Source of the DNA: Nitrospirota bacterium
GTDB lineage: Bacteria; Nitrospirota; Nitrospiria; Nitrospirales; Nitrospiraceae
Length of the DNA stretch: 64,000 nt
Assembly (NCBI GenBank): GCA_026387665.1
Contig: JAPLLG010000003.1
Coordinates: 248,001 to 312,000 of the forward strand
Direction: 5' to 3'
Made by a program: the position numbers and the translations under genes. Below the pieces are notes generated by a model, which worked only from the letters and a program-made list of their open reading frames with translations, ran no database searches and had not been told where the DNA came from. Shown here piece after piece: positions 1 through 64,000 of this stretch; positions within the stretch are counted from its first letter, which is position 1, and each line of letters starts with the position of its first letter.

Positions 1-51
1 AGAAACCAGCGACGCTCAAAAAACCGAAGAGCAAAAAGAAACTGTAATCCC

Positions 52-1146
52 ATGGCCACTCGTCCACGCAGCCCCATTACGCTGGCACAGATCCACTCCG
101 TCGTCGGAGGAGAACTGGTCGGCTCGCCACAAGCCAGCGTCACAAGCCTGGCGAGTTTTGAGGAAGCAGGCCCGAACGATCTGACCTTCCTCACAGGGGA
201 TCGGATGCTCAAGACGAGCGGACTGAGCCGAGCCGGAATACTCCTCGCCCACCGGCGTCTAGCGGAGCTTCCTAACCCTCACATCGTCGTCGCCAATCCA
301 GCATTAGCTTTTGCGCAAACTGCCACAGCCTTCTTTTGCCCGGTCACGCCTCCGCGCGGCATCGATGAGACGGTGGTCCGTGGCCAGGACACGCACATCG
401 GCCCCGATGTCTCAATCTGGCCGGGAGTCACCCTGGGAGACAGAGTGACCATCGGCGCGCGAGTGACGCTCTACCCCGGCGTGTTCATCGGCAACGATAC
501 GACCATCGGAGACGATACGCTCCTCTATCCCAACGTCGTCGTCAGGGAAGGCTGCACAATTGGAGCTCGGGTCATCGTGCACAGCGGGACGGTGATCGGA
601 AGCGATGGATTCGGCTATGTGCAGGACCAAGGACGGCACTACAAGATTCCTCAGCTTGGCGGGGTCACGATCGAAGATGATGTCGAGCTGGGCGCCAATG
701 TAACGGTCGATCGAGCCACAATGCCTCGCCAAAATACAGTCATCAAGCAGGGCACCAAAGTCGATAATCTTGTTCAGATCGCCCATAACGTCACAATCGG
801 CGCCCATTCCATCATCATCTCGCAGGTCGGGATCGCCGGCAGCACTCGCGTGGGCCATCACGTCATGATCGGTGGACAGGCAGGACTGGCCGATCACCTC
901 ATCATCGGCGATCAAGTCATGATTGCCGCGCGCGCCGGCGTCAATCGCAATCTCGAACCGAACCAAATCGTCTCGGGGGCTCCCGTCATGCCCCATGAAG
1001 TCTGGATCAAGGCTCAAGCCGTGATTCCACGGCTCCCTGAACTCCGACAGACCGTGCGTGTATTGGAAGAAAAGATGAAGCAGCTGGAAGCCAGCCCCAA
1101 AGCGCCCCGCGCCTCGAAGGCGAAACCGAAGAAGCGAACCAGATAG
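52..1146 (+). CDS. lpxD: UDP-3-O-(3-hydroxyacyl)glucosamine N-acyltransferase
   Basis: Third step of lipid A synthesis: transfers an R-3-hydroxyacyl chain from acyl-ACP to UDP-3-O-acylglucosamine in the cytoplasm. The 364-residue protein has the LpxD N-terminal domain (about residues 1-100), then a long left-handed beta-helix of hexapeptide repeats (about 115-310). The family motif QIAHNVTIG at about 242-250 contains the expected catalytic His245. The C-terminal helix ends in a Lys/Arg-rich tail longer than usual. The ATG at 52 has only a weak ribosome site, but the family N-terminus starts right after it. No other lpx gene is visible, so the rest of the operon would lie upstream of the window. 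The identification is firm. Confidence 0.95.
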
Positions 1147-1164
1147 CAGAGAGATCTGCCGCCC

Positions 1165-1686
1165 CTACCCGACAATCCCTCGCCAGCCGAACAGCTTAGC
1201 CCAGTAGAATCCGGCCCAGGGCATCAACACAGCAGGAACAGGGTCAAGATCGCCCTGCATCATGGCAAAAGCCCCTGCACCGAAAATCAACGCCGCTCCG
1301 GCAAGCGTCATCAGTGGGACGAAGCGTCGTCCCGCATGAGTGATTGTCGGCACGTCCGGCTCGGTCTTGGCTTTTTTGGTATGACGGGTCACGGCAGTTC
1401 TCATCCTAGCCGCATAGACTTCCGGGAAGTTCGCCAACAGATAGCGGTGATAACGGGTCTGCCCCCACCCGCAAAATGCGCCGACCACCAGCAAGCCTGA
1501 ACTGGCCAGAAACGTCACCCAGGTATAGGTATGGTTCGCCAGCAGCTGATACCCGAGCGATCCCACCCCACCGACCATGCAGACCAGCCCGACCACTCCG
1601 GCCGGCATGAGGATATAGGACCGGATGTAGAAACGAGCCTGCTCCTCAATCTTTTCCGGTCGCAACATTGTCACAAGTTTTGGCAT
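1165..1686 (-). CDS. Small four-helix membrane protein, unknown function
   Basis: A 173-residue protein with about four hydrophobic segments (near residues 24-46, 55-74, 125-143 and 148-166). Between the second and third lies a basic cytoplasmic-looking loop containing YHRYLLANFPEVYAAR. I do not recognise the family. It converges on lpxD with 18 nt between the stop codons and faces a long non-coding stretch upstream. Codon use and length make it a believable gene, but no function can be assigned from sequence. Confidence 0.7.
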   Translation of the reverse strand: MPKLVTMLRPEKIEEQARFYIRSYILMPAGVVGLVCMVGGVGSLGYQLLANHTYTWVTFLASSGLLVVGAFCGWGQTRYHRYLLANFPEVYAARMRTAVTRHTKKAKTEPDVPTITHAGRRFVPLMTLAGAALIFGAGAFAMMQGDLDPVPAVLMPWAGFYWAKLFGWRGIVG

Positions 1687-2087
1687 TGACGTTCTCCCAC
1701 CCCATGACGCTGCCGGATGTCATCGTCCTCGATGAAGGAAGGCAGCAAACCGTGGCATCATACCATCCTTCTATCGCTTGTTACATGGACGTGAAGTGAC
1801 AAGGGAGCCTCTTTCTGCCTCACCCCATCGAAGCGAACGCGCCATCTCCAGGCCCAGACGATAAATTGTGGATGACCGGTGCTAGACAGTAGATGGCATG
1901 GCCGGTTTTTCCATGAGACACCATCCCCCGCTGACTCCATCATATACAGATAGACATCTGCACGAAAATGCCGCTCTATGACTGGTGATTCTCCGTCATC
2001 ACCCTAAAAATCTGCGCAGAAAAAGGCAACAAGAACTGAAGCCATGAGCCCCCATCGTTTCTATGTCCACAAAATATGTGCATGGCT

Positions 2088-2108
2088 TGTGGATAACCAT
2101 GTGGATGA
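2088..2108 (-). promoter_or_regulatory. Pair of DnaA-box-like sites
   Basis: On the minus strand, TTATCCACA (2088-2096) is identical to the E. coli consensus DnaA box. TCATCCACA (2100-2108) differs at one base. The two have the same orientation and 12-bp spacing, and a third TCATCCACA lies at 1867-1875. One perfect 9-mer in 64 kb is expected by chance; the clustering within 250 non-coding bases is what makes it worth noting. Binding is inferred. Confidence 0.35.
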
Positions 2109-2266
2109 GTCGCCAACTGCCTGCCACACTACAGAGCCTTGCACATTGCCCAATCAGTAGGCAGCGCAACCTGTGAGATTTCAGCAAGATGTGATGAGCC
2201 GACGAAAACGATCTTCAGAAAAAGAGAGCGAATCACTCACGCGAGGGAAAATTGTTGTGATTGAAC

Positions 2267-2280
2267 GTACAGAACTGTAC
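2267..2280. repeat. Perfect short palindrome GTACAG-AA-CTGTAC
   Basis: Two 6-bp arms around AA, four bases beyond the stop codon of the threonine-phosphate decarboxylase gene. It could be a weak stem-loop at the end of the operon or a binding site for a dimeric regulator. There is no U-run, so it is not a standard intrinsic terminator. Confidence 0.3.
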
Positions 2281-2284
2281 AGAC

Positions 2285-3376
2285 CTATCGTTTATTTTTC
2301 AGGCTGGTTCCGAGTGCTGCCAGCAACTGTCGATTTTCTTTCGCAGTCTTGATGGCAAGACGAATCATCTGGCTGGTCAGGCCTGGCAGGGTCGAACAAT
2401 CGCGGACAAGCAGCCTCTCAGCAGCCAGTCGATCTGTCACCTCGCCAGCGCTCGTCGTCGCAGGCAACTCGATCAGCACAAAATTCGCCGCTGATGGGTA
2501 GACACGCAGGCCGGACAGGGAGCGAAGCCCGCGCATGAATCGTGACCGCTCACCCTTCATGAAGGTGCGGCTCTTGGTCGCATAGGCCTGGTCCTGCAAC
2601 ACCGCCAGGGAGACCTCCTGGGCCAATGAGTTGACCGACCAGGGGGGCTGGCGATCTTTCATCCGCGCAACGACCTGACTCGCTCCAACCAGATAGCCGA
2701 TTCGCAACCCCGGCATGGCATAGAACTTCGTCAGACTGCGCAGCACGATCAGACGAGGATATTCGCTCACCAGCGACACCACCGACTGAGCCGGACAATA
2801 GTCGATGAAGGCCTCGTCCACGATCAACCAGCCCTGCTGCCGCTCAGTGGCCTCAGCCAGCTCGCGCACAGCCTGCCGGTCCAGCACCTGGCCGGTCGGA
2901 TTGTTGGGATTACACAAAAAGAGGGCGTCGAATTTCGACCGTGTAGCCGAGAACCTTCGCAGCAGGTCTTTCACGGGAGGGAGAAATCGCTCTTCTCTTT
3001 TGGCATGCAGGTACTGGGACGAACTCCCTGCATCGGTCAAAGCGCTCGCATATTCCTCAAACGTAGGACCAGCAATGAGCGCCGACGTGATCCCAAGCGC
3101 GCGGGGCAGCAAATGGATCAGCTCCGTCGAACCGTTGCCGACGAGAATCATGTCAGGATCGACGTCGCACTGTAGCGCCAATTCCTGTCTAAGCTGCCAG
3201 CAGTCCGGATCCGGATAATGGACGATCTGCTTGAGCGCCGTGCGAATGGCACGAAGCCCTGCTGTCGGGAAGCCCAATGGATTGATGCTAGCGCTAAAGT
3301 CCACGATCCGATCGACGGGAACCCGTTGTTCCCGCGCGACCTTGTAGACATTCCCTCCGTGAATCGGCTGTGTCAT
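2285..3376 (-). CDS. cobD: L-threonine-O-3-phosphate decarboxylase, PLP-dependent
   Basis: Makes (R)-1-amino-2-propanol O-2-phosphate, the linker between the corrin ring and the lower nucleotide loop of B12. It is a fold-type I aminotransferase-like enzyme of 363 residues with HGGN near the N-terminus, CNPNNPTG, the cofactor Asp in VDEAFIDY (about 187) and the Schiff-base Lys in SLTKFYAMPGLR (about 217). A longer frame exists to 3433, but the ATG at 3376 gives a 4-base ATGA overlap with cbiB and matches the family N-terminus. It is the last gene of the operon. The name follows Salmonella; Pseudomonas calls it cobC. Confidence 0.92.
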   Translation of the reverse strand: MTQPIHGGNVYKVAREQRVPVDRIVDFSASINPLGFPTAGLRAIRTALKQIVHYPDPDCWQLRQELALQCDVDPDMILVGNGSTELIHLLPRALGITSALIAGPTFEEYASALTDAGSSSQYLHAKREERFLPPVKDLLRRFSATRSKFDALFLCNPNNPTGQVLDRQAVRELAEATERQQGWLIVDEAFIDYCPAQSVVSLVSEYPRLIVLRSLTKFYAMPGLRIGYLVGASQVVARMKDRQPPWSVNSLAQEVSLAVLQDQAYATKSRTFMKGERSRFMRGLRSLSGLRVYPSAANFVLIELPATTSAGEVTDRLAAERLLVRDCSTLPGLTSQMIRLAIKTAKENRQLLAALGTSLKNKR

Positions 3377-4335
3377 TCCCTCACCATCAACAGCCACCCG
3401 ACGCCCCACAAGACGCCCAGCAGACTGGCCCACAACATGAGCCGGAGCGCTCTACCAATATGCTCACTCGTCAGGGCTTGATCCGGATCGCCAAGACAGG
3501 GCCGCTCAACAAGCAGGCCGTCATAACGATTGCTCCCGCCCAATTGCACGCCGAGCGCGCCGGCCATCGCCGCCTCCGGATGGCCGCTGTTCGGGCTTGG
3601 ATGCGCCCCCCCGTCACGCAAGAGGATCTGCCAGGCCCTCTGCATGGCAGGCCAGGATCGAGCCACGATTCCCTCTGACAAGACCAACAAGAGCGCGGTG
3701 ATGCGAGCCGGAATAAAATTCACCACGTCATCCAATCGGGCCGACGCCCAGCCGAACCACCGGTATCGCTCGTCCATATGGCCGATCATCGAATCCAATG
3801 TGCTGATCGCCTTATAGGCCAAGGCCAAGGGCGCGCCTCCGATCACCAGATAAAAGAGAGGCGCAATAATCCCGTCCGCCGTACTTTCCGCAATCGTTTC
3901 CACCGAGGCGCGCACGATATCGGCTTCAGCCATCTCCTCCGTATCGCGTCCGACAATCTTCGCGAGGGCGGCTCTCGCTTCCGTCAAGGAGGCAGACTGG
4001 AGCGCCCTCTGCACGGAGCGGACATGGTCGATGAGATCGCGGGCCGCAAGCGTGGTCCAGGCCAGCAGCACCGTAACCACACTTCCCCCTAACGCATCGA
4101 TCGAACCGGCAAACTGAATGAGTATCGTAGCAACAGCATAAGCCCCAGCTGGCAAGGCGACTGCCAATAGGATGCCAGCCATCCGTTGCTTGGTCGAAGA
4201 CAAGAGGAGCTGATGGACGAACCGATCACACCAGTTGATGACAGATCCCATCCAGCGCACCGGATGGGGAAACCAGCGGGGATCCCCGACCACCGCGTCC
4301 AACATACAGGCCAACGCCAATTCGCCTCCGGTCAT
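3373..4335 (-). CDS. cbiB: Adenosylcobinamide-phosphate synthase
   Basis: Inner-membrane enzyme that joins adenosylcobyric acid to aminopropanol phosphate, giving adenosylcobinamide phosphate. The 320-residue protein begins with the family pattern ACMLDAVVGDPRWFPHPVRWMG and has several hydrophobic helices with the conserved SVETIAESTADGIIAPLFY region near the middle. The start and stop codons overlap those of cobS and the decarboxylase gene by 4 bases each (ATGA), so translation is probably coupled along the operon. Pseudomonas-style nomenclature calls this gene cobD. Confidence 0.93.
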   Translation of the reverse strand: MTGGELALACMLDAVVGDPRWFPHPVRWMGSVINWCDRFVHQLLLSSTKQRMAGILLAVALPAGAYAVATILIQFAGSIDALGGSVVTVLLAWTTLAARDLIDHVRSVQRALQSASLTEARAALAKIVGRDTEEMAEADIVRASVETIAESTADGIIAPLFYLVIGGAPLALAYKAISTLDSMIGHMDERYRWFGWASARLDDVVNFIPARITALLLVLSEGIVARSWPAMQRAWQILLRDGGAHPSPNSGHPEAAMAGALGVQLGGSNRYDGLLVERPCLGDPDQALTSEHIGRALRLMLWASLLGVLWGVGWLLMVRE

Positions 4336-5093
4336 CGGAAGAGCACCAGGGGCACAATCAGGATAAAGAGAATCTCTGCCACTTCGTTCGTCGCGCCCAA
4401 CAAGTCACCGGTGACGCCGCCGAACATCCGATGAAACCAGGCGGTCGAAAGCCTGACGAGAACCGTGCCGATGAGGAGGCAGCCCAAGGCTAACCAAAGG
4501 CCCAACAAGAAAGATAAAATCAATCCTGCCGTGACGGTTGCTACAGTGAGATGTCGCCAGGACAAATGTGCGAGAAACGATTGGGCCAATCCTCCCTCCA
4601 CCCTTGCATAGGTCGCATGGAAAGATCCCATGACCATGGCCCATCGACCGACCACCGGCATGCCAAGCAACAAGGCAAGATGCTCGTCGATCGGCATGTC
4701 ATTGAGCCCGGCATAACGCAGACCGAGCGAGAGAAAGAGCCCAGTCGCGCCGATCGCCCCGACTCGCCCATCCTTCATAATCGCCAGGCGAGCCTGAGGG
4801 GTTCGCCCTCCGGCCAACCCGTCCAGCATATCGGCCAAGCCGTCCTGATGGAGCCCGCGCGTAATGCCGATGAGCAGAAGCAGCAAGAGCAGACTCGTGA
4901 CCTCGGCAGAAAAAATCTGCGCCAGAAACAGATCCGCCGTGACTAACAACAGGCCCAGGAGTCCGCCCACAAAGGGATACCAACTCATGGAGGCAGCCAA
5001 CTCCTCCGGCTTGGCATCGTGCGTCGAACGGCTAAGGGGAACAGCCGTGAGAAACTGCCAAGCAAAAAGAAACGTTCGCAGCAACGACGTCAT
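4332..5093 (-). CDS. cobS: Adenosylcobinamide-GDP ribazoletransferase (cobalamin synthase)
   Basis: Last condensation in nucleotide loop assembly: couples adenosylcobinamide-GDP with alpha-ribazole (phosphate) at the inner membrane. The 253-residue polytopic protein carries FLTAVPL near the N-terminus and the diagnostic GLHQDGLADMLDGLAGG motif near residue 83-99, followed by ARLAIMKDGRVGAIG. It overlaps cobT and cbiB by ATGA at both ends. Regulation is presumably through the btuB riboswitch far upstream on the same strand. Confidence 0.94.
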   Translation of the reverse strand: MTSLLRTFLFAWQFLTAVPLSRSTHDAKPEELAASMSWYPFVGGLLGLLLVTADLFLAQIFSAEVTSLLLLLLLIGITRGLHQDGLADMLDGLAGGRTPQARLAIMKDGRVGAIGATGLFLSLGLRYAGLNDMPIDEHLALLLGMPVVGRWAMVMGSFHATYARVEGGLAQSFLAHLSWRHLTVATVTAGLILSFLLGLWLALGCLLIGTVLVRLSTAWFHRMFGGVTGDLLGATNEVAEILFILIVPLVLFR

Positions 5094-6154
5094 ACTGTGC
5101 GCTCCGACACGCCGGCTTCGTCAAACGTCGCCATCTCCATCAGAATCTTGATCGCGGCAAAAACCAGACTCATACCCAGGCAAGCGCCGGTACCTTCCCC
5201 CAGACGAAGGTCCAGATCGAAGAGCGGCTTCAATTCCAGATGCTCCAATATCGCCTGATGGCCTCGCTCGACCGACCGATGGGACGCAATGAGATAATCT
5301 TTGCAACGAGGTTGCAGACCCACGGCGATCAAGGCAGCCGCTCCTGCGATGAATCCGTCCAGCACCACCGGAATGCGAGACGCAGCCGCGCCCAACATCA
5401 AGCCAGCCAACCCGGCGATTTCCAGCCCACCTACATTAGCGAGCACCTGCATCGCGTCGGCCTGATCGAGCCGATGGAGAGCGAGCGCCCGCTGAATCAC
5501 CTCGATCTTATGAGCATGGCTGGCATCGTCGATCCCGGTCCCCCGTCCTGTCACCTCGGAAACCGGTCTGCCCGTCATCACAGCGGTAATCGCCGAACTG
5601 GCGGTCGTGTTGCCGATCCCCATCTCCCCTGTTCCGATCAGGCCGATCCCCTGCTGAGCGGCTTCCCTGGCCAGCTCGATCCCGACTTGCAGCGCCTGCT
5701 CCGCCTGCGCGGGACTCATGGCAGACTCCACCAGCAAATTTTTTGTGCCAGGCATGACCTTCTTATGGATAAGTCCCGGAGCCGCTTCGAAGTCAAAATT
5801 CACCCCGATATCCACGACACGAACCTCGATGCCGGCATGACGTGCCAGCACATTGACTGCGGCGCCCCCGCGCAAAAAGTTCAGGACCATCTGAGGCGTC
5901 ACGGCGGAGGGATAGGCGCTTACCCCTTCCGACGTCACTCCATGATCGGCCGCGAAGGTAAAGACGGCTCCGCGCGGAATCTGAGGTTTCAGCTCCCCTG
6001 TAATCATGACGTAGCGCGCCGCCAGTTCTTCGAGCCGGCCCAGACTGCCGACCGGCTTCGTCAATCGATCAAGTCGCACCTGAGCCTGAGCCAGCAGACG
6101 AGGGTCAGTCGGCTGAATCCGGTCGATGGTTTCACGCAACAGCATCCTCGACAC
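5090..6154 (-). CDS. cobT: Nicotinate-nucleotide:dimethylbenzimidazole phosphoribosyltransferase
   Basis: Activates the lower-ligand base by moving phosphoribose from nicotinate mononucleotide, giving alpha-ribazole phosphate. The 354-residue protein shows the typical KPVGSLGRLEELA start, the GEMGIGNTTASSAI loop and the catalytic Glu in LRLGEGTGACLG (about Glu320). Length is normal. It overlaps cobS by ATGA and lies 5 nt from cobU. No base-synthesis gene (bluB, bza) is visible, so the source of the lower base is not shown here. Confidence 0.95.
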   Translation of the reverse strand: MSRMLLRETIDRIQPTDPRLLAQAQVRLDRLTKPVGSLGRLEELAARYVMITGELKPQIPRGAVFTFAADHGVTSEGVSAYPSAVTPQMVLNFLRGGAAVNVLARHAGIEVRVVDIGVNFDFEAAPGLIHKKVMPGTKNLLVESAMSPAQAEQALQVGIELAREAAQQGIGLIGTGEMGIGNTTASSAITAVMTGRPVSEVTGRGTGIDDASHAHKIEVIQRALALHRLDQADAMQVLANVGGLEIAGLAGLMLGAAASRIPVVLDGFIAGAAALIAVGLQPRCKDYLIASHRSVERGHQAILEHLELKPLFDLDLRLGEGTGACLGMSLVFAAIKILMEMATFDEAGVSERTV

Positions 6155-6159
6155 TCCTC

Positions 6160-6696
6160 TTACTTCAATCGAAGCGGAAGGCCGCTGACCGTCAGGTAGA
6201 CTTCATCCGCTTCTGCCGCCACCTGTTGATTGACCCGTCCTGCCAGATCGCGAAAGGCCCGGACATTTTTCGTGGCAGGCACAAGGCCCAAACCCAATTC
6301 GTTGCTCACAATCACGACGCGAGCCTTCGTCAGCCTGATCGCCTGCAGCAAATCATCTGTGGCATCAAGCACTGCTACATCGTGCAGTTTCCGCCCCTTC
6401 AAATTGCTTAACCATAGCGTGAGGCAATCAAGCACAATCGTTTGATAACTATTGCGATTACCACAGAACCACTCGGCTAAATCAGCCGGCACTTCCGCCG
6501 TTTCCCAGTCCGACGAGCGAGTGGCCTGATGCCGCTCGATCCGCACCTTCATCTCCCGATCCAGCGCCTGACCTGTCGCTACGAAGGCTCTCGGTCCCGC
6601 CTCCCCTGCCAGATCGAGCGCCACCTGACTCTTGCCTGAAGCAGCGCCACCCAACACCAGAATGAGCTTCGACCGTCCCTTGCGTGCCTTCTTCAT
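6160..6696 (-). CDS. cobU: Adenosylcobinamide kinase / adenosylcobinamide-phosphate guanylyltransferase
   Basis: Bifunctional enzyme that phosphorylates adenosylcobinamide and then attaches GMP. It is 178 residues long with a P-loop GGAASGKS at about 16-23. The RHQATRSSDWETAEVP segment contains the histidine (about 56) that carries GMP in this family. It sits 4 nt downstream of the PduO-type adenosyltransferase gene, in the order expected for a nucleotide-loop operon. Confidence 0.95.
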   Translation of the reverse strand: MKKARKGRSKLILVLGGAASGKSQVALDLAGEAGPRAFVATGQALDREMKVRIERHQATRSSDWETAEVPADLAEWFCGNRNSYQTIVLDCLTLWLSNLKGRKLHDVAVLDATDDLLQAIRLTKARVVIVSNELGLGLVPATKNVRAFRDLAGRVNQQVAAEADEVYLTVSGLPLRLK

Positions 6697-6700
6697 AGGA

Positions 6701-7297
6701 TCATCTCGCTGTCTTCTTCACATCACGTTGCCAGAGGAACTCAGGCTCCCCCTGTGTCTTAGCTGCCCATCTAGCCAGAACGAACAGGGCATCGCTCAGC
6801 CGGTTCACAAACTTGATAGAGACCGCATCGACCGGCTCTTCCCGCGAGAGCTGCACACAGAACCGCTCCGCCCTGCGGCAAACCGTTCGCGCCTGATGCA
6901 AAAAGGCTGAGACCTTCCCCCCGCCAGGGAGAATGAATTCCTTGAGCGGAGGCAAATCTTTCTGGCAACGGTCGATCATCTTCTCCAACTTCGTCACATC
7001 TTTTCCCGTCACCTGCGGCATATTCTTGAACGCTTGCCCGGGAACCGTCGCAAGAAGCCCTCCGAGATCGAACAGTTTATTCTGAATCCAGCGAAGATCC
7101 TCATCGAGCTGCTCAACCTGGATAGGGCTGCAAGCCATCTCACCATTCATCGCCCGCACTACCCCAACCACCGCATTCAACTCATCCAGAGTCCCGTAGG
7201 CCTCAACTCGAAGACTATCCTTCCAGACCTGCTGTCCGCCGGCCAACCGCGTCTTACCCGCGTCACCGGTCCTGGTATACACTTTTGTAATGCGCAT
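6701..7297 (-). CDS. pduO: PduO-type ATP:cob(I)alamin adenosyltransferase
   Basis: Transfers the 5'-deoxyadenosyl group of ATP to Co(I) corrinoids. The 198-residue protein has the diagnostic N-terminal TRTGDAGKTRLAGG motif and the C-terminal RTVCRRAERF helix that forms the ATP site at the trimer interface. It is one of two unrelated adenosyltransferases in this operon; the other is the P-loop type at 7520-8119. The two may serve different corrinoid substrates or conditions, which is inference. Confidence 0.93.
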   Translation of the reverse strand: MRITKVYTRTGDAGKTRLAGGQQVWKDSLRVEAYGTLDELNAVVGVVRAMNGEMACSPIQVEQLDEDLRWIQNKLFDLGGLLATVPGQAFKNMPQVTGKDVTKLEKMIDRCQKDLPPLKEFILPGGGKVSAFLHQARTVCRRAERFCVQLSREEPVDAVSIKFVNRLSDALFVLARWAAKTQGEPEFLWQRDVKKTAR

Positions 7298-7308
7298 GTT
7301 CTGACTCC

Positions 7309-7515
7309 CTATTCTGCGGAAGGGGTGGCTGAAGGCCCCAGTTCACCGGAGACCACCTGCTTCAAACAGGCAGGACAGAGACAATCCTCGAAACGAGCCG
7401 TGATCCAGTCCAGATGTTGATCGGTCACACCCATCTGTCCGCACCAGCAGCCGTACTGCCCGCACTCAAAGGTCTGACTGCACTGTTCGCACGTTTTGGT
7501 GACTGGTCCTCTCAT
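7309..7515 (-). CDS. Small cysteine-rich CWC-type protein
   Basis: Sixty-eight residues with eight cysteines (about C9, C12, C18, C23, C25, C45, C47, C50) in the pattern CxxC...C...CWC...CLCPAC, which matches the cysteine-rich CWC family. The spacing suggests one or two metal sites, probably zinc, though an Fe-S or cobalt role cannot be excluded. It lies between the two adenosyltransferase genes with gaps of 11 and 4 nt, so it is co-transcribed with cobalamin genes. Function is unknown; a link to corrinoid or cobalt handling is inference from position. Confidence 0.8.
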   Translation of the reverse strand: MRGPVTKTCEQCSQTFECGQYGCWCGQMGVTDQHLDWITARFEDCLCPACLKQVVSGELGPSATPSAE

Positions 7516-7519
7516 CCTG

Positions 7520-8119
7520 CTAAAATTCCACTCCTGGCTGCGCCTTCACTCCTGTCCTGAAAGGATGCTTCACCTGCTTCATCTCCGTAACCAAATCGGC
7601 CTCCTCGATCAAGGCCTCCGTAGCGCCGCGCCCAGTGATGACCACATGCTGCATGGGAGGCCGGCCCCGAAGAACCGGCAACACGGCTTCAAGTCTGACA
7701 TAGTCGTGCTTCAGGGCGATATTGAATTCATCGAGGATTACCATCGCATAGGAGGGATCGCGCAAGAACCCGCAGACCTCGGCCCAAGCCTGCTGGGCGC
7801 AGGCGGCATCCCGCTCACGATCTTGCGTTTCCCAGGTATAGCCTTCGCCCATGCGAAGAAAGGTGACCCGGTCGCCAAAGGACTTGAGCGCCCGCTCCTC
7901 CGCCGTATCGATCGCCCCCTTGATGAACTGCACCACCGCCACCTTCAATCCGTGGCCGATGCAGCGCAGCGCCATCCCCAACGCGGCGGTCGTCTTCCCC
8001 TTGCCAGCGCCCGTATAGACGATCAACAGGCCTCGCTCTTCTTGCGCCGCTTCGATGCGCCGATCCACCGACGCCTTCAACCGCTCCATCTTCGCTTTGT
8101 GTTCGTCCTGTTCCGTCAC
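7520..8119 (-). CDS. cobA: Cob(I)yrinic acid a,c-diamide adenosyltransferase, P-loop type
   Basis: CobA/CobO/BtuR family corrinoid adenosyltransferase of 199 residues. The P-loop YTGAGKGKTTAALG lies near residues 35-48, followed by the family segments AVVQFIKGA and VILDEFN. The N-terminal 25 residues (EQDEHKAKMERLKASVDRRI) are the helical extension seen in this family. It is the first gene after btuB, 36 nt downstream. With the PduO-type enzyme it forms a redundant adenosylation step. The name cobO is equally used. Confidence 0.94.
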   Translation of the reverse strand: MTEQDEHKAKMERLKASVDRRIEAAQEERGLLIVYTGAGKGKTTAALGMALRCIGHGLKVAVVQFIKGAIDTAEERALKSFGDRVTFLRMGEGYTWETQDRERDAACAQQAWAEVCGFLRDPSYAMVILDEFNIALKHDYVRLEAVLPVLRGRPPMQHVVITGRGATEALIEEADLVTEMKQVKHPFRTGVKAQPGVEF

Positions 8120-8155
8120 TGCATGCCTCCTGAAGCACCGGCTATCGTAAACGTC

Positions 8156-10105
8156 TTAGAATGTAATCTTCACTCCACCATAGACCGACCGAATCGCCGT
8201 CCCGAATCCGGCGATCTCTTCATAATCTTGGTTGGTCAGGTTCTCCACGCGCCCGAAAATCTGCATCGTCTTATTGACATCATAGGTTGTGGACACATTC
8301 ACCACGCCGAATGATCCCATTCGTTGGCTTGGCGTATTATTCGCATCATTGTTGCGGGCTCCGACAAACCGATAGTCCATATTGATCTGCAGGGGAGTAA
8401 TCGGTTTATAGCTCACACCAAGGCTCGCCTGGTCAGTCGGCCAACGGACCAGGCGGCGGTTGTTCGACAAATCCCGGGTCGAGGTATAGGTATATTGGCC
8501 TCGGACACTGAGTTGCTTCAATACATCCATGCGGAAACTAAGTTCCCACCCCTGAGCCCTCGCTTGACCGACATTTTCCGGTCTCAGCAAGGCCCCCGCG
8601 AGTACATTCTGGATCAGATTGTCGAAATGATTCCAGAAATACCCGGCACTCAGCTTCAATTTGCCATCGAGAAGATTTTGATCGACGCCCATATCGGCGC
8701 TTTTACTTTTCTCCGGCTTGAGATCGGGGTTACCGAACCCCGGAAAAAACAACTGATTAATGTTCGGGGATCGGAAACCTGTGGCATAGGAACCGCGGAT
8801 TTTTGTGCCAGTTTCTGGATGCAGGTATCCGCTTGTCACTCGATAGGTCGTCGCGTCTCCGAACGTATTAAATCTGTCCTGCCGAGCACCTCCCGTAAAA
8901 AAGACCCGATCCGCCAGATTGACCTGGGCTTGGGCAAAGCCGGCATGCGATGAAAGAATTTTCAGCCGCGTGGTGCTTGGCTGAAAGTTCGGATTGTTCC
9001 CCTGCTCATCCCGATACTGATACCCGGCGGTCAGCAACAAGGGTTTCCCGATCTGAAAATTATGCTGCCACTCCGCGCGCCGGTTCAGAATCTCAATGTC
9101 GGAGAGGGTTCGCGGTGAGAGGGTGCTCACAGCGCCGGTTTCCACGTTACGCCGTACCGTGCCTCCATCAAAAAGCGTCCGCTCGTTGTTCTGTCCAACC
9201 GTCAGCTTCTGCGACCACCAAGACGTCAGCGGCTGTTCGTACTCACCGCTCAGGATGAGCGATCGCGTCGTCTGCTTCGACCCCAAAACGTCGGACTTCG
9301 CGGTACTGGTGACACTATCCAGACCGACATCGGAGTTCGACCAACGAAGACTGAAGTCCAACCGGCCGTCTTTCGGCAGCGTCGCGCCCACACGAGCAGA
9401 TCCCTGCCAGTTATGAAACCCATCTCGTTCTGCCGCTCCCCGCTTATAGTTCACTGTGGAGAAACCGCTAGTGTCCCAACGCGAGACCGAGCCGGCAAAG
9501 TCGAACGGTCCTTTCGCACCGGACGCCTGGGCCCCCTCTCGAATGGTCGCAAACGATCCATACTCCGTGAACAGGCTCCCGCTTGGCGCCCCCCGCCCCT
9601 TCTTCGTAATAACGTTGATCACGCCTCCCATCGCATCCGATCCATAGAGCATGCTTTGGGCTCCCCGGAGGATTTCAATTCGTTCGATGTTCTCGGCTGT
9701 GAGGCTCGAAAAATCGTAAAACCCCTGTGTCGCACTGTTCACAATGGCGCCATCAATGAGAACCAGCGTGTGGGTATTGCTTCCCCCACGGATTCGAACG
9801 GTGGCTTCTCTTCCAGGACCCCCGTTGGAAAGAACGGCCACTCCTTGGGCGAGCCGCAACGCATCCACGACCGTCTTCATCTTCTTCTGCTCTAGCTCCT
9901 CGCCGGTGATTACTTCCACCGCACTGGTCACCTGACTAATCGGCAGAGGCGTCTTCGTTGCCGAGACGACCACCTCCCTGGTTTCAATAACCGGTTCAGC
10001 TTCGGCAGGCTCTTCACCGAATACGGGCGACGACCAAACAATTTGGCCGATACAAGCTGCCACGGCGCAGCACAAGACAAACCGATCCCCACGACGAGAC
10101 TGCAT
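8156..10105 (-). CDS. btuB: TonB-dependent vitamin B12 outer-membrane receptor
   Basis: Energy-coupled outer-membrane receptor for cobalamin or other corrinoids, 649 residues from the chosen ATG. It begins with a signal peptide (hydrophobic core VLCCAVAACIGQIVW). A TonB-box-like segment TREVVVSATK follows, then a plug domain with VRIRGGSNTHTLVLIDG and AMGGVINVITKKG, and a 22-strand barrel ending in Phe. A longer frame to 10198 runs into the riboswitch. The ATG at 10105 is preceded by GGGAGG, itself part of a small hairpin, so this start is preferred. Substrate is inferred from the riboswitch and neighbouring genes. Confidence 0.92.
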   Translation of the reverse strand: MQSRRGDRFVLCCAVAACIGQIVWSSPVFGEEPAEAEPVIETREVVVSATKTPLPISQVTSAVEVITGEELEQKKMKTVVDALRLAQGVAVLSNGGPGREATVRIRGGSNTHTLVLIDGAIVNSATQGFYDFSSLTAENIERIEILRGAQSMLYGSDAMGGVINVITKKGRGAPSGSLFTEYGSFATIREGAQASGAKGPFDFAGSVSRWDTSGFSTVNYKRGAAERDGFHNWQGSARVGATLPKDGRLDFSLRWSNSDVGLDSVTSTAKSDVLGSKQTTRSLILSGEYEQPLTSWWSQKLTVGQNNERTLFDGGTVRRNVETGAVSTLSPRTLSDIEILNRRAEWQHNFQIGKPLLLTAGYQYRDEQGNNPNFQPSTTRLKILSSHAGFAQAQVNLADRVFFTGGARQDRFNTFGDATTYRVTSGYLHPETGTKIRGSYATGFRSPNINQLFFPGFGNPDLKPEKSKSADMGVDQNLLDGKLKLSAGYFWNHFDNLIQNVLAGALLRPENVGQARAQGWELSFRMDVLKQLSVRGQYTYTSTRDLSNNRRLVRWPTDQASLGVSYKPITPLQINMDYRFVGARNNDANNTPSQRMGSFGVVNVSTTYDVNKTMQIFGRVENLTNQDYEEIAGFGTAIRSVYGGVKITF

Positions 10106-10114
10106 GCGAAACCT

Positions 10115-10131
10115 CCCTTTGGCTCGAAGGG
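10115..10131 (-). promoter_or_regulatory. btuB: Hairpin that can hide the btuB ribosome-binding site
   Basis: On the minus strand CCCTT (10127-10131) can pair with AAGGG (10115-10119), which is part of the AAGGGAGG ribosome site of btuB. Its position between the B12 box and the start codon fits a riboswitch that works on translation. The pairing is visible in the sequence; the mechanism is inference. Confidence 0.45.
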
Positions 10132-10144
10132 CTGCATGAAAATA

Positions 10145-10372
10145 CCTGTCAGCTGGGTCTCCTGACTTGCGGATCGTCGTTCCCCTGCGCCTTCCCATCT
10201 GAAGCGTGAGTCGTAAAACGTGAGACGTAAAAGGACTGACTCAGTCCCTTACGTTTTACGCTTCACCTTTCACGCGTCATGACAGTGGCTCTTGTGCAGG
10301 ATCACTCCCCGCTTACAGTGGCGGCACCGTGATGGCTTTACACCATCTTCCCCGTCGCTGATGGTTCTTCTC
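10145..10372 (-). ncRNA. Cobalamin riboswitch upstream of btuB
   Basis: Reading the minus strand, the conserved blocks occur in order: GGTGTAAAGCCATCACGG, GCCGCCACTGTAAGCGG, GCCACTGTC, GATGGGAAGGC and the B12 box GTCAGGAGACCCAGCTGAC. This is a class I-type cobalamin aptamer. It is longer than usual because a roughly 75-nt self-complementary arm (about 10201-10279) sits between GCCACTGTC and GATGGGAAGGC. It should repress btuB and the genes behind it when cobalamin is plentiful. Confidence 0.95.
10201..10279. repeat. Dispersed TTACG/TTCACG repeat forming a riboswitch arm
   Basis: Near-perfect inverted repeat built from short words (GTAAAACG, GTGAG, ACGTAAAAGG against CCTTACG, TTTTACG, TTCACC) with GACTGA/TCAGTC at the tip. 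Its right part, TTACGCTTCACCTTTCACGC (10256-10275), matches 19 of 20 bases at 52844-52863, at the end of another gene. It therefore looks like a mobile or amplified sequence accepted in a structurally tolerant arm of the riboswitch. Confidence 0.75.
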
Positions 10373-10390
10373 TATAGGCTCCCCCTGATT

Positions 10391-10443
10391 AAAAATACGT
10401 GCCCCGACAAGAAGCGGAAGGATCGGGCACTAATCCTTCCGCT
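10391..10443 (-). terminator. Terminator region after btuD with two exclusive hairpins
   Basis: Starting at the btuD stop codon, the minus strand has AGCGGAAGGAT...ATCCTTCCGCT (11-bp perfect stem, 10413-10443). It overlaps a second stem GTGCCCGA...TCGGGGCAC (10399-10430) that is followed by GTATTTTT. Only the second has a U-run; the two cannot form together. The region ends the btuFCD transcript before the btuB riboswitch, or could act as an attenuator if transcription continues. Confidence 0.6.
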
Positions 10444-11341
10444 ACAAACGATCTCCAAGATTCTTCGCGGCCCGATACTGCGGCAAGGTAACCCTGGGCA
10501 CGTCCGATTCCGGATGACGATCGATCAAGACGTCACAGCCATAGACGGCTTTCAACACATCCACATTGATCACGTCATGCGGCGCACCGAGACGGAAAAG
10601 GGCTCCGGCCTTCAGCATCAGAATGCGATCACAGTATTGGCTCGCCAGATTCAGGTCGTGGGAGACGAGCACCACGGTCAGGCCCCGCTCTTCTTTCAGC
10701 CGGCGCACAATCGCGCAGATTTCCATCTGGTGCTGAAGATCGAGAAACGCGGTTGGCTCATCCAGCAAGAGGACCTGGGGCGCTTGCGCCAAGGCCCTGG
10801 CAATCATGCAGCGCTGGCGTTCACCGCCCGAAAGATCCATCACCGAGCGGCCAGCCAGATGGATGAGATCCGTATACTGCAGCGCCTGCTCGGCAATCGA
10901 CAGATCCTCGGCGCTTTCCCAGCCGAAGCCCGCGCTCCAGGTCGCGCCATGATGATGCGGGAACCGGCCCATCAGGACCGTTTCCATCACGGTAAAGGAA
11001 AAGACCTGGGGGCTCTCTTGCGGCACAAAGGCCACCGTCCTTGCCACTTCCACTTGCGGCATTGCGCCAAGATCGCGCCCGAACAGGGCCATGTCACCAT
11101 CGTGCGGTCGCAAGACCTTCGCCAACAGCTTGAGCAGCGACGTCTTTCCAGACCCGTTCGGGCCCACGATGCCCAGAATCTCTCCAGCCTCGACATCGAA
11201 AGTCAGTCCGTCAACCACCCAGATATCAAGACCCTGACTGAGAGGCTGGTACTGAAACCGCAAAGACCGCACCTCGTAGGCCTTACGTGAAGCAACGGCC
11301 CTGCCGGTCATGCCGCGATCATTCTCAGGAAAGAGGCTCAT
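10442..11341 (-). CDS. btuD: Corrinoid ABC transporter, ATP-binding protein
   Basis: ATPase of the vitamin B12 importer, about 299 residues. It shows Walker A GPNGSGKTS, signature LSGGERQRC, Walker B VLLLDEPTAFLD and the H-loop VLVSHD. The frame extends to 11362, but the ATG at 11341 overlaps the btuC stop by ATGA and is preferred. The C-terminal extension beyond the ATPase core (ending AAKNLGDRL) is usual for FecCD-type importers. Sequence alone would also allow an iron-siderophore role; the riboswitch and btuB context favour corrinoids. Confidence 0.92.
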   Translation of the reverse strand: MSLFPENDRGMTGRAVASRKAYEVRSLRFQYQPLSQGLDIWVVDGLTFDVEAGEILGIVGPNGSGKTSLLKLLAKVLRPHDGDMALFGRDLGAMPQVEVARTVAFVPQESPQVFSFTVMETVLMGRFPHHHGATWSAGFGWESAEDLSIAEQALQYTDLIHLAGRSVMDLSGGERQRCMIARALAQAPQVLLLDEPTAFLDLQHQMEICAIVRRLKEERGLTVVLVSHDLNLASQYCDRILMLKAGALFRLGAPHDVINVDVLKAVYGCDVLIDRHPESDVPRVTLPQYRAAKNLGDRL

Positions 11342-12480
11342 GCGAACCGATCCTTCCGCCACACCAGGAGATAGATGAAAAAGGGGCCGCCTGCCAGCGC
11401 CGTGATAATCCCGACCGGAATCTCAGCCGGAGTCAGCAGCGTGCGCGCCAAGGTATCGGCAACCATCAGATACAGCCCTCCGACGAGCGCTGCAGCAGGC
11501 AGGAGCAAACGGTGATCCGCCCCGAGCATGAGTCTCACCGCATGGGGAATCACCATCCCGACAAAACCAATCATCCCGCTCACAGACACGACCGCCCCGG
11601 TGATCAGGGCGGAGAGAAGATAGACCTGCCGCTTGACCTGCTCCGTTTCGATTCCCAGGGACCGGGCGGACTCTTCACCCAAGGTCAAAATGTTCAACCG
11701 GCGAGCCTGCTTGAGCAAAAGAAAGAGCCCTCCCAGCAGATAGCAGGCCAGGATGGCCAAGGCCGGATACGACGGCGCGGTCAAGGTCCCCATGAGCCAG
11801 GTCATCGTGCCTGCAGAGCGATTCGGTTCCATGATCGAGGTGATGAACATGATCAAGGCCGAAAAGATCGAATTGAGGATGACCCCTGCGAGCAGGAGAC
11901 TGTGAATCGGCAACCGTCCATAAGAAAGCGCCATCCGATAGACCACCGCCAGAGACAACAGCCCTCCGGCGAATCCACAGAGCGGCAAGATCGACAGAGC
12001 AAGAAACGTCGAACCGATCCCCAGCAGAATCGCCAGGGCCACGCCAAGGGCCGCCCCGCTCGACACTCCGAGCACATAGGGATCGGCCAAGGGATTGCGC
12101 AACAGGGCTTGCAGCACGACGCCGACGGAAGCCAAACACGCGCCAACGAGAAGACCCAACAAGAGGCGCGGCAATCGTACCTGAATGAGGATCACGCCGG
12201 TCGTCCCCACCTGCTCACTCTCGACAGACCCTTCGCGCAGGACGTGACTCACAATATCGATCACCTGACCGAGCCCGATCCATTGCGATCCAAACTGCAA
12301 ACAGATCAAGACTCCGACGACGGACAACAGCGCAAGCGGCGCCATCACGGCGCTCCAGCGCCTGGCGGTCAGCACGGCGCCGCTCAACAAGGGAGAGGCA
12401 ATTGGATATTTCAGAATGGTCGGTTGTTTAGATGGGACGGCAGATTGCGGCGGATCGCTGGTGGCCTTCATGTCAGTCAC
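11338..12480 (-). CDS. btuC: Corrinoid ABC transporter, FecCD-family permease
   Basis: Inner-membrane channel of the importer, 380 residues with about ten transmembrane helices. Family motifs include RLPRLLLGLLVGACLASVG, the GVSSGAALG loop and GEESARSLGI at the ATPase coupling helix. The start is a GTG at 12480 overlapping the btuF stop (GTGA); an ATG three codons later (12471) is an alternative. A cytoplasmic N-terminal extension of about 35 residues precedes the first helix. Confidence 0.93.
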   Translation of the reverse strand: MTDMKATSDPPQSAVPSKQPTILKYPIASPLLSGAVLTARRWSAVMAPLALLSVVGVLICLQFGSQWIGLGQVIDIVSHVLREGSVESEQVGTTGVILIQVRLPRLLLGLLVGACLASVGVVLQALLRNPLADPYVLGVSSGAALGVALAILLGIGSTFLALSILPLCGFAGGLLSLAVVYRMALSYGRLPIHSLLLAGVILNSIFSALIMFITSIMEPNRSAGTMTWLMGTLTAPSYPALAILACYLLGGLFLLLKQARRLNILTLGEESARSLGIETEQVKRQVYLLSALITGAVVSVSGMIGFVGMVIPHAVRLMLGADHRLLLPAAALVGGLYLMVADTLARTLLTPAEIPVGIITALAGGPFFIYLLVWRKDRFA

Positions 12481-13535
12481 GGCGCGACGCTCGCCGCGAA
12501 GGCTTCAGGATGGAGAATGCTGGCCAGCCGTTCCAACCCCTCGACGATCCGAGGTCCAGGACGGTTCAGAAGATCGGAAGGAATCTGATGGAGCCGTCCC
12601 TGCTTCACCGCCGAAAGCGACGGCCATTGCTGCCAGAGCTGTTGATCGCCAAATGGAACTCCATCAGCCTTCCCGATGGGGAAGACGATGATCTCGGGAT
12701 CTTCCTTCAATACCACTTCCATGTTGAGGCGTGGATAGGGCACGGAGGCCTGGCTCGCAATGTTGACGCCTCCCGCAAACCCGATCACATGATGGATGAA
12801 GCTTCCGGGACCGACGGTAATCAGCGGCTGACTGTTGAGCACATAGAGCACGCGGACGCGCGGCAAACCCTCCGTCTTGCTTCGGATCGCCGCGATCCGT
12901 TCCTTCATCGCCTTCGCGACCGCGTCGGCCGATGCGGAGCGGTCGGCCATGCGGCCGATCAACTGAATGCGGCTGGGAATCTCCTCGAACGATTCCGGAT
13001 CGACGATGAAGGTCGGGATTTTCAATTGCTCCAGCTTGACCAGGAGATCGGCCCGGAGAAAGGAGCGCGGAGCCAGCACTAAATCCGGCTGCAACGAAAC
13101 GATGACTTCAATGTTGGGATGGGTGTAGCCGACTTTGGGCTTCTGCTTGGCTTCCGGCGGATAGTCGCAAAACTCGGTGACGCCGACGATCTGCTGCTCT
13201 AACCCGATGGCAAAAAGAATTTCCGTGATGCTGGGCGCGAGGGAGACGATCCGCGTGGGCGCCTTTGCCAAATACAATTTACGGCCGAGATCGTCGACGA
13301 AAGTCCGCGGGGTGATATTCGCCATAAAGGGCATCCCGGTCAGGATGCCTTGTTGTCGACGTGCCATGTCCGCCTCGCCTGCCTGCGCAAAAGAGCCGTC
13401 ACTCCAGGCCGGGGCGGCACAGACCACGAAGAGCATGGCCGCCGCGGCCCAACCGATCGAGTGACGGCTTCGAATGCGCAAATAAAAAATCCCCAAGGCC
13501 GTAGTAAGACCCTGAGGATTGCACCCGCAACTCAT
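12477..13535 (-). CDS. btuF: Periplasmic corrinoid-binding protein
   Basis: Substrate-binding protein of the importer, about 352 residues from the ATG at 13535. The signal sequence core is SIGWAAAAMLFVVCAAPAW. The mature part begins with the helical-backbone binding fold, with RIVSLAPSITEILFAIG, VVGVTEFCDYPPEAK-like and PDLVLAP segments typical of BtuF/FhuD proteins. A longer frame to 13670 overlaps the riboswitch aptamer and is rejected. The start codon is preceded by GGCGAGG, which is close, with GGGGAA further up in the sequestering hairpin. Confidence 0.9.
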   Translation of the reverse strand: MSCGCNPQGLTTALGIFYLRIRSRHSIGWAAAAMLFVVCAAPAWSDGSFAQAGEADMARRQQGILTGMPFMANITPRTFVDDLGRKLYLAKAPTRIVSLAPSITEILFAIGLEQQIVGVTEFCDYPPEAKQKPKVGYTHPNIEVIVSLQPDLVLAPRSFLRADLLVKLEQLKIPTFIVDPESFEEIPSRIQLIGRMADRSASADAVAKAMKERIAAIRSKTEGLPRVRVLYVLNSQPLITVGPGSFIHHVIGFAGGVNIASQASVPYPRLNMEVVLKEDPEIIVFPIGKADGVPFGDQQLWQQWPSLSAVKQGRLHQIPSDLLNRPGPRIVEGLERLASILHPEAFAASVAP

Positions 13536-13543
13536 CCTCGCCA

Positions 13544-13565
13544 ATTCCCCAGCCCACGAGGGAAT
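13544..13565 (-). promoter_or_regulatory. btuF: Expression-platform hairpin before btuF
   Basis: ATTCCC (13560-13565 on the minus strand) and GGGAAT (13544-13549) form a 6-bp stem with a 10-nt loop 8 nt before the btuF start, covering the purine-rich GGGGAA. There is no U-run, so control of translation rather than termination is inferred, as for the btuB leader. Confidence 0.45.
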
Positions 13566-13575
13566 CTCGGTCAAC

Positions 13576-13723
13576 GATCCTGGGAGGTCTTCTGGCTCAT
13601 GGTTCACCCTACTCCCCGCGCCTTCCCATCCGCCGAGGCGAACAGTGGCATGTACGGGTTTCGTCCCCATTTACAGCGGCGGGACCGCGAGGGACTTGCA
13701 CCCTCTTCCCTTACCCAGGAATC
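13576..13723 (-). ncRNA. Cobalamin riboswitch upstream of btuFCD
   Basis: On the minus strand the stem P1 (GATTCCTGGG with CCCAGGATC) encloses GAGGGTGCAAGTCCCTCG, GTCCCGCCGCTGTAAATGGGG, TGCCACTGTTCGCC, GGATGGGAAGGCGCGGGGAG and the B12 box GAGCCAGAAGACCTCCC. All conserved aptamer elements are present and the peripheral arm is of ordinary length, unlike the btuB copy. It directly follows a good promoter. Confidence 0.96.
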
Positions 13724-13737
13724 ACAATGTGGAGGGC

Positions 13738-13766
13738 ACTCTAGGAGAGGAGAAGAAAGTTGTCAA
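13738..13766 (-). promoter_or_regulatory. Sigma70-type promoter for btuFCD
   Basis: Minus-strand TTGACA (13761-13766), 17-bp spacer, TAGAGT (13738-13743). Transcription would start near 13731, a few bases before the riboswitch aptamer, which supports the assignment. Confidence 0.8.
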
Positions 13767-13814
13767 GTTCAATAATGAACGGCGGCCATCTGCGCGCCCA
13801 GCAGCTCATCGCCG

Positions 13815-14072
13815 CTAGCGGCGGTAATGCAGCTTCAGCACAAGAATCGCCCCGGTTAATAGCAGCGTCACGGCATTGGTCAAAATGATCGGCCAGGCAT
13901 GAAGGACGAGCCCATACAGAAACCAGAGACAGACACCGGCAGAGAAGATGGCCAGCATGCCCATCGAGACATCGCCTGCAGACTTGGACGTCCAGGTTTT
14001 CTGCAGTTGGGGCCAGAAGGCGCAGGTAGTCAATGTCCCTGCCGCAAACCCTAAGAGATCGATTCCCGTCAT
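13815..14072 (-). CDS. SemiSWEET-type PQ-loop transporter
   Basis: An 85-residue protein with three transmembrane helices and the PQ-loop signature [20 protein letters not shown] in the first helix. This is the half-size bacterial form of SWEET sugar transporters, which works as a dimer. Length is typical. The substrate is not predictable; sucrose or glucose transport is known for some relatives. The gene ends about 50 nt before the btuF promoter and shows no operon partner. Confidence 0.85.
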
Positions 14073-14206
14073 TATCTATCACCTTTCCTGGCTATCGCCC
14101 CCTTGCCACCAGCCAGCTATCAAACCTGCTTGTCAAGACCGATGGCCCTGTGGTACATTTCCCCTTCGCAATCTTCTATCGATTCGACCAGATGAAGGAG
14201 TGTACC

Positions 14207-14398
14207 GTGGCTTTTACATGTGATCTCTGCAGCAAACGTCGCCAATCCGGCAATAACATCAGTCACGCCAATAACAAGACCAAGCGGATTTTCAAACCGA
14301 ATCTCCAGCCAGTCCGGGCTCTGATCGACGGTCAGCCGAAACGCATTCGGGTCTGCACCCGTTGTCTGCGCAGCGGCAAAGTCGAAAAAGCCGTTTAG
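14207..14398 (+). CDS. rpmB: Large ribosomal subunit protein bL28, zinc-binding form
   Basis: Sixty-three residues, starting with GTG at 14207 behind a clean AAGGAG (14195-14200). The sequence has [19 protein letters not shown], the bL28 signature, and retains four cysteines as CDLC and CTRC, so it is the zinc-containing variant. The same frame is open upstream, but the ribosome site and family length fix the start. It stands alone, with no rpmG next to it. Confidence 0.93.
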
Positions 14399-14400
14399 TC

Positions 14401-14522
14401 GCCTGCTGAAAAAGTCCGCCAGCTTCGTTCTCGCCTCGACAACATCCTCAACGTAGCCTAAAGGCTACGCCTCCGGTGCTGTCATCGGCTGCGGCCTTGC
14501 TGGACAGCCTTTTTGAACAGGC
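14401..14522. repeat. Palindromic element, copy 1
   Basis: A 122-bp element beginning 2 nt after the bL28 stop. The ends GCCTG/CAGGC and arms around AAAAAGTCCGCCAGC and GCTGGACAGCCTTTTT pair. Inside are CGTTCTCG, the central hairpin CGTAGCC-TAAA-GGCTACG (14452-14469) and GCGGCCTTG. Its central stem carries a G:C pair where the other copies have C:G. It lies between two convergent genes. Confidence 0.9.
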
Positions 14523-14583
14523 TCCAGATTCACCCGGTCCACCTCAGATTTTATCCAGCCCAATATTTCTTAGTCGGCCTCTG

Positions 14584-14916
14584 CTACGGGGCCGACCAGA
14601 TGACCCGCCCGTTCTGATCAGATAGTTTCACGGCAAATCGATCGTCGGGAGACAGAGCCAGCTTCCGACTCCCATCACGACTCGTCAGCACCAGACCCAC
14701 CTCCCCATTTTGATCGAGTCCCAATCCGGCTCGCGCCTTACCATTCACATCCAGCAGCAGAAACTCTTCGGCGTTCACCCCATTGGCCTTCTGCGCCCCC
14801 ACGAGCGACGGAGCCAACCACCACCCGCTGACGGCTCCGCCCGTGAGGCTTCCAACGAACGTCACAACGATCAGAAATCCAAACTGTCTTCGGCTCACAA
14901 TAGATCCTTTCTGCAA
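14584..14916 (-). CDS. Membrane-anchored or exported protein, unknown
   Basis: A 110-residue protein with one N-terminal hydrophobic segment (QFGFLIVVTFVGSLTGGAVSG) and a soluble part made of short repeating units such as LLLDVNGKARAGLGLDQNG and GLVLTSRDGSRKLALSPDD. These look like beta-hairpin turns, a pattern seen in small periplasmic proteins of unknown role. It is monocistronic, with palindromic copy 1 downstream. No function is proposed. Confidence 0.7.
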   Translation of the reverse strand: MQKGSIVSRRQFGFLIVVTFVGSLTGGAVSGWWLAPSLVGAQKANGVNAEEFLLLDVNGKARAGLGLDQNGEVGLVLTSRDGSRKLALSPDDRFAVKLSDQNGRVIWSAP

Positions 14917-14971
14917 TACACAGGCTATCGCCCATGATCGCCTGCATCATGACTCAAACCGCATAAGGTAC

Positions 14972-15009
14972 AAAAAAAGGACTTGAAAGCGCATGCCTCT
15001 CAAGTCCTT
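14972..15009 (-). terminator. Intrinsic terminator of tRNA-Gly
   Basis: Minus strand AAGGACTTGA...TCAAGTCCTT, a perfect 10-bp stem with an 18-nt A/U-poor interval, followed directly by TTTTT. It is placed about 27 nt after the tRNA 3' end. Confidence 0.9.
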
Positions 15010-15035
15010 CACCTCGTACGTGTAACGTCTGTGTT

Positions 15036-15110
15036 TGGAGCGGGCGAGGGGATTTGAACCCCTGACAACTTGCTTGGGAAGCAAGGACTCTACCACTGAG
15101 CTACGCCCGC
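15036..15110 (-). tRNA. tRNA-Gly (anticodon CCC), CCA encoded
   Basis: Full cloverleaf on the minus strand: acceptor GCGGGCG/CGCCCGC, D-arm GCTC-AGTGGTA-GAGT, anticodon stem CTTGC/GCAAG with loop TTCCCAA, and T-arm AGGGG-TTCAAAT-CCCCT. The discriminator is U and the CCA end is genomic. The anticodon CCC reads GGG glycine codons. Confidence 0.96.
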
Positions 15111-15122
15111 TCACTGAACCGA

Positions 15123-15152
15123 ATCCTACGACGGGCCTCTAGGCCAAGTCAA
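15123..15152 (-). promoter_or_regulatory. Promoter of tRNA-Gly
   Basis: Minus strand TTGACT (15147-15152), 18-bp spacer, TAGGAT (15123-15128). The predicted start is about 6 nt before the mature tRNA 5' end. It lies 12 bp beyond the tyrS stop codon. Confidence 0.6.
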
Positions 15153-15163
15153 GAAACTCTTGG

Positions 15164-16378
15164 TCACGATCCAGACAATTCAACTAACGCAAACTTTCGT
15201 CGACCGATCTTCAAGCGATAAACCTTCCCAGGCACGATCGATAAGACCGCCGTGGCATCGCCCTGCTTCTGCTCATCGACTTCTAACCCTCCCTGGATAA
15301 TCAGCCGCCGGGCCTCGCTCTTACTCGGCACCAGCCCCGTCTTGGCCACCAGATCGACCAGACTGATCGTCTGCCCCTCACGCAAATCGGCCAAGGTCAA
15401 GGTCAAGCGCACATCCGGCTCCGCGGGAAACTCTCGCTCGGAAAACTTTTGCTGAAAGGCCGCCCTCGCCTGCTGGCCTGCTTCCGCCCCATGATACCGC
15501 GCCACGATCAGAGAGGCGAGCGCTTGCTTCGCCTCCATCGGATGCGCGGCCTTCACGCCGGCCAAATCTTCCGTCGTGAGCAACTCGTAATACCGGAGCA
15601 TTAACACATCGCTGATCGACATGAGCTTCCCGAACATCTCATTCGGGCTATCTTCCAGCGCAATGTAGTTCCCCTGACTCTTGCTCATCTTCTTCACGCC
15701 GTCCATCCCCTCAAGCAACGGCATCGTGATCACCACTTGCGGCTCCTGCCCATAGTCCCGTTGCAGCTCCCGGCCCATCAACAAATTGAACTTCTGGTCG
15801 GTGCCGCCCAGCTCGACATCGGACTTGAGCGCCACGGAATCATAGCCCTGCACAAGGGGATACATGAATTCATGGATACTGATCGGTTTCTGCTCATGGT
15901 ACCGTTTATGAAAATCGTCCCGTTCGAGCATCCGCGCGACGCTGCTGTGCGCGCTCAGATGAATCAACCCTTCAGCCGTCATCGTGCTCATCCAGCGGCT
16001 ATTGAACTCCACCAGAGTCTTGGCCGGGTCGAGAATCTTGAAGATCTGCCGCTCGTAGGTTTTGGCATTCTCCAACACCTTTTCCTTCGACAGCGCGACG
16101 CGCGTCTCCGATTGGCCGGTCGGATCGCCGATCATGCCGGTGAAATCGCCGATCAAGAAGATCACTTGATGGCCGAGTTCCTGAAAATGTTTGAGCTTGT
16201 GGATCAAGACCGTATGGCCCAAATGCAGATCCGGCGCGGTCGGATCGAAACCGGCTTTCACGCGCAACGGCCGGTTCTCTTTCAAAGACCGGGTCAGCTT
16301 CGATTCAAGTTCGGCCCGTTGAATGACCTCCACAACTCCGCGGAGGATCAACTCCAGTTGACGGGAGAGTTCGCTCAT
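15164..16378 (-). CDS. tyrS: Tyrosyl-tRNA synthetase
   Basis: Class I synthetase that charges tRNA-Tyr, 404 residues. The signature HLGH is at about 52-55 and KMSKS at about 230-234. A C-terminal S4-like RNA-binding domain (about 340-404) contains [17 protein letters not shown]. Features such as [14 protein letters not shown] place it in the TyrZ-like or TyrS long-spacing branch typical of many Gram-negative bacteria. It overlaps the ComEA-like gene upstream by ATGA. Confidence 0.96.
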
Positions 16379-16851
16379 GTCGCCTTCTTCCCCTTCGCTA
16401 TAGAACTGGCATCCGGCGTCACCGTGACCAGTGGACGAATCCGCTCAAACTTCTTTTTGCCGATCCCTTTGACGTCTCGCAATTCATCGAGCGCATGAAA
16501 GGCCCCCACCGATTGCCGATACTCCATAATCCGTTCGGCCAACTTCGGGCCGATCCCCGGCAGCGCATCAAAATCCTGCTCCGTCGCCCGGTTCAGATCG
16601 AGGAGGCCATCGTGAGATCGTTTCGGAACAATAGAAAGCGCCGGCGCTGGCAACGAAGCGACAGGGGCTGGACTCACCGCCGCAACCTGTCTACCGCCTG
16701 ACACCTTCTCTGCCTTCGGCTCCTCAGGCGCTTTCGATTCACGTTCGCGCGCCTGCTCGAATGAGGCAGGCAGGCTCCACCCGATCCAGAAGACCACTCC
16801 CAGGGTCACAACGAACATGCCGAGCTTGAGGAGGAGCGATTGCCACATCAT
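16375..16851 (-). CDS. ComEA-like helix-hairpin-helix DNA-binding protein
   Basis: A 158-residue protein with an N-terminal membrane anchor ([20 protein letters not shown]), a charged linker rich in Ala, Pro and Glu, and a C-terminal double helix-hairpin-helix (about 85-145). The latter contains [21 protein letters not shown] and [19 protein letters not shown]. This is the ComEA DNA receptor architecture of natural competence. comEC lies 3.5 kb away on the same strand, consistent with a DNA uptake system. It overlaps lpd by one base and tyrS by four. Confidence 0.85.
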
Positions 16852-18272
16852 TATGTTCGCCTGCGCGCTTGATGAATCGCTTTCCCCTCGACATCTTCCG
16901 CCGCTTCCATCAGGCCCTCTGACAATGTCGGATGGGCATGGATCATCTCCGCCATTTGCGTCACCGTCGCACCGACCTGCATCGCCAAAGCCGCCTCATG
17001 CACCAGATCGGCTGCGTGGGCCCCAATGATATGGACGCCCAGAATTTTTCCACTCGGCGCCTCGGCAATGACCTTGAACAATCCTGTCGTGTCCCCTGTC
17101 GCTTGCGCCTTCCCCAAGCCTGCATAGCGAAACCGTCCCACCGAAACCGAGCTGTCAGGATTCTCTCCGGCAGCCTGGGCTCGCTCGCGAGCCTGCTGCT
17201 CCGTCACACCCACGCGACCGATCTCAGGCAGGGTGAAAATTCCGGCAGGAATGACGTCGTAGCGGACCTGCGCCTCATGCCCCATAATGTTCTCGACCGC
17301 GACCTTGCCCTGAGCCGAAGCCACATGCGCCAACATGACCTTGCCGACCACGTCGCCGATCGCATAGATCCCAGGCACGGTGGTTTCCATCCGGTCGTTG
17401 ACAAGGATCTCCCCCCGCCTACCCGTCTGCACCCCTACCTGCTCCAGCCCGATGCCTTGGCTATTCAATCCTCGCCCCACGGACACCAACAGCTTCTCAA
17501 CCGTTACCTGCGTACCATCTTTGAGATGCACCGTGATAGCCGTCGGTGATCGGTCAAATTTTTCGACTGTGTTCCCGGTCAACACCGTCACGCCGCGCTT
17601 CTTGAGCTCTCGCTCCATCGTCGATGAAATATCCTCATCTTCCAATGGGAGCACGCGCGGCATCAATTCAACGATCATGACCTCCGTCCCCAGACCACTG
17701 TAGAGCGCCGCGAACTCACAGCCCTCGACTCCCCCTCCGACGATCAGCAGACTGGCAGGAATCCGATCGAGGTCCAGGAGATGTTGGCTGGTGAGCAACT
17801 GCTGCCCGTCGATTGGAAACTGCGGTAAGTTCGGCCAGGACGACCCGGTCGCAATCACGATCGCATCAGTCTGAATAGCCCGCGTTGCACCATCGGCTGA
17901 AGTCACCGTAACCGTCTGCCGATCCCGTAATGATCCCCTCCCCTGCACCTGCTCGATGTTCCAGGCCTTGAACAACGTGGCAATGCCCTTCACAAGCGTT
18001 GCCACGACTTTATTCTTTCTGGCGACCATCCTGGCGAGATCGTACGTAACCAGCCCTTGAACGAGCAGCCCCATGTCTTCTGATTTCTTGACCTTGTCGC
18101 CGAGCTCGACGACTGAGAGGAGGGCCTTACTGGGAATGCAGCCCCAATTCAAACAGACGCCGCCCAACGCATGGGACTCGATGACGGTGACGCGGGCGCC
18201 CAGTTGGGCCGCCCGAATCGCCGCGACATACCCACCAGGCCCCGCGCCGACAATGGCGATGTGTTTAGACAT
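16851..18272 (-). CDS. lpd: Dihydrolipoyl dehydrogenase
   Basis: FAD enzyme that reoxidises protein-bound dihydrolipoamide with NAD+, 473 residues. The N-terminal FAD motif GAGPGGYVAAIRAAQLG and redox disulfide C40-LNWG-C45 are clear. The NAD domain contains LLIVGGGVEGCEFAALYSGLG, and the C-terminal active-site pair lies in HAHPTLSE. It is next to gcvH (10 nt), so it may serve the glycine cleavage H protein as well as a 2-oxoacid dehydrogenase encoded elsewhere. Confidence 0.95.
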   Translation of the reverse strand: MSKHIAIVGAGPGGYVAAIRAAQLGARVTVIESHALGGVCLNWGCIPSKALLSVVELGDKVKKSEDMGLLVQGLVTYDLARMVARKNKVVATLVKGIATLFKAWNIEQVQGRGSLRDRQTVTVTSADGATRAIQTDAIVIATGSSWPNLPQFPIDGQQLLTSQHLLDLDRIPASLLIVGGGVEGCEFAALYSGLGTEVMIVELMPRVLPLEDEDISSTMERELKKRGVTVLTGNTVEKFDRSPTAITVHLKDGTQVTVEKLLVSVGRGLNSQGIGLEQVGVQTGRRGEILVNDRMETTVPGIYAIGDVVGKVMLAHVASAQGKVAVENIMGHEAQVRYDVIPAGIFTLPEIGRVGVTEQQARERAQAAGENPDSSVSVGRFRYAGLGKAQATGDTTGLFKVIAEAPSGKILGVHIIGAHAADLVHEAALAMQVGATVTQMAEMIHAHPTLSEGLMEAAEDVEGKAIHQARRRT

Positions 18273-18281
18273 GGGAGCGAA

Positions 18282-18668
18282 TCAATGCTTTTGCGTGGAG
18301 AGAAAGTCCTCGTACTGCGCTGACGTCATCAGCTTCTCGACTTCACCGGCATTGGAGAGATCGATCGTCACCATCCAGCCCTTGCCGTAGGGATCGGAGT
18401 TCACCACTTCAGGATGGTCTTTCAAATCGGCATTGATCTTCGCGATCGTGCCGCTTACGGGCGTGTAGATCGTGGAGGTCGTCTTGGTCGATTCCACCTC
18501 ACCGATCTGCTGCCCCGCCTTGACGACAGCGCCGGGCTTCGGCATGTCGATGAAGACGATGTCGCCCAACGCATCCTGGGCAAAATGACTGATGCCAACT
18601 GTAGCCTGAGTGCCGCTCACGCGCACCCATTCATGCTCTTGGTGGTACCGGAGATCTTTCGGAATCAT
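18282..18668 (-). CDS. gcvH: Glycine cleavage system H protein
   Basis: Lipoyl carrier protein of 128 residues. The lipoylation site is Lys62 in EVESTKTTSTIYTPVSG. The family start YHQEHEWVRV and the C-terminal NSDPYGKGWMVTIDLSN are intact. gcvT and gcvP are not nearby; in this window it sits with lpd and ndk. It could act in glycine cleavage or synthesis, or in lipoate transfer to other enzymes. Confidence 0.95.
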   Translation of the reverse strand: MIPKDLRYHQEHEWVRVSGTQATVGISHFAQDALGDIVFIDMPKPGAVVKAGQQIGEVESTKTTSTIYTPVSGTIAKINADLKDHPEVVNSDPYGKGWMVTIDLSNAGEVEKLMTSAQYEDFLSTQKH

Positions 18669-18732
18669 GCGCGCTCCTTGTGAAGAAGACCGGGCTCAGG
18701 CGACGCAGTTGCTTACGCCGACCGGTAGATGC

Positions 18733-19152
18733 CTATCCGACGATTTCCATCGAGGGAAAGAAATAGGCAATCTCGAACTGGGCGGTCTCTGGAGAATCGG
18801 ACCCATGCACCGCGTTGAACTCGATGTTCGCCCCATGCGCCTTGCGAATCGTGCCCGCTTCCGCCTTGGCCGGATCGGTCGCGCCCATCAACTCACGGTT
18901 CTTCTTGATCGCATTGTCGCCCTGCAGGACCAGCACCACGACCGGACCGGACGACATGAACGTGCAGAGGCTATCGAAAAATGGACGAGCCTTGTGCACG
19001 GAGTAAAACCCCTCGGCGGTCGATTTCGAAAACTGCATCATGCGCATGGCCACCGGCTTCAGGCCTGCTTTTTCGTAGCTGGCAATAATGTCGCCAATCG
19101 CGTTCTTCTTCACAGCATCCGGCTTGATAATCGCTAATGTTCGTTCACTCAT
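18733..19152 (-). CDS. ndk: Nucleoside diphosphate kinase
   Basis: Balances nucleoside triphosphate pools by a phospho-His ping-pong mechanism. The 139-residue protein shows [15 protein letters not shown] at the start and the active-site His116 in NAVHGSDS. The length is normal for the bacterial family. It is the first gene of a likely ndk-gcvH-lpd-comEA-tyrS unit behind a strong promoter. Confidence 0.97.
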
Positions 19153-19207
19153 CGCTTAAACTCTTCCTCCACGCTAATGATAGAAAAATGTCGAAATTGA
19201 CCGGCCC

Positions 19208-19236
19208 ATTATAAGGAGGGGCTGCCAGCCTTGCAA
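19208..19236 (-). promoter_or_regulatory. Strong sigma70-type promoter for ndk
   Basis: Minus strand TTGCAA (19231-19236), 17-bp spacer, perfect TATAAT (19208-19213), in the gap between mtnA and ndk. The predicted start is near 19201, giving a leader of about 50 nt that contains a GGAGGAAG ribosome site. Confidence 0.75.
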
Positions 19237-19248
19237 GGGAGCGAGGCC

Positions 19249-20280
19249 TTAAGAGGCGAATTGCGCCGCGAGATCCTGCGGGCGAAAGACGCCCCGCTCG
19301 GTGATGATGCCGGTGATCAATTCAGCCGGTGTCACGTCGAAGGCAGGATTGTAGACTGCGACTCCAGCTGGTGCGATCGCGTGGCTGCCGTGGATGGTAG
19401 TAACTTCCAGGGGATTCCGTTCTTCGATCGGAATGTCCGCTCCTGTTTTCGTCTTCAAATCGATCGTCGAATAGGGCGCGGCCACGTAGAAGGGAATGCC
19501 GTGGGCCTTCGCCAGCACGGCAACCGAGTAGGTCCCGATCTTGTTCGCCACGTCCCCGTTGGCGGCGATCCGATCGGCCCCCACGACACAGAGTTGAATC
19601 TTCCCCTGTCTCATGAGCGTGCCGGCCATATTGTCCGTGATGAGCGTTACAGGAATCTTGTCCTGCATCAACTCCCAGGCCGTGAGCCTCGCACCCTGCA
19701 GCACCGGTCTGGTCTCATCCGCGATGACCTGAATCTTCTTCCCCTGCTCCCAGGCTGCGCGAATCACGCCGAGCGCCGTGCCGTAGCCCGCCGTCGCCAA
19801 TGCGCCGGCATTACAATGGGTCAGAACCGTTTGGCCACTCGCAATGAGCTTCGCGCCATGTTGTCCCATCGCCTTGCAGAGCGCGATGTCCTCATCCAGG
19901 ATTCGCTGCGACTCCTCTAGGAGCAACCGCTTGATATCCGATACCGGTCGATCCCGTAATTCTGATAACGTGCGCTTCATCCGTTCAATCGCCCAGAAGA
20001 GATTAACGGCGGTCGGTCTGGTCGCAGCCAGGCAGTCGCAAATACCCAGCATCGCCTTCATAAATTCATCGTAAGATGCTGCCTTAATTGATTGTGCACC
20101 AAGCGCCACGCCCATCGCGGCCGTCACGCCGATTGCAGGCGCCCCGCGAACAACCAGCTCCTTAATGGCCCGAGCCACCGTCAGGTAGTCCCGACAATCC
20201 AGGAATACCACTTTCCCAGGAAGCTGACTTTGATCGAGCAGTCGAACTGCTCCGTCTTTCCATTCAACAGTAGGAACCAT
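19249..20280 (-). CDS. mtnA: S-methyl-5-thioribose-1-phosphate isomerase
   Basis: Methionine salvage enzyme that converts methylthioribose 1-phosphate to methylthioribulose 1-phosphate. It is 343 residues from the ATG at 20280, whose product starts [17 protein letters not shown] as in the family. Family landmarks are [38 protein letters not shown] with the catalytic Cys, and [19 protein letters not shown] with the Asp. The ribosome site is poor. No other mtn gene is present, so the pathway must be completed elsewhere. Confidence 0.93.
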
Positions 20281-20321
20281 AGAGGAATCTTGTAGCGGGA
20301 ACTGCGACGCAGTGCAAGGGG

Positions 20322-22871
20322 CTAATACTTCAAGAAATCGCGCCACTGCTGCCACAGCCTGGTCCAGTTCGCCCGTTCGCAGGCCCAAAGGCAAGAGGTT
20401 CTATTCGCCGGTTGCCACAACCACTCTCTCGTTCGATGGACTTCAAGCGCCTCGCCGGAGACTCCGCCTACAAACCAGACCCCTCCGTCACGATCGGTTC
20501 GTAGCGTGGCAATGCCAGCCGACTCGTAGGTGTCGAGGACGACCTGAGCCGGGTGGCGATAGGGATTATGACGGCCAGCTGAAAAGACAGCATAGGTCGG
20601 CTGTACCGATGCCAGCCAGTCACGGTTCAACGAACTCACCGCTCCATGATGAGGCACCTTGAGGATCTCGATCTGGTCATAAGGCTTCGCGCTCGTCATC
20701 CGAGACAAACCATCCCGCTCGACATCCGCAGCAAAGAGGATCGTATGATGACCGCACGTCAGCTTCGTCACCACCGAACGATTATTCAGGCCATGCCCAC
20801 TCCCATGACGATCACGAATCGATGCACCAACAGGCTCCTCCGCTGGCGGGTTACGGACGACCATCCGACAGGGACCGGACGATAGGATCTCCTGCCCCTC
20901 TCTCACCACCTGTTCGAATAATCCTCGATCGGCCAATGACTGCTGCAGCCGTTGATAGAAGAGCTCCTCCCTTGGCTCGCCCAGTCCCCAATAATTTTTC
21001 ACAGTGAAATGACGGAGCACCCAGGCCAGCCCCCCGACATGATCCAGTTGCGGATGCGTACCGATCACATGGTCGATGGTACGAATGCCTCTATTCCAGA
21101 GAAACGGAGCCACGACCCCGCGGCCCATATCGAATCGTTCATAGGTCGCCCCTCCGTCGATCAACAGGACCAGACCGTCCGGCAGTTCCACGACCGCACT
21201 ATCGCCTTGGCCGACGTCCAGAAACGTCACGCGGAAATGCTCTCCATCAGGAAACATCCTGGGAGACCAAGCCCACCAGAACAAGACCACTACCAATCCG
21301 GCTCCTGCGACCAACCGAAGCCCCACACGGCCCACTCGCAGCCATAGCAATCCAAGGCAGACATAGAACAGCCCCATGGTGAGCACCGAAGGGGCCGCGA
21401 CATGCCAGTCCCCTCCCGGTAACGTCGAGAGCAAACGAACTGACGCTACAAAGTGTTCAAGCAGCCACTGATTCCATGACGCCAATGGCAACAGGCTTGC
21501 CCCTGTCATAATCTGCCAGACTCCGGCAGCCAGTCCTATCGGGACCAGCAGGACTCCCATCGCGGGGACAGCTACCACATTGGTAAACAAACCAAGCCAG
21601 GGCAATTGATTGAAGTAGTGAGCCACCAACGGAAGGGTCACCATTGTCACGACCCCGCTCATGAACACTGAATCTCTCCCCCACCGCGCATAGGTTTTGA
21701 AACTCGACGGCTCGCCAGGCAACTCCTCCGCATCAGCATCGCCCTGCCAGGCAAGCCACCCGGCAATGGCAAGGACGGAGACAAAGGACAGTTGAAAGGA
21801 AATATCGAACAGGGCTTGAGGATCGTGCAAGAGGATCACCAACGCAGCGGCAGAGAGGGCATGGAACAGCCGCCGTTCCTGACCGAGCCAGATCGCCGTC
21901 AACCCCACAGCCACCATCAGCAACGAGCGCATCGTCGCCAATTCCGCCCCTGCGAGGCAGGCATAACCAGCGACCGGCAGAATCGTGCAGACCGTAGCGA
22001 TGCGAGTCGGCGTGATTCGTCGGGACAAGACCAGCAGCCAATCGGCTGGCAGCAGAATCATCATCCATCTGATCACCGCGAAGATGAGCAGCGCGACGAG
22101 GCCCAAATGGCTTCCTGAAATGGACAGGAGATGGACCGTTCCCGTCACCATGAACTGATCGCGCAGGTCCTGATCGAGATACCCTCGATCGCCGAGGATG
22201 ATGCCCAGATAGAGCCCCAGGGCCGGCTGAGAAATGCTTTGTATCGCGGCGAGACGAATGCTGCTCCGCCACCGATCCAAGCGATTCCAAATCCCCCACC
22301 GAGCATGGCCCAGTCCGGACTCAATCAACTGCACCGCTTCGGCCCCTGTCACTGTGGCGACGGTATCGATGCCTTGCCGCTCAAGATAGGCCGCATAGTC
22401 AAACCCTCCTGGATTCAACGACCCGCTCGGACGGCGCAGCAGAGCCCGAAAGCGGACCAGGTCGCCTTGAAAGAATATTCGCTCAGGGGTCCGCCAAGTC
22501 AGTCGAACCAATCTGGAAACTCCCGGCGATGCGGAAGGATCATCCGGCCTGACAATCATCACCAACCGATCCGGAGCCTGTTGCACCGGCGCGACGATGC
22601 GACCGGTCATCTCAACCGCCCGATCGGATGGCGGCTCGGCCAGCGGGATATTGCCAGGCAGATTGACGGCCAGAGCCCAATAGACCACTCCCGCCAGGAG
22701 CGTTCCGTAGAGCCACGTGGCTTGACGGATGGAGAAACGATGCAGTCGTTCAAGGAGGACAAAACCGAGCGCCGCGAGGAAGAGGAGACCGGAGGAGGAG
22801 AGGGGGAAATAGGGAATCTGCGATCCGACGAAGAGCCCGACGATAAAAGCAATAGTCAGGGACGGCAGCAT
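20322..22871 (-). CDS. comEC: ComEC/Rec2-type DNA uptake channel
   Basis: Inner-membrane protein that carries single-stranded DNA into the cytoplasm in natural transformation, 849 residues. The N-terminal third has transmembrane helices and an OB-like domain. The central competence domain contains [19 protein letters not shown]. The C-terminal metallo-beta-lactamase-like domain starts at [17 protein letters not shown] and includes [10 protein letters not shown], where the canonical HxHxDH is reduced to HPQLDH, as is common in ComEC. It pairs with the ComEA-like gene at 16375. Confidence 0.93.
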
Positions 22872-22884
22872 GGGCCTCCCTCAA

Positions 22885-23008
22885 GAGGATGCTGAAAAAG
22901 TCCGCCAGCTTCGTTCTCGCATCGCTCAGGCCCTCAACGTACCCTAAAGGGTACGACTCGGCCCTTCACTCGCTGCGGCCTTGTTGGACGGCCTTTTTGA
23001 GCATCCTC
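22885..23008. repeat. Palindromic element, copy 2
   Basis: A 124-bp element with ends GAGGATGCT/GAGCATCCTC, an outer stem around AAAAAGTCCGCCAGC and TTGGACGGCCTTTTT, CGTTCTCG, the central hairpin CGTACCC-TAAA-GGGTACG (22938-22955) and GCGGCCTTG. It lies between comEC and the glmM stop codon, 15 nt from the latter. Confidence 0.92.
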
Positions 23009-23023
23009 AGGCTGTTCCTGAGG
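23005..23023. terminator. Small hairpin at the glmM 3' end
   Basis: CCTCAGG-CTGTT-CCTGAGG, a 7-bp perfect stem that touches the glmM stop codon and overlaps the end of palindromic copy 2. There is no U-run, so terminator activity is uncertain. Confidence 0.35.
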
Positions 23024-24373
23024 TTACCCAATATGGGTCTTGACGACCTCAACCAGTCGATTGGCCACATCGCGAATCTGATCGTCGCGCTCCCCCTCGA
23101 CCATCACCCGCAAGAGCGGTTCGGTTCCGGAGTACCGCACCAACACACGTCCGCTGCCATTGAGGCGCTGTTCACTGTCGCGAATGGCTTGTTGCAGCTC
23201 TGGGACCGTATCGAGGTCCGGCTTCTTCGCCACCTTCACATTGAGCAAGACTTGCGGGACTGCCGTCATGGCCTGGGCCAATTCCAACAGGGATTTGTCC
23301 GTCCGTTTCATCAGCGACAGCACTTGGAGCGCCGAGAGCAACCCGTCACCGGTCGTATTGTGATCCAGAAAGATGAAGTGGCCGGACTGCTCTCCCCCGA
23401 AGTTATACCCGTCAACCGACATCCGTTCGAGTAGATACCGGTCGCCGACGGCAGTCCGCACCAGCGTGATGCCGGCCTTCGTCATGGCGCGCTCCAGCCC
23501 GAAGTTGCTCATGACGGTCCCCACCACCGTCTGCCTAGCCAACTGTCCCTGCCGATGCAGATCGAGCGCCAACATCGCCATGATAGGATCTCCGTCCAGG
23601 ACTCGTCCCTGTTCGCAGACGAAAATGGCGCGATCGGCATCCCCGTCCAGCGCCACACCAAGATGGGCCCCCCGCTCACGCACCGCCTGCTGCAGCAATT
23701 CAGGATGAACCGCCCCACAACCGGCATTGATATTCATCCCGTTCGGCTTATCACCGATCACGTCGACCGTCGCCCCGAGTTCGCGCAGGACTTTCGGCGC
23801 GACTTTGTAGGCTGCGCCATTGGCGCAATCGACCACGATCTTGAGTCCCTTGAAATCCATGGTCTTCGGCAGGGACCGTTTGACAAACTCGATATAGCGG
23901 CCCTCGGCGTCGTCGATGCGATAGGCCTTGCCGATGGCATCGGCCGTCGGCCTGAGATGGGCGATCCCGTTCGAGACGATGAGCTCCTCGATGCGCGCTT
24001 CTATTTCATCGGGTAGCTTGAATCCGTCGTTGGAGAAAAACTTGATACCGTTATCCTGGTAAGGATTGTGCGAAGCCGAAATCATCACCCCCGCATCGGC
24101 CCGGAGACTCCTGGTTAGAAATGCAATCGCCGGGGTCGGCATCGGACCGACTAACAACACATCCACGCCCATGGAGCAAATCCCGGAGGTCAAGGCCGAC
24201 TCCAACATATAGCCGGAGATGCGAGTATCCTTGCCGATCACGATCTGGTGTCGTCCGGCCCGGCGCATAAACAGATGCGCGGCGGCCCGTCCCAGCTGCA
24301 TCGCCATTTCACTGGTCATCGGATCGAGATTGGCTACCCCGCGAACCCCGTCCGTGCCGAACAATTTACGCAT
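23024..24373 (-). CDS. glmM: Phosphoglucosamine mutase
   Basis: Converts glucosamine 6-phosphate to glucosamine 1-phosphate for peptidoglycan and lipopolysaccharide synthesis. The 449-residue protein begins [14 protein letters not shown]. The phosphoserine is in [17 protein letters not shown] (about Ser101), the metal loop in [11 protein letters not shown] and the sugar-phosphate loop near the C-terminus in [13 protein letters not shown]. The start overlaps the end of folP by 8 nt, the classic folP-glmM pair. Confidence 0.97.
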
Positions 24374-25250
24374 GTTGTGCTTTCATGGGCCGAGCCGTCG
24401 CTTGACTGATTGCCATTGTCACCTGCATCACCTCTCGCATCGCGCGCACATCGTGCACACGAAGGATTCCGGCCCCGCGTTCGACCGCCATCGCCACCGC
24501 TGCCGCCGTCGCCCACTGACGCTCCTGCACCGGCCGGTCCACCAGCTGTCCGAGAAACGCCTTGCGTGAGACACCCACCAGCAGGGGGCAGCCAAACCCC
24601 GCAAAGCGGTCCAGTTGCGCCAAGAGCGTCAGGTTATGTTCGAGCAGCTTACCAAATCCGATGCCCGGATCAAGCATGATTTGTGTTTGCACCACGCCGC
24701 GCGATAAGGCGAAATGGATTCGTTCGTCGAAAAATGCGGAGAGCTCGCCCACCACATCCTCATAGCGTGGATGCTGCTGCATCGTGCGAGGCGTCCCGCT
24801 CATATGCATCAGGACGATCCCAGCTCCCATGCGGACAATAACCTCGACCATCGCGGGATCGCCCCGCAAGGCCGTGACATCGTTCACCAGCACCGCTCCC
24901 GCATCGAGAGCCGCCTGTGCCACCGAGGCTTTCGAGGTATCGATGGAAATCGGAACCCTGACGGCTTTGGCCATTGCGGCCACGACGGGAATCGCGCGAC
25001 GACGCTCTTCCGCCTCATCGACAGGGTCCGCGCCAGGGCGAGTCGACTCAGCGCCGATATCCAAGAGATCCGCCCCTTCCGCCACTAGGCGAAGGGCATG
25101 GGCCACGGCAGCGTCAGGATCCAGGTAACGGCCACCGTCAGAAAATGAATCGGGTGTGACATTCACCACGCCCATCATGAGCGGTCGGCCGGGAAATTCG
25201 ATCAGCCGATCCGTGGCCCGTCTCGTCAATGTTGTGTAATCTACCAGCAA
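24366..25250 (-). CDS. folP: Dihydropteroate synthase
   Basis: Folate synthesis: condenses p-aminobenzoate with hydroxymethyl-dihydropterin pyrophosphate. The 294-residue TIM barrel has [35 protein letters not shown] and LDPGIGFGK, all at the expected places, with a C-terminal tail after MREVMQVT. It is upstream of and overlapping glmM. The two genes are separated from ftsH by degenerate palindromic copy 3. Confidence 0.96.
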
Positions 25251-25269
25251 ACGACGGCGCCTCCCTGCA

Positions 25270-25365
25270 GCAGGATGCTGAAAATCCGCCAGCGGCCTTC
25301 TCGTCTATGACAACTCGGCTGTACTGCCGGGCCTCCCTGGCTGGGCGGCCCGGACCAGTGCATGC
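25270..25365. repeat. Palindromic element, copy 3 (degenerate)
   Basis: The left end GCAGGATGCTGAAAATCCGCC and a CTTCTCGTC block are recognisable, but the GTACCC core is absent. A different stem, CCGGGCC...GGCCCGG, occupies the right half. It ends 2 nt from the ftsH stop codon. Interpreted as a decayed or recombined member of the family. Confidence 0.55.
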
Positions 25366-25367
25366 AA

Positions 25368-27179
25368 TTAGGCAGGAACTGTTTGCGATGTGGACTGCAA
25401 AATAATCTGGTCGATATCGGCTGAGTCCAGCACTTCTTTTTCCAGAAGCGCTTCCGCCAAGCCCTTCAAACTGGCCATGTGCTCCGTGAGCAGACGCTTC
25501 GCCCGCTCATAGTTTTCCGTCACCAGCCGTTTCACTTCCTGGTCGATTTCCAAAGCGATTTGTTCGCTGAAATCGCGCCGACTCCCCATCTCTCTCCCAA
25601 GAAACACTTCTTCTTCTTTTTTGCCGAATGTCAGAGGACCCAACTTTTCGCTCATGCCCCATTCGCAGACCATCTTCCGCGCGAGATCCGTAGCCCGCTC
25701 AAGATCGTTCCCTGCTCCGGTCGTCATGTGCTTCAAGACCAGCTCTTCCGCCACACGCCCGCCCATGAGGATGGCCAGGTTGTTATACAAGAACTCCTTC
25801 GAGTAGTTGTGCCGGTCATCGGTGGGAAGCTGCATCGTCACGCCCAACGCACGGCCCCGAGGAATAATCGTGACTTTATGGACCGGGTCCGTTCCCGGAA
25901 TCAGCTTGGCGATCAGCGCATGGCCTGCTTCATGATAGGCCGTCGTCCGCTTCTCTTCGTCGCTCAAGATCAGGCTCTTGCGCTCGGCCCCCATCAAGAC
26001 TTTGTCTTTGGCCATCTCGAAGTCGACGACTTCCACTTCTTTCTTGTTCTGTCTCGCAGCCCAGAGCGCAGCTTCATTGACCAGGTTCTCCAGATCGGCT
26101 CCTGAGAAGCCTGGCGTGCCGCGCGCAATTTTTTCCAGCTCCACGTCCGTGGCGATTGGCACTTTCTTCGTATGCACCTTGAGAATTTCCGTACGGCCCC
26201 GTAAGTCCGGTCGATTGACAACGACTTGTCGGTCGAAGCGTCCAGGTCTGAGAAGGGCGGGGTCAAGGACGTCAGGCCGATTGGTCGCCGCAACCAAAAT
26301 CACGCCTTCAGTCGTATCGAATCCATCCATCTCGACGAGCAATTGATTCAGCGTCTGCTCACGCTCGTCATGCCCGCCGCCCAACCCTGCGCCGCGAAGC
26401 CGGCCGACTGCATCGATTTCGTCGATGAAAATGATGCAGGGCGCATGCTTTTTCCCCTGCTCGAAGAGATCGCGCACACGGGAAGCGCCGACGCCGACAA
26501 ACATTTCCACAAAGTCCGATCCGCTGATGCTGAAGAACGGCACGCTGGCTTCACCGGCAATGGCCTTGGCCAACAGGGTCTTCCCGGTCCCGGGAGGTCC
26601 GACGATCAAAACGCCCTTTGGAATACGGCCGCCCAGCTTTTGGAACTTACGCGGGTCCCGGAGAAACTCGATGATCTCCAGCACTTCTTCTTTCGCTTCA
26701 TCGACGCCTGCGACATCGGAGAACATCACTTTCTTGCGGTCCTCCGTCAACATGCGGGCACGGCTTTTCCCGAATGAGAGGGCCTTATTGCCCCCCATCT
26801 GCATTTGCCGCATCAGGAAGAACCACAGGCCCAGGAAGAGCACAAACGGCCCCCACGTCACTAAGAAGGTAATGTACCAAGGGCTTTCATCCGGTGGCTT
26901 GGCTTCGATCTGCACGCCACGCTCCCGCAGGACTTTCACCAATTCAGGATATTCCACCGAATAGGTCCTGATACGGGTCTTGTCTTTCAGAACGGCGCTG
27001 ATGTGGCTGGATTTGATGATGACCCGCTCGACTTCGCCCTTGTCGAGCTTGGCCATAAACTCGCTGAAAATCACATCTTCTTCAGGCGCATGGGTCGGCA
27101 CACTGAACAGATTGAACAGTAAAATCATGAAAAGGCCGACGACGACCCAGAAAAGCAGATTCTTTGCCCTGGAATTCAT
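25368..27179 (-). CDS. ftsH: ATP-dependent zinc metalloprotease FtsH
   Basis: Membrane-anchored AAA protease that degrades misfolded and regulatory proteins. The 603-residue protein has transmembrane helices near 7-26 and 102-121, Walker A GPPGTGKT at 194-201, Walker [11 protein letters not shown], a second region of homology with [18 protein letters not shown], and the zinc motif HEAGH at 416-420. The C-terminus is shorter than in E. coli, normal for many phyla. It is downstream of hpt and tilS, the common tilS-hpt-ftsH order, but has its own promoter. Confidence 0.97.
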
Positions 27180-27232
27180 CCAGATCTCCTTGTGGATTGA
27201 CGCTTAAATGAGGAAAACCACGCAGTTCTGTG

Positions 27233-27261
27233 ATGCTACCACAGCCCATTCCTACTGACAA
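27233..27261 (-). promoter_or_regulatory. Promoter for ftsH
   Basis: Minus strand TTGTCA (27256-27261), 17-bp spacer, TAGCAT (27233-27238), in the hpt-ftsH gap. The start would be near 27226, about 45 nt before the ftsH ATG, which has AAGGAG in front. Confidence 0.65.
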
Positions 27262-27277
27262 CCGTTCGGGCACGAGC

Positions 27278-27817
27278 CTATTCTTGATCCTCTGCCACAT
27301 CCAAGACAGCCAGATAGGGCAGGTTGCGATACTTCTGCTGATAATCGAGTCCATACCCGACCACATACTTATTCGGAATTCTGAATCCCTCGTAATCGAT
27401 GGTCACGTCGATTGTCCGTCGCTCCGGCTTACTCAAGAGGGTGCAGACTTTAATCGACTTGGGCTTCTTTTTCCCTAAGGCCTTGACCAAATATTGGACC
27501 GTCAATCCTGAGTCGACGATGTCTTCCACCAGCAAGACATCTTTGCCTTTGATCTCCTCGGTCAGCTCGGTCACCATCTTGACCTTGCCGGATGTTTTTG
27601 CCCGGGACCCGTAACTCGTCACCATGAGAAAATCCACCCGGATGGGAATTCTGATCGCGCGGGCCAGATCGGCATAGAACGCATAGGCCCCCTTCAGCAC
27701 CCCGACCAACACGAGATCCTTCCCCATATAGTCGGTCGTGATCTGTTTGCCCAGCTCTCGAATCCGCGCACGCATTTCTTCCTGCGTCACGATCGGTCGA
27801 CCGAAAATTCGCTCCAT
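27278..27817 (-). CDS. hpt: Hypoxanthine phosphoribosyltransferase
   Basis: Purine salvage enzyme making IMP or GMP from the free base and PRPP. The 179-residue protein has the PRPP loop VLLVEDIVDSGLTVQYL and the VGVLKGAYAFYADLAR segment. The YVVGYGLDYQQKYRNLPY motif is near the C-terminus. It lies 6 nt downstream of tilS, in the conserved tilS-hpt arrangement. Confidence 0.95.
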   Translation of the reverse strand: MERIFGRPIVTQEEMRARIRELGKQITTDYMGKDLVLVGVLKGAYAFYADLARAIRIPIRVDFLMVTSYGSRAKTSGKVKMVTELTEEIKGKDVLLVEDIVDSGLTVQYLVKALGKKKPKSIKVCTLLSKPERRTIDVTIDYEGFRIPNKYVVGYGLDYQQKYRNLPYLAVLDVAEDQE

Positions 27818-27823
27818 GCTCCC

Positions 27824-29305
27824 CTACTCCTTCTCTGAAACCCTGTGATTCACCGACACCACTAAACAGGTGGCCGTCCCACTGCGGACAGCAAATCGTT
27901 CATCCTGCCTCATGCCCACCACCCACAGAATCCCTTCCGGGGCCACCAATAAGGGAAGCGCCTCACGTCGGTGGCGAGGGACCTTCCGGTCGGTAAAGAA
28001 ATCTTGTAACTTTTTACTATTCCCCTTCATCCCCTGAGGAACAAATCGATCGCCGGCTCGCCAGGACCGAACCACCAAGGGCTCCGAACAACGGTCGGCA
28101 TCGAATACAGCCCGCTGCGAAGACGGAGTCGCACCTCCCTGCTCCGCCTCGCGACGAGCCATACGTTGTACATGAATTTGTTGATTCGTTCCAGCCCAAT
28201 AGACCGTTGAAGGCACGGAAAGACGCAGGCTCTCGCTCTGTCCAAACCCGGAACCAGTTGCATCTTTGCAGGCCCCACCCAGGGGACAAAATCGCACCGA
28301 CTCCTGCTCCAGAATCACAAGGACCTGCTTCAATGAGAGCTGAGCCCCGCCCTTGCCCTTGAGGAAGACCTGTCGGACTGACTCCACCACACGAAGGCTG
28401 CTGGCGCGGCCTTCTTCATCGTAGATCCGTAAGATGGTCCGAACGAGACGCCGTTGCAGGGCGACTGGCAATTCAATGAAGGCCTGGCGATCGACTCGTT
28501 GCTCGCCTCCGGAATCCTGACTCACGAGCCTGCGCACCAGATCGCCCGTCACCTGCTCCAGATATCGTTCATCCTCACGCAAGACATCCGCCTGCCTCTG
28601 CAACAGACGAACGGCAGCCGGCGCCAACTTCGTGACGACAGGCAGGAGTTCCCGCCTGATCCGATTGCGATGGTAGAGCGGCTTCTCGTTGCTCGAATCG
28701 CGGCGATAGGTCAGCCCTTCCTGATCCAAGTAGGCCAGCACCTCCTCGCGGGTGGAGGCCAGGAGCGGACGAATGACTCTGTCCTCACGCACATAGGGCA
28801 TCCCGGCCAACCCGGCCATGCCGGCCCCCCGCAACATCCACATGAGCACCGTTTCCGCCTGGTCGTTGGCCGTATGACCGACCACAATGCGGTCCGCCTC
28901 CACGTCATGGGCCAGTTGCTTCATGAACTCATAGCGCGCGTCACGGGCCATGGCTTGAAGCGAGGAGCGCTGCCGTCGTTTGACGAGCAGAGGCCGATGG
29001 ATGACCAGAGGCAGCTTCCGTTCCTGACAAAAATCTCGAACAAAGGACTCGTCTCCGTCTGACTCCGCTCCCCGCAATCCATAGTTGCAATGGACGACCG
29101 TCACGGTGAGCCGCCAGGATTGGACCAGGCGATAAAGGAGCGACAGCAAGGCCATCGAATCAGGTCCGCCTGACACAGCCACGAGCAGATGCTGGCCCGG
29201 AACGAATAGTTCATGCTGCCGCACCGTTCGAATGAGATGGGTCAATAGGGCCGGTCGTGCGGTCGATCTGGATGACGGCCTCGCCATGGGCGTCTCAACT
29301 GGCAT
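27824..29305 (-). CDS. tilS: tRNA(Ile)-lysidine synthase
   Basis: Modifies C34 of tRNA-Ile(CAU) to lysidine. The 493-residue protein has the N-type ATP pyrophosphatase loop SGGPDS at about 45-50 and HCNYGLRGAESDGDE. The substrate-binding C-terminal domain ends with the PRHRREALPLLV segment. An N-terminal extension of roughly 20 residues precedes the first helix; ATGs at 29305 and 29287 are both possible. It lies 2 nt downstream of ribF. Confidence 0.94.
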   Translation of the reverse strand: MPVETPMARPSSRSTARPALLTHLIRTVRQHELFVPGQHLLVAVSGGPDSMALLSLLYRLVQSWRLTVTVVHCNYGLRGAESDGDESFVRDFCQERKLPLVIHRPLLVKRRQRSSLQAMARDARYEFMKQLAHDVEADRIVVGHTANDQAETVLMWMLRGAGMAGLAGMPYVREDRVIRPLLASTREEVLAYLDQEGLTYRRDSSNEKPLYHRNRIRRELLPVVTKLAPAAVRLLQRQADVLREDERYLEQVTGDLVRRLVSQDSGGEQRVDRQAFIELPVALQRRLVRTILRIYDEEGRASSLRVVESVRQVFLKGKGGAQLSLKQVLVILEQESVRFCPLGGACKDATGSGFGQSESLRLSVPSTVYWAGTNQQIHVQRMARREAEQGGATPSSQRAVFDADRCSEPLVVRSWRAGDRFVPQGMKGNSKKLQDFFTDRKVPRHRREALPLLVAPEGILWVVGMRQDERFAVRSGTATCLVVSVNHRVSEKE

Positions 29306-29307
29306 GG

Positions 29308-30255
29308 TTACGGAACTCCCTGCGGAATATTGCGCAAGCTGACGCGAGCCTGTTCCACATCACGGACAATTTGCTTCGACAACTCCTCGGCCGAGGCAAA
29401 GGTATGGTCGCCCCGCACCCGCGAGACAAACTGCACGGTAATTTCCTGGCCGTAGAGATCGCAGGAGTGATCCAGGAGATTAACCTCAATGAGCCGCTCG
29501 CCCGCGCCAAAGGTCGGTCTGGTCCCGATATAGGCGATGGCGTCATAGACCTCCGCCCCATGCACCGCCCGCGCAGCATAGACTCCATCCGGCGGCACGA
29601 CACGCTCAGCCGGGATGCGCAGATTGGCCGTGGGCCAACCAAGCGCCTGGCCCTGTTGCATCCCGCGCACCACGGGGCCTCTGATTCCATAGGTTCGTCC
29701 GAGCAGCGTGGCAGCCCGATCAACATGCCCGGCCTGAATGAGCTGGCGAATTCTGGTCGAACTCACCACGTCCCCCTCGACCATCACAGGCATCACAGGA
29801 TGCACGAGAAAATCGTACTGGTCGCCAAGACGCACCAGGTCGTCGATATGGCCTGCCCGCCCCTTCCCGAAGGCAAAGTGATTCCCCACGAACAATTCAG
29901 CCAGGGTGAGAGACCGATGCAGAATGTCTGAGGCAAATTGATCCGGGCTCATCGCCGCGAAGGTGGGAGTAAAGTCCAGGAAGACCACTTCATCGATCCC
30001 TGCCGCTTCGAGATGCGCCAGCTTTTCCTCGGGACTAGTCAGAAAGCGAAGATCGACATGGGGCGCAAGAATTTTCACCGGATGAGGCTCGAAGGTCAAT
30101 ACGAGTGCGGTTCCCTGTGACTTCCTGGCCGTCTCGACCACCGTCTGCAACAGCGCCCGATGACCAAGATGGTGCCCATCGAAATTGCCAATCGTGGCGA
30201 CCGGATAGGCCCGAGGAGCACGTTCGCCGGACAGCCCACGCGTGACTTTCAACAT
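29308..30255 (-). CDS. ribF: Bifunctional riboflavin kinase / FAD synthetase
   Basis: Converts riboflavin to FMN and then FAD. The 315-residue protein has an N-terminal nucleotidyltransferase domain with IGNFDGHHLGHRALL and the ISSTRIR-like VVSSTRIRQLI. A C-terminal flavokinase domain has GWPTANLRIP and NLLDHSCDLYGQEI. It lies between hemB and tilS with gaps of 5 and 2 nt, so it belongs to the same long transcription unit. Confidence 0.95.
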   Translation of the reverse strand: MLKVTRGLSGERAPRAYPVATIGNFDGHHLGHRALLQTVVETARKSQGTALVLTFEPHPVKILAPHVDLRFLTSPEEKLAHLEAAGIDEVVFLDFTPTFAAMSPDQFASDILHRSLTLAELFVGNHFAFGKGRAGHIDDLVRLGDQYDFLVHPVMPVMVEGDVVSSTRIRQLIQAGHVDRAATLLGRTYGIRGPVVRGMQQGQALGWPTANLRIPAERVVPPDGVYAARAVHGAEVYDAIAYIGTRPTFGAGERLIEVNLLDHSCDLYGQEITVQFVSRVRGDHTFASAEELSKQIVRDVEQARVSLRNIPQGVP

Positions 30256-30260
30256 GGTCG

Positions 30261-31232
30261 TCAGCGGAGAAGACGCGCGGCGTCTTTAGCGAAGTAAGTC
30301 AGAATGAGATCCGCGCCGGCCCGTTTGATCGAGAGCAAGGATTCCATCATGGCGCGCGACTCGTCGAGCCAGCCGGCGTTGGCGGCTGCCTTGATCATGC
30401 TGTACTCCCCACTCACCTGATAGGCCGCCACTGGCAGCAGGATCTGGTCTCTGGCCGCGGCAATGATGTCGAGATAGGGCAGAGCCGGCTTCACCATGAT
30501 GATATCGGCCCCCTCTTCGACATCGAGGGCAATCTCACGAAGGGCTTCCCGGCGGTTGGCCGGATCCATTTGATAGGATTGCCGATCGCCGAATTGCGGG
30601 CTCGAAAAGGCCGCATCCCGGAAGGGCGCATAAAAGCAGGAGGCAAACTTGGCGGCATAGGCCATGATCGGCAACTCGGTAAACCCTGCCTGATCCAATT
30701 CCGCCCTGATCGCCGCAACCCGCCCATCCATCATATCGGACGGGGCTACCATGTCGGCTCCAGCCTGCGCATGGGTCAGGGCCATGGCACGAAGACAGTC
30801 TAAGGTTTCATCGTTGAGGATGCGTCCATCCTTCACGACCCCGCAGTGGCCATGGTCGGTATATTCGTCGATGCAGACATCGGTCACGACCATCAGGCCC
30901 GGCACATGGTCCTTCACCGCCTTGACGGCCCGCTGCACGATGCCGTTCGGATCGTAGCCGGAGCTCCCCTTCGCATCCTTCCGATCCGGAATCCCGAAGA
31001 GGATGATACCGGGAATTCCCAACGCCGCAATCTCGCCCGCCTCCTTCACCAAGAGATCGACCGAAAGCCGGAACTGGCCCGGCATCGAGACGATCTCCTC
31101 ACGGCGGTTGCGCCCTTCGACGACGAACAGCGGATAGATGAAATCGGAAGGGGACAGGCTCGTCTCCCGCACCATGCGACGAAATCCCTCGTGCTGCCGC
31201 AACCGCCTGAGCCGCTGAATTGGAAAGGCCAT
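30261..31232 (-). CDS. hemB: Delta-aminolevulinic acid dehydratase (porphobilinogen synthase)
   Basis: Condenses two 5-aminolevulinates to porphobilinogen. The 323-residue barrel has catalytic lysines at about 195 (AYAAKFAS) and 248 ([10 protein letters not shown]). The metal loop reads [14 protein letters not shown]: Cys120, Asp122 and Cys130, so the middle cysteine of the classical three-Cys zinc site is Asp. This suggests altered or Mg-assisted metal use. It is 4 nt downstream of the CBS gene in the tetrapyrrole run. Confidence 0.96.
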
Positions 31233-31236
31233 CGGA

Positions 31237-31629
31237 TTACTTCCTCGGAAGATTCGTTAAGAACACCACGAGGTCGCGGACGGAAATCATGCCCACCAAC
31301 TTGCCGTCCTTCGTCACGCCGAGATGGCGGAGATGCGTTTGGGCCATCAGATCGTTGGCATCCAAGAGAGTCTTGTTCTCCTCGATCGTCAAGAGCGGAG
31401 CCGACATAATCTGTTCGACCGTCGTCTTGTGGGTGTCTGCTCCTGCCGCGACCACCCGCCGAACCATATCGGTATCGGTCAGGATGCCGACGACTTCCTT
31501 CCCATTCGTCACGAAGAGGCTGCCGATCCCGCGATCCCGCATGATACGCGCCGCCGTCTGGACATCCGTATCCCGCTCAACCGTAATAAATTTCTCTTTC
31601 GGAACCATGAACGACTTCACTGCAACCAT
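31237..31629 (-). CDS. CBS-domain-pair protein
   Basis: A 130-residue protein made only of two CBS motifs (Bateman module): residues about 10-60 with [19 protein letters not shown], and about 75-127 with [19 protein letters not shown]. Such modules bind adenine nucleotides and usually report energy state. The gene lies inside the heme gene cluster, 4 nt before hemB. A role in tuning tetrapyrrole synthesis is only inference. A paralogue is at 57439-57873. Confidence 0.88.
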
Positions 31630-31677
31630 GAGATCTCCTCCTTACTAATCAGTCCGTTTCTCGCCGTCTACTCTTGC

Positions 31678-33243
31678 CTATCCATGCGTCGGGACGGCTA
31701 CGCGCGCCCCTTCACTGAAATGTTTCACAATGGCCTCGGCCAATGCCGGTACGGTATTTTCTGCCGGCATGATCGTGACCGTCAACCCATATTCCTCGGC
31801 CGTGCGAGCCGTGATCGGTCCAATACAGGCAATCGCCACCTGCGCCACTAATCGTCGGACTGTTTCCTGCCCGCCAAAGAGCTCCACGAAATTGCGCACG
31901 GTGGAAGAACTCGTGAAGGTAAGCGCCGCCACCGACCCATCCTGAAGCTGCTGCGTCAACGCCGAGACATCGACGGTGGGCACGATTGTGCGATAGACGG
32001 GAATCACATCGACGATCGCCCCCAGCTCACGCAACTGCTCCGGCAAGATTTCGCGCGCCACTTCCGCACGGGGAATCAAGATCCGATTGCCTCGAATTCC
32101 CACCTGGGCCAGGACGGCGATGACCCCTTCTGCTTGAAACTCGGCCGGTACGAGATCCGCCGTCAACCCATGAGTCTTCAGTTCCTGTGCCGTGCGTGGC
32201 CCGATGGCACAGAGACGAAGATTCGCCAAAGCCCGCGCATCTTTTCCTGCCACCTGGAGCCGATCCATAAAAGGTCCCACCCCGTTCACGCTGGTGAAGA
32301 TCAGCCACTGATAGGTCCCGAGACGAGCAATCGCATCATCGAGCGCCTGCCAACTGGCCGGGGGCACGATCTGAATCGTCGGCACTTCGACCGGCTCCGC
32401 TCCATAGGCGGCCAGCAACTGGGAAAATTCCTTCGCCTGTTCCTGCGCCCTGGTCAGCACGATCCGCTTGCCAAAGAGCGGCTTGGCTTCAAACCAGTTC
32501 AGCTGCCCTCGCAATCGCACGACCTCGCCCACCACGATCACCGTCGGCGGCTCGAGCTGCGCCGCTTCGGTTTTGTCGACAATATCGGCCAGGGTCCCCA
32601 CGATCGTCTGTTGATCGGCCTTGGTCCCCCAACGGATCGCCGCCACCGGCTGATCGGACGCACGCCCTTCCGCCAGTAAGTGGGCCACGATCGACGGGAG
32701 ATTCTTCATGCCCATCATGAACACGAGGGTGCCGGACACATTAGCCAACTTCGGCCATTCCAACAGGGTTTCCGGTTTGGTCGGGTCTTCGTGGCCGGTC
32801 ACGAATGTCACAGTGGAGGCCAAGGTGCGATGGGTCACAGGAATGCCGGCATAGGCCGGCACGGCAACGGCCGCCGTCACACCGGACACAATTTCAAACT
32901 CGACCCCTGCCGCGGCCATCGCTTCCGCCTCTTCGCCCCCGCGCCCGAACACAAAGGGGTCGCCGCCCTTGAGGCGGACCACCACATTCCCCGCTTTGGC
33001 CCGTTCGATGAGCAGTCGATTGATATCGGCTTGATCTCGATACTGCCCGCGTCCCCGCCGACCGATATACAGGCGCTGCGCCGTGGCCGGAGCATACTGA
33101 AGCAACACAGGATTGGCGAGATAATCGTAGAGCACGACATCCGCCTGCTCCAGACATTCCTTGCCTTTCAGCGTCAAGAGACCCGGGTCGCCAGGCCCCG
33201 CTCCGACTAAATAGACTTTCCCGGACTTGCTCTGTGTCGTCAT
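31678..33243 (-). CDS. Fused uroporphyrinogen-III C-methyltransferase / uroporphyrinogen-III synthase
   Basis: A 521-residue fusion. Residues about 1-250 are the SUMT methylase (YLVGAGPGDPGLLTLKG start; VRLKGGDPFVFGRGGEEAE) that makes precorrin-2. Residues about 258-505 are uroporphyrinogen-III synthase (HemD), with GKRIVLTRAQEQAKEF and ALTFTSSSTVRNF. The fusion channels the branch point toward siroheme or corrin synthesis. It overlaps hemC by ATGA. The next enzyme, precorrin-2 dehydrogenase, is encoded 20 kb away at 52844. The usual names are cobA-hemD. Confidence 0.95.
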   Translation of the reverse strand: MTTQSKSGKVYLVGAGPGDPGLLTLKGKECLEQADVVLYDYLANPVLLQYAPATAQRLYIGRRGRGQYRDQADINRLLIERAKAGNVVVRLKGGDPFVFGRGGEEAEAMAAAGVEFEIVSGVTAAVAVPAYAGIPVTHRTLASTVTFVTGHEDPTKPETLLEWPKLANVSGTLVFMMGMKNLPSIVAHLLAEGRASDQPVAAIRWGTKADQQTIVGTLADIVDKTEAAQLEPPTVIVVGEVVRLRGQLNWFEAKPLFGKRIVLTRAQEQAKEFSQLLAAYGAEPVEVPTIQIVPPASWQALDDAIARLGTYQWLIFTSVNGVGPFMDRLQVAGKDARALANLRLCAIGPRTAQELKTHGLTADLVPAEFQAEGVIAVLAQVGIRGNRILIPRAEVAREILPEQLRELGAIVDVIPVYRTIVPTVDVSALTQQLQDGSVAALTFTSSSTVRNFVELFGGQETVRRLVAQVAIACIGPITARTAEEYGLTVTIMPAENTVPALAEAIVKHFSEGARVAVPTHG

Positions 33244-34187
33244 GCCGTCCCGTAGATGGCGCGAAGAATTTTGTCGGCGCCGCGCTCGAGCAACTGCTCC
33301 GCAAGCTGAATGCCGATCGACTCAGGATCTTGGATACTGCCTTCCGCCCGATCGCGAATGAGCTCCTTCCCGTCCACGCTGGCCACCACTCCCTCCACGA
33401 TCACCTTCGTCCCGGCCAAGGTGGCATGGGCCGCGATCGGAACCTGGCAGCCACCTTGGAGCCGATGGAGCAGGGCCCGTTCAGCCAGGACAGCGGTCTG
33501 ACTTGGCGCATGATTCAAGCCGCTCAACAGCGAACGAATAAAGAGATCGTCGCTCCGGCCCTCGATGCCCAGCGCCCCCTGGCCGATGGCAGGCAAACAG
33601 ATCTCCGGCGCAATGTACTCCGTGATCTCATGCCCCCAGTCCAATCGACGGAGCCCGGCCGCGGCGAGCACAATGGCGTCGAACTGGCCCTCGCGTAATT
33701 TCTTGAGACGGGTATCCAGGTTCCCGCGCAACATGACAATCGTGAGATCGGGCCTGGCATGCAGAAGTTGCGATTGGCGGCGCAGGCTGCTGGTGCCGAT
33801 TCTGGCACCCAAAGGAAGATCCGCAAACGACCGTCCTTCCCGGCTGATCAGAGCATCCCTGGGATCCTCGCGGGGAGGCACACAGAGAATGGCCAATCCT
33901 TCTGGCAGCTCCGTCGGCACATCTTTCATGCTATGCACCGCCAGATCGATCTCGCCGCTCAAGAGGGCTTCCTCGATCTCCTTGACGAACAGACCCTTCC
34001 CGCCGATTTGCGCCAACGGGACGTCGAGAATCTTATCTCCCGATGTCTGGATGCGGCGCAGCGTCACCGTTACATGCGGAGCCAGCGCACGCAACTGCGC
34101 CTGCACCCATTCGCTCTGATGCACCGCCAGTTTGCTGCCCCTGGTTCCCAGCACGACGGACGATCGTTCATGACTGACTTTCGACAT
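33240..34187 (-). CDS. hemC: Hydroxymethylbilane synthase
   Basis: Polymerises four porphobilinogens on a dipyrromethane cofactor. The 315-residue protein has RGSKLAVHQSEWVQ at the start and the substrate-binding Asp loop HSMKDVPTELPEGL. The cofactor-carrying Cys247 lies in HRLQGGCQVPIAAHA. It lies between the zinc-ribbon gene and the cobA-hemD fusion, overlapping the latter by 4 nt. Confidence 0.96.
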   Translation of the reverse strand: MSKVSHERSSVVLGTRGSKLAVHQSEWVQAQLRALAPHVTVTLRRIQTSGDKILDVPLAQIGGKGLFVKEIEEALLSGEIDLAVHSMKDVPTELPEGLAILCVPPREDPRDALISREGRSFADLPLGARIGTSSLRRQSQLLHARPDLTIVMLRGNLDTRLKKLREGQFDAIVLAAAGLRRLDWGHEITEYIAPEICLPAIGQGALGIEGRSDDLFIRSLLSGLNHAPSQTAVLAERALLHRLQGGCQVPIAAHATLAGTKVIVEGVVASVDGKELIRDRAEGSIQDPESIGIQLAEQLLERGADKILRAIYGTA

Positions 34188-34196
34188 GGCTCCCTT

Positions 34197-34520
34197 TCAC
34201 CGGCTCACATCATGATACGGGGTATGAAACGTCGCAGATCCTTTGCGCCCAGGAAGTTTCTCAGAACCCTCGCGGTCCGGCCGTGATGTCTCGCTGGAGA
34301 GAGTTCCGCTGACAAAACTCCGATAGGACGACGAAGCCAATAAAAAGCTGATCAAGCCGAGAATCGACAGGAGATACACGAGCACATCCCATCGCACGCC
34401 CTCACGTTCACGATAATCGAACCCGCAGGCCGGGCAATCGGGCAAGGGGTCATGCCCCAAGTACGTCTTTCGACACTTGGGACAGACAAAGAGTTTCGGT
34501 CCCTTGCTGGCGGTTCCCAT
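34197..34520 (-). CDS. Zinc-ribbon protein with one membrane helix
   Basis: A 107-residue protein with an N-terminal zinc ribbon (CPKCRKTYLGHDPLPDCPACG, Cys pairs about 13/16 and 29/32), one transmembrane helix (VLVYLLSILGLISFLLASSS) and a polar C-terminal tail. The family is not recognised. Its place between hemA and hemC (12 and 9 nt gaps) makes it part of the heme operon; a role in that pathway or in metal sensing is unproven. Confidence 0.75.
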   Translation of the reverse strand: MGTASKGPKLFVCPKCRKTYLGHDPLPDCPACGFDYREREGVRWDVLVYLLSILGLISFLLASSSYRSFVSGTLSSETSRPDREGSEKLPGRKGSATFHTPYHDVSR

Positions 34521-34532
34521 ACCAATAGCCGC

Positions 34533-35924
34533 TCAATGATCCGGCCTCTTCGAACCGGCTCTCGGGATCATCGCTTCAGTATCCTTGCTCTCGTCTTGCG
34601 GTAATACACCGGCCCCCGACGCAGAAGAGGCATTCTCATTGACGGCGAAGAGGGCCTGGTCCCCGAGACTGAAAAACCGTCTCGCCGCCTCGACGAAGGC
34701 GGCTCCGTCCGAGGAATTCACCTCGGCCTTCAACGTCACCATCGTATTATGAATCAGCTTGTTCACGATCGATGAGGCCATCGCCTCGACCAATTCCCGC
34801 TCCGACGCGGACAGATTCGCCAAGCGCCCCAAGGTCTTCTCGACCTCCACGCGCTTGATGTCATCGGCTTTCGTGCGAAGCGCCATGATGGTGGGGGTCA
34901 CTTCGAGCGACTGGAGCCATTGCCTGACAACCCCGACTTCATCCACCACCATCCGCTCGGCCTTCTCGGCCTCCTGTAAGCGGCCCCCGCGATTCTGCTC
35001 GACCCGCGCTTTCAAATCGTCAATGTCGAAGAGGAAGGCATTATCCACATGGCGCACGGCCGGATCGATATTGCGTGGAACCGAAATATCGATCAAGAAC
35101 ATCGGACGATTCTTCCGTTGCCGGACCGAGCGCTGCACGTCATCCTCGCTCACAAGATAATGGGCGGCGCCAGTCGACACCAAAACGATATCGGCCGAGG
35201 CCATGTCCTCCCGAAACTGCTCGAAAGAAACCGCGGTGCCGCCGAACCGCTCGGCCAACTCCAACCCATGTTGCGGATTCCTGGTCGTCACCCGCACATG
35301 GCGAACGCCGCTGGCAATAAAATGTCTGGCCGCCAGCTTGGCCATCTCCCCCGCCCCCACCAGCAAGACCGTCTTCTCGCTCAAATCAGAAAAAATCTTC
35401 TTGGCCAGTTCGACCGCCGCATAGCTGACCGACACCGCCATCTCGGAGATCTTCGTTTCCGTCCGCACACGTTTGGCGACGGAGATCGCCTTCTTCACGA
35501 CCTTGTTTAAAATGATGCCTGTCGACTTATGCGTGAGCGCGGCCTCGAAGGCATCTTTAATTTGCCCGAGAATCTGCGATTCGCCGATGATCATGGAGTC
35601 AAGACTGGAGGCCACGCGGAACAAATGGTTGATCGCCCGGTCCCCTTGGTGCCAATACAGATGAGGCGTCAGTTGCTCCGAGGAGAGCGACAGGTGGGCA
35701 TCGGCCAGAAACTCCTGGATGCGCCCATAGCCGGCTTCGATCTCATCCACGACGGCATAGACTTCGACGCGATTACAGGTCGACAGCAAGATCCCCTCCC
35801 GCACCCCTTGATACGAGCAGAGACGGGTTAGGGCTTCGCCCATCCGGCTTTCAGGAACCGCGAGCTTCTCGCGGATTTCCACCGGGGCGGTCTTATGGCT
35901 TAACCCAACAACAACAATATGCAT
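34533..35924 (-). CDS. hemA: Glutamyl-tRNA reductase
   Basis: First committed step of C5-pathway tetrapyrrole synthesis, reducing glutamyl-tRNA to glutamate 1-semialdehyde. It is 463 residues from the ATG at 35924, which gives the family start HIVVVGLSHKTAPVEIR and a 1-nt gap to the upstream gene. A longer frame to 35963 is unlikely. The catalytic Cys50 is in STCNRVEVYAV, the NADPH domain has GAGEMAKLAARHF, and the C-terminal dimerisation helices are present. Confidence 0.95.
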   Translation of the reverse strand: MHIVVVGLSHKTAPVEIREKLAVPESRMGEALTRLCSYQGVREGILLSTCNRVEVYAVVDEIEAGYGRIQEFLADAHLSLSSEQLTPHLYWHQGDRAINHLFRVASSLDSMIIGESQILGQIKDAFEAALTHKSTGIILNKVVKKAISVAKRVRTETKISEMAVSVSYAAVELAKKIFSDLSEKTVLLVGAGEMAKLAARHFIASGVRHVRVTTRNPQHGLELAERFGGTAVSFEQFREDMASADIVLVSTGAAHYLVSEDDVQRSVRQRKNRPMFLIDISVPRNIDPAVRHVDNAFLFDIDDLKARVEQNRGGRLQEAEKAERMVVDEVGVVRQWLQSLEVTPTIMALRTKADDIKRVEVEKTLGRLANLSASERELVEAMASSIVNKLIHNTMVTLKAEVNSSDGAAFVEAARRFFSLGDQALFAVNENASSASGAGVLPQDESKDTEAMIPRAGSKRPDH

Positions 35925-35925
35925 C

Positions 35926-36729
35926 TCAAGACACCGGTCCATGACTCTTGAGGACCACGCCAATGAGGGTCAGGAGCACCCCGGCGAACCCGATGATCGT
36001 CAAATAGGCTGCCCGCTTGGCTCTCCAGCCCATGGTCAATCGTCCCATCAGCACGGCAAAATAGAACATCCACGTCACCAACGCCCAGGTTTGCTCGGGG
36101 TTCCAATTCAGATACGACCCTCGCGAAAACTCGGCGGACAGCGCGCCGGTAATGATGCCGAGCGTCAAGAGCGGAAATCCCATCACGATCGACTGTTGAC
36201 TCAGATGATCCAGGAAATCCAAGGCGGGCAATTTCGAATAGAGGGTGTTAAACCGTTTGGACTTGAGAAGTCCGTCCTGAATCAGATACATGACACCAGC
36301 CACAAAGGCCACGGCAAATCCCACGGTGCCGAGCATGCTCAGGGTGACGTGGACCCACAGGGTTCGAAACACCGGGGTCAATGTCGGAGCCGTGTCCGGC
36401 AAGGCCGCGGCAGAGACGAGCGAGACCAGCGCCAACGGAACGATGAACGACCCCAACACATGCAGCCGATGGCGAAACTCCACGGCAAGGAAAACAAGAA
36501 TCAGCATCCAGGAAAAAAACGACAGGGCTTCATGGAAGTCTGGCGGCGAAACATCTGTCGCGCCAACCATCCGCGCCACGAGCGCGATCGTATGGGCGGC
36601 AAACCCGACTGCCGTCATACCAAGCGAGACTTTTGACAGGGCTTTCGAGGGCCAGAGCAAGTAGGCAAGAAAGGAAACGGTGGCCGCAAAATAGAGGGCC
36701 ATCGTCACCACGAAAAACATGGCGGCCAT
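35926..36729 (-). CDS. CcsA/HemX-like cytochrome c assembly family membrane protein
   Basis: A 267-residue polytopic protein with about eight helices. The conserved segment NWNPEQTWALVTWMFYF (about 210-226) is the family hallmark of CcsA/CcmC/HemX proteins. The gene immediately precedes hemA, as hemX does in many bacteria. HemX-like proteins influence glutamyl-tRNA reductase level or heme delivery; which applies here cannot be told. It is the first gene of the long minus-strand tetrapyrrole run, divergent from rsmI. Confidence 0.85.
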   Translation of the reverse strand: MAAMFFVVTMALYFAATVSFLAYLLWPSKALSKVSLGMTAVGFAAHTIALVARMVGATDVSPPDFHEALSFFSWMLILVFLAVEFRHRLHVLGSFIVPLALVSLVSAAALPDTAPTLTPVFRTLWVHVTLSMLGTVGFAVAFVAGVMYLIQDGLLKSKRFNTLYSKLPALDFLDHLSQQSIVMGFPLLTLGIITGALSAEFSRGSYLNWNPEQTWALVTWMFYFAVLMGRLTMGWRAKRAAYLTIIGFAGVLLTLIGVVLKSHGPVS

Positions 36730-36791
36730 AGAGGTCTATCCTCTCAACTTTTCAGGACAAACAGACGGGCGATAAACAAGGAATTATATCG

Positions 36792-37595
36792 ATGGCGCGA
36801 GATGGGAGTCAACAAAACGATCGTAATCTGAAAGGCAAGACCGCCACGTCCCGCTTATCCGGCACACTCTACATCGTCGGCACACCGATTGGCCACCCTG
36901 ACGACATCACGTTGCGGGCTCTTGCGATCCTGCGCAGCGTATCGATTATTGCGTCCGAGGACCCTCGAGAAACCCAACGGCTCCTCACCCACCATGGCAT
37001 TACCGCCACCGTCACGAGCTACGGCCCGCTCAATCGCCAGGAGAAAGTGCCACTCCTGCTGCACCGGCTCGCCCAGGGGCAGGATGTTGCTCTCGTTTCA
37101 GATAACGGCAACCCCGTGATCTACGACCCGGGCAGTCAGTTAGTGGCTGCGGCTCATCACGCAGGAATCCCGGTCAAAATCATTCCAGGCCCCTCTGCCA
37201 TGACGGCCGCGACTGCGATCTCAGGCTTCTCCGGTGACGCGATCATCTTCGAGGGAAAACTTCCTTCAACCAGCGATCGTCTCTCAAAACATCTCTCTCA
37301 ATTCCGCACAGAACGAAGAACTCTCGCCTTCTACGTGGATCCAGGAGCCCTCACCAGGTTGATAAAAACCCTGGCGCAAATACTCCCAACCAGACAAGTG
37401 GCTATCGCCATAAATCTCACCACGAACCAAGAAGCGCTCTTCCGCGGAACGCCTACGGGCCTGCTCCAAGAGATCGGACGAGTGCCCAGAGACTCAGCTG
37501 TGACGGTCGTGATTGAAGGAGATGGGGCGGGAAACCAAATCAAACAAAAAAAAGGAAAACAACCTCGCGCTACTCCCCTTCACGGCGGCGAATGA
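36792..37595 (+). CDS. rsmI: 16S rRNA (cytidine-1402-2'-O)-methyltransferase
   Basis: Methylates C1402 of 16S rRNA, in the tetrapyrrole methylase fold family. The 267-residue protein has LYIVGTPIGHPDDITLRAL near residue 26, then SEDPRETQRLLTHHGI and the SDNGNPVIYDPG loop followed by PGPSAMTAA. Several positions differ from the common signatures (for example GHPDD and SDNGNP), so it is a somewhat divergent member. The ATG at 36792 follows AAGGAAT. Its 3' end overlaps the convergent TusA-like gene by 26 nt. Confidence 0.85.
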   Translation: MARDGSQQNDRNLKGKTATSRLSGTLYIVGTPIGHPDDITLRALAILRSVSIIASEDPRETQRLLTHHGITATVTSYGPLNRQEKVPLLLHRLAQGQDVALVSDNGNPVIYDPGSQLVAAAHHAGIPVKIIPGPSAMTAATAISGFSGDAIIFEGKLPSTSDRLSKHLSQFRTERRTLAFYVDPGALTRLIKTLAQILPTRQVAIAINLTTNQEALFRGTPTGLLQEIGRVPRDSAVTVVIEGDGAGNQIKQKKGKQPRATPLHGGE

Positions 37596-37809
37596 GCACG
37601 CGATAGGACCCCTCGACGAGATCTTGCGAAAGGATGGTGTGGCCTTCATTGCTCACGCTGCGGGGGACATTCTGAATCGGATCGCCACCATCCAAGAGCA
37701 CGGAAAGAACCTGCCCCCCTTCCATCGCTTCCAGCTTCAACTTCGTCTTAACGAAATTGTAGGGGCAAATCACTCCCCGCAAATCTAACTCGGCATCCGG
37801 CTGATCCAT
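37570..37809 (-). CDS. TusA/SirA-family sulfur carrier protein
   Basis: A 79-residue protein from the ATG at 37809 (a longer frame reaches 37842). The core DLRGVICPYNFVKTKLKLE carries the single catalytic Cys of the family. The usual CPxP is CPYN, a variant seen in a subset of the family. Such proteins relay persulfide sulfur in tRNA thiolation, molybdenum cofactor or sulfur oxidation pathways. No partner is adjacent. The C-terminus overlaps the end of rsmI. Confidence 0.85.
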   Translation of the reverse strand: MDQPDAELDLRGVICPYNFVKTKLKLEAMEGGQVLSVLLDGGDPIQNVPRSVSNEGHTILSQDLVEGSYRVLIRRREGE

Positions 37810-37862
37810 CACTGTCGCGCTCCCTCTCGCATGTGCTTGCATTGTAGCGACCCGCTGCGCGC

Positions 37863-37898
37863 AAAAAAAGAAGGGGCAGCGAAAACGCTGCCCCTTCT
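37863..37898 (-). terminator. Intrinsic terminator of the 37925-38665 gene
   Basis: Minus strand GAAGGGGCAGC-GTTTTC-GCTGCCCCTTC followed by TTTTTTT: a perfect 11-bp GC-rich stem and a long U-run, 27 nt after the stop codon. Confidence 0.95.
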
Positions 37899-37924
37899 CA
37901 CATCCTCACGGAATGTATCTCGAC

Positions 37925-38665
37925 TTAGTTCAGACCCTTGACCAAGTTCGGCTTGGTGTAGTCCGTCCCGTAGTCTGACTTGTTGCCGACTGCATTGCCC
38001 CAGCCTGGCTGCGGTTCACACTGCCAGCAAGGAGCGGCGCCGGTGTATTCACCAACCGGGCTGGTGATACCAGAATCGATCTTGCCTGGGAGCACCGCAC
38101 CGCCAATACCACCGGTGGTGGAGCCGCTATTCGTATTAATCCCGCGCTCGGTTCCCGGATTCGGGCGTTGACCAAGTCCGCCGTTACCAGCGAGCTTCTC
38201 ATTCCCGCGAATGACGGTGATCTCACGGACGATCTTCCGGCCCGTGCCGAAGGGCTGAGCCGCACTCGTTTCTTCATATGCCTGAATGGTGACGTCGTCA
38301 CCAGACTCAAGGATACGAATCTGATCGAAATTGGTCTTGTCATCGAAATACACGGTGCGGTAGTTCATGGCGCCACCACCCGCACGGCCCTCATCGTGAG
38401 AGCTGCCGCCGCCCTCAAGATGCATTTTCTTAGCCGGCAGATCCAGGCCGATCACGCGGCCATAAATCGTTTCCGCCTGCGACAACCGATCGAGGAAGCT
38501 GCTCCGATCGAACGTAGTCACGCGGGTGCTCGACCCCGACACATCGCCAACTCCTTCGCCCACGCCCAACCCTGATTGGTTAGTCTGCAAGCGCTCCTGA
38601 GCGATTGACACACCCACGGAACCGACAAAAAGAATTGCCGTTCCTAGTGCCAACACTTTACGCAT
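37925..38665 (-). CDS. Exported Gly-rich protein, unknown
   Basis: A 246-residue protein from the ATG at 38665, which follows AAGGAGG. The signal peptide is clear (KVLALGTAILFVGSVGVSIAQ). The mature part has a domain around residues 40-135 with YGRVIGLDLPAKKMHLEGGG and DDVTIQAYEE, resembling small beta-rich modules. A Gly/Asn-rich C-terminal half contains two close cysteines (APCWQCEPQPGWG). No family recognised. It is monocistronic with a strong ribosome site and strong terminator, suggesting high expression. Confidence 0.8.
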   Translation of the reverse strand: MRKVLALGTAILFVGSVGVSIAQERLQTNQSGLGVGEGVGDVSGSSTRVTTFDRSSFLDRLSQAETIYGRVIGLDLPAKKMHLEGGGSSHDEGRAGGGAMNYRTVYFDDKTNFDQIRILESGDDVTIQAYEETSAAQPFGTGRKIVREITVIRGNEKLAGNGGLGQRPNPGTERGINTNSGSTTGGIGGAVLPGKIDSGITSPVGEYTGAAPCWQCEPQPGWGNAVGNKSDYGTDYTKPNLVKGLN

Positions 38666-38895
38666 GTGCTGCCTCCTTGGTGAGATTAGAGAATGAAATG
38701 AAATGACGGACAACAAAATATGGGACCAACATGATCAGGTTAGAATTTTCTCATCACTGCTCTAGGGCGCGGACTATAGGCCACCCATTCCGTCATGTCA
38801 AGAGGCATAATTGCGATGAATTCGCTGTTGATTCACGCACAACCGGCCAACTGAACGAACCGCGAAAAACCCGATGCCCTCAACGTCTCAACTGT

Positions 38896-38982
38896 TGGTG
38901 CCCAGAGGGAGGGTCGAACTCCCACTCTCTTACGAGAACCGGATTTTGAGTCCGGCGCGTCTGCCAGTTCCGCCATCCGGGC
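38896..38982 (-). tRNA. tRNA-Leu (anticodon CAA), CCA encoded
   Basis: Class II tRNA on the minus strand: acceptor GCCCGGA/TCTGGGC, anticodon loop CTCAAAA within stem CCGGA/TCCGG, a long variable arm (CTCGTAAGAGAG region), T-arm GGGAG-TTCGACC-CTCCC, discriminator A and genomic CCA. It reads the UUG codon. Confidence 0.96.
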
Positions 38983-38995
38983 ACAGCACATACCA

Positions 38996-39001
38996 ATCAT
39001 A
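38996..39001 (-). promoter_or_regulatory. Likely -10 element of tRNA-Leu
   Basis: Minus strand TATGAT lies 13 bp before the mature tRNA 5' end. A matching -35 is not convincing, so the call is tentative. Confidence 0.35.
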
Positions 39002-39131
39002 AAAGGTCGCACCTTCTTAACACGAAGCCATAGGCAGGCGCAATCAATCTCCCCTCTTTTCTTACGCATGAACGCAATGCTACAATCCCGCTCCACTTAC
39101 CTTATTCTATGCGCAGGAGGATCCTCAGACC

Positions 39132-39410
39132 ATGGCAGACGTTCAGTGTGTGACGTGTGGACAAGCGGGAGAAGCCATTACCGACCCCCTATTCATGGGG
39201 AAGCTCGAAGCCGAGGTGAAAGCCAAAGTCTGCAAACCCTGCTGGAAGAAGTGGGAAGGCATGCGAGTCATGGTCATCAACGAATACCAGGTCAACCTGG
39301 GCGAAGAAAGCGGCAGGGAACTCGTCAAGAAGCAGATGAAAGCGTTTCTGAAGCTCGGAGAACAGGCCGACACCGCGAAGATCGAGCAAAACTTTCGCCC
39401 GCAAGCCTAA
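39132..39410 (+). CDS. YggX-like protein with zinc-ribbon cysteines
   Basis: Ninety-two residues. The second half, CWKKWEGMRVMVINEYQVNL followed by a basic helix, aligns by eye with the E. coli iron-trafficking or oxidative-damage protein YggX. The N-terminal half has two CxxC pairs (C6/C9, C34/C37), absent from E. coli YggX, which has a single Cys. It therefore looks like a zinc- or iron-binding variant. The ATG at 39132 follows AGGAGG. It stands alone after tRNA-Leu. Confidence 0.75.
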   Translation: MADVQCVTCGQAGEAITDPLFMGKLEAEVKAKVCKPCWKKWEGMRVMVINEYQVNLGEESGRELVKKQMKAFLKLGEQADTAKIEQNFRPQA

Positions 39411-39500
39411 GCCTACGGCCCCTCGCTGGGCGACAGGGCTCCAAGCAGGCCTGCGTGACAAAAGCCCCCATGAATTTCTCCAGCGATCTCGCAGGCTTCG

Positions 39501-39529
39501 TTGACAGGCTGACTTCAAAAATGTTAAGT
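39501..39529 (+). promoter_or_regulatory. Candidate promoter for the nuclease-rplM-rpsI unit
   Basis: Perfect TTGACA (39501-39506), 17-bp spacer, weak -10 TTAAGT (39524-39529), in the only gap upstream of the co-directional genes 39610-41458. Confidence 0.45.
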
Positions 39530-39609
39530 TGTTTCCTTCTTGATCCTTCCACCTGGACGATCAGCATCTCCTCACGACTACAAAGGCGAGGAAAAGGAAT
39601 CGATTTGTC

Positions 39610-40065
39610 GTGATTACACAGATGCATATAAAGGGGTTGATGTTCGACCCTTATAACAACGCGTATATTGTGGTGCTACGCGACGAAGAGCATTCCGACA
39701 TGCTCCCCATCTGGGTCGGGAAGTCAGAGGCTGGCTCCATCAGCATGGCGATGGAAAACGTCACACCGCCCAGACCGATGACCCATGACTTCATGAAGTC
39801 GTTCCTGGATGCGTATAATGCGAAGGTCATCAGTGTCGTGATTACGGATCTGTCAGAACACACATACTTTGCAAAGATTCATTTGATGTACGAAGATTCC
39901 GAATACACCGTCGACGCCAGGCCCAGCGATGCCATCGCCCTTGCGCTTCGGTCCAATGCGCCGGTGTTCGCCAACGATACCGTGATCACAAAACAAAGCT
40001 CCGAAGAGCTTGAACAGTGGCTGGAAAATCTCAAGCCGGAAGATTTCGGCAAGCTGGACTCCTAA
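39610..40065 (+). CDS. Bifunctional nuclease (BFN/DUF151) family protein, paralogue 1
   Basis: A 151-residue protein of the DUF151 family, whose plant and bacterial members have reported RNase/DNase activity. Family motifs: MHIKGLMFDPYNNAYIVVL, LPIWVGKSEAGSI, the PRPMTHDFMKSFL segment and the DARPSDAIALALRSNAPVF signature. The start is a GTG at 39610 with AAGGAA upstream; ATG at 39622 is the alternative. A close paralogue follows after 6 nt. Confidence 0.88.
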   Translation: MITQMHIKGLMFDPYNNAYIVVLRDEEHSDMLPIWVGKSEAGSISMAMENVTPPRPMTHDFMKSFLDAYNAKVISVVITDLSEHTYFAKIHLMYEDSEYTVDARPSDAIALALRSNAPVFANDTVITKQSSEELEQWLENLKPEDFGKLDS

Positions 40066-40071
40066 TTGAGC

Positions 40072-40569
40072 ATGAGCACCGTCAATCCACCCAAAGAACA
40101 AGGCCTGGTTGAATACCGGGTGGACCGCATCCTCGAAGAGGCCAACACCGACACGAGAATTGTCGTCCTGGCGAAACAGGATGACGCCCTCGACACGTTC
40201 CCGATCTGGGTCGGCGCGGCGGAAGGCAATGCCATTAAGCTTGCGCTCGATGCCATGATCACACCGCGCCCCATGAGCCATGACTTGATCAAGAGCTTCG
40301 CCGAGCACTTGAACGTCACGATCCAACGGGTCGTCATTGCAGACGTGAAGAGCAGCACGTATTATGCGACGGTCTATGTCGCCAACAAAGGCGTGGAACG
40401 CACGATCGACGCCAGGCCCAGCGATGCGATCTCGCTGGCGCTCCGGGCTCATTGCCCGATCTACATCACGCAGGACGTGCTGACGCGGCGGAGCACTACG
40501 AACCTCGACGCCTGGCTGTCAAAACTCGAATCGAAGAATATCGGCACACCGGAAGTACAAGAAACCTGA
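40072..40569 (+). CDS. Bifunctional nuclease (BFN/DUF151) family protein, paralogue 2
   Basis: A 165-residue second copy with the same landmarks: FPIWVGAAEGNAIKLALD, PRPMSHDLIKSFAEHL, DARPSDAISLALRAHCPIY. The ATG at 40072 is chosen over a TTG at 40066 that directly abuts the previous stop. The two copies differ enough to be old duplicates and may form a heteromer. They precede rplM by 32 nt and are probably co-transcribed with the ribosomal genes. Confidence 0.88.
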   Translation: MSTVNPPKEQGLVEYRVDRILEEANTDTRIVVLAKQDDALDTFPIWVGAAEGNAIKLALDAMITPRPMSHDLIKSFAEHLNVTIQRVVIADVKSSTYYATVYVANKGVERTIDARPSDAISLALRAHCPIYITQDVLTRRSTTNLDAWLSKLESKNIGTPEVQET

Positions 40570-40601
40570 TTCACTCGTTAGCGAAGGAGCGCGAAAGAAC
40601 A

Positions 40602-41030
40602 ATGTCGACTTACCAACAAAAGCCTTTAGACGTGCAAGAGAAGTGGTATCTCGTGGATGCAGAAGGGAAAACGCTGGGCCGCCTGGCAGCCCGCGTTGCC
40701 GGCATGTTGCGCGGCAAGCACCGGCCGACCTTTACCCCGAATGTCGACATGGGCGATCATATCGTGATCGTGAATGCCGAGAAGATCCATATGACCGGCG
40801 ACAAGATGACCACGAAGCTCTATCGCCACCATACCGGCTTCCCGGGCGGACTCAAGACCGCGACGGCGCAGCACATCTTCAAAAAAGACCCCACGATCAT
40901 TTTGACGAAAGCGATCGAAGGCATGCTCCCCAAGACCCCCCTGGGGAATGGGATGGCCAAGAAACTCCGCGTCTATGTCGGGCCCACTCATCCGCATCAG
41001 GCCCAGGGACCGGAACCCATTACTCTGTAA
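40602..41030 (+). CDS. rplM: Large ribosomal subunit protein uL13
   Basis: A 142-residue uL13. The ATG at 40602 follows GAAGGAG (40583-40589), giving the family start EKWYLVDAEGKTLGRLAARV. The internal motif AEGMLPK appears as IEGMLPKTPLGNGMAKKLRVY. The frame is open further upstream, but that is a shadow of the preceding gene. It is followed 35 nt later by rpsI, the universal L13-S9 pair. Confidence 0.97.
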   Translation: MSTYQQKPLDVQEKWYLVDAEGKTLGRLAARVAGMLRGKHRPTFTPNVDMGDHIVIVNAEKIHMTGDKMTTKLYRHHTGFPGGLKTATAQHIFKKDPTIILTKAIEGMLPKTPLGNGMAKKLRVYVGPTHPHQAQGPEPITL

Positions 41031-41065
41031 ATCATCACCGAGAGCGAAGAAGGAGACGTTGTAGC

Positions 41066-41458
41066 ATGGCAGCAGCAACTCAATATGCGACCGGACGACG
41101 CAAGTGCGCAATCGCCAGAGCCTGGGTCACCGGGACGGCGGGCGACATCACGATCAACGATCAACCGCTCGAGCAGGCCTTCCCGCGCCTGACCTTGCGG
41201 CAGATCATCCAGTTCCCGCTTGAAATCGGCGGCGTCGTCGGGCAGTACTCGATCAAGGCCACGGTCCATGGCGGCGGATTGGTCGGCCAAGCCGGCGCCC
41301 TGCGTCATGCGATCGCGCGCGCGTTAGTGGAACTGAACCAGCCTCTCCGTACGCCCCTGAAGAAGGAAGGCTTGCTGACACGCGACTCGCGCGTCAAAGA
41401 GCGGAAGAAGTACGGACAGAAGGGCGCGCGAAAGAAGTTCCAGTACTCGAAGCGATAA
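41066..41458 (+). CDS. rpsI: Small ribosomal subunit protein uS9
   Basis: A 130-residue uS9 from the ATG at 41066 behind AAGGAG. It has YATGRRKCAIARAWV at the start, GGGLVGQAGALRHAIARAL in the middle and the basic tail KKYGQKGARKKFQYSKR that contacts P-site tRNA, ending in Lys-Arg as expected. It is the last gene of the unit before a strong terminator. Confidence 0.98.
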   Translation: MAAATQYATGRRKCAIARAWVTGTAGDITINDQPLEQAFPRLTLRQIIQFPLEIGGVVGQYSIKATVHGGGLVGQAGALRHAIARALVELNQPLRTPLKKEGLLTRDSRVKERKKYGQKGARKKFQYSKR

Positions 41459-41477
41459 ATATCGGAGCCACAGTCAG

Positions 41478-41510
41478 AAAAAGGGAAGGCTCCATGCCTT
41501 CCCTTTTTTT
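41478..41510 (+). terminator. Intrinsic terminator after rpsI
   Basis: AAGGGAAGGC-TCCAT-GCCTTCCCTT followed by TTTTT: a 10-bp stem with a U-run, starting 20 nt after the rpsI stop. Its A-run on the other side could also pair with the U-run. Confidence 0.93.
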
Positions 41511-41541
41511 GTGCCTGTGGGGTGCGCAACAGGTGAAACAG

Positions 41542-42615
41542 ATGAAGAAGATACGCGTCGCCATCGCAGGAGCCAGCGGCTATGCCGGAGCGGAACTCGT
41601 CCGCCTGGCAGCGCTCCACCCCCATTTCGAACTCCATGCCGTCACGTCGGAGAAGTCCGCCGGAACGCCCGTGGCAGCGGTCTTCCCAAGCCTGGCGGGC
41701 CTGGTGTCGCTCTCGTTTCAAGCGCTCTCACCGGAAGCGCTGGCAGACCAGGTCGACGCGGTCTTTCTGGCCCTCCCCCACACCAAATCATTGGCGCCGG
41801 TCTCCGCCTGTCTCAACACCGGCAAACTCGTCGTGGACCTCAGCGCCGACTATCGGATCAAAGATTCAGCTATCTATGAACAGTGGTATCAGACCCCCCA
41901 TACCCATGCGGACTTGCTGAAGAATGCGGTCTACGGACTGCCGGAACTACATCGCGCCGCCATCGCCAAAGCAAAATTAGTGGCCTCACCCGGCTGTTAC
42001 CCGACGGCGGCTATTTTGCAGCTGGCACCATTATTCGCCCAGGATCTGGTGCAACCGCACAGCGTGGTCATCGATGCAAAATCCGGCATTTCCGGCGCGG
42101 GCCGAAGCCCGGCCCTCCCCTACCATTTTCCGGAAGCCCATGAATCCTTGGAGCCCTACAAGATCGGGCAGCACCGCCACATTCCTGAAATCGAACAGGA
42201 ATTGGGCGGGTTGCTCGGCCGCGCCTTGAAGTCGGCAGGAACGGTTGCAACACAACCGATCATCACCTTCACACCGCATCTCGTCCCGATGAACCGCGGC
42301 ATCTTGAGCACGGCCTACTGCAAGCTGAAGAATCCGATGCCGCTGGCCGACCTGCGGAATCTCTATCGCACCTTCTACCAAGGCGAACAATTCGTCAGGG
42401 TCCAGGACGGCATCATGCCGAACCCGCGCTACATCAAGGGCTCCAACTATTGCGACATCGGGGTCTACCTAGACTCCCGCTCAGGCTCCGTCATTACGGT
42501 GGCCGCCTTGGACAATCTGGTGAAGGGCGCTGCAGGCCAGGCCATTCAGGCCATGAACCTCATGCTGGGGCTTCCCGAAGAGACCGGCCTGACAGCTCCC
42601 GCAGCCTATCCCTAA
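41542..42615 (+). CDS. argC: N-acetyl-gamma-glutamyl-phosphate reductase
   Basis: Arginine synthesis: NADPH reduction of acetylglutamyl phosphate to the semialdehyde. It is 357 residues from the ATG at 41542 (the frame is open to 41494, inside the rpsI terminator, so that start is rejected). It has the NADP loop AGASGYAGAELVRL, the catalytic Cys in ASPGCYPTAA and the catalytic His region GQHRHIPEIEQEL. It is followed by argJ after 28 nt. Confidence 0.96.
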   Translation: MKKIRVAIAGASGYAGAELVRLAALHPHFELHAVTSEKSAGTPVAAVFPSLAGLVSLSFQALSPEALADQVDAVFLALPHTKSLAPVSACLNTGKLVVDLSADYRIKDSAIYEQWYQTPHTHADLLKNAVYGLPELHRAAIAKAKLVASPGCYPTAAILQLAPLFAQDLVQPHSVVIDAKSGISGAGRSPALPYHFPEAHESLEPYKIGQHRHIPEIEQELGGLLGRALKSAGTVATQPIITFTPHLVPMNRGILSTAYCKLKNPMPLADLRNLYRTFYQGEQFVRVQDGIMPNPRYIKGSNYCDIGVYLDSRSGSVITVAALDNLVKGAAGQAIQAMNLMLGLPEETGLTAPAAYP

Positions 42616-42643
42616 TCCTCTCGAACAGGATGTCTCTGTCACG

Positions 42644-43870
42644 ATGAAGACGAAGAAGACCGTAACCACCGTTCCACGCCGAGGCATCACCGCCCCGCAA
42701 GGGTTCCGCGCAGCCGGCATCCACTGCGGCATCAAGAAGCCAGGCCTGCTCGATCTGGCGCTCGTCGTCTCGGAACAGAGCGGTCCCATCGCCGGCGTCT
42801 TCACGAAGAATCAGGTCGTTGCCGCGCCGGTCATCGTCGATCGCCTGCATCTACGCAAGGGAATCGGTCGAGCCATTCTCGTCAACAGCGGCAATGCCAA
42901 TGCCTGCACCGGCGCCAAGGGATTGGCGGCGGCGAAGAAAACCGCCTCATTGGTCGCGAAACAATTAGGTGTTCCCACTGAGCAGATCTTCATCGGCTCC
43001 ACCGGCGTGATCGGACGGGTCTTGCCGGTCGATCGCATCGTCAAGGGCATCCCGCAGCTGTTCATGCAGCTCAGCGAGCATGGAGGCCCGGATGCAGCCA
43101 AGGCGATCATGACGACCGACCTCCGCCCGAAATCCATCGCGCTGCAAGACACCATCGGCGGGCGCTTGATTACCATCGGGGGGATGGCCAAGGGCTCCGG
43201 CATGATCCATCCCAATATGGCCACGATGCTGGGCTATTTCACGACGGACGCCGCCATCACGAAAAGCGCCCTCCAACGGGCCCTCAGTCTGGCGGCCAAC
43301 GAGTCCTTCAATTGCATCTCGGTCGATGGGGATACCAGCACCAACGATACGGTCCTCTGCCTGGCAAACGGCATGGCACAGAATCGCACGATCACAGAAG
43401 GCACGGCCGCCTTCAGGCGGTTCCTCCTGCTCCTGACCGAGGCCTGCCAAGCGCTCGCGCTGGCAATCTGCCGCGATGGCGAGGGCGTCACCAAGGTGGT
43501 AAAGATTGAGGTGGCCGGAGCCACCAGCGTGGCGCAGGCCAGGCAGGTCGCCCAAACCATTGCCACCTCGAACCTGGTCAAGACCGCCCTCTTTGGCGAG
43601 GATGCCAATTGGGGTCGCGTGATGGCCGCCATTGGCCGATCCGGGGTCCCGATCATCCCCTCCAAGCTGAATGTCTCGTTTGGCGGGGTCCCGATGGTGC
43701 AACACGGGATGGGACTCGGACTCGGTGCAGAGAGCCGGATCGCGAAAGTCTTTCGCCAGAAAGAATTTACGATTGCCGTGGGGCTGGGGCAGGGTAAGCA
43801 AAAGGCCCACATGTGGACGACGGACCTGTCGTTCGACTATGTCAGCATTAACGCAAGCTACCGATCCTAG
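42644..43870 (+). CDS. argJ: Ornithine acetyltransferase / N-acetylglutamate synthase
   Basis: Recycles the acetyl group from acetylornithine to glutamate. The 408-residue precursor cleaves itself before the nucleophilic Thr in the motif MIHPNMATMLGYF (cleavage between Ala and Thr), seen here intact at about residue 185-198. Earlier motifs include APQGFRAAGIHCGIK and RAILVNSGNANACTG. It forms an arginine pair with argC; other arg genes lie elsewhere. Confidence 0.96.
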   Translation: MKTKKTVTTVPRRGITAPQGFRAAGIHCGIKKPGLLDLALVVSEQSGPIAGVFTKNQVVAAPVIVDRLHLRKGIGRAILVNSGNANACTGAKGLAAAKKTASLVAKQLGVPTEQIFIGSTGVIGRVLPVDRIVKGIPQLFMQLSEHGGPDAAKAIMTTDLRPKSIALQDTIGGRLITIGGMAKGSGMIHPNMATMLGYFTTDAAITKSALQRALSLAANESFNCISVDGDTSTNDTVLCLANGMAQNRTITEGTAAFRRFLLLLTEACQALALAICRDGEGVTKVVKIEVAGATSVAQARQVAQTIATSNLVKTALFGEDANWGRVMAAIGRSGVPIIPSKLNVSFGGVPMVQHGMGLGLGAESRIAKVFRQKEFTIAVGLGQGKQKAHMWTTDLSFDYVSINASYRS

Positions 43871-44095
43871 GGCATAATTCCATCCCACCGCTTGTAAATC
43901 TCCGCGGCATTATGCTAACGTTCCAAGGCTTTAGTAGTCAGGAGACTGTCTCCTCCTCGCATAATTTCGTGCGTTGAGGAACCGTATCAAATTCGTATCG
44001 GCGTCTCTGGACGTCGCTCGACTTGAGAATAAGGGGGCCAGTCCCCCTCGCCTGCGTCAGCGGGCGCTCTGCAAGTCTTGAGGGGAGGTGAAGGC
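43871..44095 (+). other. rpsB leader region with repeated GCATAAT/ATTATGC arms
   Basis: A 225-nt gap before rpsB. GCATAAT occurs at 43872-43878 and 43959-43965, and its complement ATTATGC at 43909-43915, so the middle arm can pair with either. Further hairpins are AGGAGA/TCTCCT (about 43940-43954) and GGGGG/CCCCC (about 44033-44047). I see no clear promoter. A regulated leader, for example S2 autoregulation, is possible but not shown. Confidence 0.4.
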
Positions 44096-44869
44096 ATGGG
44101 AGTGGTTTCGATCAAGGAATTGCTGGAAGCAGGCGTCCATTTCGGACACCAGACGAATCGTTGGAACCCGAAGATGAAGAAATTCCTCTTTGGCGAACGC
44201 AACGGCATCTACATCATCGACCTTCAGCAGACCCTGAACCGGATGGAGCAGGCCTATGCCTTCGTCCGCGACACCGTCGCCGCCGGCCAGACGGTCCTGT
44301 TTGTCGGGACCAAGCGTCAGGCTGCCGAAATCCTTCAAGAAGAGGCCCTTCGCGCCAACATGTTCTTCGTCAACCAGCGTTGGCTGGGCGGCATGCTCAC
44401 GAACTTCCAGACCATCCGGAAGAGCATCGACAAGATGAAGAAGATGGAAGCCAAGCTGGCGGACCCCAGCCAGTACGGCTTGAAGAAAAAAGAAATCATG
44501 AAGATGCAGAAAGAGATCGTCAAACTGCAAAAGTATCTGAGCGGCATCAAGGATATGCGCGGCGTTCCCGGAGCGGTCTTCGTCCTCGACACACGCATCG
44601 AACACCTGGCCGTGCAGGAAGCAAAGCGGTTGGAGATTCCGATGATCGCGATCCTGGACTCGAACTGCGATCCGGACCACATCACCTACCCGATCCCTGG
44701 AAACGACGACGCCATTCGCTCCATCAAGCTCATCACGTCCCTCATTGCCAACGCCTGCATCGAAGGCGCCAATTTGCGGACACAGCGCGAAGAAGCGGAT
44801 TTCAAACCAGCGCCTGTGGCCGGCGGCAAACCCGCAGCCATGAGCCTCGCGAGCACGCCGGCCTCATAA
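44096..44869 (+). CDS. rpsB: Small ribosomal subunit protein uS2
   Basis: A 257-residue uS2 from the ATG at 44096, which follows the strong ribosome site GAGGGGAGGTGAAGG. Family landmarks are [36 protein letters not shown] and [11 protein letters not shown]. The C-terminal tail is Ala/Pro-rich. It begins the conserved rpsB-tsf-pyrH-frr unit. Confidence 0.97.
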
Positions 44870-44929
44870 GGGCCGGCACCGCGCGCGTCAACGAAGGCAC
44901 TCACTGTTTACTGAAAAGGACCGTCACGT

Positions 44930-45526
44930 ATGGCTGGATCAAGTCAGCTTGTCAAAGAACTGAGAGAGAAAACCGGCGCCGGCTTCCTCGATTGCCAGAA
45001 AGCGCTCACCGAGAACGGCGACGACATCGAAAAAGCGATCGATTATTTGCGCCAAAAGGGTTTGGCCGCGGCGCTCAAAAAGTCCGGCCGCGAGACCAAC
45101 CAGGGCCTCATTCATGCCTATATCCACATGGGCGGGAAAATCGGCGTGCTCATCGAAGTCAATTGCGAAACCGACTTCGTGGCCCGGAACGAAGAGTTCA
45201 AATCCTTCGTCAACGACCTGGCTCTCCAGGTGGCCGCCGGAAAACCCTCCTACGTCAAACGGGAAGAGATTCCCGCCGACCTCATCGCGAAAGAGCGCGC
45301 GATTTACGAGGGACAGGCCAAGGAAATGGGCAAGCCCCCGGCCGCATGGCCGAAGATCGTCGAAGGCAAACTGGAAAAGTTCTTCCAGGAGAGCTGTCTG
45401 ATCGAGCAGTCCTTCGTCAAGGACTCCTCCGTCACGATCAAAGACCTTCTGGCCTTGAAGATTTCCAAAATCGGCGAGAACATGAACATCCGCCGCTTCA
45501 CCCGGTATCAATTAGGCGAAGCATGA
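44930..45526 (+). CDS. tsf: Elongation factor Ts
   Basis: Nucleotide exchange factor for EF-Tu. The 198-residue protein has [20 protein letters not shown] at the N-terminus and the [18 protein letters not shown] motif that contacts EF-Tu. It is the short form, about 200 residues, lacking the insertion of the E. coli protein. The stop overlaps the pyrH start by ATGA. Confidence 0.97.
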
Positions 45527-46248
45527 GCTCTGCGAACTATCGGCGCATCCTCCTCAAAGTGAGCGGAGAGATGTTGGCCGGTGAGCAGGGCTACGGCATC
45601 CAGCCTTCCATTCTCGAGGGCCTCGCGACGGAGATCGCCTCCGTCGTGGCCCTCGACATCGAAGTCGCCGTGGTCATCGGCGGCGGCAATATCTTCCGGG
45701 GCATTGCCGCCAGCGCCTCCGGCATGGAGCGAGCCTCCGCCGACTACATGGGGATGCTCGCGACGGTCCTCAATGCCCTGGCCCTGCAAAACGCGCTTGA
45801 GCGCATCGGCGTAATGACGCGCGTCCAATCCGCGATCGAAATGCGCCAGTTAGCCGAAGGCTATATCCGCCGCCGGGCCATTCGTCATCTTGAAAAGAAG
45901 CGCGTCGTCATCTTCGCCGGCGGCACGGGGAATCCCTACTTTTCGACCGATACTGCCGCGGCGCTCCGGGCGATGGAAATCGGCGCCCAGGTCATCATGA
46001 AGGGGACCAAGGTCGACGGCATCTACGACGCCGACCCCGTCAAGAACCCCACCGCCACGAAGTATCAGACCATTTCTTTTCTTGCGATCTTGAATCAGAA
46101 CTTAAAGGTGATGGATGCCACGGCCATCAGCCTCTGCATGGATAACAATCTGCCGCTCATCGTGTTCAACTTGAAAGAGCAAGGCAACTTTAAACGCGTC
46201 GCCATAGGCGAAGCGATCGGCACCGTCGTCACGCCAGATCGTCGTTAA
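45523..46248 (+). CDS. pyrH: UMP kinase
   Basis: Bacterial hexameric UMP kinase, 241 residues from the ATG at 45523. It has [17 protein letters not shown] at the N-terminus, the glycine-rich [11 protein letters not shown] loop, [18 protein letters not shown] and [20 protein letters not shown]. The same frame is open far upstream across tsf and rpsB but is a shadow there. The overlap with tsf indicates coupled translation. Confidence 0.97.
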
Positions 46249-46266
46249 TTTTCCCGGGAGTCTCGC

Positions 46267-46830
46267 ATGTCCAATCCTGCCGCCATACACCAGAAAATCA
46301 CGGAAAAGATGGAGTCCGCGCTGGAACATCTCAAGCGCGATTTAGCCGGCCTGCGAACAGGACGAGCCTCTGTGGCCCTCTTCGACGGTGTGCGGGTGGA
46401 CTACTATGGCACGATGACCCCGCTCAAGCAGGTGGCCAATATTTCGACCCCGGAGGCGCGCCTCATCACGATCCAACCCTGGGAGCCCGCCCTCATCAAG
46501 GAAATTGAAAAGGCCCTGGCAGGGTCAACCCTCGGCGTCACCCCGTCCAACGACGGCAAGATCATTCGCATTCCCCTGCCGCCCCTTACCGAAGAGCGCC
46601 GCAAAGACCTCGGTAAGATCTGCAAGAAGCACGGCGAAGATACAAAAGTGGTCGTGCGAGGGTTTCGTCGAGATGGCAACGAAGAGTTGAAGAAACTGCA
46701 AAAGGATGCCAAGCTCACCGAAGACGATCTGCGGAAAGCCGAAATCGACACCCAGAAGCTGACCGATCTATACATTCAAAAAGTCGACGACGTGGTCAAG
46801 AAAAAAGAACACGAAATCATGGAAGTCTGA
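46267..46830 (+). CDS. frr: Ribosome recycling factor
   Basis: Splits post-termination ribosomes together with EF-G. The 187-residue three-helix bundle protein has DLAGLRTGRASVALFDGVRV, the TPLKQVANISTPEARLI-like segment and TEERRKDLGKICKKHGED, all canonical. It is last in the rpsB-tsf-pyrH-frr unit and is followed by alr after 14 nt. Confidence 0.97.
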   Translation: MSNPAAIHQKITEKMESALEHLKRDLAGLRTGRASVALFDGVRVDYYGTMTPLKQVANISTPEARLITIQPWEPALIKEIEKALAGSTLGVTPSNDGKIIRIPLPPLTEERRKDLGKICKKHGEDTKVVVRGFRRDGNEELKKLQKDAKLTEDDLRKAEIDTQKLTDLYIQKVDDVVKKKEHEIMEV

Positions 46831-46844
46831 CCGCCATTTCCACC

Positions 46845-47960
46845 TTGGTACCTACCTACGCCACCGTCAATCTCGCGGCGCTCGCCCACAATCTCTCGTG
46901 TATCACCGGGTATCTGTCCCCCTCCTGCAAGGTCCTGGCGATCGTCAAGGCCAATGCCTATGGGCACGGGGCTGTCCCTATCGCGCAAGCGCTGGCCAGG
47001 CAGGGAGTCGAGCGATTTGCCGTCGCCTCCCTGGATGAAGGCATCCAACTCCGCCAAGCCGGCCTCAACGCTCCGATCCTCATTCTCGGCGCGCTCTTCG
47101 AGGAACAGATCGTCGACCTGGTAGCTCACCGATTAACACCGGTCGTGAGCGATGGGCGCATCTTGCCCGCCCTGGCCAAGGCCGTTCGTGCTCATCCGGC
47201 CCTCTACCAGATTCATCTCAAGGTCGAAACAGGCATGGGGAGGCTGGGGCTTTCCATGGACGAGCTGCCAACCATTCTCGACGACCAGATCTTGCGGAGC
47301 CCCCTCCAGGTCGAGGGAGTCATGACCCACCTGGCCGACGCAGATGGAGAAGACAGTGCCTTCACGGAACGACAGCTTGGCGCATTCCATGCCATGCTGG
47401 AGCAGATTCGCCTACGAGGCCTCACCCTGCCCCTGGTGCATGCGGCCAATAGCGCCGCCATCGTCCGGTTTCCCGAGGCCCACTTTTCGCTCGTGCGCCC
47501 CGGTATCATGCTCTATGGCTATCACACCTTGCCGGACTCAGTGCCCACGCCGGCGCTCACGCCAGTCCTCTCGCTGCGAACCACAATCGCCCAACTGCGA
47601 ACGATTCCACAAGGCGGAACCGTCAGCTACAACAGAACCTTCGTGGCCAAGCGGCCGACGAAGATTGCGGTCCTCCCCATCGGCTACGCAGACGGCTACA
47701 GCCGGCTGCTCTCCAATCGCGGGTTTGTGTTGATTCAAGGCACACGCGCCCCGATCGTCGGGCTGGTCTGCATGGACATGATCATGGTGGATGTCACGGA
47801 CCTCCCCTCGGTGCAGATCGGCGAGACCGTCACTCTGATCGGTCAGCAGGGAACAGAATCCATCGGAGCTGATGAAGTGGCAGGATTGATCGGCACGATC
47901 CCCTATGAAGTCCTCTGCGGGATCGGCTCCCGCGTTCCACGCCTCTACGAATCGGCCTGA
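46845..47960 (+). CDS. alr: Alanine racemase
   Basis: Provides D-alanine for peptidoglycan. The 371-residue fold-type III PLP enzyme has the cofactor Lys35 in AIVKANAYGHGA and the motif VSYNRTFVAKRPTKIAVLPIGYADGY-type region containing SYNRTF. The catalytic Tyr region is near GYADGYSR and the second-face motif is VGLVCMDMIMVDVT. The only start matching the family N-terminus is a TTG at 46845. It probably depends on frr transcription. Confidence 0.94.
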   Translation: MVPTYATVNLAALAHNLSCITGYLSPSCKVLAIVKANAYGHGAVPIAQALARQGVERFAVASLDEGIQLRQAGLNAPILILGALFEEQIVDLVAHRLTPVVSDGRILPALAKAVRAHPALYQIHLKVETGMGRLGLSMDELPTILDDQILRSPLQVEGVMTHLADADGEDSAFTERQLGAFHAMLEQIRLRGLTLPLVHAANSAAIVRFPEAHFSLVRPGIMLYGYHTLPDSVPTPALTPVLSLRTTIAQLRTIPQGGTVSYNRTFVAKRPTKIAVLPIGYADGYSRLLSNRGFVLIQGTRAPIVGLVCMDMIMVDVTDLPSVQIGETVTLIGQQGTESIGADEVAGLIGTIPYEVLCGIGSRVPRLYESA

Positions 47961-47982
47961 CGCAAGGGCTCCAGCCCATCCG

Positions 47983-49380
47983 CTAATAGATCACGCGAAT
48001 CGACAGGCTCCCGTTATGGAGCATCGTCTGGTAGGTGCCATTGACAGTCGGGTTGCGATTGCCCGCCACCGTGCGGTCCTCGTAGAACGCCACTTGATAG
48101 GAGAGGTCGAGACCGATCGCTTTCGGCTTGAGCCAGCCCACACCGAGGTCTCCGCAGCGCATCAGCCCCAGAAACGAGCCCTGCTCCTTGCACAGCAATC
48201 CCACTCCTCCCCCCACGATGTGGAGATCCGAAGAGGGAATCCCTGGATCATAGGTCACATCAGGCATTTGGTTCTGCTGATTGGTATAGCCGGCCCGCAG
48301 CGCCACATCCCAATGTGGGAGCGACTCCAGCGCCAGCCATTTATATTCGGTTCCAACCATCACCGCATAGGTATTGGTCCAATTCTGCGGCTTGGCAATC
48401 GTCGCCCCTGTCCCCAACCTCACATCAAGATTCCGCACCGATTTCCACCCGACATGGTCCACATCCAGTTCGAGCTTCCACTCCCGCTCACTGGTCCGGA
48501 CCGGCCAGATTGCAATCGCCCCCGTGATGATTTGGGGCAAAACGAAAGTGGAGCTGGCATCGGAAACTTTGGCTCCATCGTTCAATAAGGCCCCGGTCAA
48601 ATGCAGCGTCGCCTGGCTGCGATAGACGAGACCGATATTCGCCACCGGCTTGCCATCGGGATTGCGTAGGGCCGTATACAGCAGGCTGGCGTTGAAACCA
48701 GCCGCCGTGTCCTTCCCCGCGAGTTCCGTTTTCACTCCGGCAGAGGAAACCGAATGTTTCTCAAGCTGGCCTTCGCCGATGAGCCCGCTAAAGGTATAAA
48801 TATCCGCGCCCAGCCCGAGCGAGAGGTTCTCCGTCACCTTGTAGGCGATGGTCGGCTTGATATCCAGCAGCGGCATGGTATTGAAGGTCGTGGCGGTCTT
48901 GAAGGGGCCGTCGTTGGGCCAGCGGGTCAGCGAGCCGAAGGGCACCGTCACCCCGATTCCAGCCGTGAAATCGCCCAGAGCCGTCAGCCCAATGTCTTTC
49001 AGGTTCGCCGTGATAAACAGATGCGTGGGAGGGGGCCAGGCGGCGCTCCCGTTCCGGTCGCCACGAGCCGTCGCGCCAGTCGGACTCGTGAAGTTCGTGG
49101 ACCCTCCGGCAAAGAGCGCCCCCGCCATGAATTGAACGCCTCGCAACTGCGTCATTCCGGCTGGGTTGTAATGGAGCGCCGAGGGGTCGTCGGCTTGGGC
49201 GGAAAAGGCATTGCCCATCGCAGAGGCAGCGGTTCCCTGCCCTTGAATACGGGGCACCTGGGCTAAGGCCATCTCCGGCAACCAGCTCAGACACAACCAT
49301 GCCAGGACCATCCAGCGCATCCACATCCCCTGCGAGAATCCAGCCTGGCGCCACTGCCCAGACAACATGCTCGTCCCCAT
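47983..49380 (-). CDS. FadL/TodX-type outer-membrane transport protein
   Basis: About 465 residues from the ATG at 49380, preceded by GAGGGGG. The signal peptide is MVLAWLCLSWLPEMALA. The mature N-terminus has the family pattern ASAMGNAFSAQADDPSALHYNPAGMTQL, here cited in two parts: ASAMGNAFSAQADD and PSALHYNPAGM. A 14-strand barrel follows. FadL relatives carry long-chain fatty acids or other hydrophobic compounds. The gene begins 13 nt after the hybrid kinase, so the two are likely co-transcribed. It converges on alr with a 22-nt gap. Confidence 0.87.
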   Translation of the reverse strand: MGTSMLSGQWRQAGFSQGMWMRWMVLAWLCLSWLPEMALAQVPRIQGQGTAASAMGNAFSAQADDPSALHYNPAGMTQLRGVQFMAGALFAGGSTNFTSPTGATARGDRNGSAAWPPPTHLFITANLKDIGLTALGDFTAGIGVTVPFGSLTRWPNDGPFKTATTFNTMPLLDIKPTIAYKVTENLSLGLGADIYTFSGLIGEGQLEKHSVSSAGVKTELAGKDTAAGFNASLLYTALRNPDGKPVANIGLVYRSQATLHLTGALLNDGAKVSDASSTFVLPQIITGAIAIWPVRTSEREWKLELDVDHVGWKSVRNLDVRLGTGATIAKPQNWTNTYAVMVGTEYKWLALESLPHWDVALRAGYTNQQNQMPDVTYDPGIPSSDLHIVGGGVGLLCKEQGSFLGLMRCGDLGVGWLKPKAIGLDLSYQVAFYEDRTVAGNRNPTVNGTYQTMLHNGSLSIRVIY

Positions 49381-49393
49381 CGCGCCCCCTCGT

Positions 49394-52300
49394 TCACTCG
49401 CCCGTGCATGGTTCGCTCGCGGAAGGTTCCGCTGGCGATCGCTCGAATGGCCGAAACCAATGGTCGGCAATCCGTTGCAGTTCATCGACAGCGAAGGGTT
49501 TGAGCAGATACGCCTGTGCCCCCATGCCGATGGCGCGCACCGCCAGATCTTTGGAGCCGGACGCAGTGACCATCACAATCGGAGTCTGCTGATCCCATCT
49601 CCTGATTTGCCGGAGCACCTCCATCCCATCCATCGAAGGGAGGCCGATATCCAGAATGATCCCCTGGAACGTGTCGGCCCGCACGGCTTCCAAGGCACAT
49701 ACTCCGTCGACTGCCACCTGGACGCGATACCCCTTGCCTCGAAAATAATCTTGCAGCACTTGGCGAATGTCCGAATCGTCATCGACGACCAGGATATGCG
49801 CCGCCTCCGCCGCTGCACCAACTGGCTGCGCCACCGCCATGGGCAGCAACGGAACCGTAAACAACAACTCCGCTCCCTGCCCCACGTCGCTCTTCGCAAT
49901 GATCGTTCCGCCTTGCAACTCCACCAGCGTGCGCACGATCGACAAACCCAAGCCGAGCCCCTTCGTTCCGGCCCTGACCTGTTTGATACGAAAGAACGGA
50001 TCGAAAATCTGACCGAGCAACTCTTTCGGAATGCCGGGCCCGGTATCGCGCACGGACACGCGGGCAAGCGTCTTGGTCTCCTGTCCGATCATCACAATAA
50101 TACTGCCGCCCTCCGGAGTAAACTTCACCGCATTCTGGACGAGATTCGTGACGATCTGGATCAGCCGATCCCGATCCGCCCAGACCATCAGCGGCACAGG
50201 CAGACCGATCGTCTCCAAGGTCTGCCGTTTGGCCTGGGCCAACAGACGCAACTGCTCGACGGCATCCGCCACACAACGACCCAGATCGATCTCGCCCGGC
50301 GTCAAATCCAACCGCCCGGACTGAATCCTCGTGCGATCGAGCAAATCCTCGATCATGCGGATCAACCGGTCGGCATTCTCCTGCATCCGGGACAAGTAGC
50401 GCTGCTGTTTCTCGTTGAGCGGCCCCGTCAATCCATCCAGCAGATTCTGCAAAAACCCCTTAATCGAGGTCAAGGGTGTCTTCAGCTCATGCGAGACATG
50501 TGAGAGGAATTGAGACCGCAAGCGATCCGCCTGCTCCAGCTCAGCTGTACGTTCACGCACCTTGGCTTCCAGCCCCACATTCAACGCTTCGATTTGCTCA
50601 TAGGCAGAGGCATTATCGAGCGCGATCGCGACTTGATGGGCAACCGTCATCATCAGCTCAAGGTCGTCATGGGCCAGACTATGTTCTTGTATCCGATCGA
50701 CCGTCAGGCTTCCGAAAATCCGGCCTTTGACTTTCAAGGGGACCGCGATCAGCGCTTTGGTCTGTGTCAGGAGGGCCAGCTGTTGATTCAATGGATGCAG
50801 GCGACCCCACACCGCCCGCACATCCCCGATCAGCACCGGCTGCCCCTGCAACAGCACGATGCCTTCCGGGCTCAGGGGGTCGGTAACGGGAATCTCACGC
50901 GCGCGCGCGAAGGCCTGCACCTCGGGCGACACGCCGCGCACCCGCGCATCCCCGACGACGTGGCGAACCGGATCGTAGAAGGAAATCATCGCGCGGTCGT
51001 ACTGGAGATCGCAGGTCAGGGTCTCCAAGACATTCTGCATCAAGGCCTCGCGATCCAACGTCGAGCCGAACAACAAGCCGGCTCGATGGAGCGCCGTCAG
51101 CTGCGTTACCTTTCGGCGCAATTCGACGCGCGTCTGCTCCTGCGCCAGGTAGGCTTCGCGCAGCTCTTCATGGCGTGTTTCCACGAAACCGATCTGTTCA
51201 TGAATCAAGGCTTCGCGTTGCTGGCTCTCGACCCGAAGACGGCGGTTGAGCAGCGCTTCCGCAACCAGCAGCGGCGCCAATCCGATCAGCAGGACTTCGC
51301 CGACGCTCACCGAGGCGTTCAACGTGCGAAGGCCGACGGCCAGCGCCAGTCCGATGAGCGCGCTCCAGACATACCATGGCATATGCCGCTTCGATCGTGC
51401 GCCGCCCACCGTTACAGCGAACGACAGCGCCGAGCCCCCTCGGTCGCGGACGGCCTCTTTCGCGGGAACGTGCTCGAGCGGTTCCTGCACACCTGCTCCC
51501 GATCCCGGCGCCTGATCTGCTCCCGGCTTCTCCGCCACCTGCCAGATCTTGCGGCTCCAGGGCCCCTCCCCCGCAGCGGACCATCGGATCGCCCATTGGC
51601 ACCACTCGTCGTCGTTCGCGATGCACGACAGTTCCGTCAGGGTGGCGGGCGGGAGACCATGCACGCGAACCGGCACGGCCGCCATAATGCCTTGGGCCGC
51701 CTGGCACATCAGATGCGCGCACCGCCGGCGATAGGGGCCGAACTGATCAAGGGTCCGGTCGGAATACTTCATCGCCAGGACCGCGGAGCTCGCCGTCACC
51801 TCGCCGACCCGGCACTCGATCGAACCGGACGCGAACTTATTTCCGAAATAGGGAAACATGCTGTAAATCTGCGATAGCGAAAACGGCCTGGCGAGCACCT
51901 GCATGATCGGAGACGCCTTCTCCATCCCGGCCCGAAACACAAATCGAGAATCGCCGGAAAGACGCTCGCAGAATTCGTAGAGGTAGGCCGTGAACTCGTA
52001 GGAATAACTGTTCCAGGCATTCTTCAGAAACTCCAGCGTCACATAATAGACCGGATCCTTGATGCGCTGATTCAACAGCCGGCACAGCTCCAGCACCGCC
52101 TGCCTCCCGGCGACGGCCCCCCGCTCACGGGACAACGACTTATCGAGATGGACGATGGCGGCCCGAATACTCATCCCGCTCAGATCTCGGATCGTGTGGC
52201 CCTGTTCGTCCAGTCCGAACGGACGGAACTCCATGACCTCCCGCTCAAGAATCGTGCGGTCCTTCGGCAGCAGCTGGATCTCCGCGTGAGTAGAACTCAT
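49394..52300 (-). CDS. Hybrid sensor histidine kinase with V4R-like N-domain, GAF and receiver
   Basis: A 968-residue protein from the ATG at 52300, behind GGAGG. Domains in order: an N-terminal sensory domain (about 60-245) ending in LTELSCIANDDEWCQWAIRW, which resembles V4R/heme-NO-like domains; a Pro/Gly linker; two membrane helices (about 310-355); a coiled coil; GAF (about 400-565); HisKA with the phospho-acceptor in SHVSHELKTP (about His604); HATPase with NAVKFTPEGG, DTGPGIP and GLGLGLSIV; and a receiver domain starting HILVVDDDSD with phospho-Asp in IILDIGLPSMDG (about Asp884). The signal is unknown. The output partner is not encoded next door. Confidence 0.88.
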   Translation of the reverse strand: MSSTHAEIQLLPKDRTILEREVMEFRPFGLDEQGHTIRDLSGMSIRAAIVHLDKSLSRERGAVAGRQAVLELCRLLNQRIKDPVYYVTLEFLKNAWNSYSYEFTAYLYEFCERLSGDSRFVFRAGMEKASPIMQVLARPFSLSQIYSMFPYFGNKFASGSIECRVGEVTASSAVLAMKYSDRTLDQFGPYRRRCAHLMCQAAQGIMAAVPVRVHGLPPATLTELSCIANDDEWCQWAIRWSAAGEGPWSRKIWQVAEKPGADQAPGSGAGVQEPLEHVPAKEAVRDRGGSALSFAVTVGGARSKRHMPWYVWSALIGLALAVGLRTLNASVSVGEVLLIGLAPLLVAEALLNRRLRVESQQREALIHEQIGFVETRHEELREAYLAQEQTRVELRRKVTQLTALHRAGLLFGSTLDREALMQNVLETLTCDLQYDRAMISFYDPVRHVVGDARVRGVSPEVQAFARAREIPVTDPLSPEGIVLLQGQPVLIGDVRAVWGRLHPLNQQLALLTQTKALIAVPLKVKGRIFGSLTVDRIQEHSLAHDDLELMMTVAHQVAIALDNASAYEQIEALNVGLEAKVRERTAELEQADRLRSQFLSHVSHELKTPLTSIKGFLQNLLDGLTGPLNEKQQRYLSRMQENADRLIRMIEDLLDRTRIQSGRLDLTPGEIDLGRCVADAVEQLRLLAQAKRQTLETIGLPVPLMVWADRDRLIQIVTNLVQNAVKFTPEGGSIIVMIGQETKTLARVSVRDTGPGIPKELLGQIFDPFFRIKQVRAGTKGLGLGLSIVRTLVELQGGTIIAKSDVGQGAELLFTVPLLPMAVAQPVGAAAEAAHILVVDDDSDIRQVLQDYFRGKGYRVQVAVDGVCALEAVRADTFQGIILDIGLPSMDGMEVLRQIRRWDQQTPIVMVTASGSKDLAVRAIGMGAQAYLLKPFAVDELQRIADHWFRPFERSPAEPSASEPCTGE

Positions 52301-52467
52301 CGCATCCTCCATCGCGTCATGTAGGGAATATCGTGCGTGACGATGTCGATACGCACGTGGGGCTCTGAAGGAAGACAAGGCATCGGCGCCACCTTGACCG
52401 GTGTCGGCAGGGCGCCGACCCGGCCTCTTCAGAGAAAACGGAAACCGACGGATAACGGCAGCGGGCC

Positions 52468-52776
52468 TTACTGCTTGATCGCCCGCTTCAGCTTCGACTC
52501 GACGCTCGCCACTTTACTCTGCAACCGCCCCGCCCGGCCTTTCCGGTAGTCGACCTTGATCGTGCAGGAGATACGGCCGCAATCTTTCTTCATGCGGTCA
52601 TAACATTTCTTGACGACGGCAAAGACCTCGTCCCATTCCCCTTCGAGCACCGTCCCCATCGGGTTCAAGCGATAATCCACTCCGCTTTTATCGATAATAT
52701 CGAGCGAGCGCGCCACATACTTGCCCACGCTCTCTCCCTTGCCCAAGGGCGACATACTGAATTCGAGCAGAACCAT
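52468..52776 (-). CDS. Thiamine-binding MTH1187/YkoF-type protein
   Basis: A 102-residue ferredoxin-fold protein of the MTH1187 (UPF0045/DUF77) family. The start is VLLEFSMSPLGKGESVGKYV, followed by DYRLNPMGTVLEGEWDEVF. Relatives bind thiamine or hydroxymethylpyrimidine and often sit with thiamine transporters. No thiamine gene or riboswitch is visible here. It is downstream of the precorrin-2 dehydrogenase gene across a repeat. Confidence 0.8.
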   Translation of the reverse strand: MVLLEFSMSPLGKGESVGKYVARSLDIIDKSGVDYRLNPMGTVLEGEWDEVFAVVKKCYDRMKKDCGRISCTIKVDYRKGRAGRLQSKVASVESKLKRAIKQ

Positions 52777-52800
52777 GGCAGTCCCCTTTTCCTTCTTCGC

Positions 52801-52870
52801 CAGACGTCTTACGTCTTCTGTTTCACGTCTTGCCTTTTACGCCTTACGCTTCACCCTTCACGCCTGACGC
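52801..52870. repeat. Dispersed TTACG/TTCACG repeat at a gene end
   Basis: Seventy bases made of the words ACGTCTTACG, TTTCACGTC, TTTTACGCC, TTACGCTTCACCCTTCACGC. The last 20-mer (52844-52863) matches 19 of 20 bases in the btuB riboswitch arm at 10256-10275. The repeat covers the stop codon and last seven to eight codons of the precorrin-2 dehydrogenase gene. Confidence 0.8.
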
Positions 52871-53503
52871 CACATTCAGCTTGGCCCGTTCATCCAGCCA
52901 GACTTTCGGATACTGAATCTTGCCCAATAGGCGGAACCCGTCCAGCGCCTCACGCAACAAATCACGGCGTTTCTCGAAATCCGGCGCATCCGCCTTGGTC
53001 TGCTCACGCAGTTGGCCAACCCACTCCACAAAGACGGCAAACTCGTCGCCGAAGATCTTCTCGATATCTTCTTTCATAAAACCGGACAAGGCCGGGGCCA
53101 CTCCGCTCGTGCTGATAGCGATGCGCAAATGGCCACAGGCCACAACCGCCGGCATGCTGACCGTGGAGGATTCCGGCTGATCGACCGACCAGAGCAAGAA
53201 TTTCTTCTCGCGCGCCTTCGCGAACAGCGCCCTGGCGAAATCACGATCCCCGCGAACCATGTTCATGACCAGAATCGCGCTCTCCAAATCCGTGTCTCGG
53301 AAATGGCGCCCACGGTGCACGACTTTCGCCGACGCAGCCAATTCTTTGAGCGTGTCGTTGAGCGACGGAGCCACCACGATCACTTTCGCCCCTGCCGCCA
53401 ACAACTGCTGAGTCTTTTCCGCAGCCTCCTCGTCTCCCCCGAGCACCAGCACCGGGTAACCTTTCACATCCAGAGACAACGGATAGCCAGAATTTGCAGC
53501 CAT
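52844..53503 (-). CDS. Precorrin-2 dehydrogenase / sirohydrochlorin ferrochelatase-like (Met8/CysG N-domain)
   Basis: A 219-residue protein from the ATG at 53503 behind GGGAGGAAC. The Rossmann motif PVLVLGGDEEAAEKTQQLLAAGA and the family Ser/Pro segment ISTSGVAPALSGFMKEDIE are clear. It oxidises precorrin-2 to sirohydrochlorin with NAD and may insert iron, giving siroheme. It complements the cobA-hemD fusion 20 kb away. Its last residues (ASGVKGEA) and stop codon are encoded by the dispersed repeat, so the natural C-terminus seems to have been replaced. Confidence 0.88.
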   Translation of the reverse strand: MAANSGYPLSLDVKGYPVLVLGGDEEAAEKTQQLLAAGAKVIVVAPSLNDTLKELAASAKVVHRGRHFRDTDLESAILVMNMVRGDRDFARALFAKAREKKFLLWSVDQPESSTVSMPAVVACGHLRIAISTSGVAPALSGFMKEDIEKIFGDEFAVFVEWVGQLREQTKADAPDFEKRRDLLREALDGFRLLGKIQYPKVWLDERAKLNVASGVKGEA

Positions 53504-53644
53504 GATAGTTCCTCCCAATTCACAATAGTGGGCCTATCATACACACCCTGTTTTGCAGCGTAAACCGTGCCTTCCCCTTTTCTACAGCCCCCCGCTATAA
53601 TAGGCGGGTTTAGCACCCTTCACCTTCGCAAAGGAACCGTACCC

Positions 53645-54094
53645 ATGGCCGCATACAACCTCCGTACACTTGGACTGGCTGGCAGCATTATCGGTCTCGC
53701 CGCCATGGCAGCCTGGCTTGGCCTGGCCCATAGTTGCGACCCGGAAAGCGGCGAAGCCGTGATTGCCGGTCGCGTCATGATCACGCAGGCCCTGGCCGAT
53801 CAGGTCCGCCCCACCGATGTCCTGTTCGTCATCGTCAAAAGGCCCGGCGGCGCCAGGCCCGTCGCGGCCAAGCGGATCGAAAACCCGCAGTTCCCCGTAG
53901 CCTTTGAGCTCACCAACGCCGATGTGATGGTGCAGGGCTCTGAATTGCGCGGGATGCTGGATGTGATGGCCCGGTTGGATCGGGATGGACAGGCAGGCCC
54001 GGCACAGCCAGGCGACATCGAAGGCCGCTATGCCAAGAACCCGACGCTGCCTGGCGGACGGGATTTCGAAATTATCTTAGATACGGTGCACTGA
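53645..54094 (+). CDS. Membrane-anchored CcmI/CcmH C-domain-like protein
   Basis: A 149-residue protein from the ATG at 53645, after AAAGGAACC. An N-terminal hydrophobic anchor (LAGSIIGLAAMAAWLGLAHSC) could be a lipoprotein signal ending at Cys. The rest resembles the periplasmic C-terminal domain of the cytochrome c maturation factor CcmI: VLFVIVKRPGGARPVAAKRI, then an ELTNADVMVQGSEL-like segment and QPGDIEGRY. No other ccm gene is adjacent. The stand-alone domain is unusual; the match is by eye. Confidence 0.65.
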   Translation: MAAYNLRTLGLAGSIIGLAAMAAWLGLAHSCDPESGEAVIAGRVMITQALADQVRPTDVLFVIVKRPGGARPVAAKRIENPQFPVAFELTNADVMVQGSELRGMLDVMARLDRDGQAGPAQPGDIEGRYAKNPTLPGGRDFEIILDTVH

Positions 54095-54112
54095 CGAATA
54101 CAGAATAACGGT

Positions 54113-54237
54113 CAGGCTGTTCAAACAAGTTTTCAGCAAGGCCGCAGTCGATGAAAGCACCGGAGGCGTACCCTCTGGGGTACGTTGAGGATGCTTTCGA
54201 GGCGAGAACGAAGCTGAAAGCTTGTTTCAACAGCCTG
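54113..54237. repeat. Palindromic element, copy 4
   Basis: A 125-bp element: ends CAGGCTG/CAGCCTG; outer arms ACAAGTTTTCAGC and GCTGAAAGCTTGT; then CAAGGCCGCAG, inner arms CGATGAAAGCACC and GGATGCTTTCGAG, the central hairpin CGTACCC-TCTG-GGGTACG (54167-54184) and GCGAGAACG. It lies between convergent genes; one base separates it from the HNH stop codon. Confidence 0.93.
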
Positions 54238-54238
54238 G

Positions 54239-54784
54239 TTAGGTTTCTGCGGGGTCGGCATCCAATTCCAAGTTCCAATAGAGATAGTCGCGCCAGCTTT
54301 CCGGCGCATTCCTGATCCCGATGGTAATGGTGACAGTGGGACTCCAGCGAGGCTTGATCGGTTTCTTCATGAGCTTCATGCCGGCTTCATCGGGCGTGCG
54401 ACCGCTCTTTCGGTTGTTGCAGCGCCAGCAGGCCGTGACGATGTTTTCCCAGGTCTTGCGTCCACCCTTCGCGATGGGCACGACATGATCGAACGTCAGC
54501 TCCTCGGTCCGGAACTTGTGCCGGCAGTACTGGCAGGCATAGCCGTCTCGCGTAAAGATATTGATGCGGGAGAACTTGACCGCCCGGTGGGCATCCTTGA
54601 GCCGGACCAATTTGAGGAGACGCATGACGGAGGGAAGCTTGAAGGAAATCGACACCGCGTGGACCTCTCGGTCGTAGACCTCGAGGACTTCGACTTTACC
54701 CTGCCAGAGAAGCGCGATCGCTTTTTGCCAATGCACGACCCTCAGGGGTTCGTACGTCGCGTTGAGCAGGAGAGTCATTTCCAT
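54239..54784 (-). CDS. HNH endonuclease family protein
   Basis: A 181-residue protein with a central HNH domain: zinc Cys pair in CQYCRHKF, catalytic region LTFDHVVPIAKGGRKTWENIV and second pair CWRCNNRKSG. The N-terminal third (LLNATYEPLRVVHWQKAIAL) is characteristic of a widespread chromosomal HNH family not tied to restriction or mobile elements. Function is unknown; nucleic acid cleavage is inferred. The stop codon is adjacent to palindromic copy 4. Confidence 0.87.
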   Translation of the reverse strand: MEMTLLLNATYEPLRVVHWQKAIALLWQGKVEVLEVYDREVHAVSISFKLPSVMRLLKLVRLKDAHRAVKFSRINIFTRDGYACQYCRHKFRTEELTFDHVVPIAKGGRKTWENIVTACWRCNNRKSGRTPDEAGMKLMKKPIKPRWSPTVTITIGIRNAPESWRDYLYWNLELDADPAET

Positions 54785-54950
54785 GCAGCAACCTCATCCC
54801 TCACCGAGGCTCCTTCTGCGAGAAGGCCTGGGTTTCGTCTTCAGATGCGTACCTCTGTCTATGCCATAAGCCTCACTCGAAATCAAGACATTGAATGGTC
54901 TCGGGAAGATACCAATCTTCCGGGATCAGCAAAAAAGAAGGATCAGCGCC

Positions 54951-55274
54951 ATGCCTGAGTTTATGACCGTCGCGACGGTCGAGGAGATTCCCCCGGGAAC
55001 CGGACGAACCGTCCAGGTCCAAGGGATCTGGATCGCGCTCTACAATGTCGAGGGATCGTTTTACGCCGTCGACAATACCTGCCCCCATGCGGGAGGACCG
55101 CTGGGCGAAGGCCATCTGGATGGTTGTCTCGTCGAATGTCCGTGGCACGGCTGGCAATTCAATCTGCGCACAGGGGAACGACCGGAGAATCCTGACATCA
55201 CCGTCGCCCGCTGTCTCGTGCGGATCGAAGGAAATCAGGTACAGGTCGCACTGCCGGAGAACTTTAATACTTAG
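54951..55274 (+). CDS. Rieske [2Fe-2S] ferredoxin-type protein
   Basis: A 107-residue small Rieske protein from the ATG at 54951 (AAGGA upstream; an open frame extends to 54891). Cluster ligands are in CPHAGGPLGEG (Cys, His) and CPWHGWQF (Cys, His). It resembles the small subunit of nitrite reductase (NirD) and ring-hydroxylating ferredoxins. No partner reductase or oxygenase is adjacent. The 3' end overlaps the convergent gene by 11 nt. Confidence 0.9.
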   Translation: MPEFMTVATVEEIPPGTGRTVQVQGIWIALYNVEGSFYAVDNTCPHAGGPLGEGHLDGCLVECPWHGWQFNLRTGERPENPDITVARCLVRIEGNQVQVALPENFNT

Positions 55275-55746
55275 GACCGAACGGCAAGGGAGGCGCTGGC
55301 AAACCCGTCGGTTCGGGATCCGGCTCTTTAGGCGTAATACCATCGGCGGGAAGCGACGCGGCATTGACCTTCTTCAACGAGAGATTGGCATGCCAAATGA
55401 ATTCCCGCTCGAACCATTGCCCAGTGACCCCTTGGTCTCGCAACTGGACCCGCACCTCGTATAGATCCCCCTCCACCGGCTTTACCCGCCATTCACCCAG
55501 CCGGGCGACCCGGTTACGTTCGCTCATCGAGCGCACATGCTCCGTCATGGCCTGAAGAATCGTAGGATAGCCCTGCGCCCGGTGGGTTTGCACCAGCGCG
55601 AGGGCCTCAGCACCCCGGGGATCGGTGATGGGATTGAGCGCCGGAGGCTTCAACCAAATATAGTAGGCAGCGCCCAGCGCGAGCAGGGCCACGACCACAT
55701 AATGAATGACTTTCACGACCGAAAACGAGAAACGATTCTCTGACAT
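55264..55746 (-). CDS. Single-pass membrane protein, unknown
   Basis: About 160 residues from the ATG at 55746 (AGGATGG upstream); ATG at 55752 is an alternative and the open frame reaches 55836. One N-terminal helix (VIHYVVVALLALGAAYYIW) is followed by a periplasmic alpha/beta domain with VRVQLRDQGVTGQWFEREFIW and a Pro-rich tail. I do not recognise the family. It is convergent with the Rieske gene. Confidence 0.7.
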   Translation of the reverse strand: MSENRFSFSVVKVIHYVVVALLALGAAYYIWLKPPALNPITDPRGAEALALVQTHRAQGYPTILQAMTEHVRSMSERNRVARLGEWRVKPVEGDLYEVRVQLRDQGVTGQWFEREFIWHANLSLKKVNAASLPADGITPKEPDPEPTGLPAPPLPFGPKY

Positions 55747-55931
55747 AGCCATCCTGTGAACAAGGTTCGTAAAAAAAGACGCGCTGCATCTTAGGAAGAG
55801 CGGCGGCACGATGTCAAACAGCGCGCATCTCCTCAAATCACCGCCCGGCCTGTGCTTGTGCGGGTGAAAGTGGTTATGCTACAAATATTGCTCCAGTCGA
55901 CAGACATGTACCCTTGGGCGGTGAAGCACCC

Positions 55932-56378
55932 ATGAAATTCTTTCTTTACGGGGACCATCTCAACCCCACACAACTAAAACGTCGCGCGCCGGAACATCAG
56001 TTCCTCCTGCTGGCCACCCTCCCAGAACACACGATCAAGTTCTGCCGCTGGTCCGCGCAATGGCGCTGCGGCCTCGCCAGCGTGGCCCCCTCACCAGGGG
56101 AACAGGTCTGGGGCGCGGTCTTCGAAGTCACCGACGAAGACCTCAAGCTGATGGACCAATTCGAAGAGGACGTCCCCCAAAGCGCATTTCGCCAGGTCCA
56201 AGTCACCGTGCTAACGGAAGCCGGGGAGAAGATGCTCGTCACCACCTATGCCGCCACCCCGATCGGCAAGTTCAAACCCAAAGCCCATTATCTCGATTGG
56301 GTGATGAAGGGCGTCAAGCATTGGAAGCTGCCGACAGAGGCTCTCGATATGTGGAAGTCGTTCGTTCCAGCGCAATAA
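55932..56378 (+). CDS. Gamma-glutamylcyclotransferase-like (AIG2-type) protein
   Basis: A 148-residue protein with FFLYGDHLNPTQLKRRAP at the N-terminus, where the family has YGSNL-type binding loops. VWGAVFEVTDEDLKLMDQFE contains the conserved acidic region. The ATG at 55932 is favoured over an upstream TTG. The loop YGDHL departs from the common YGSNL, so the substrate may differ from gamma-glutamyl amines. Confidence 0.78.
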   Translation: MKFFLYGDHLNPTQLKRRAPEHQFLLLATLPEHTIKFCRWSAQWRCGLASVAPSPGEQVWGAVFEVTDEDLKLMDQFEEDVPQSAFRQVQVTVLTEAGEKMLVTTYAATPIGKFKPKAHYLDWVMKGVKHWKLPTEALDMWKSFVPAQ

Positions 56379-56381
56379 ACC

Positions 56382-56492
56382 AAGAGCCTATGGCCGATAG
56401 CATATAGCTGATGGCGGGACCGGAATAGGCACTGACTGATGGTGCAGACTCAGATCCGATCTCATACGATAAGCTATAAGCCATTCGCTCTT
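56382..56492. repeat. Imperfect palindrome of GCTATA-type words
   Basis: About 110 bp between two co-directional genes. The left part AAGAGCCTATGGCCGATAGC and the right part CGATAAGCTATAAGCC with GCTCTT are imperfectly complementary. It resembles neither the 120-bp elements nor the TTACG repeat. Possibly a third class of intergenic palindrome. Confidence 0.5.
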
Positions 56493-56508
56493 TTAACCAG
56501 GAGAATCC

Positions 56509-56835
56509 ATGCCAAAGCCGAAATATCACATCGTCGTCTGCACCAATTCCCGTCCTCCGGGACACCCCAAGCCATCCTGCGGCAGCGCCGGATCGGCCTC
56601 CCTCCTCATGGCTTTCAACATGGGCCTCATGCAGAAGGGTGTGACTCCTGGCGACGTCATCGTCAGCGGCTCCTCCTGCCTCGGCCCCTGTGAGCAGGGC
56701 CCGACCGTCGTCGTCTATCCTGACGCTACCTGGTACTCCAAGGTGACGGAAGCAGACGTCGCGACCATCATCGATGAACATATCAAGGGCGGAAAACCGG
56801 CCGCCACGCTGAACCCTGATTCAGTCTGGAAGTAA
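56509..56835 (+). CDS. Thioredoxin-fold [2Fe-2S] ferredoxin-like protein
   Basis: A 108-residue protein of the Shethna-type/thioredoxin-like ferredoxin family. Cluster-ligand cysteines lie in VVCTNSRPPGHPKPSCGSAG and SGSSCLGPCEQGPTVVVYPD. Length and motif order match stand-alone members. It follows AGGAG and precedes moaB by 17 nt, so the two may be expressed together. Its electron partner is unknown. Confidence 0.88.
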   Translation: MPKPKYHIVVCTNSRPPGHPKPSCGSAGSASLLMAFNMGLMQKGVTPGDVIVSGSSCLGPCEQGPTVVVYPDATWYSKVTEADVATIIDEHIKGGKPAATLNPDSVWK

Positions 56836-56852
56836 GGACTCCCTCCTGAACC

Positions 56853-57365
56853 ATGGCCAGCGCCACACACCAAGAGCACAAATCCCATGCACCCAAATCC
56901 ATTGGGTGCATGGTCATTACCTGCAGCGATACCAGAACCCCCGACACCGATACCAGCGGACAGGCCATCCACAAACTGCTCCGGCAGTTCGGGCATGAAG
57001 TCGTGGTCTACCATTTAGTAAAGGATGAGCCGGCCCAAATCACGGACCGGATCAAAGAAGGCCTCACAAACGATGCCGTCCAGGCCATCATCATCAATGG
57101 CGGCACCGGCATTTCGAAGAGGGACTCAACCTTCGAAGCGGTCGATGCAATGTTGGAAAAACGGCTGGTGGGATTCGGCGAAATCTTCCGCTACCTAACC
57201 TATATGGACATCGGCTCCCCGGCCATCATGAGCCGCGCCACAGCCGGCATCATCAAGGGCCGCATCCTGTTCTCCACCCCCGGCTCCGAAAACGCCGTCC
57301 GGATGGCGATGGAAAAACTCATCCTTCCAGAGCTCGGCCACCTCGTCAAAGAACTCAGCAAATAG
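56853..57365 (+). CDS. moaB: Molybdenum cofactor biosynthesis protein MoaB/MogA-type
   Basis: A 170-residue molybdopterin adenylyltransferase-fold protein. It shows VITCSDTRTPDTDTSG, the INGGTGISKRDSTFEAV loop, FGEIFRYLTYMDIGSPA and the STPGSENAVRMAM segment. MogA-like proteins adenylylate molybdopterin before metal insertion. No other moa/moe gene is nearby. Confidence 0.92.
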   Translation: MASATHQEHKSHAPKSIGCMVITCSDTRTPDTDTSGQAIHKLLRQFGHEVVVYHLVKDEPAQITDRIKEGLTNDAVQAIIINGGTGISKRDSTFEAVDAMLEKRLVGFGEIFRYLTYMDIGSPAIMSRATAGIIKGRILFSTPGSENAVRMAMEKLILPELGHLVKELSK

Positions 57366-57369
57366 AATA

Positions 57370-57433
57370 GTGCTGAGTGCTGCGACGTGAGTGCTGAGAT
57401 GGATTCAGCGACTCAGGACTCAGCACCCAGCAC
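57370..57433. repeat. Palindrome of GTGCTGA-type words between convergent genes
   Basis: GTGCTGAGTGCTG (57370-57382) pairs with CAGCACCCAGCAC (57421-57433), 12 of 13 bases; an inner GTGCTGAG/CTCAG arm continues the stem. It starts 5 nt after the moaB stop and ends 5 nt before the stop of the CBS gene, so it may act as a bidirectional terminator. Confidence 0.7.
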
Positions 57434-57438
57434 TTTCC

Positions 57439-57873
57439 TCAGTCCTGCCCGATCTTTGGTTCCGAGTACTTCACCTCCGGTGAAATTTCGGACTGCGCAT
57501 AGCGCTTATAAAACATCATCACATCCCGCACCGACACGACTCCCACGATCTCCCCGGCTTTGGTCACAGCGAGATGGCGCACACCCAGGTCGCCCATCAT
57601 GTCCTGCGCATCGTTCACCGACTCACTCCCTTCGATCGTGCAAATGGGGGTCGTCATAACCATCTCGACGGTCATCTTGCCGAGCGGCTTGTTGGACGAA
57701 ACAGCGCGGCGGACAATATCCGTATCGGTGAGGATCCCGACCAGCTTCTTCCCCTTCTTCACAAACAGCGAGCCGACCCGCGCAGCCTTCATTTTCTTCG
57801 CCGCGCTCACAATCGACACACCAGGGCCCACGGTCTTGGGGTGCTTGCTCATGATCTTTGCCACGGTGGACAT
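57439..57873 (-). CDS. CBS-domain-pair protein, second paralogue
   Basis: A 144-residue protein with two CBS motifs, [19 protein letters not shown] and RHLAVTKAGEIVGVVSVRD, closely resembling the protein at 31237-31629, plus a C-terminal tail. It probably binds adenine nucleotides. It has no operon partner; the upstream 270 bases carry palindromic copy 5. Confidence 0.87.
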   Translation of the reverse strand: MSTVAKIMSKHPKTVGPGVSIVSAAKKMKAARVGSLFVKKGKKLVGILTDTDIVRRAVSSNKPLGKMTVEMVMTTPICTIEGSESVNDAQDMMGDLGVRHLAVTKAGEIVGVVSVRDVMMFYKRYAQSEISPEVKYSEPKIGQD

Positions 57874-57938
57874 CGCTGACTCCTTTCGGTTACAGATAGG
57901 CTCTCAGGAAAGAGCACCACTCCTACGACTTTCCCTAC

Positions 57939-58146
57939 GGATGGTCAAAACGGTCTTCCGGCAAGGCCGCAGGCGAATCAAAACCTGAGGAGGTACCGAC
58001 CGCACTTCGTGTGGGCCGTTCGCCTGTACAATGGTTCTTGGCGAACGGAAAAACCCCTCCAGTACTTCCGACCTCCGACAATCTCAATCGGTACGTTGAG
58101 GATTTTGATGAGCCGAGAACGCAGCCGGAAGCCGTTTTCAACGTCC
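57939..58146. repeat. Palindromic element, copy 5 (expanded core)
   Basis: Outer arms AAAACGGTCTTCCGGC/GCCGGAAGCCGTTTT, CAAGGCCGCAG, inner arms GAATCAAAACCT/AGGATTTTGAT and GCCGAGAACG are all present. The central arms GTACCGA (57993-57999) and TCGGTAC are separated by 88 nt instead of 4. The extra sequence has its own hairpin, CCGTTCGCC...GGCGAACGG. The element ends 1 nt from the alcohol dehydrogenase stop. Confidence 0.9.
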
Positions 58147-58147
58147 G

Positions 58148-59176
58148 TCAAACAGTAAGCACGATCTTGCCAAAGAACTTCCGGCTCAGCATATACAGCT
58201 GCGCCGCGCGAGCCTCCTGAAGCGGAAAGGTGCGGTCGATCACCGATATCAAGCGCTTCTGGCCCATGAGCTCCGCCGCCTTCACGAGTTCTGCACGAGT
58301 GCCCATGTAGGAACCCTTGATCGTCAGCTGGCGGGCAAAGACATAGCGCAGGTTGAGCTGCACGTCTCCCCCGCTCGTCGCGCCACAGGTCACCAACCGC
58401 CCGCCCTTCGCGAGCGATTCCAGACAGCTATCCCACACCACCGGGCCGATATGCTCGATCACGACATCGACGCCGCGCCCTTCGGTCAGCAGCTTCACGC
58501 GCTCCGCAACCTTCTCCGTCGCATGGTTGATCACCGCATCCGCGCCAAGAATCACCGCTTTGGGAATCTTGTCATCGGACCCGACGGTCGTGATGACCCT
58601 CGCTCCAGCCAGCTTAGCCATTTGAATCGCCATGCTTCCGACTCCGCTACCGCCGCCCATGATGAGCACCGTTTCACCATGCTGCAGCCCGGCCTTGGCA
58701 AACAGCATGTGCGACGCGGTCACCGACACGAGCGGAAAGGCCGCCGCCTGCTCGAACGACAGGTTCTCGGGAATCGGCAGCACATTGCGAACGGGAACTT
58801 TGACATACTCGGCGTAGCCTCCATGGACTATGGCGCCAAGCAGTCCATAGGAGCGGCAGAAGTTGTCTCGCCCGGCGAGACAGGCCTCGCAGCGCCAACA
58901 ACTGATCCCTGGCGAAATAAAGACCCGCTGCCCGACCAAGACCCCCTCCACGTGAGGACCGACTTGCTCCACGATCCCTGCCACATCCGACCCGGATACA
59001 TGAGGCAGCGGCATGGGATAGGCCGGATTCCCTTCCCTGACCCAGATGTCCAGGTGATTCAACGCACAGGCCTTCACCCGAACTAGCACATCCTCCGGAC
59101 CGAGAGTCGGCGTCGGAAAATCCTCATAGGAAAGTTTATCCGGTCCACCATGCGCACGAAAGATTACAGCTTTCAT
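58148..59176 (-). CDS. Zinc-dependent alcohol dehydrogenase / quinone oxidoreductase family
   Basis: A 342-residue medium-chain dehydrogenase/reductase. The catalytic zinc region is GSDVAGIVEQVG with neighbouring residues, the structural zinc loop is CWRCEACLAGRDNFC, and the cofactor loop is VLIMGGGSGVGSMAIQMAKLAG. The GxGxxG form and CARR-free sequence fit NADPH or NADH use equally. It stands alone between palindromic copies 5 and 6. The substrate is unknown. Confidence 0.88.
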   Translation of the reverse strand: MKAVIFRAHGGPDKLSYEDFPTPTLGPEDVLVRVKACALNHLDIWVREGNPAYPMPLPHVSGSDVAGIVEQVGPHVEGVLVGQRVFISPGISCWRCEACLAGRDNFCRSYGLLGAIVHGGYAEYVKVPVRNVLPIPENLSFEQAAAFPLVSVTASHMLFAKAGLQHGETVLIMGGGSGVGSMAIQMAKLAGARVITTVGSDDKIPKAVILGADAVINHATEKVAERVKLLTEGRGVDVVIEHIGPVVWDSCLESLAKGGRLVTCGATSGGDVQLNLRYVFARQLTIKGSYMGTRAELVKAAELMGQKRLISVIDRTFPLQEARAAQLYMLSRKFFGKIVLTV

Positions 59177-59265
59177 AGGGCTCCTTGGTTCAAGCGGTCA
59201 GCCAACTATTGTTCGTCGAACGGCGTGTCACCTAACTGGTTTCCGAAAGCCCAGTTCTCACACCT

Positions 59266-59392
59266 GCAGGATGATCAAAACGCCATATAACAAGGCCGCA
59301 GGGAACATGGTGACTGAGGCGTACCCTTTGGGGTACGTCGCAGGGAGACATGTGACCGAGAACGCCGTTAGATGGCGTTTTCATCATCCTGC
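59266..59392. repeat. Palindromic element, copy 6
   Basis: A 127-bp element: ends GCAGGATGAT/ATCATCCTGC; arms AAAACGCCATATAAC and GTTAGATGGCGTTTT; CAAGGCCGCAG; the central hairpin CGTACCC-TTTG-GGGTACG (59320-59337); CGAGAACG. The inner flanks GCAGGGAACATG and GCAGGGAGACATG are direct repeats. Two bases separate it from the PhzF-family stop codon. Confidence 0.93.
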
Positions 59393-59394
59393 GG

Positions 59395-60324
59395 TTAAAA
59401 GGCCAATGTGCCCTTGACCACCATCACACATTGCCCCCCCACCTTCACCGTCTGGATCGCGTCGTCCTCCGATTCCACTTGGACCAGGATGCGGGACGGA
59501 CGAGCGATCTCATAGCCCTGCTCGACGATGAGTTCCGTCATCGGCCCCACTTCCACCAGCCCATTATGGACCAAATAAGCGCCCATCGCTCCGCTGGCGC
59601 TCCCTGTGGCAGGATCTTCCAGGATGCCGATCGAAGGCGCAAACATTCTCGTATGCACTGTCGCATGGTCCTCCACCGTTACGCTCGTAAAGACCATAAT
59701 GCCGTTGGCGCCGACCCGCCCACAGACCTCGATAATCGCCGCAGCGTCCGGCACGATCGACCTCACGGCCGTGAGGGTCCGCACCGGCACAATCAAGACC
59801 GGTAGTCCGGTCGAGACCACCATCACCGGCCGATTCGTATCGGTGATCTGGTTTTTCGACAGGCCCAGAGCCTTTGCAATGTCGAACAGATCGTCCGAAT
59901 CCTCCACCGACCCGAGAAACAGCGGTTTCGGCTGGGTCATCACCACCCGGGTAATTAGCCCCTCTTGCGCATGGATCTCGACGGGAAAGAGGCCGATATT
60001 GCATTCCTGCATCACGCGAGTCACGCCATCGGTGATGGCAATCAGCCCGAGCTGGGCCAAGACGTAAAAGGTCCCCAGCACTGGATGACCGGCAAAGGGA
60101 ATCTCCTGTGTCGGGGTGAAAATTCTGAGGCGCACAACGGCCGCAGGGTCCGTCGGCGGCAACACGAAGACCGTCTCGGAGAGATTCATCTCCCGGGCGA
60201 TCTGCTGCAATTGATCATCGTCGAGACCCTGCGCTTCGGGGAAAACCGCAACCGGGTTCCCGCCGAACGGCAGCGAAGTAAAAACATCGGCTTGATAAAA
60301 TTTGAGCTGGTGTCGCTCAGGCAT
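59395..60324 (-). CDS. PhzF-family isomerase-like protein
   Basis: A 309-residue protein of the diaminopimelate-epimerase fold. It shows [19 protein letters not shown] at the start, the active-site Glu region [19 protein letters not shown] and the C-terminal [16 protein letters not shown]. Despite the name, most PhzF homologues have no role in phenazine synthesis, and no phz gene is nearby. The reaction is unknown. Confidence 0.9.
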
Positions 60325-60383
60325 TCGGACCTCCTAGCAGGCTGAGGAGCAACGACTGTGACACACACTATAGAACATTTTTA

Positions 60384-60434
60384 CAGGATGCTCAAAAAGG
60401 TCGCCCGCAAGGCACAGACGATGCGAGCATCCTG
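60384..60434. repeat. Palindromic element, copy 7 (internally deleted)
   Basis: Only 51 bp: ends CAGGATGCTC/GAGCATCCTG, a left arm AAAAAGGTCGCCCG, then CAAGGC, and almost directly the right end. The GTACCC core is missing. It directly abuts the stop codon (TAG) of the radical SAM gene at 60435. Confidence 0.75.
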
Positions 60435-61673
60435 CTACGCAGGCTGCGGAAGCGCTTCAAACTCCTGCCTCATCGGACTCCGCAGATAATTCTCCACAAA
60501 GTTCTGGAGCGAGCCGTTCCGGTAGAGCAGCTCGTTGGCAAATCTCGTATCGATCTTGTGCAGGACCTTGACCGTCACGCCGGTCTTCTTCGCAAACTGC
60601 TCCAGCGTCACCCCCGTGATATCGCTATAGGGGCCGCGGCCCGACTGCATAATGCACTTGGGGATATGGATTATTTTCTGGTTGGTCAGCCTGCGGGCGA
60701 TGTCGTCGAAGGTCAAGAGGACCGTACAGTCCGAATCGCCACTCAGCAGCGCGTTCGGCACATAGAGGAACTTGGCGCGGTTCTTCCGGTACAGAGTCAG
60801 GACCTTGTGGACGCTCGCAGCCGTGACGACCGTATCCTTCTTTTCCAGCTCCAACGAATCAAAGCTGCTCACGATCCGTTTCCGGTTGAGAAAGGCCGTC
60901 GCATAGGATTCGGTATGGATCGTCTGGAGGTTCGGCAGCCCCGCCTCATAGATCCGCAGCGCTTCCCCCGGCAGATGCTTCCGCCCCTGCCGCATCAGAT
61001 TCGACGTCTCCTCTTTCAAACCTCGCACCGGCGTCAGGGTCCCCATCCAGAGCACGCAGTCCTTATTGATCGAGGAGATCAAGGCCGCATCCTTCGACAT
61101 CGTGTGTTCATCGAAGGCGTAAAAATTGGCCGACGAGACAGCCGGCCCATCCAAAACTTTCAGCACATGTTTGACCGAGGGGGCATGGGGCATCAACCTC
61201 TGGCGGTAGTCGCTCAGGGTAATGACCGACAGCTCGAAGTTGATCCGTCCAGGGAACTGCGCCACGAGCTGATGGATCTTCGGCACATGCACATATCCCA
61301 CGGTAAAGAACTGGATGCTCTTGTCCGTATAGGTGAGGAAGTCCTCGACCCACTCCATCGCCTTCGGATGGAGGAACAGATCGGTCCATTCCATATATTC
61401 GTTGCCGCCCAGACACCAAAACTGTTTCGGGTCCGTGGGCTTCTTGCTGATGTAGTCGAGGATGTATCTCCAATCCTCGTCGCTGGTTTTGGGAGGATCG
61501 AGCGTTTCGCGGTAGGAATGGTCCAGCTCGTAGCAGAACTCGCACTTCACCGGGCAATCGCGCCCCAGGCTGAGCGGAATCTTGCCCGCGTCCATTTCCT
61601 TGCGCAGGACCTCACGATAGTCTTTGTTCGTGAAGATGGGAACGGCTTGAAGGATGGGCAGTTGCGTCGGCAT
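60435..61673 (-). CDS. Radical SAM protein, unknown reaction
   Basis: A 412-residue protein with the [4Fe-4S] motif C40-PVK-C44-EF-C47 near the N-terminus, then a partial TIM barrel with FWCLGGNEYMEW and FELSVITLSDYRQRLMPHAP. A C-terminal domain has FLYVPNALLSGDSDCTVLLT, which recalls the C-terminal part of DUF512-type radical SAM proteins, though I am not sure. There is no B12-binding or SPASM domain. It is divergent from the small gene at 61713 (39 nt apart) and near a second radical SAM gene. Substrate unknown. Confidence 0.85.
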   Translation of the reverse strand: MPTQLPILQAVPIFTNKDYREVLRKEMDAGKIPLSLGRDCPVKCEFCYELDHSYRETLDPPKTSDEDWRYILDYISKKPTDPKQFWCLGGNEYMEWTDLFLHPKAMEWVEDFLTYTDKSIQFFTVGYVHVPKIHQLVAQFPGRINFELSVITLSDYRQRLMPHAPSVKHVLKVLDGPAVSSANFYAFDEHTMSKDAALISSINKDCVLWMGTLTPVRGLKEETSNLMRQGRKHLPGEALRIYEAGLPNLQTIHTESYATAFLNRKRIVSSFDSLELEKKDTVVTAASVHKVLTLYRKNRAKFLYVPNALLSGDSDCTVLLTFDDIARRLTNQKIIHIPKCIMQSGRGPYSDITGVTLEQFAKKTGVTVKVLHKIDTRFANELLYRNGSLQNFVENYLRSPMRQEFEALPQPA

Positions 61674-61712
61674 CGTTTGACAGATTTATATCACGTTTGT
61701 CAGACTTGCCCT

Positions 61713-61973
61713 ATGGCCGAGGTAACCCAAGAAGACGTGAACCACGCATTGGAGGTACTGGGACTGACCCTCCCCATCACCCCCGAAACCCTTGAGCAGA
61801 CCAGGCGAGCGCTGCTCCATACCTGGAACTCCGCCCGTTACGCAAATCTGACCAACAACCCCAAACAGTACATGCAGTCTTACAAGAAGGCCGAAGAGAT
61901 GACCACACTCATCGAAGCAGCTTACGCCCTACTCTCCGCCGTGCTAGTTCCGGATGATGAAAACGCCACCTAA
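61713..61973 (+). CDS. Small J-domain-like protein without HPD
   Basis: An 86-residue helical protein. The pattern ALEVLGLTLPITPETLEQTR...EEMTTLIEAAYALLSAV looks like helices I-III of a DnaJ J-domain, but the HPD tripeptide needed to activate DnaK is absent. The ATG at 61713 has weak context. It sits alone between two radical SAM genes, divergent from one and convergent with the other. The last seven codons and the stop lie inside palindromic copy 8, so the original C-terminus may have been changed. Confidence 0.65.
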   Translation: MAEVTQEDVNHALEVLGLTLPITPETLEQTRRALLHTWNSARYANLTNNPKQYMQSYKKAEEMTTLIEAAYALLSAVLVPDDENAT

Positions 61974-62074
61974 CTGCGTTCTCAGTCGTACGTCTCCCTG
62001 CGACGTACCCCAGAGGGTACGCCTCAGTCACCGTACTCCCTGCGGCCTTGTTACCTGGCGTTTTGATCATCCTG
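61952..62074. repeat. Palindromic element, copy 8
   Basis: A 123-bp element: end GGATGATGAAAACGCCACC inside the 3' end of the J-like gene, CGTTCTCAG, the central hairpin CGTACCC-CAGA-GGGTACG (62004-62021), TGCGGCCTTG, and arm TACCTGGCGTTTTGATCATC. It is closely related to copy 6 by eye. Its right end directly abuts the TAG of the downstream radical SAM gene. Confidence 0.93.
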
Positions 62075-64000
62075 CTAACCCGCATCGTGGCTCGTGACTC
62101 TGGCCATAACTTCATCCCCCTCCGACTGTGCCACCGGCCAGGTAACCAGGCCTGACACACCGTCCGGCGAGCCAAGGATCTGCGTCTGCTGGGCATAGAT
62201 CTGCGGCAGCTGGTTCGTCCCGAACTTGGAGATGTAGAGGAAAACGTGCTCGCGGGAATTCACCCGCACGGCCCAGGGCTGGAAGTCGTTCTTGTAGAAT
62301 TCTTCGCAGAGCTGCATCGCATCCATACAGGAGAGCGTGCTCGGATCGTTCAACGTGTAGTAATAGTCCAGGGGCAGATCGTAGTCCTCTTGCTTGTGGA
62401 TCGTAATGCCGAACTTCTCCGGGTTCCGCACCATCGGCGTATGGCGATAGGCCACAAAGTAGAAGAGCTCCACCGAATGGATCACCGGCTGGTTGTCGAT
62501 GACGAACTGGCGGGTCTCCAGCGCCTCGTCCCTCGTCTCGCCTGGGAAGCCATAGAAAGCCATCACATGGTTCCAGATCCCCGCCTTGGCCGCCTGATGG
62601 AGGTTGTTCTGGATCACGCTCTTCTTGGCATGCTTGTCCATGAGGTTCAGCACCCGCTCGTTCGCCGACTCCATCCCGTAATAGAGGGTGCAGCAGCCGG
62701 CCTTCGCCGCCAGGTCCCAGATCTCCTGGTCTTGCAGCGTTTCTTCGAACCGGATCAGCGTCGTCCACTTGATCCCGACGTTCTGCTCGACCAAGAGTTG
62801 CGACACCTTCTTGAACAGGGCCGGCGGGTACGACTCATCAGAAAAGAGGAAGTGCTTACAGTGGTACTTGTCCCGCAGCGTCTTGATCTGCTCGATCACT
62901 TGCTGAGCCGGCACACCGCGATATTGATCGAAGTAGCCCTGGCCATGGTCGCAGAACGTGCAGCGGCCCCAATAGCAGCCGCGCGTCGCGAGGTAGGGAA
63001 TGATCAGCTCCGGCACGAAGTATTTCTCCAGCGGCAGCCCCTCGAAGTCCGGCAGAGGCAGCGACGTCGTCTTCTCCGTATAGACTTCCAGATTCCGGTG
63101 GAGGCCTGACTCATCGCGATACATCAAGTTAGGCACGGAGGCGATAAGCCGCTCCCCGTTCAAGGCCTCAATCAACCAAAGCAGCGCATGTTCCCCTTCA
63201 TAGAGGATGGCCGAGTCGAAGAGCTCTGTGAAGAACCGTTCCTGGTTCGGCAGCTCTTCCTGCAATCTCGTGATGACATTGCCCCCCACCACCACATGGA
63301 TGTGGGGGAAGGTCTCCTTGATCATCTTGCAGAACGTCAGGCCAGCCAGCAGCTGCATCTGAGTCCCGATCGAGATCCCGACCACGTCCGGCTTCTCTTT
63401 CGCCACAGCCGGCATCACCAACTGGTTGCAGATATCCCGATAGACGTTCACCTGTTCATCGTCCAGACAGGCAAAGACCTCTTTCGAGACGCCGGGCCGA
63501 TAGCCCAGGTTGCTTTCCATCGGATAGAACACGATCGAGGCGGGATAATAGGCAGCGGAAATGTAATGCATCACCTCGCGGAAGCAGTTCAGCGCCCCTT
63601 CCAGCTTCTCAGCCTGATAGAACCGCTCGCCCCGCACGATCAGCTTGGCATCCTCGGCCCGCTCCGCCAGATCGAACACATCCACCGCATAGGCCTGCTC
63701 CACCACGGATTTCTGATGCGCCTGCTGCTCGGTCAGGGTCCCGGCCTTCTCTTTATCTTGAAGGGGCTTGAGCTGCATCCCTAGCCGGGCCTTCACCCAG
63801 ATCAGGAACTCCATCGTGAAGAAATGGTCGTACATCTCGATATTGATGTCGCGCTGCACAACCTTGTGGCCCGCTTCGCGGAGTACCGCCGTCAACGAAG
63901 GCAAGGCCAGATAGGGAGCCGTCGGCACCCACTCAGGTGGGAACAGCAGCATGACCTTCGACTGCTTCCGATCCTCTTGCTTGATCGGAGCCAAGCCTTG
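62075..64000 (-). CDS. B12-binding-domain radical SAM protein (possibly 5'-partial)
   Basis: At least 639 residues. The N-terminal region begins VMLLFPPEWVPTAPYLALPS, an acceptor-of-signal typical for the cobalamin-binding type. A helical insert (about 65-150) follows, then the B12-like Rossmann part with KPDVVGISIGTQMQLLAGL and VVVGGNVITRLQEE. The radical SAM core has C340-YWGR-C345-TF-C348, a CX4CX2C variant, and YGMESANERVLNLMDKH. The frame is open to the window edge. A TTG at 63994 or an ATG at 63952 are possible starts, but the true start may lie outside. The product is unknown. Confidence 0.85.
   Translation of the reverse strand, partial: QGLAPIKQEDRKQSKVMLLFPPEWVPTAPYLALPSLTAVLREAGHKVVQRDINIEMYDHFFTMEFLIWVKARLGMQLKPLQDKEKAGTLTEQQAHQKSVVEQAYAVDVFDLAERAEDAKLIVRGERFYQAEKLEGALNCFREVMHYISAAYYPASIVFYPMESNLGYRPGVSKEVFACLDDEQVNVYRDICNQLVMPAVAKEKPDVVGISIGTQMQLLAGLTFCKMIKETFPHIHVVVGGNVITRLQEELPNQERFFTELFDSAILYEGEHALLWLIEALNGERLIASVPNLMYRDESGLHRNLEVYTEKTTSLPLPDFEGLPLEKYFVPELIIPYLATRGCYWGRCTFCDHGQGYFDQYRGVPAQQVIEQIKTLRDKYHCKHFLFSDESYPPALFKKVSQLLVEQNVGIKWTTLIRFEETLQDQEIWDLAAKAGCCTLYYGMESANERVLNLMDKHAKKSVIQNNLHQAAKAGIWNHVMAFYGFPGETRDEALETRQFVIDNQPVIHSVELFYFVAYRHTPMVRNPEKFGITIHKQEDYDLPLDYYYTLNDPSTLSCMDAMQLCEEFYKNDFQPWAVRVNSREHVFLYISKFGTNQLPQIYAQQTQILGSPDGVSGLVTWPVAQSEGDEVMARVTSHDAG

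Follow-up and report, generated by a model that had tools for sequence, protein, structure and literature searches.

By architecture, the closest precedent for the elements described here is stem P6b in the trnL(UAA) group I intron of Nostoc. This stem consists of heptads belonging to two classes, TDNGATT and NNTGAGT, one of which has repeatedly replaced the other (PMC4476775). It varies in length around a conserved intron core, and mobile repeats are among the causes that have been considered (PMC4476775). Heptameric intergenic repeats, such as the GGGAATC type of Xanthomonas and Nostoc, are over-represented in bacteria and have been little studied, with the repeats investigated in these genera being G-rich arrays with the potential to form G-quadruplexes (PMC4692102). 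REP elements, in turn, are palindromes given as 20-40 nt long in one account (PMC3733652), with many copies of a common consensus. The RNA that concerns us is the AdoCbl (Cbl-I) riboswitch, which has a variable peripheral domain with the P6 extension and the helices P7-P11 (PMC5359240, PMC11260477). In the btuB riboswitch of Escherichia coli, P11 is flanked by the junctions J10/11 and J11/10, and P10-P11 contact J6/3 on ligand binding (PMC5359240).

We analysed a window, that is, the whole of a 64,000-nucleotide stretch from a Nitrospirota bacterium (GCA_026387665.1, contig JAPLLG010000003.1, positions 248,001 to 312,000 of the forward strand), whose genome of 2.64 Mb encodes a TyrS up to 97% identical to those of named Nitrospira genomes. 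Like other AdoCbl riboswitches of the RF00174 family, those of Nitrospira match the model over its full length and possess the CCACU...GGGAAGG blocks and the B12 box; unlike them, they can have a putative P11 of 82-104 nt made up of genomic heptad palindromes. As in Nostoc P6b, this is a peripheral stem of degenerate heptads whose word classes have been swapped repeatedly while the core was kept, although the words themselves differ and the likeness is one of architecture alone. Whereas the Nostoc stem belongs to a self-splicing intron of cyanobacteria and has two word classes, the Nitrospira stem belongs to a ligand-sensing riboswitch, has at least seven word families, occurs at two loci per genome and has an empty state of 12-16 nt on identical cores. 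Degenerate 7-nt units, often about four of them, lying between genes and in some cases inverted, are common to the Nitrospira elements and the Xanthomonas/Nostoc repeats (PMC4692102), but the former are often two-armed palindromes of many word families, some of them inside riboswitches. With REP/BIME and MITE they have in common that they are dispersed, short, intergenic and hairpin-forming; they differ in having a heptad inner structure and no conserved ends or consensus, and in that no target duplication was seen at the one empty/filled pair with identical cores. Identity with REP was rejected, the arms being 82-104 nt long and the long dispersed matches of the two arms searched being at most about 76% identical. 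In the open-access literature we found neither heptads inside riboswitches nor a Nitrospira heptad class described, most subscription papers lying outside that scope. What is new here is a heptad-built peripheral stem in a ligand-sensing RNA, such stems being already known elsewhere.

An armed and an armless riboswitch in one btu cluster

The window contains two cobalamin riboswitches 3-4 kb apart, at what we term loci A and B, both of which match RF00174 over its full length (1-189) with scores of 81.2 and 100.1 bits as against a gathering score of 31.5. At locus A, about 79 nt between GCCACU and GGGAAGG lie outside the cmscan fit to the model. With CCACU placed at J10/11 and GGGAAGG at J11/10, the variable stem would by analogy correspond to P11; the other conclusions are independent of this label. 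The features of this region are:

10135-10397, minus strand: cobalamin riboswitch aptamer of the AdoCbl type, locus A (RF00174, cmscan 81.2 bits, model positions 1-189)
10197-10283, minus strand: heptad-repeat palindromic arm replacing or extending the putative P11 stem-loop (87 nt, bounded by CACT and GGGAAGG)
10200-10232, unstranded: heptad block 1 of the locus A palindrome, plus-strand words CGTGAGT/CGTAAAA (period-7 scan, TRF)
10246-10279, unstranded: heptad block 2, plus-strand words TTACGTT/TTACGCT/TCACCTT (period-7 scan, inverted repeat I1)
13565-13734, minus strand: second cobalamin riboswitch, locus B, with no arm (cmscan 100.1 bits)
13628-13643, minus strand: short plain stem-loop at the putative P11 of riboswitch B, GTTCGCCTCGGCGGAT, 16 nt, the empty state
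8156-10198, minus strand: BtuB-like TonB-dependent receptor ORF (TIGR01779 E 2e-85, under the cut-off; Pfam barrel and plug above the cut-off)
11338-12480, minus strand: BtuC-like permease (NF007081 E 1.5e-77, under the cut-off; PF01032)
12477-13670, minus strand: BtuF-like periplasmic binding protein (NF002894 BtuF E 1.8e-37, under the cut-off; PF01497)

A preliminary description of this DNA had placed a self-complementary arm between two conserved aptamer blocks of the btuB riboswitch, and both cmscan and folding confirm it: the minus strand of 10190-10300 folds into one hairpin of -44.2 kcal/mol, with shuffled sequences reaching -27.9 +/- 3.6 (z -4.5), and the cobalamin Rfam model, suggested there as a check, fits locus A along its full length with the arm as an unfitted insert. 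The extent given there (10201-10279, 75 nt) was slightly too narrow, as the arm covers 87 nt. The TTACG/TTCACG words named in that description are in reality 7 nt long, as seen in the TRF result and the period-7 blocks. Within the arm, CGTGAAA and CGTAAAA stand opposite TTTTACG and TCACGCT, a 14-nt tandem is detected by TRF at 10205-10232, and the basal GTC...GAT is retained. The second riboswitch lacks the arm, as had been stated, and has its 16-nt hairpin at exactly the same place.

Genes related to B12 lie 3' of both riboswitches, with the BtuB-like receptor following A and the BtuF- and BtuC-like proteins following B. The receptor probably begins at an ATG inside its ORF, near 10105 and thus past the aptamer; the predicted start of the BtuF-like gene overlaps the aptamer of B, and its real start is probably further downstream. 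The order on the minus strand over 8156-16378 is tyrS, a tRNA, riboswitch B, the BtuF-like, BtuC-like and ATPase genes, riboswitch A and the BtuB-like gene. This block is apparently kept from tyrS to the BtuB-like gene in several relatives, making a locus-by-locus comparison possible. In one genome (G029; L037, C6:88646 and 89059), two cobalamin riboswitches of different paralogue groups lie in tandem about 220 nt apart.

Arms across the genus Nitrospira

We surveyed 61 cobalamin riboswitches from 32 Nitrospira genomes, most of them MAGs, with one duplicated locus removed and weak or unparsed RF00174 matches (L062, L065 and L093-L096) left out; arms were extracted by pattern, and a few copies were missed as a result. 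The candidate P11 stem is bimodal in length, measuring 12-16 nt in 24 of the 61 and 82-104 nt in 37, with none between. Every one of the 37 long stems is a heptad palindrome, in which degenerate 7-nt repeats pair with each other in a peripheral stem. In their half-arms the self-match at distance 7 is 0.59, as against 0.26 after shuffling (z 36), and only the periods 7, 14 and 21 stand out. All of them fold as hairpins, although in three the fold of minimum energy contains a mispaired base. The basal GTC...GAT is present in 22 of the 37 long stems and 7 of the 24 short ones, and riboswitches of group D always have a short stem. At least seven word families are found among the long arms:

CGTRA: window, G001, G022
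CGTTA: G002, G003, G016 and others
GTGAT: two module types
GTCAA: G005, G011, G017
CTGANNG: G008
CGTGAAG: G008, G019
CGTGA/CGTATCT, mixed: G020

These word classes change between related species of the genus. Locus A of four genomes (G014, G025, G028 and G030) and locus B of G009 share a GTGAT module of about 100 nt with the same unique centre (89% identity). The cultured N. moscoviensis NSP M-1 has arms in both of its riboswitches, with the words GTGAT and GTGAC. Other genera of the family also bear arms, including some of 64 and 72 nt, and among the matches listed the cobalamin riboswitches elsewhere in the family mostly span 170-205 nt, which corresponds to the armless form. The view that the arm is a rare natural insertion is not supported, as an arm occupies the same place in 37 of 61 riboswitches of the genus and comes in at least seven word families.

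Armed and armless stems are found on identical or nearly identical cores. At locus B, 0 of 170 core positions differ between G023, whose stem has 16 nt, and G027, where it has 100 nt, and G010 (15 nt) and G009 (102 nt) have one core difference; at locus A, G023 (15 nt) has one core difference from each of G027 and G028 (about 103 nt). On the TyrS tree, the presence and absence of arms require at least seven changes at locus B and at least five at locus A, with gains and losses being indistinguishable. In the clade to which the window belongs, the stem at locus B is short in the window and armed in four relatives. The comparison of leaders between sister species, which had been proposed earlier, thus finds the arm present or absent over such cores. 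Since both states occur on identical cores and the words differ between species, the arm is not a conserved normal part of the riboswitch, which is one of the outcomes that the preliminary description had named as speaking against its reading.

Folding and specificity of the arms

The mean pairing probability between the arm and the rest of the RNA is 0.019, compared with 0.209 for shuffled arms, and is lower than in the shuffles for all 37 arms. Together with the hairpin computed for the window (z -4.5), this agrees with the earlier statement that the arm folds on itself, and the arm is predicted to be insulated from the aptamer. In the pair columns of the predicted structures, G-U and A-C variants stand at 44:11 on the transcribed strand and 25:21 on the other (Fisher p 0.009), which suggests that pairing in the RNA is under weak selection. 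Three module alignments contain few compensatory changes on both sides of a pair (0, 2 and 1 pairs), so that the case for selection on the stem comes mainly from the G-U asymmetry. Covariation was for the same reason dropped as the main proof of the stem and replaced by the test of strand asymmetry.

Two other structured RNAs served as controls across the genus, and neither has such inserts. The span of RNase P RNA is 426-428 nt in almost every genome, with shorter forms in G007 and as an additional copy in G018, while that of the TPP riboswitch is 103-104 nt in all of them. In syntenic 17-kb loci, counted by eye, a two-armed element is present in about 13 of 20 riboswitches as against about 5 of about 200 other gaps, an enrichment with p 1e-12 when kinship is ignored.

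Heptad elements outside the riboswitches

Three further heptad elements lie in the window:

52804-52877, unstranded: dispersed heptad array with the words of the locus A arm, including the 20-mer match
56380-56417, unstranded: heptad array with words of the GCTGATG type, close to where a short ORF ends (period-7 scan)
57369-57440, unstranded: heptad palindrome of another word, AGTGCTG/GACTCAGCA (TRF, period-7 scan)

The first contains, at 52844-52863, the recurrence with one mismatch of the 20-mer TTACGCTTCACCTTTCACGC (10256-10275) from the arm, which had been noticed before and for which 0.01 matches with up to three mismatches are expected per window. The array consists mostly of direct heptads and is only weakly foldable. 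The other two elements had been missed; the palindrome at 57369-57440 has an arm-like architecture and lies between the ORFs 56853-57365 (plus strand) and 57439-57873 (minus strand). The genome-wide search proposed in the preliminary description shows the words of the arm to be dispersed: a three-heptad pattern has 32 matches in the window's genome and its reversed control has 1, and CGTRANR triplets number 26 (control 1). In the same genome, the CGTGAAA, CGTATCT and GCTGATG families are neighbours within a single intergenic region (C5:40320, L014), and CTGAATG adjoins CGTTTTA in another (C8:217123, L028).

The genomes of the genus each contain between 0 and 89 CGTRANR triplets and between 0 and 50 GTGAYNR triplets (controls 0-2 in both cases), counts to which, in arm-bearing genomes, the arms contribute a few matches. 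In N. moscoviensis the GTGAYNR triplets number 165, as against 1 in the control. These counts and their controls support the earlier assignment of the arm to a dispersed repeat class. Dispersed GTGAT has a median of 35 in genomes with GTGAT arms and of 1 in the others (Mann-Whitney p 1e-4, uncorrected for kinship). With kinship allowed for, three independent contrasts are concordant and not significant, and a general rule that the arm word follows the dispersed word was dropped on this account. In 800 kb drawn from two genomes (400 kb each), 52 blocks are seen at period 7 and 5-31 at periods 5, 6, 8 and 10. Heptad palindromes with two arms are numerous in a de novo analysis of the same sequence; they measure about 80-130 nt, lie mostly outside long ORFs and have words including GTGCTGA, GCTGATG, CGTATGG and GGCGAGA. 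The many single-armed clusters inside ORFs that appear at a looser cut-off are probably noise. Dispersed copies are mostly intergenic and occur in both orientations. A search with two arms for a donor copy outside riboswitches found no long match above about 76% identity, and direct copying from a dispersed element is therefore unsupported.

In samples from G000 (C7, L298-L317) and G028 (C8, L318-L337), each element apparently has one word family in both of its arms, and the elements of one genome differ from each other in word. To our knowledge, no known process explains this pattern of one word per element in two-armed heptads. Many species of the genus also have a small heptad hairpin immediately beyond tyrS, at what looks like a conserved site:

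9345-9380 (L219), 9351-9379 (L222), 9343-9380 (L229), 6547-6587 (L233) and 1906-1941 (L240): hairpin of the GACGTGAAACGTGAGGCGTGAAGCGTC type past tyrS

Proposed explanation and alternatives

We consider it probable that heptad-repeat palindromes, of a class dispersed in Nitrospira, repeatedly lengthen a tolerant P11, in which they are predicted to be insulated from the aptamer. A palindrome would have extended the P11 of an otherwise ordinary AdoCbl riboswitch from about 15 nt to 87 nt; in it, an array of 7-nt words, each with about five pairing letters and two looser ones, faces its inverted counterpart across a unique centre. The arrays and palindromes are dispersed mostly between genes, with the prevailing word family varying by genome, and palindromes have come, gone or been swapped at the putative P11 many times in both riboswitches of the btu cluster, in every case within the segment bounded by CCACU and GGGAAGG. 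Stacked on P11, the palindrome would form a self-contained hairpin directed away from the ligand pocket, so that the aptamer could keep folding and sensing; the intact core suggests that the switch still works. As an apical self-folding extension would spare both the pocket and the kissing loop, this tolerance may be why P11 collects arms. The arms could have arrived as inserted palindromes, been exchanged between the two riboswitches or grown in place. Given the bimodal lengths and the module common to loci A and B, we favour the movement of finished modules.

Growth in place, the kind of repeat expansion named in the preliminary description, is nevertheless a possibility, if a tentative one. 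Slippage or hairpin-templated copying of short words would have acted inside P11 independently of the dispersed copies, whose likeness to the arms would reflect the same mutational process operating everywhere. The absence of a close donor outside riboswitches and the largely mono-word character of each arm over both its halves agree with it, as does the proposal of polymerase slippage as the cause of the over-represented bacterial heptads (PMC4692102). However, the genus has no stems between 16 and 82 nt, even though 64-nt and 72-nt arms exist elsewhere in the family, and the occurrence of the same module and centre at locus A of four genomes and locus B of G009 points to a finished module having moved. 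It is also conceivable, if equally tentative, that the palindromes of Nitrospira are unrecognised self-propagating or self-generating elements, in which the architecture (four to five words per arm, about five pairing and two looser letters, a unique centre) is conserved while the word is free, and which prefer RNA hairpins, with P11 as a natural landing site.

It seems unlikely that the arms are true mobile elements akin to MITE or REP, moved by a host enzyme and targeting hairpin loops, with P11 as an insertion hot spot. In favour of such elements are the repeated gain or loss of an arm at a single stem-loop, seen at both loci and in several genera, the strong enrichment of P11 over other intergenic gaps and the mostly intergenic copies in both orientations. 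Yet conserved ends and identical copies are absent, words vary between elements while the architecture is constant, no target duplication was seen at the one empty/filled pair with an identical core (L064/L077), and the stem-loops of RNase P RNA and the TPP riboswitch are never hit, though insertions there may be lethal. We regard as improbable the alternative that the long arm is an ancestral functional part, for instance a protein-binding or folding-control stem, which drifts in sequence but keeps its shape, with short forms being secondary losses. The prevalence of long forms (37 of 61), their presence in other genera and the G-U bias of the transcribed strand are consistent with it; against it stand the mostly armless spans among the matches listed elsewhere in the family, the invariably short stems of group D, the occurrence of either form on identical cores, and word changes that are wholesale rather than drift-like. 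Finally, chance resemblance of an unrelated stem to the 52.8-kb sequence, which short low-complexity words can in principle produce and which had been raised as an objection to the 20-mer match, is of negligible probability and is refuted by the genome-wide counts, with 0.01 matches expected per window, 32 three-heptad matches as against 1 for the reversed control and a period-7 z of 36 over 37 arms.

Implications

The riboswitches of Nitrospira provide a natural series of insertions, all of them into the same stem of a well-characterised RNA, at two loci and in many species, of which N. moscoviensis is cultured. Aptamers identical at 170 positions, with and without a stem longer by 84 nt, amount to natural experiments on the tolerance of insertions. 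They make testable how an RNA absorbs repeats, how P11 length relates to AdoCbl affinity and switching, and how heptad palindromes spread. The parallel to the Nostoc intron, in a different RNA and a different phylum, hints at a general process.
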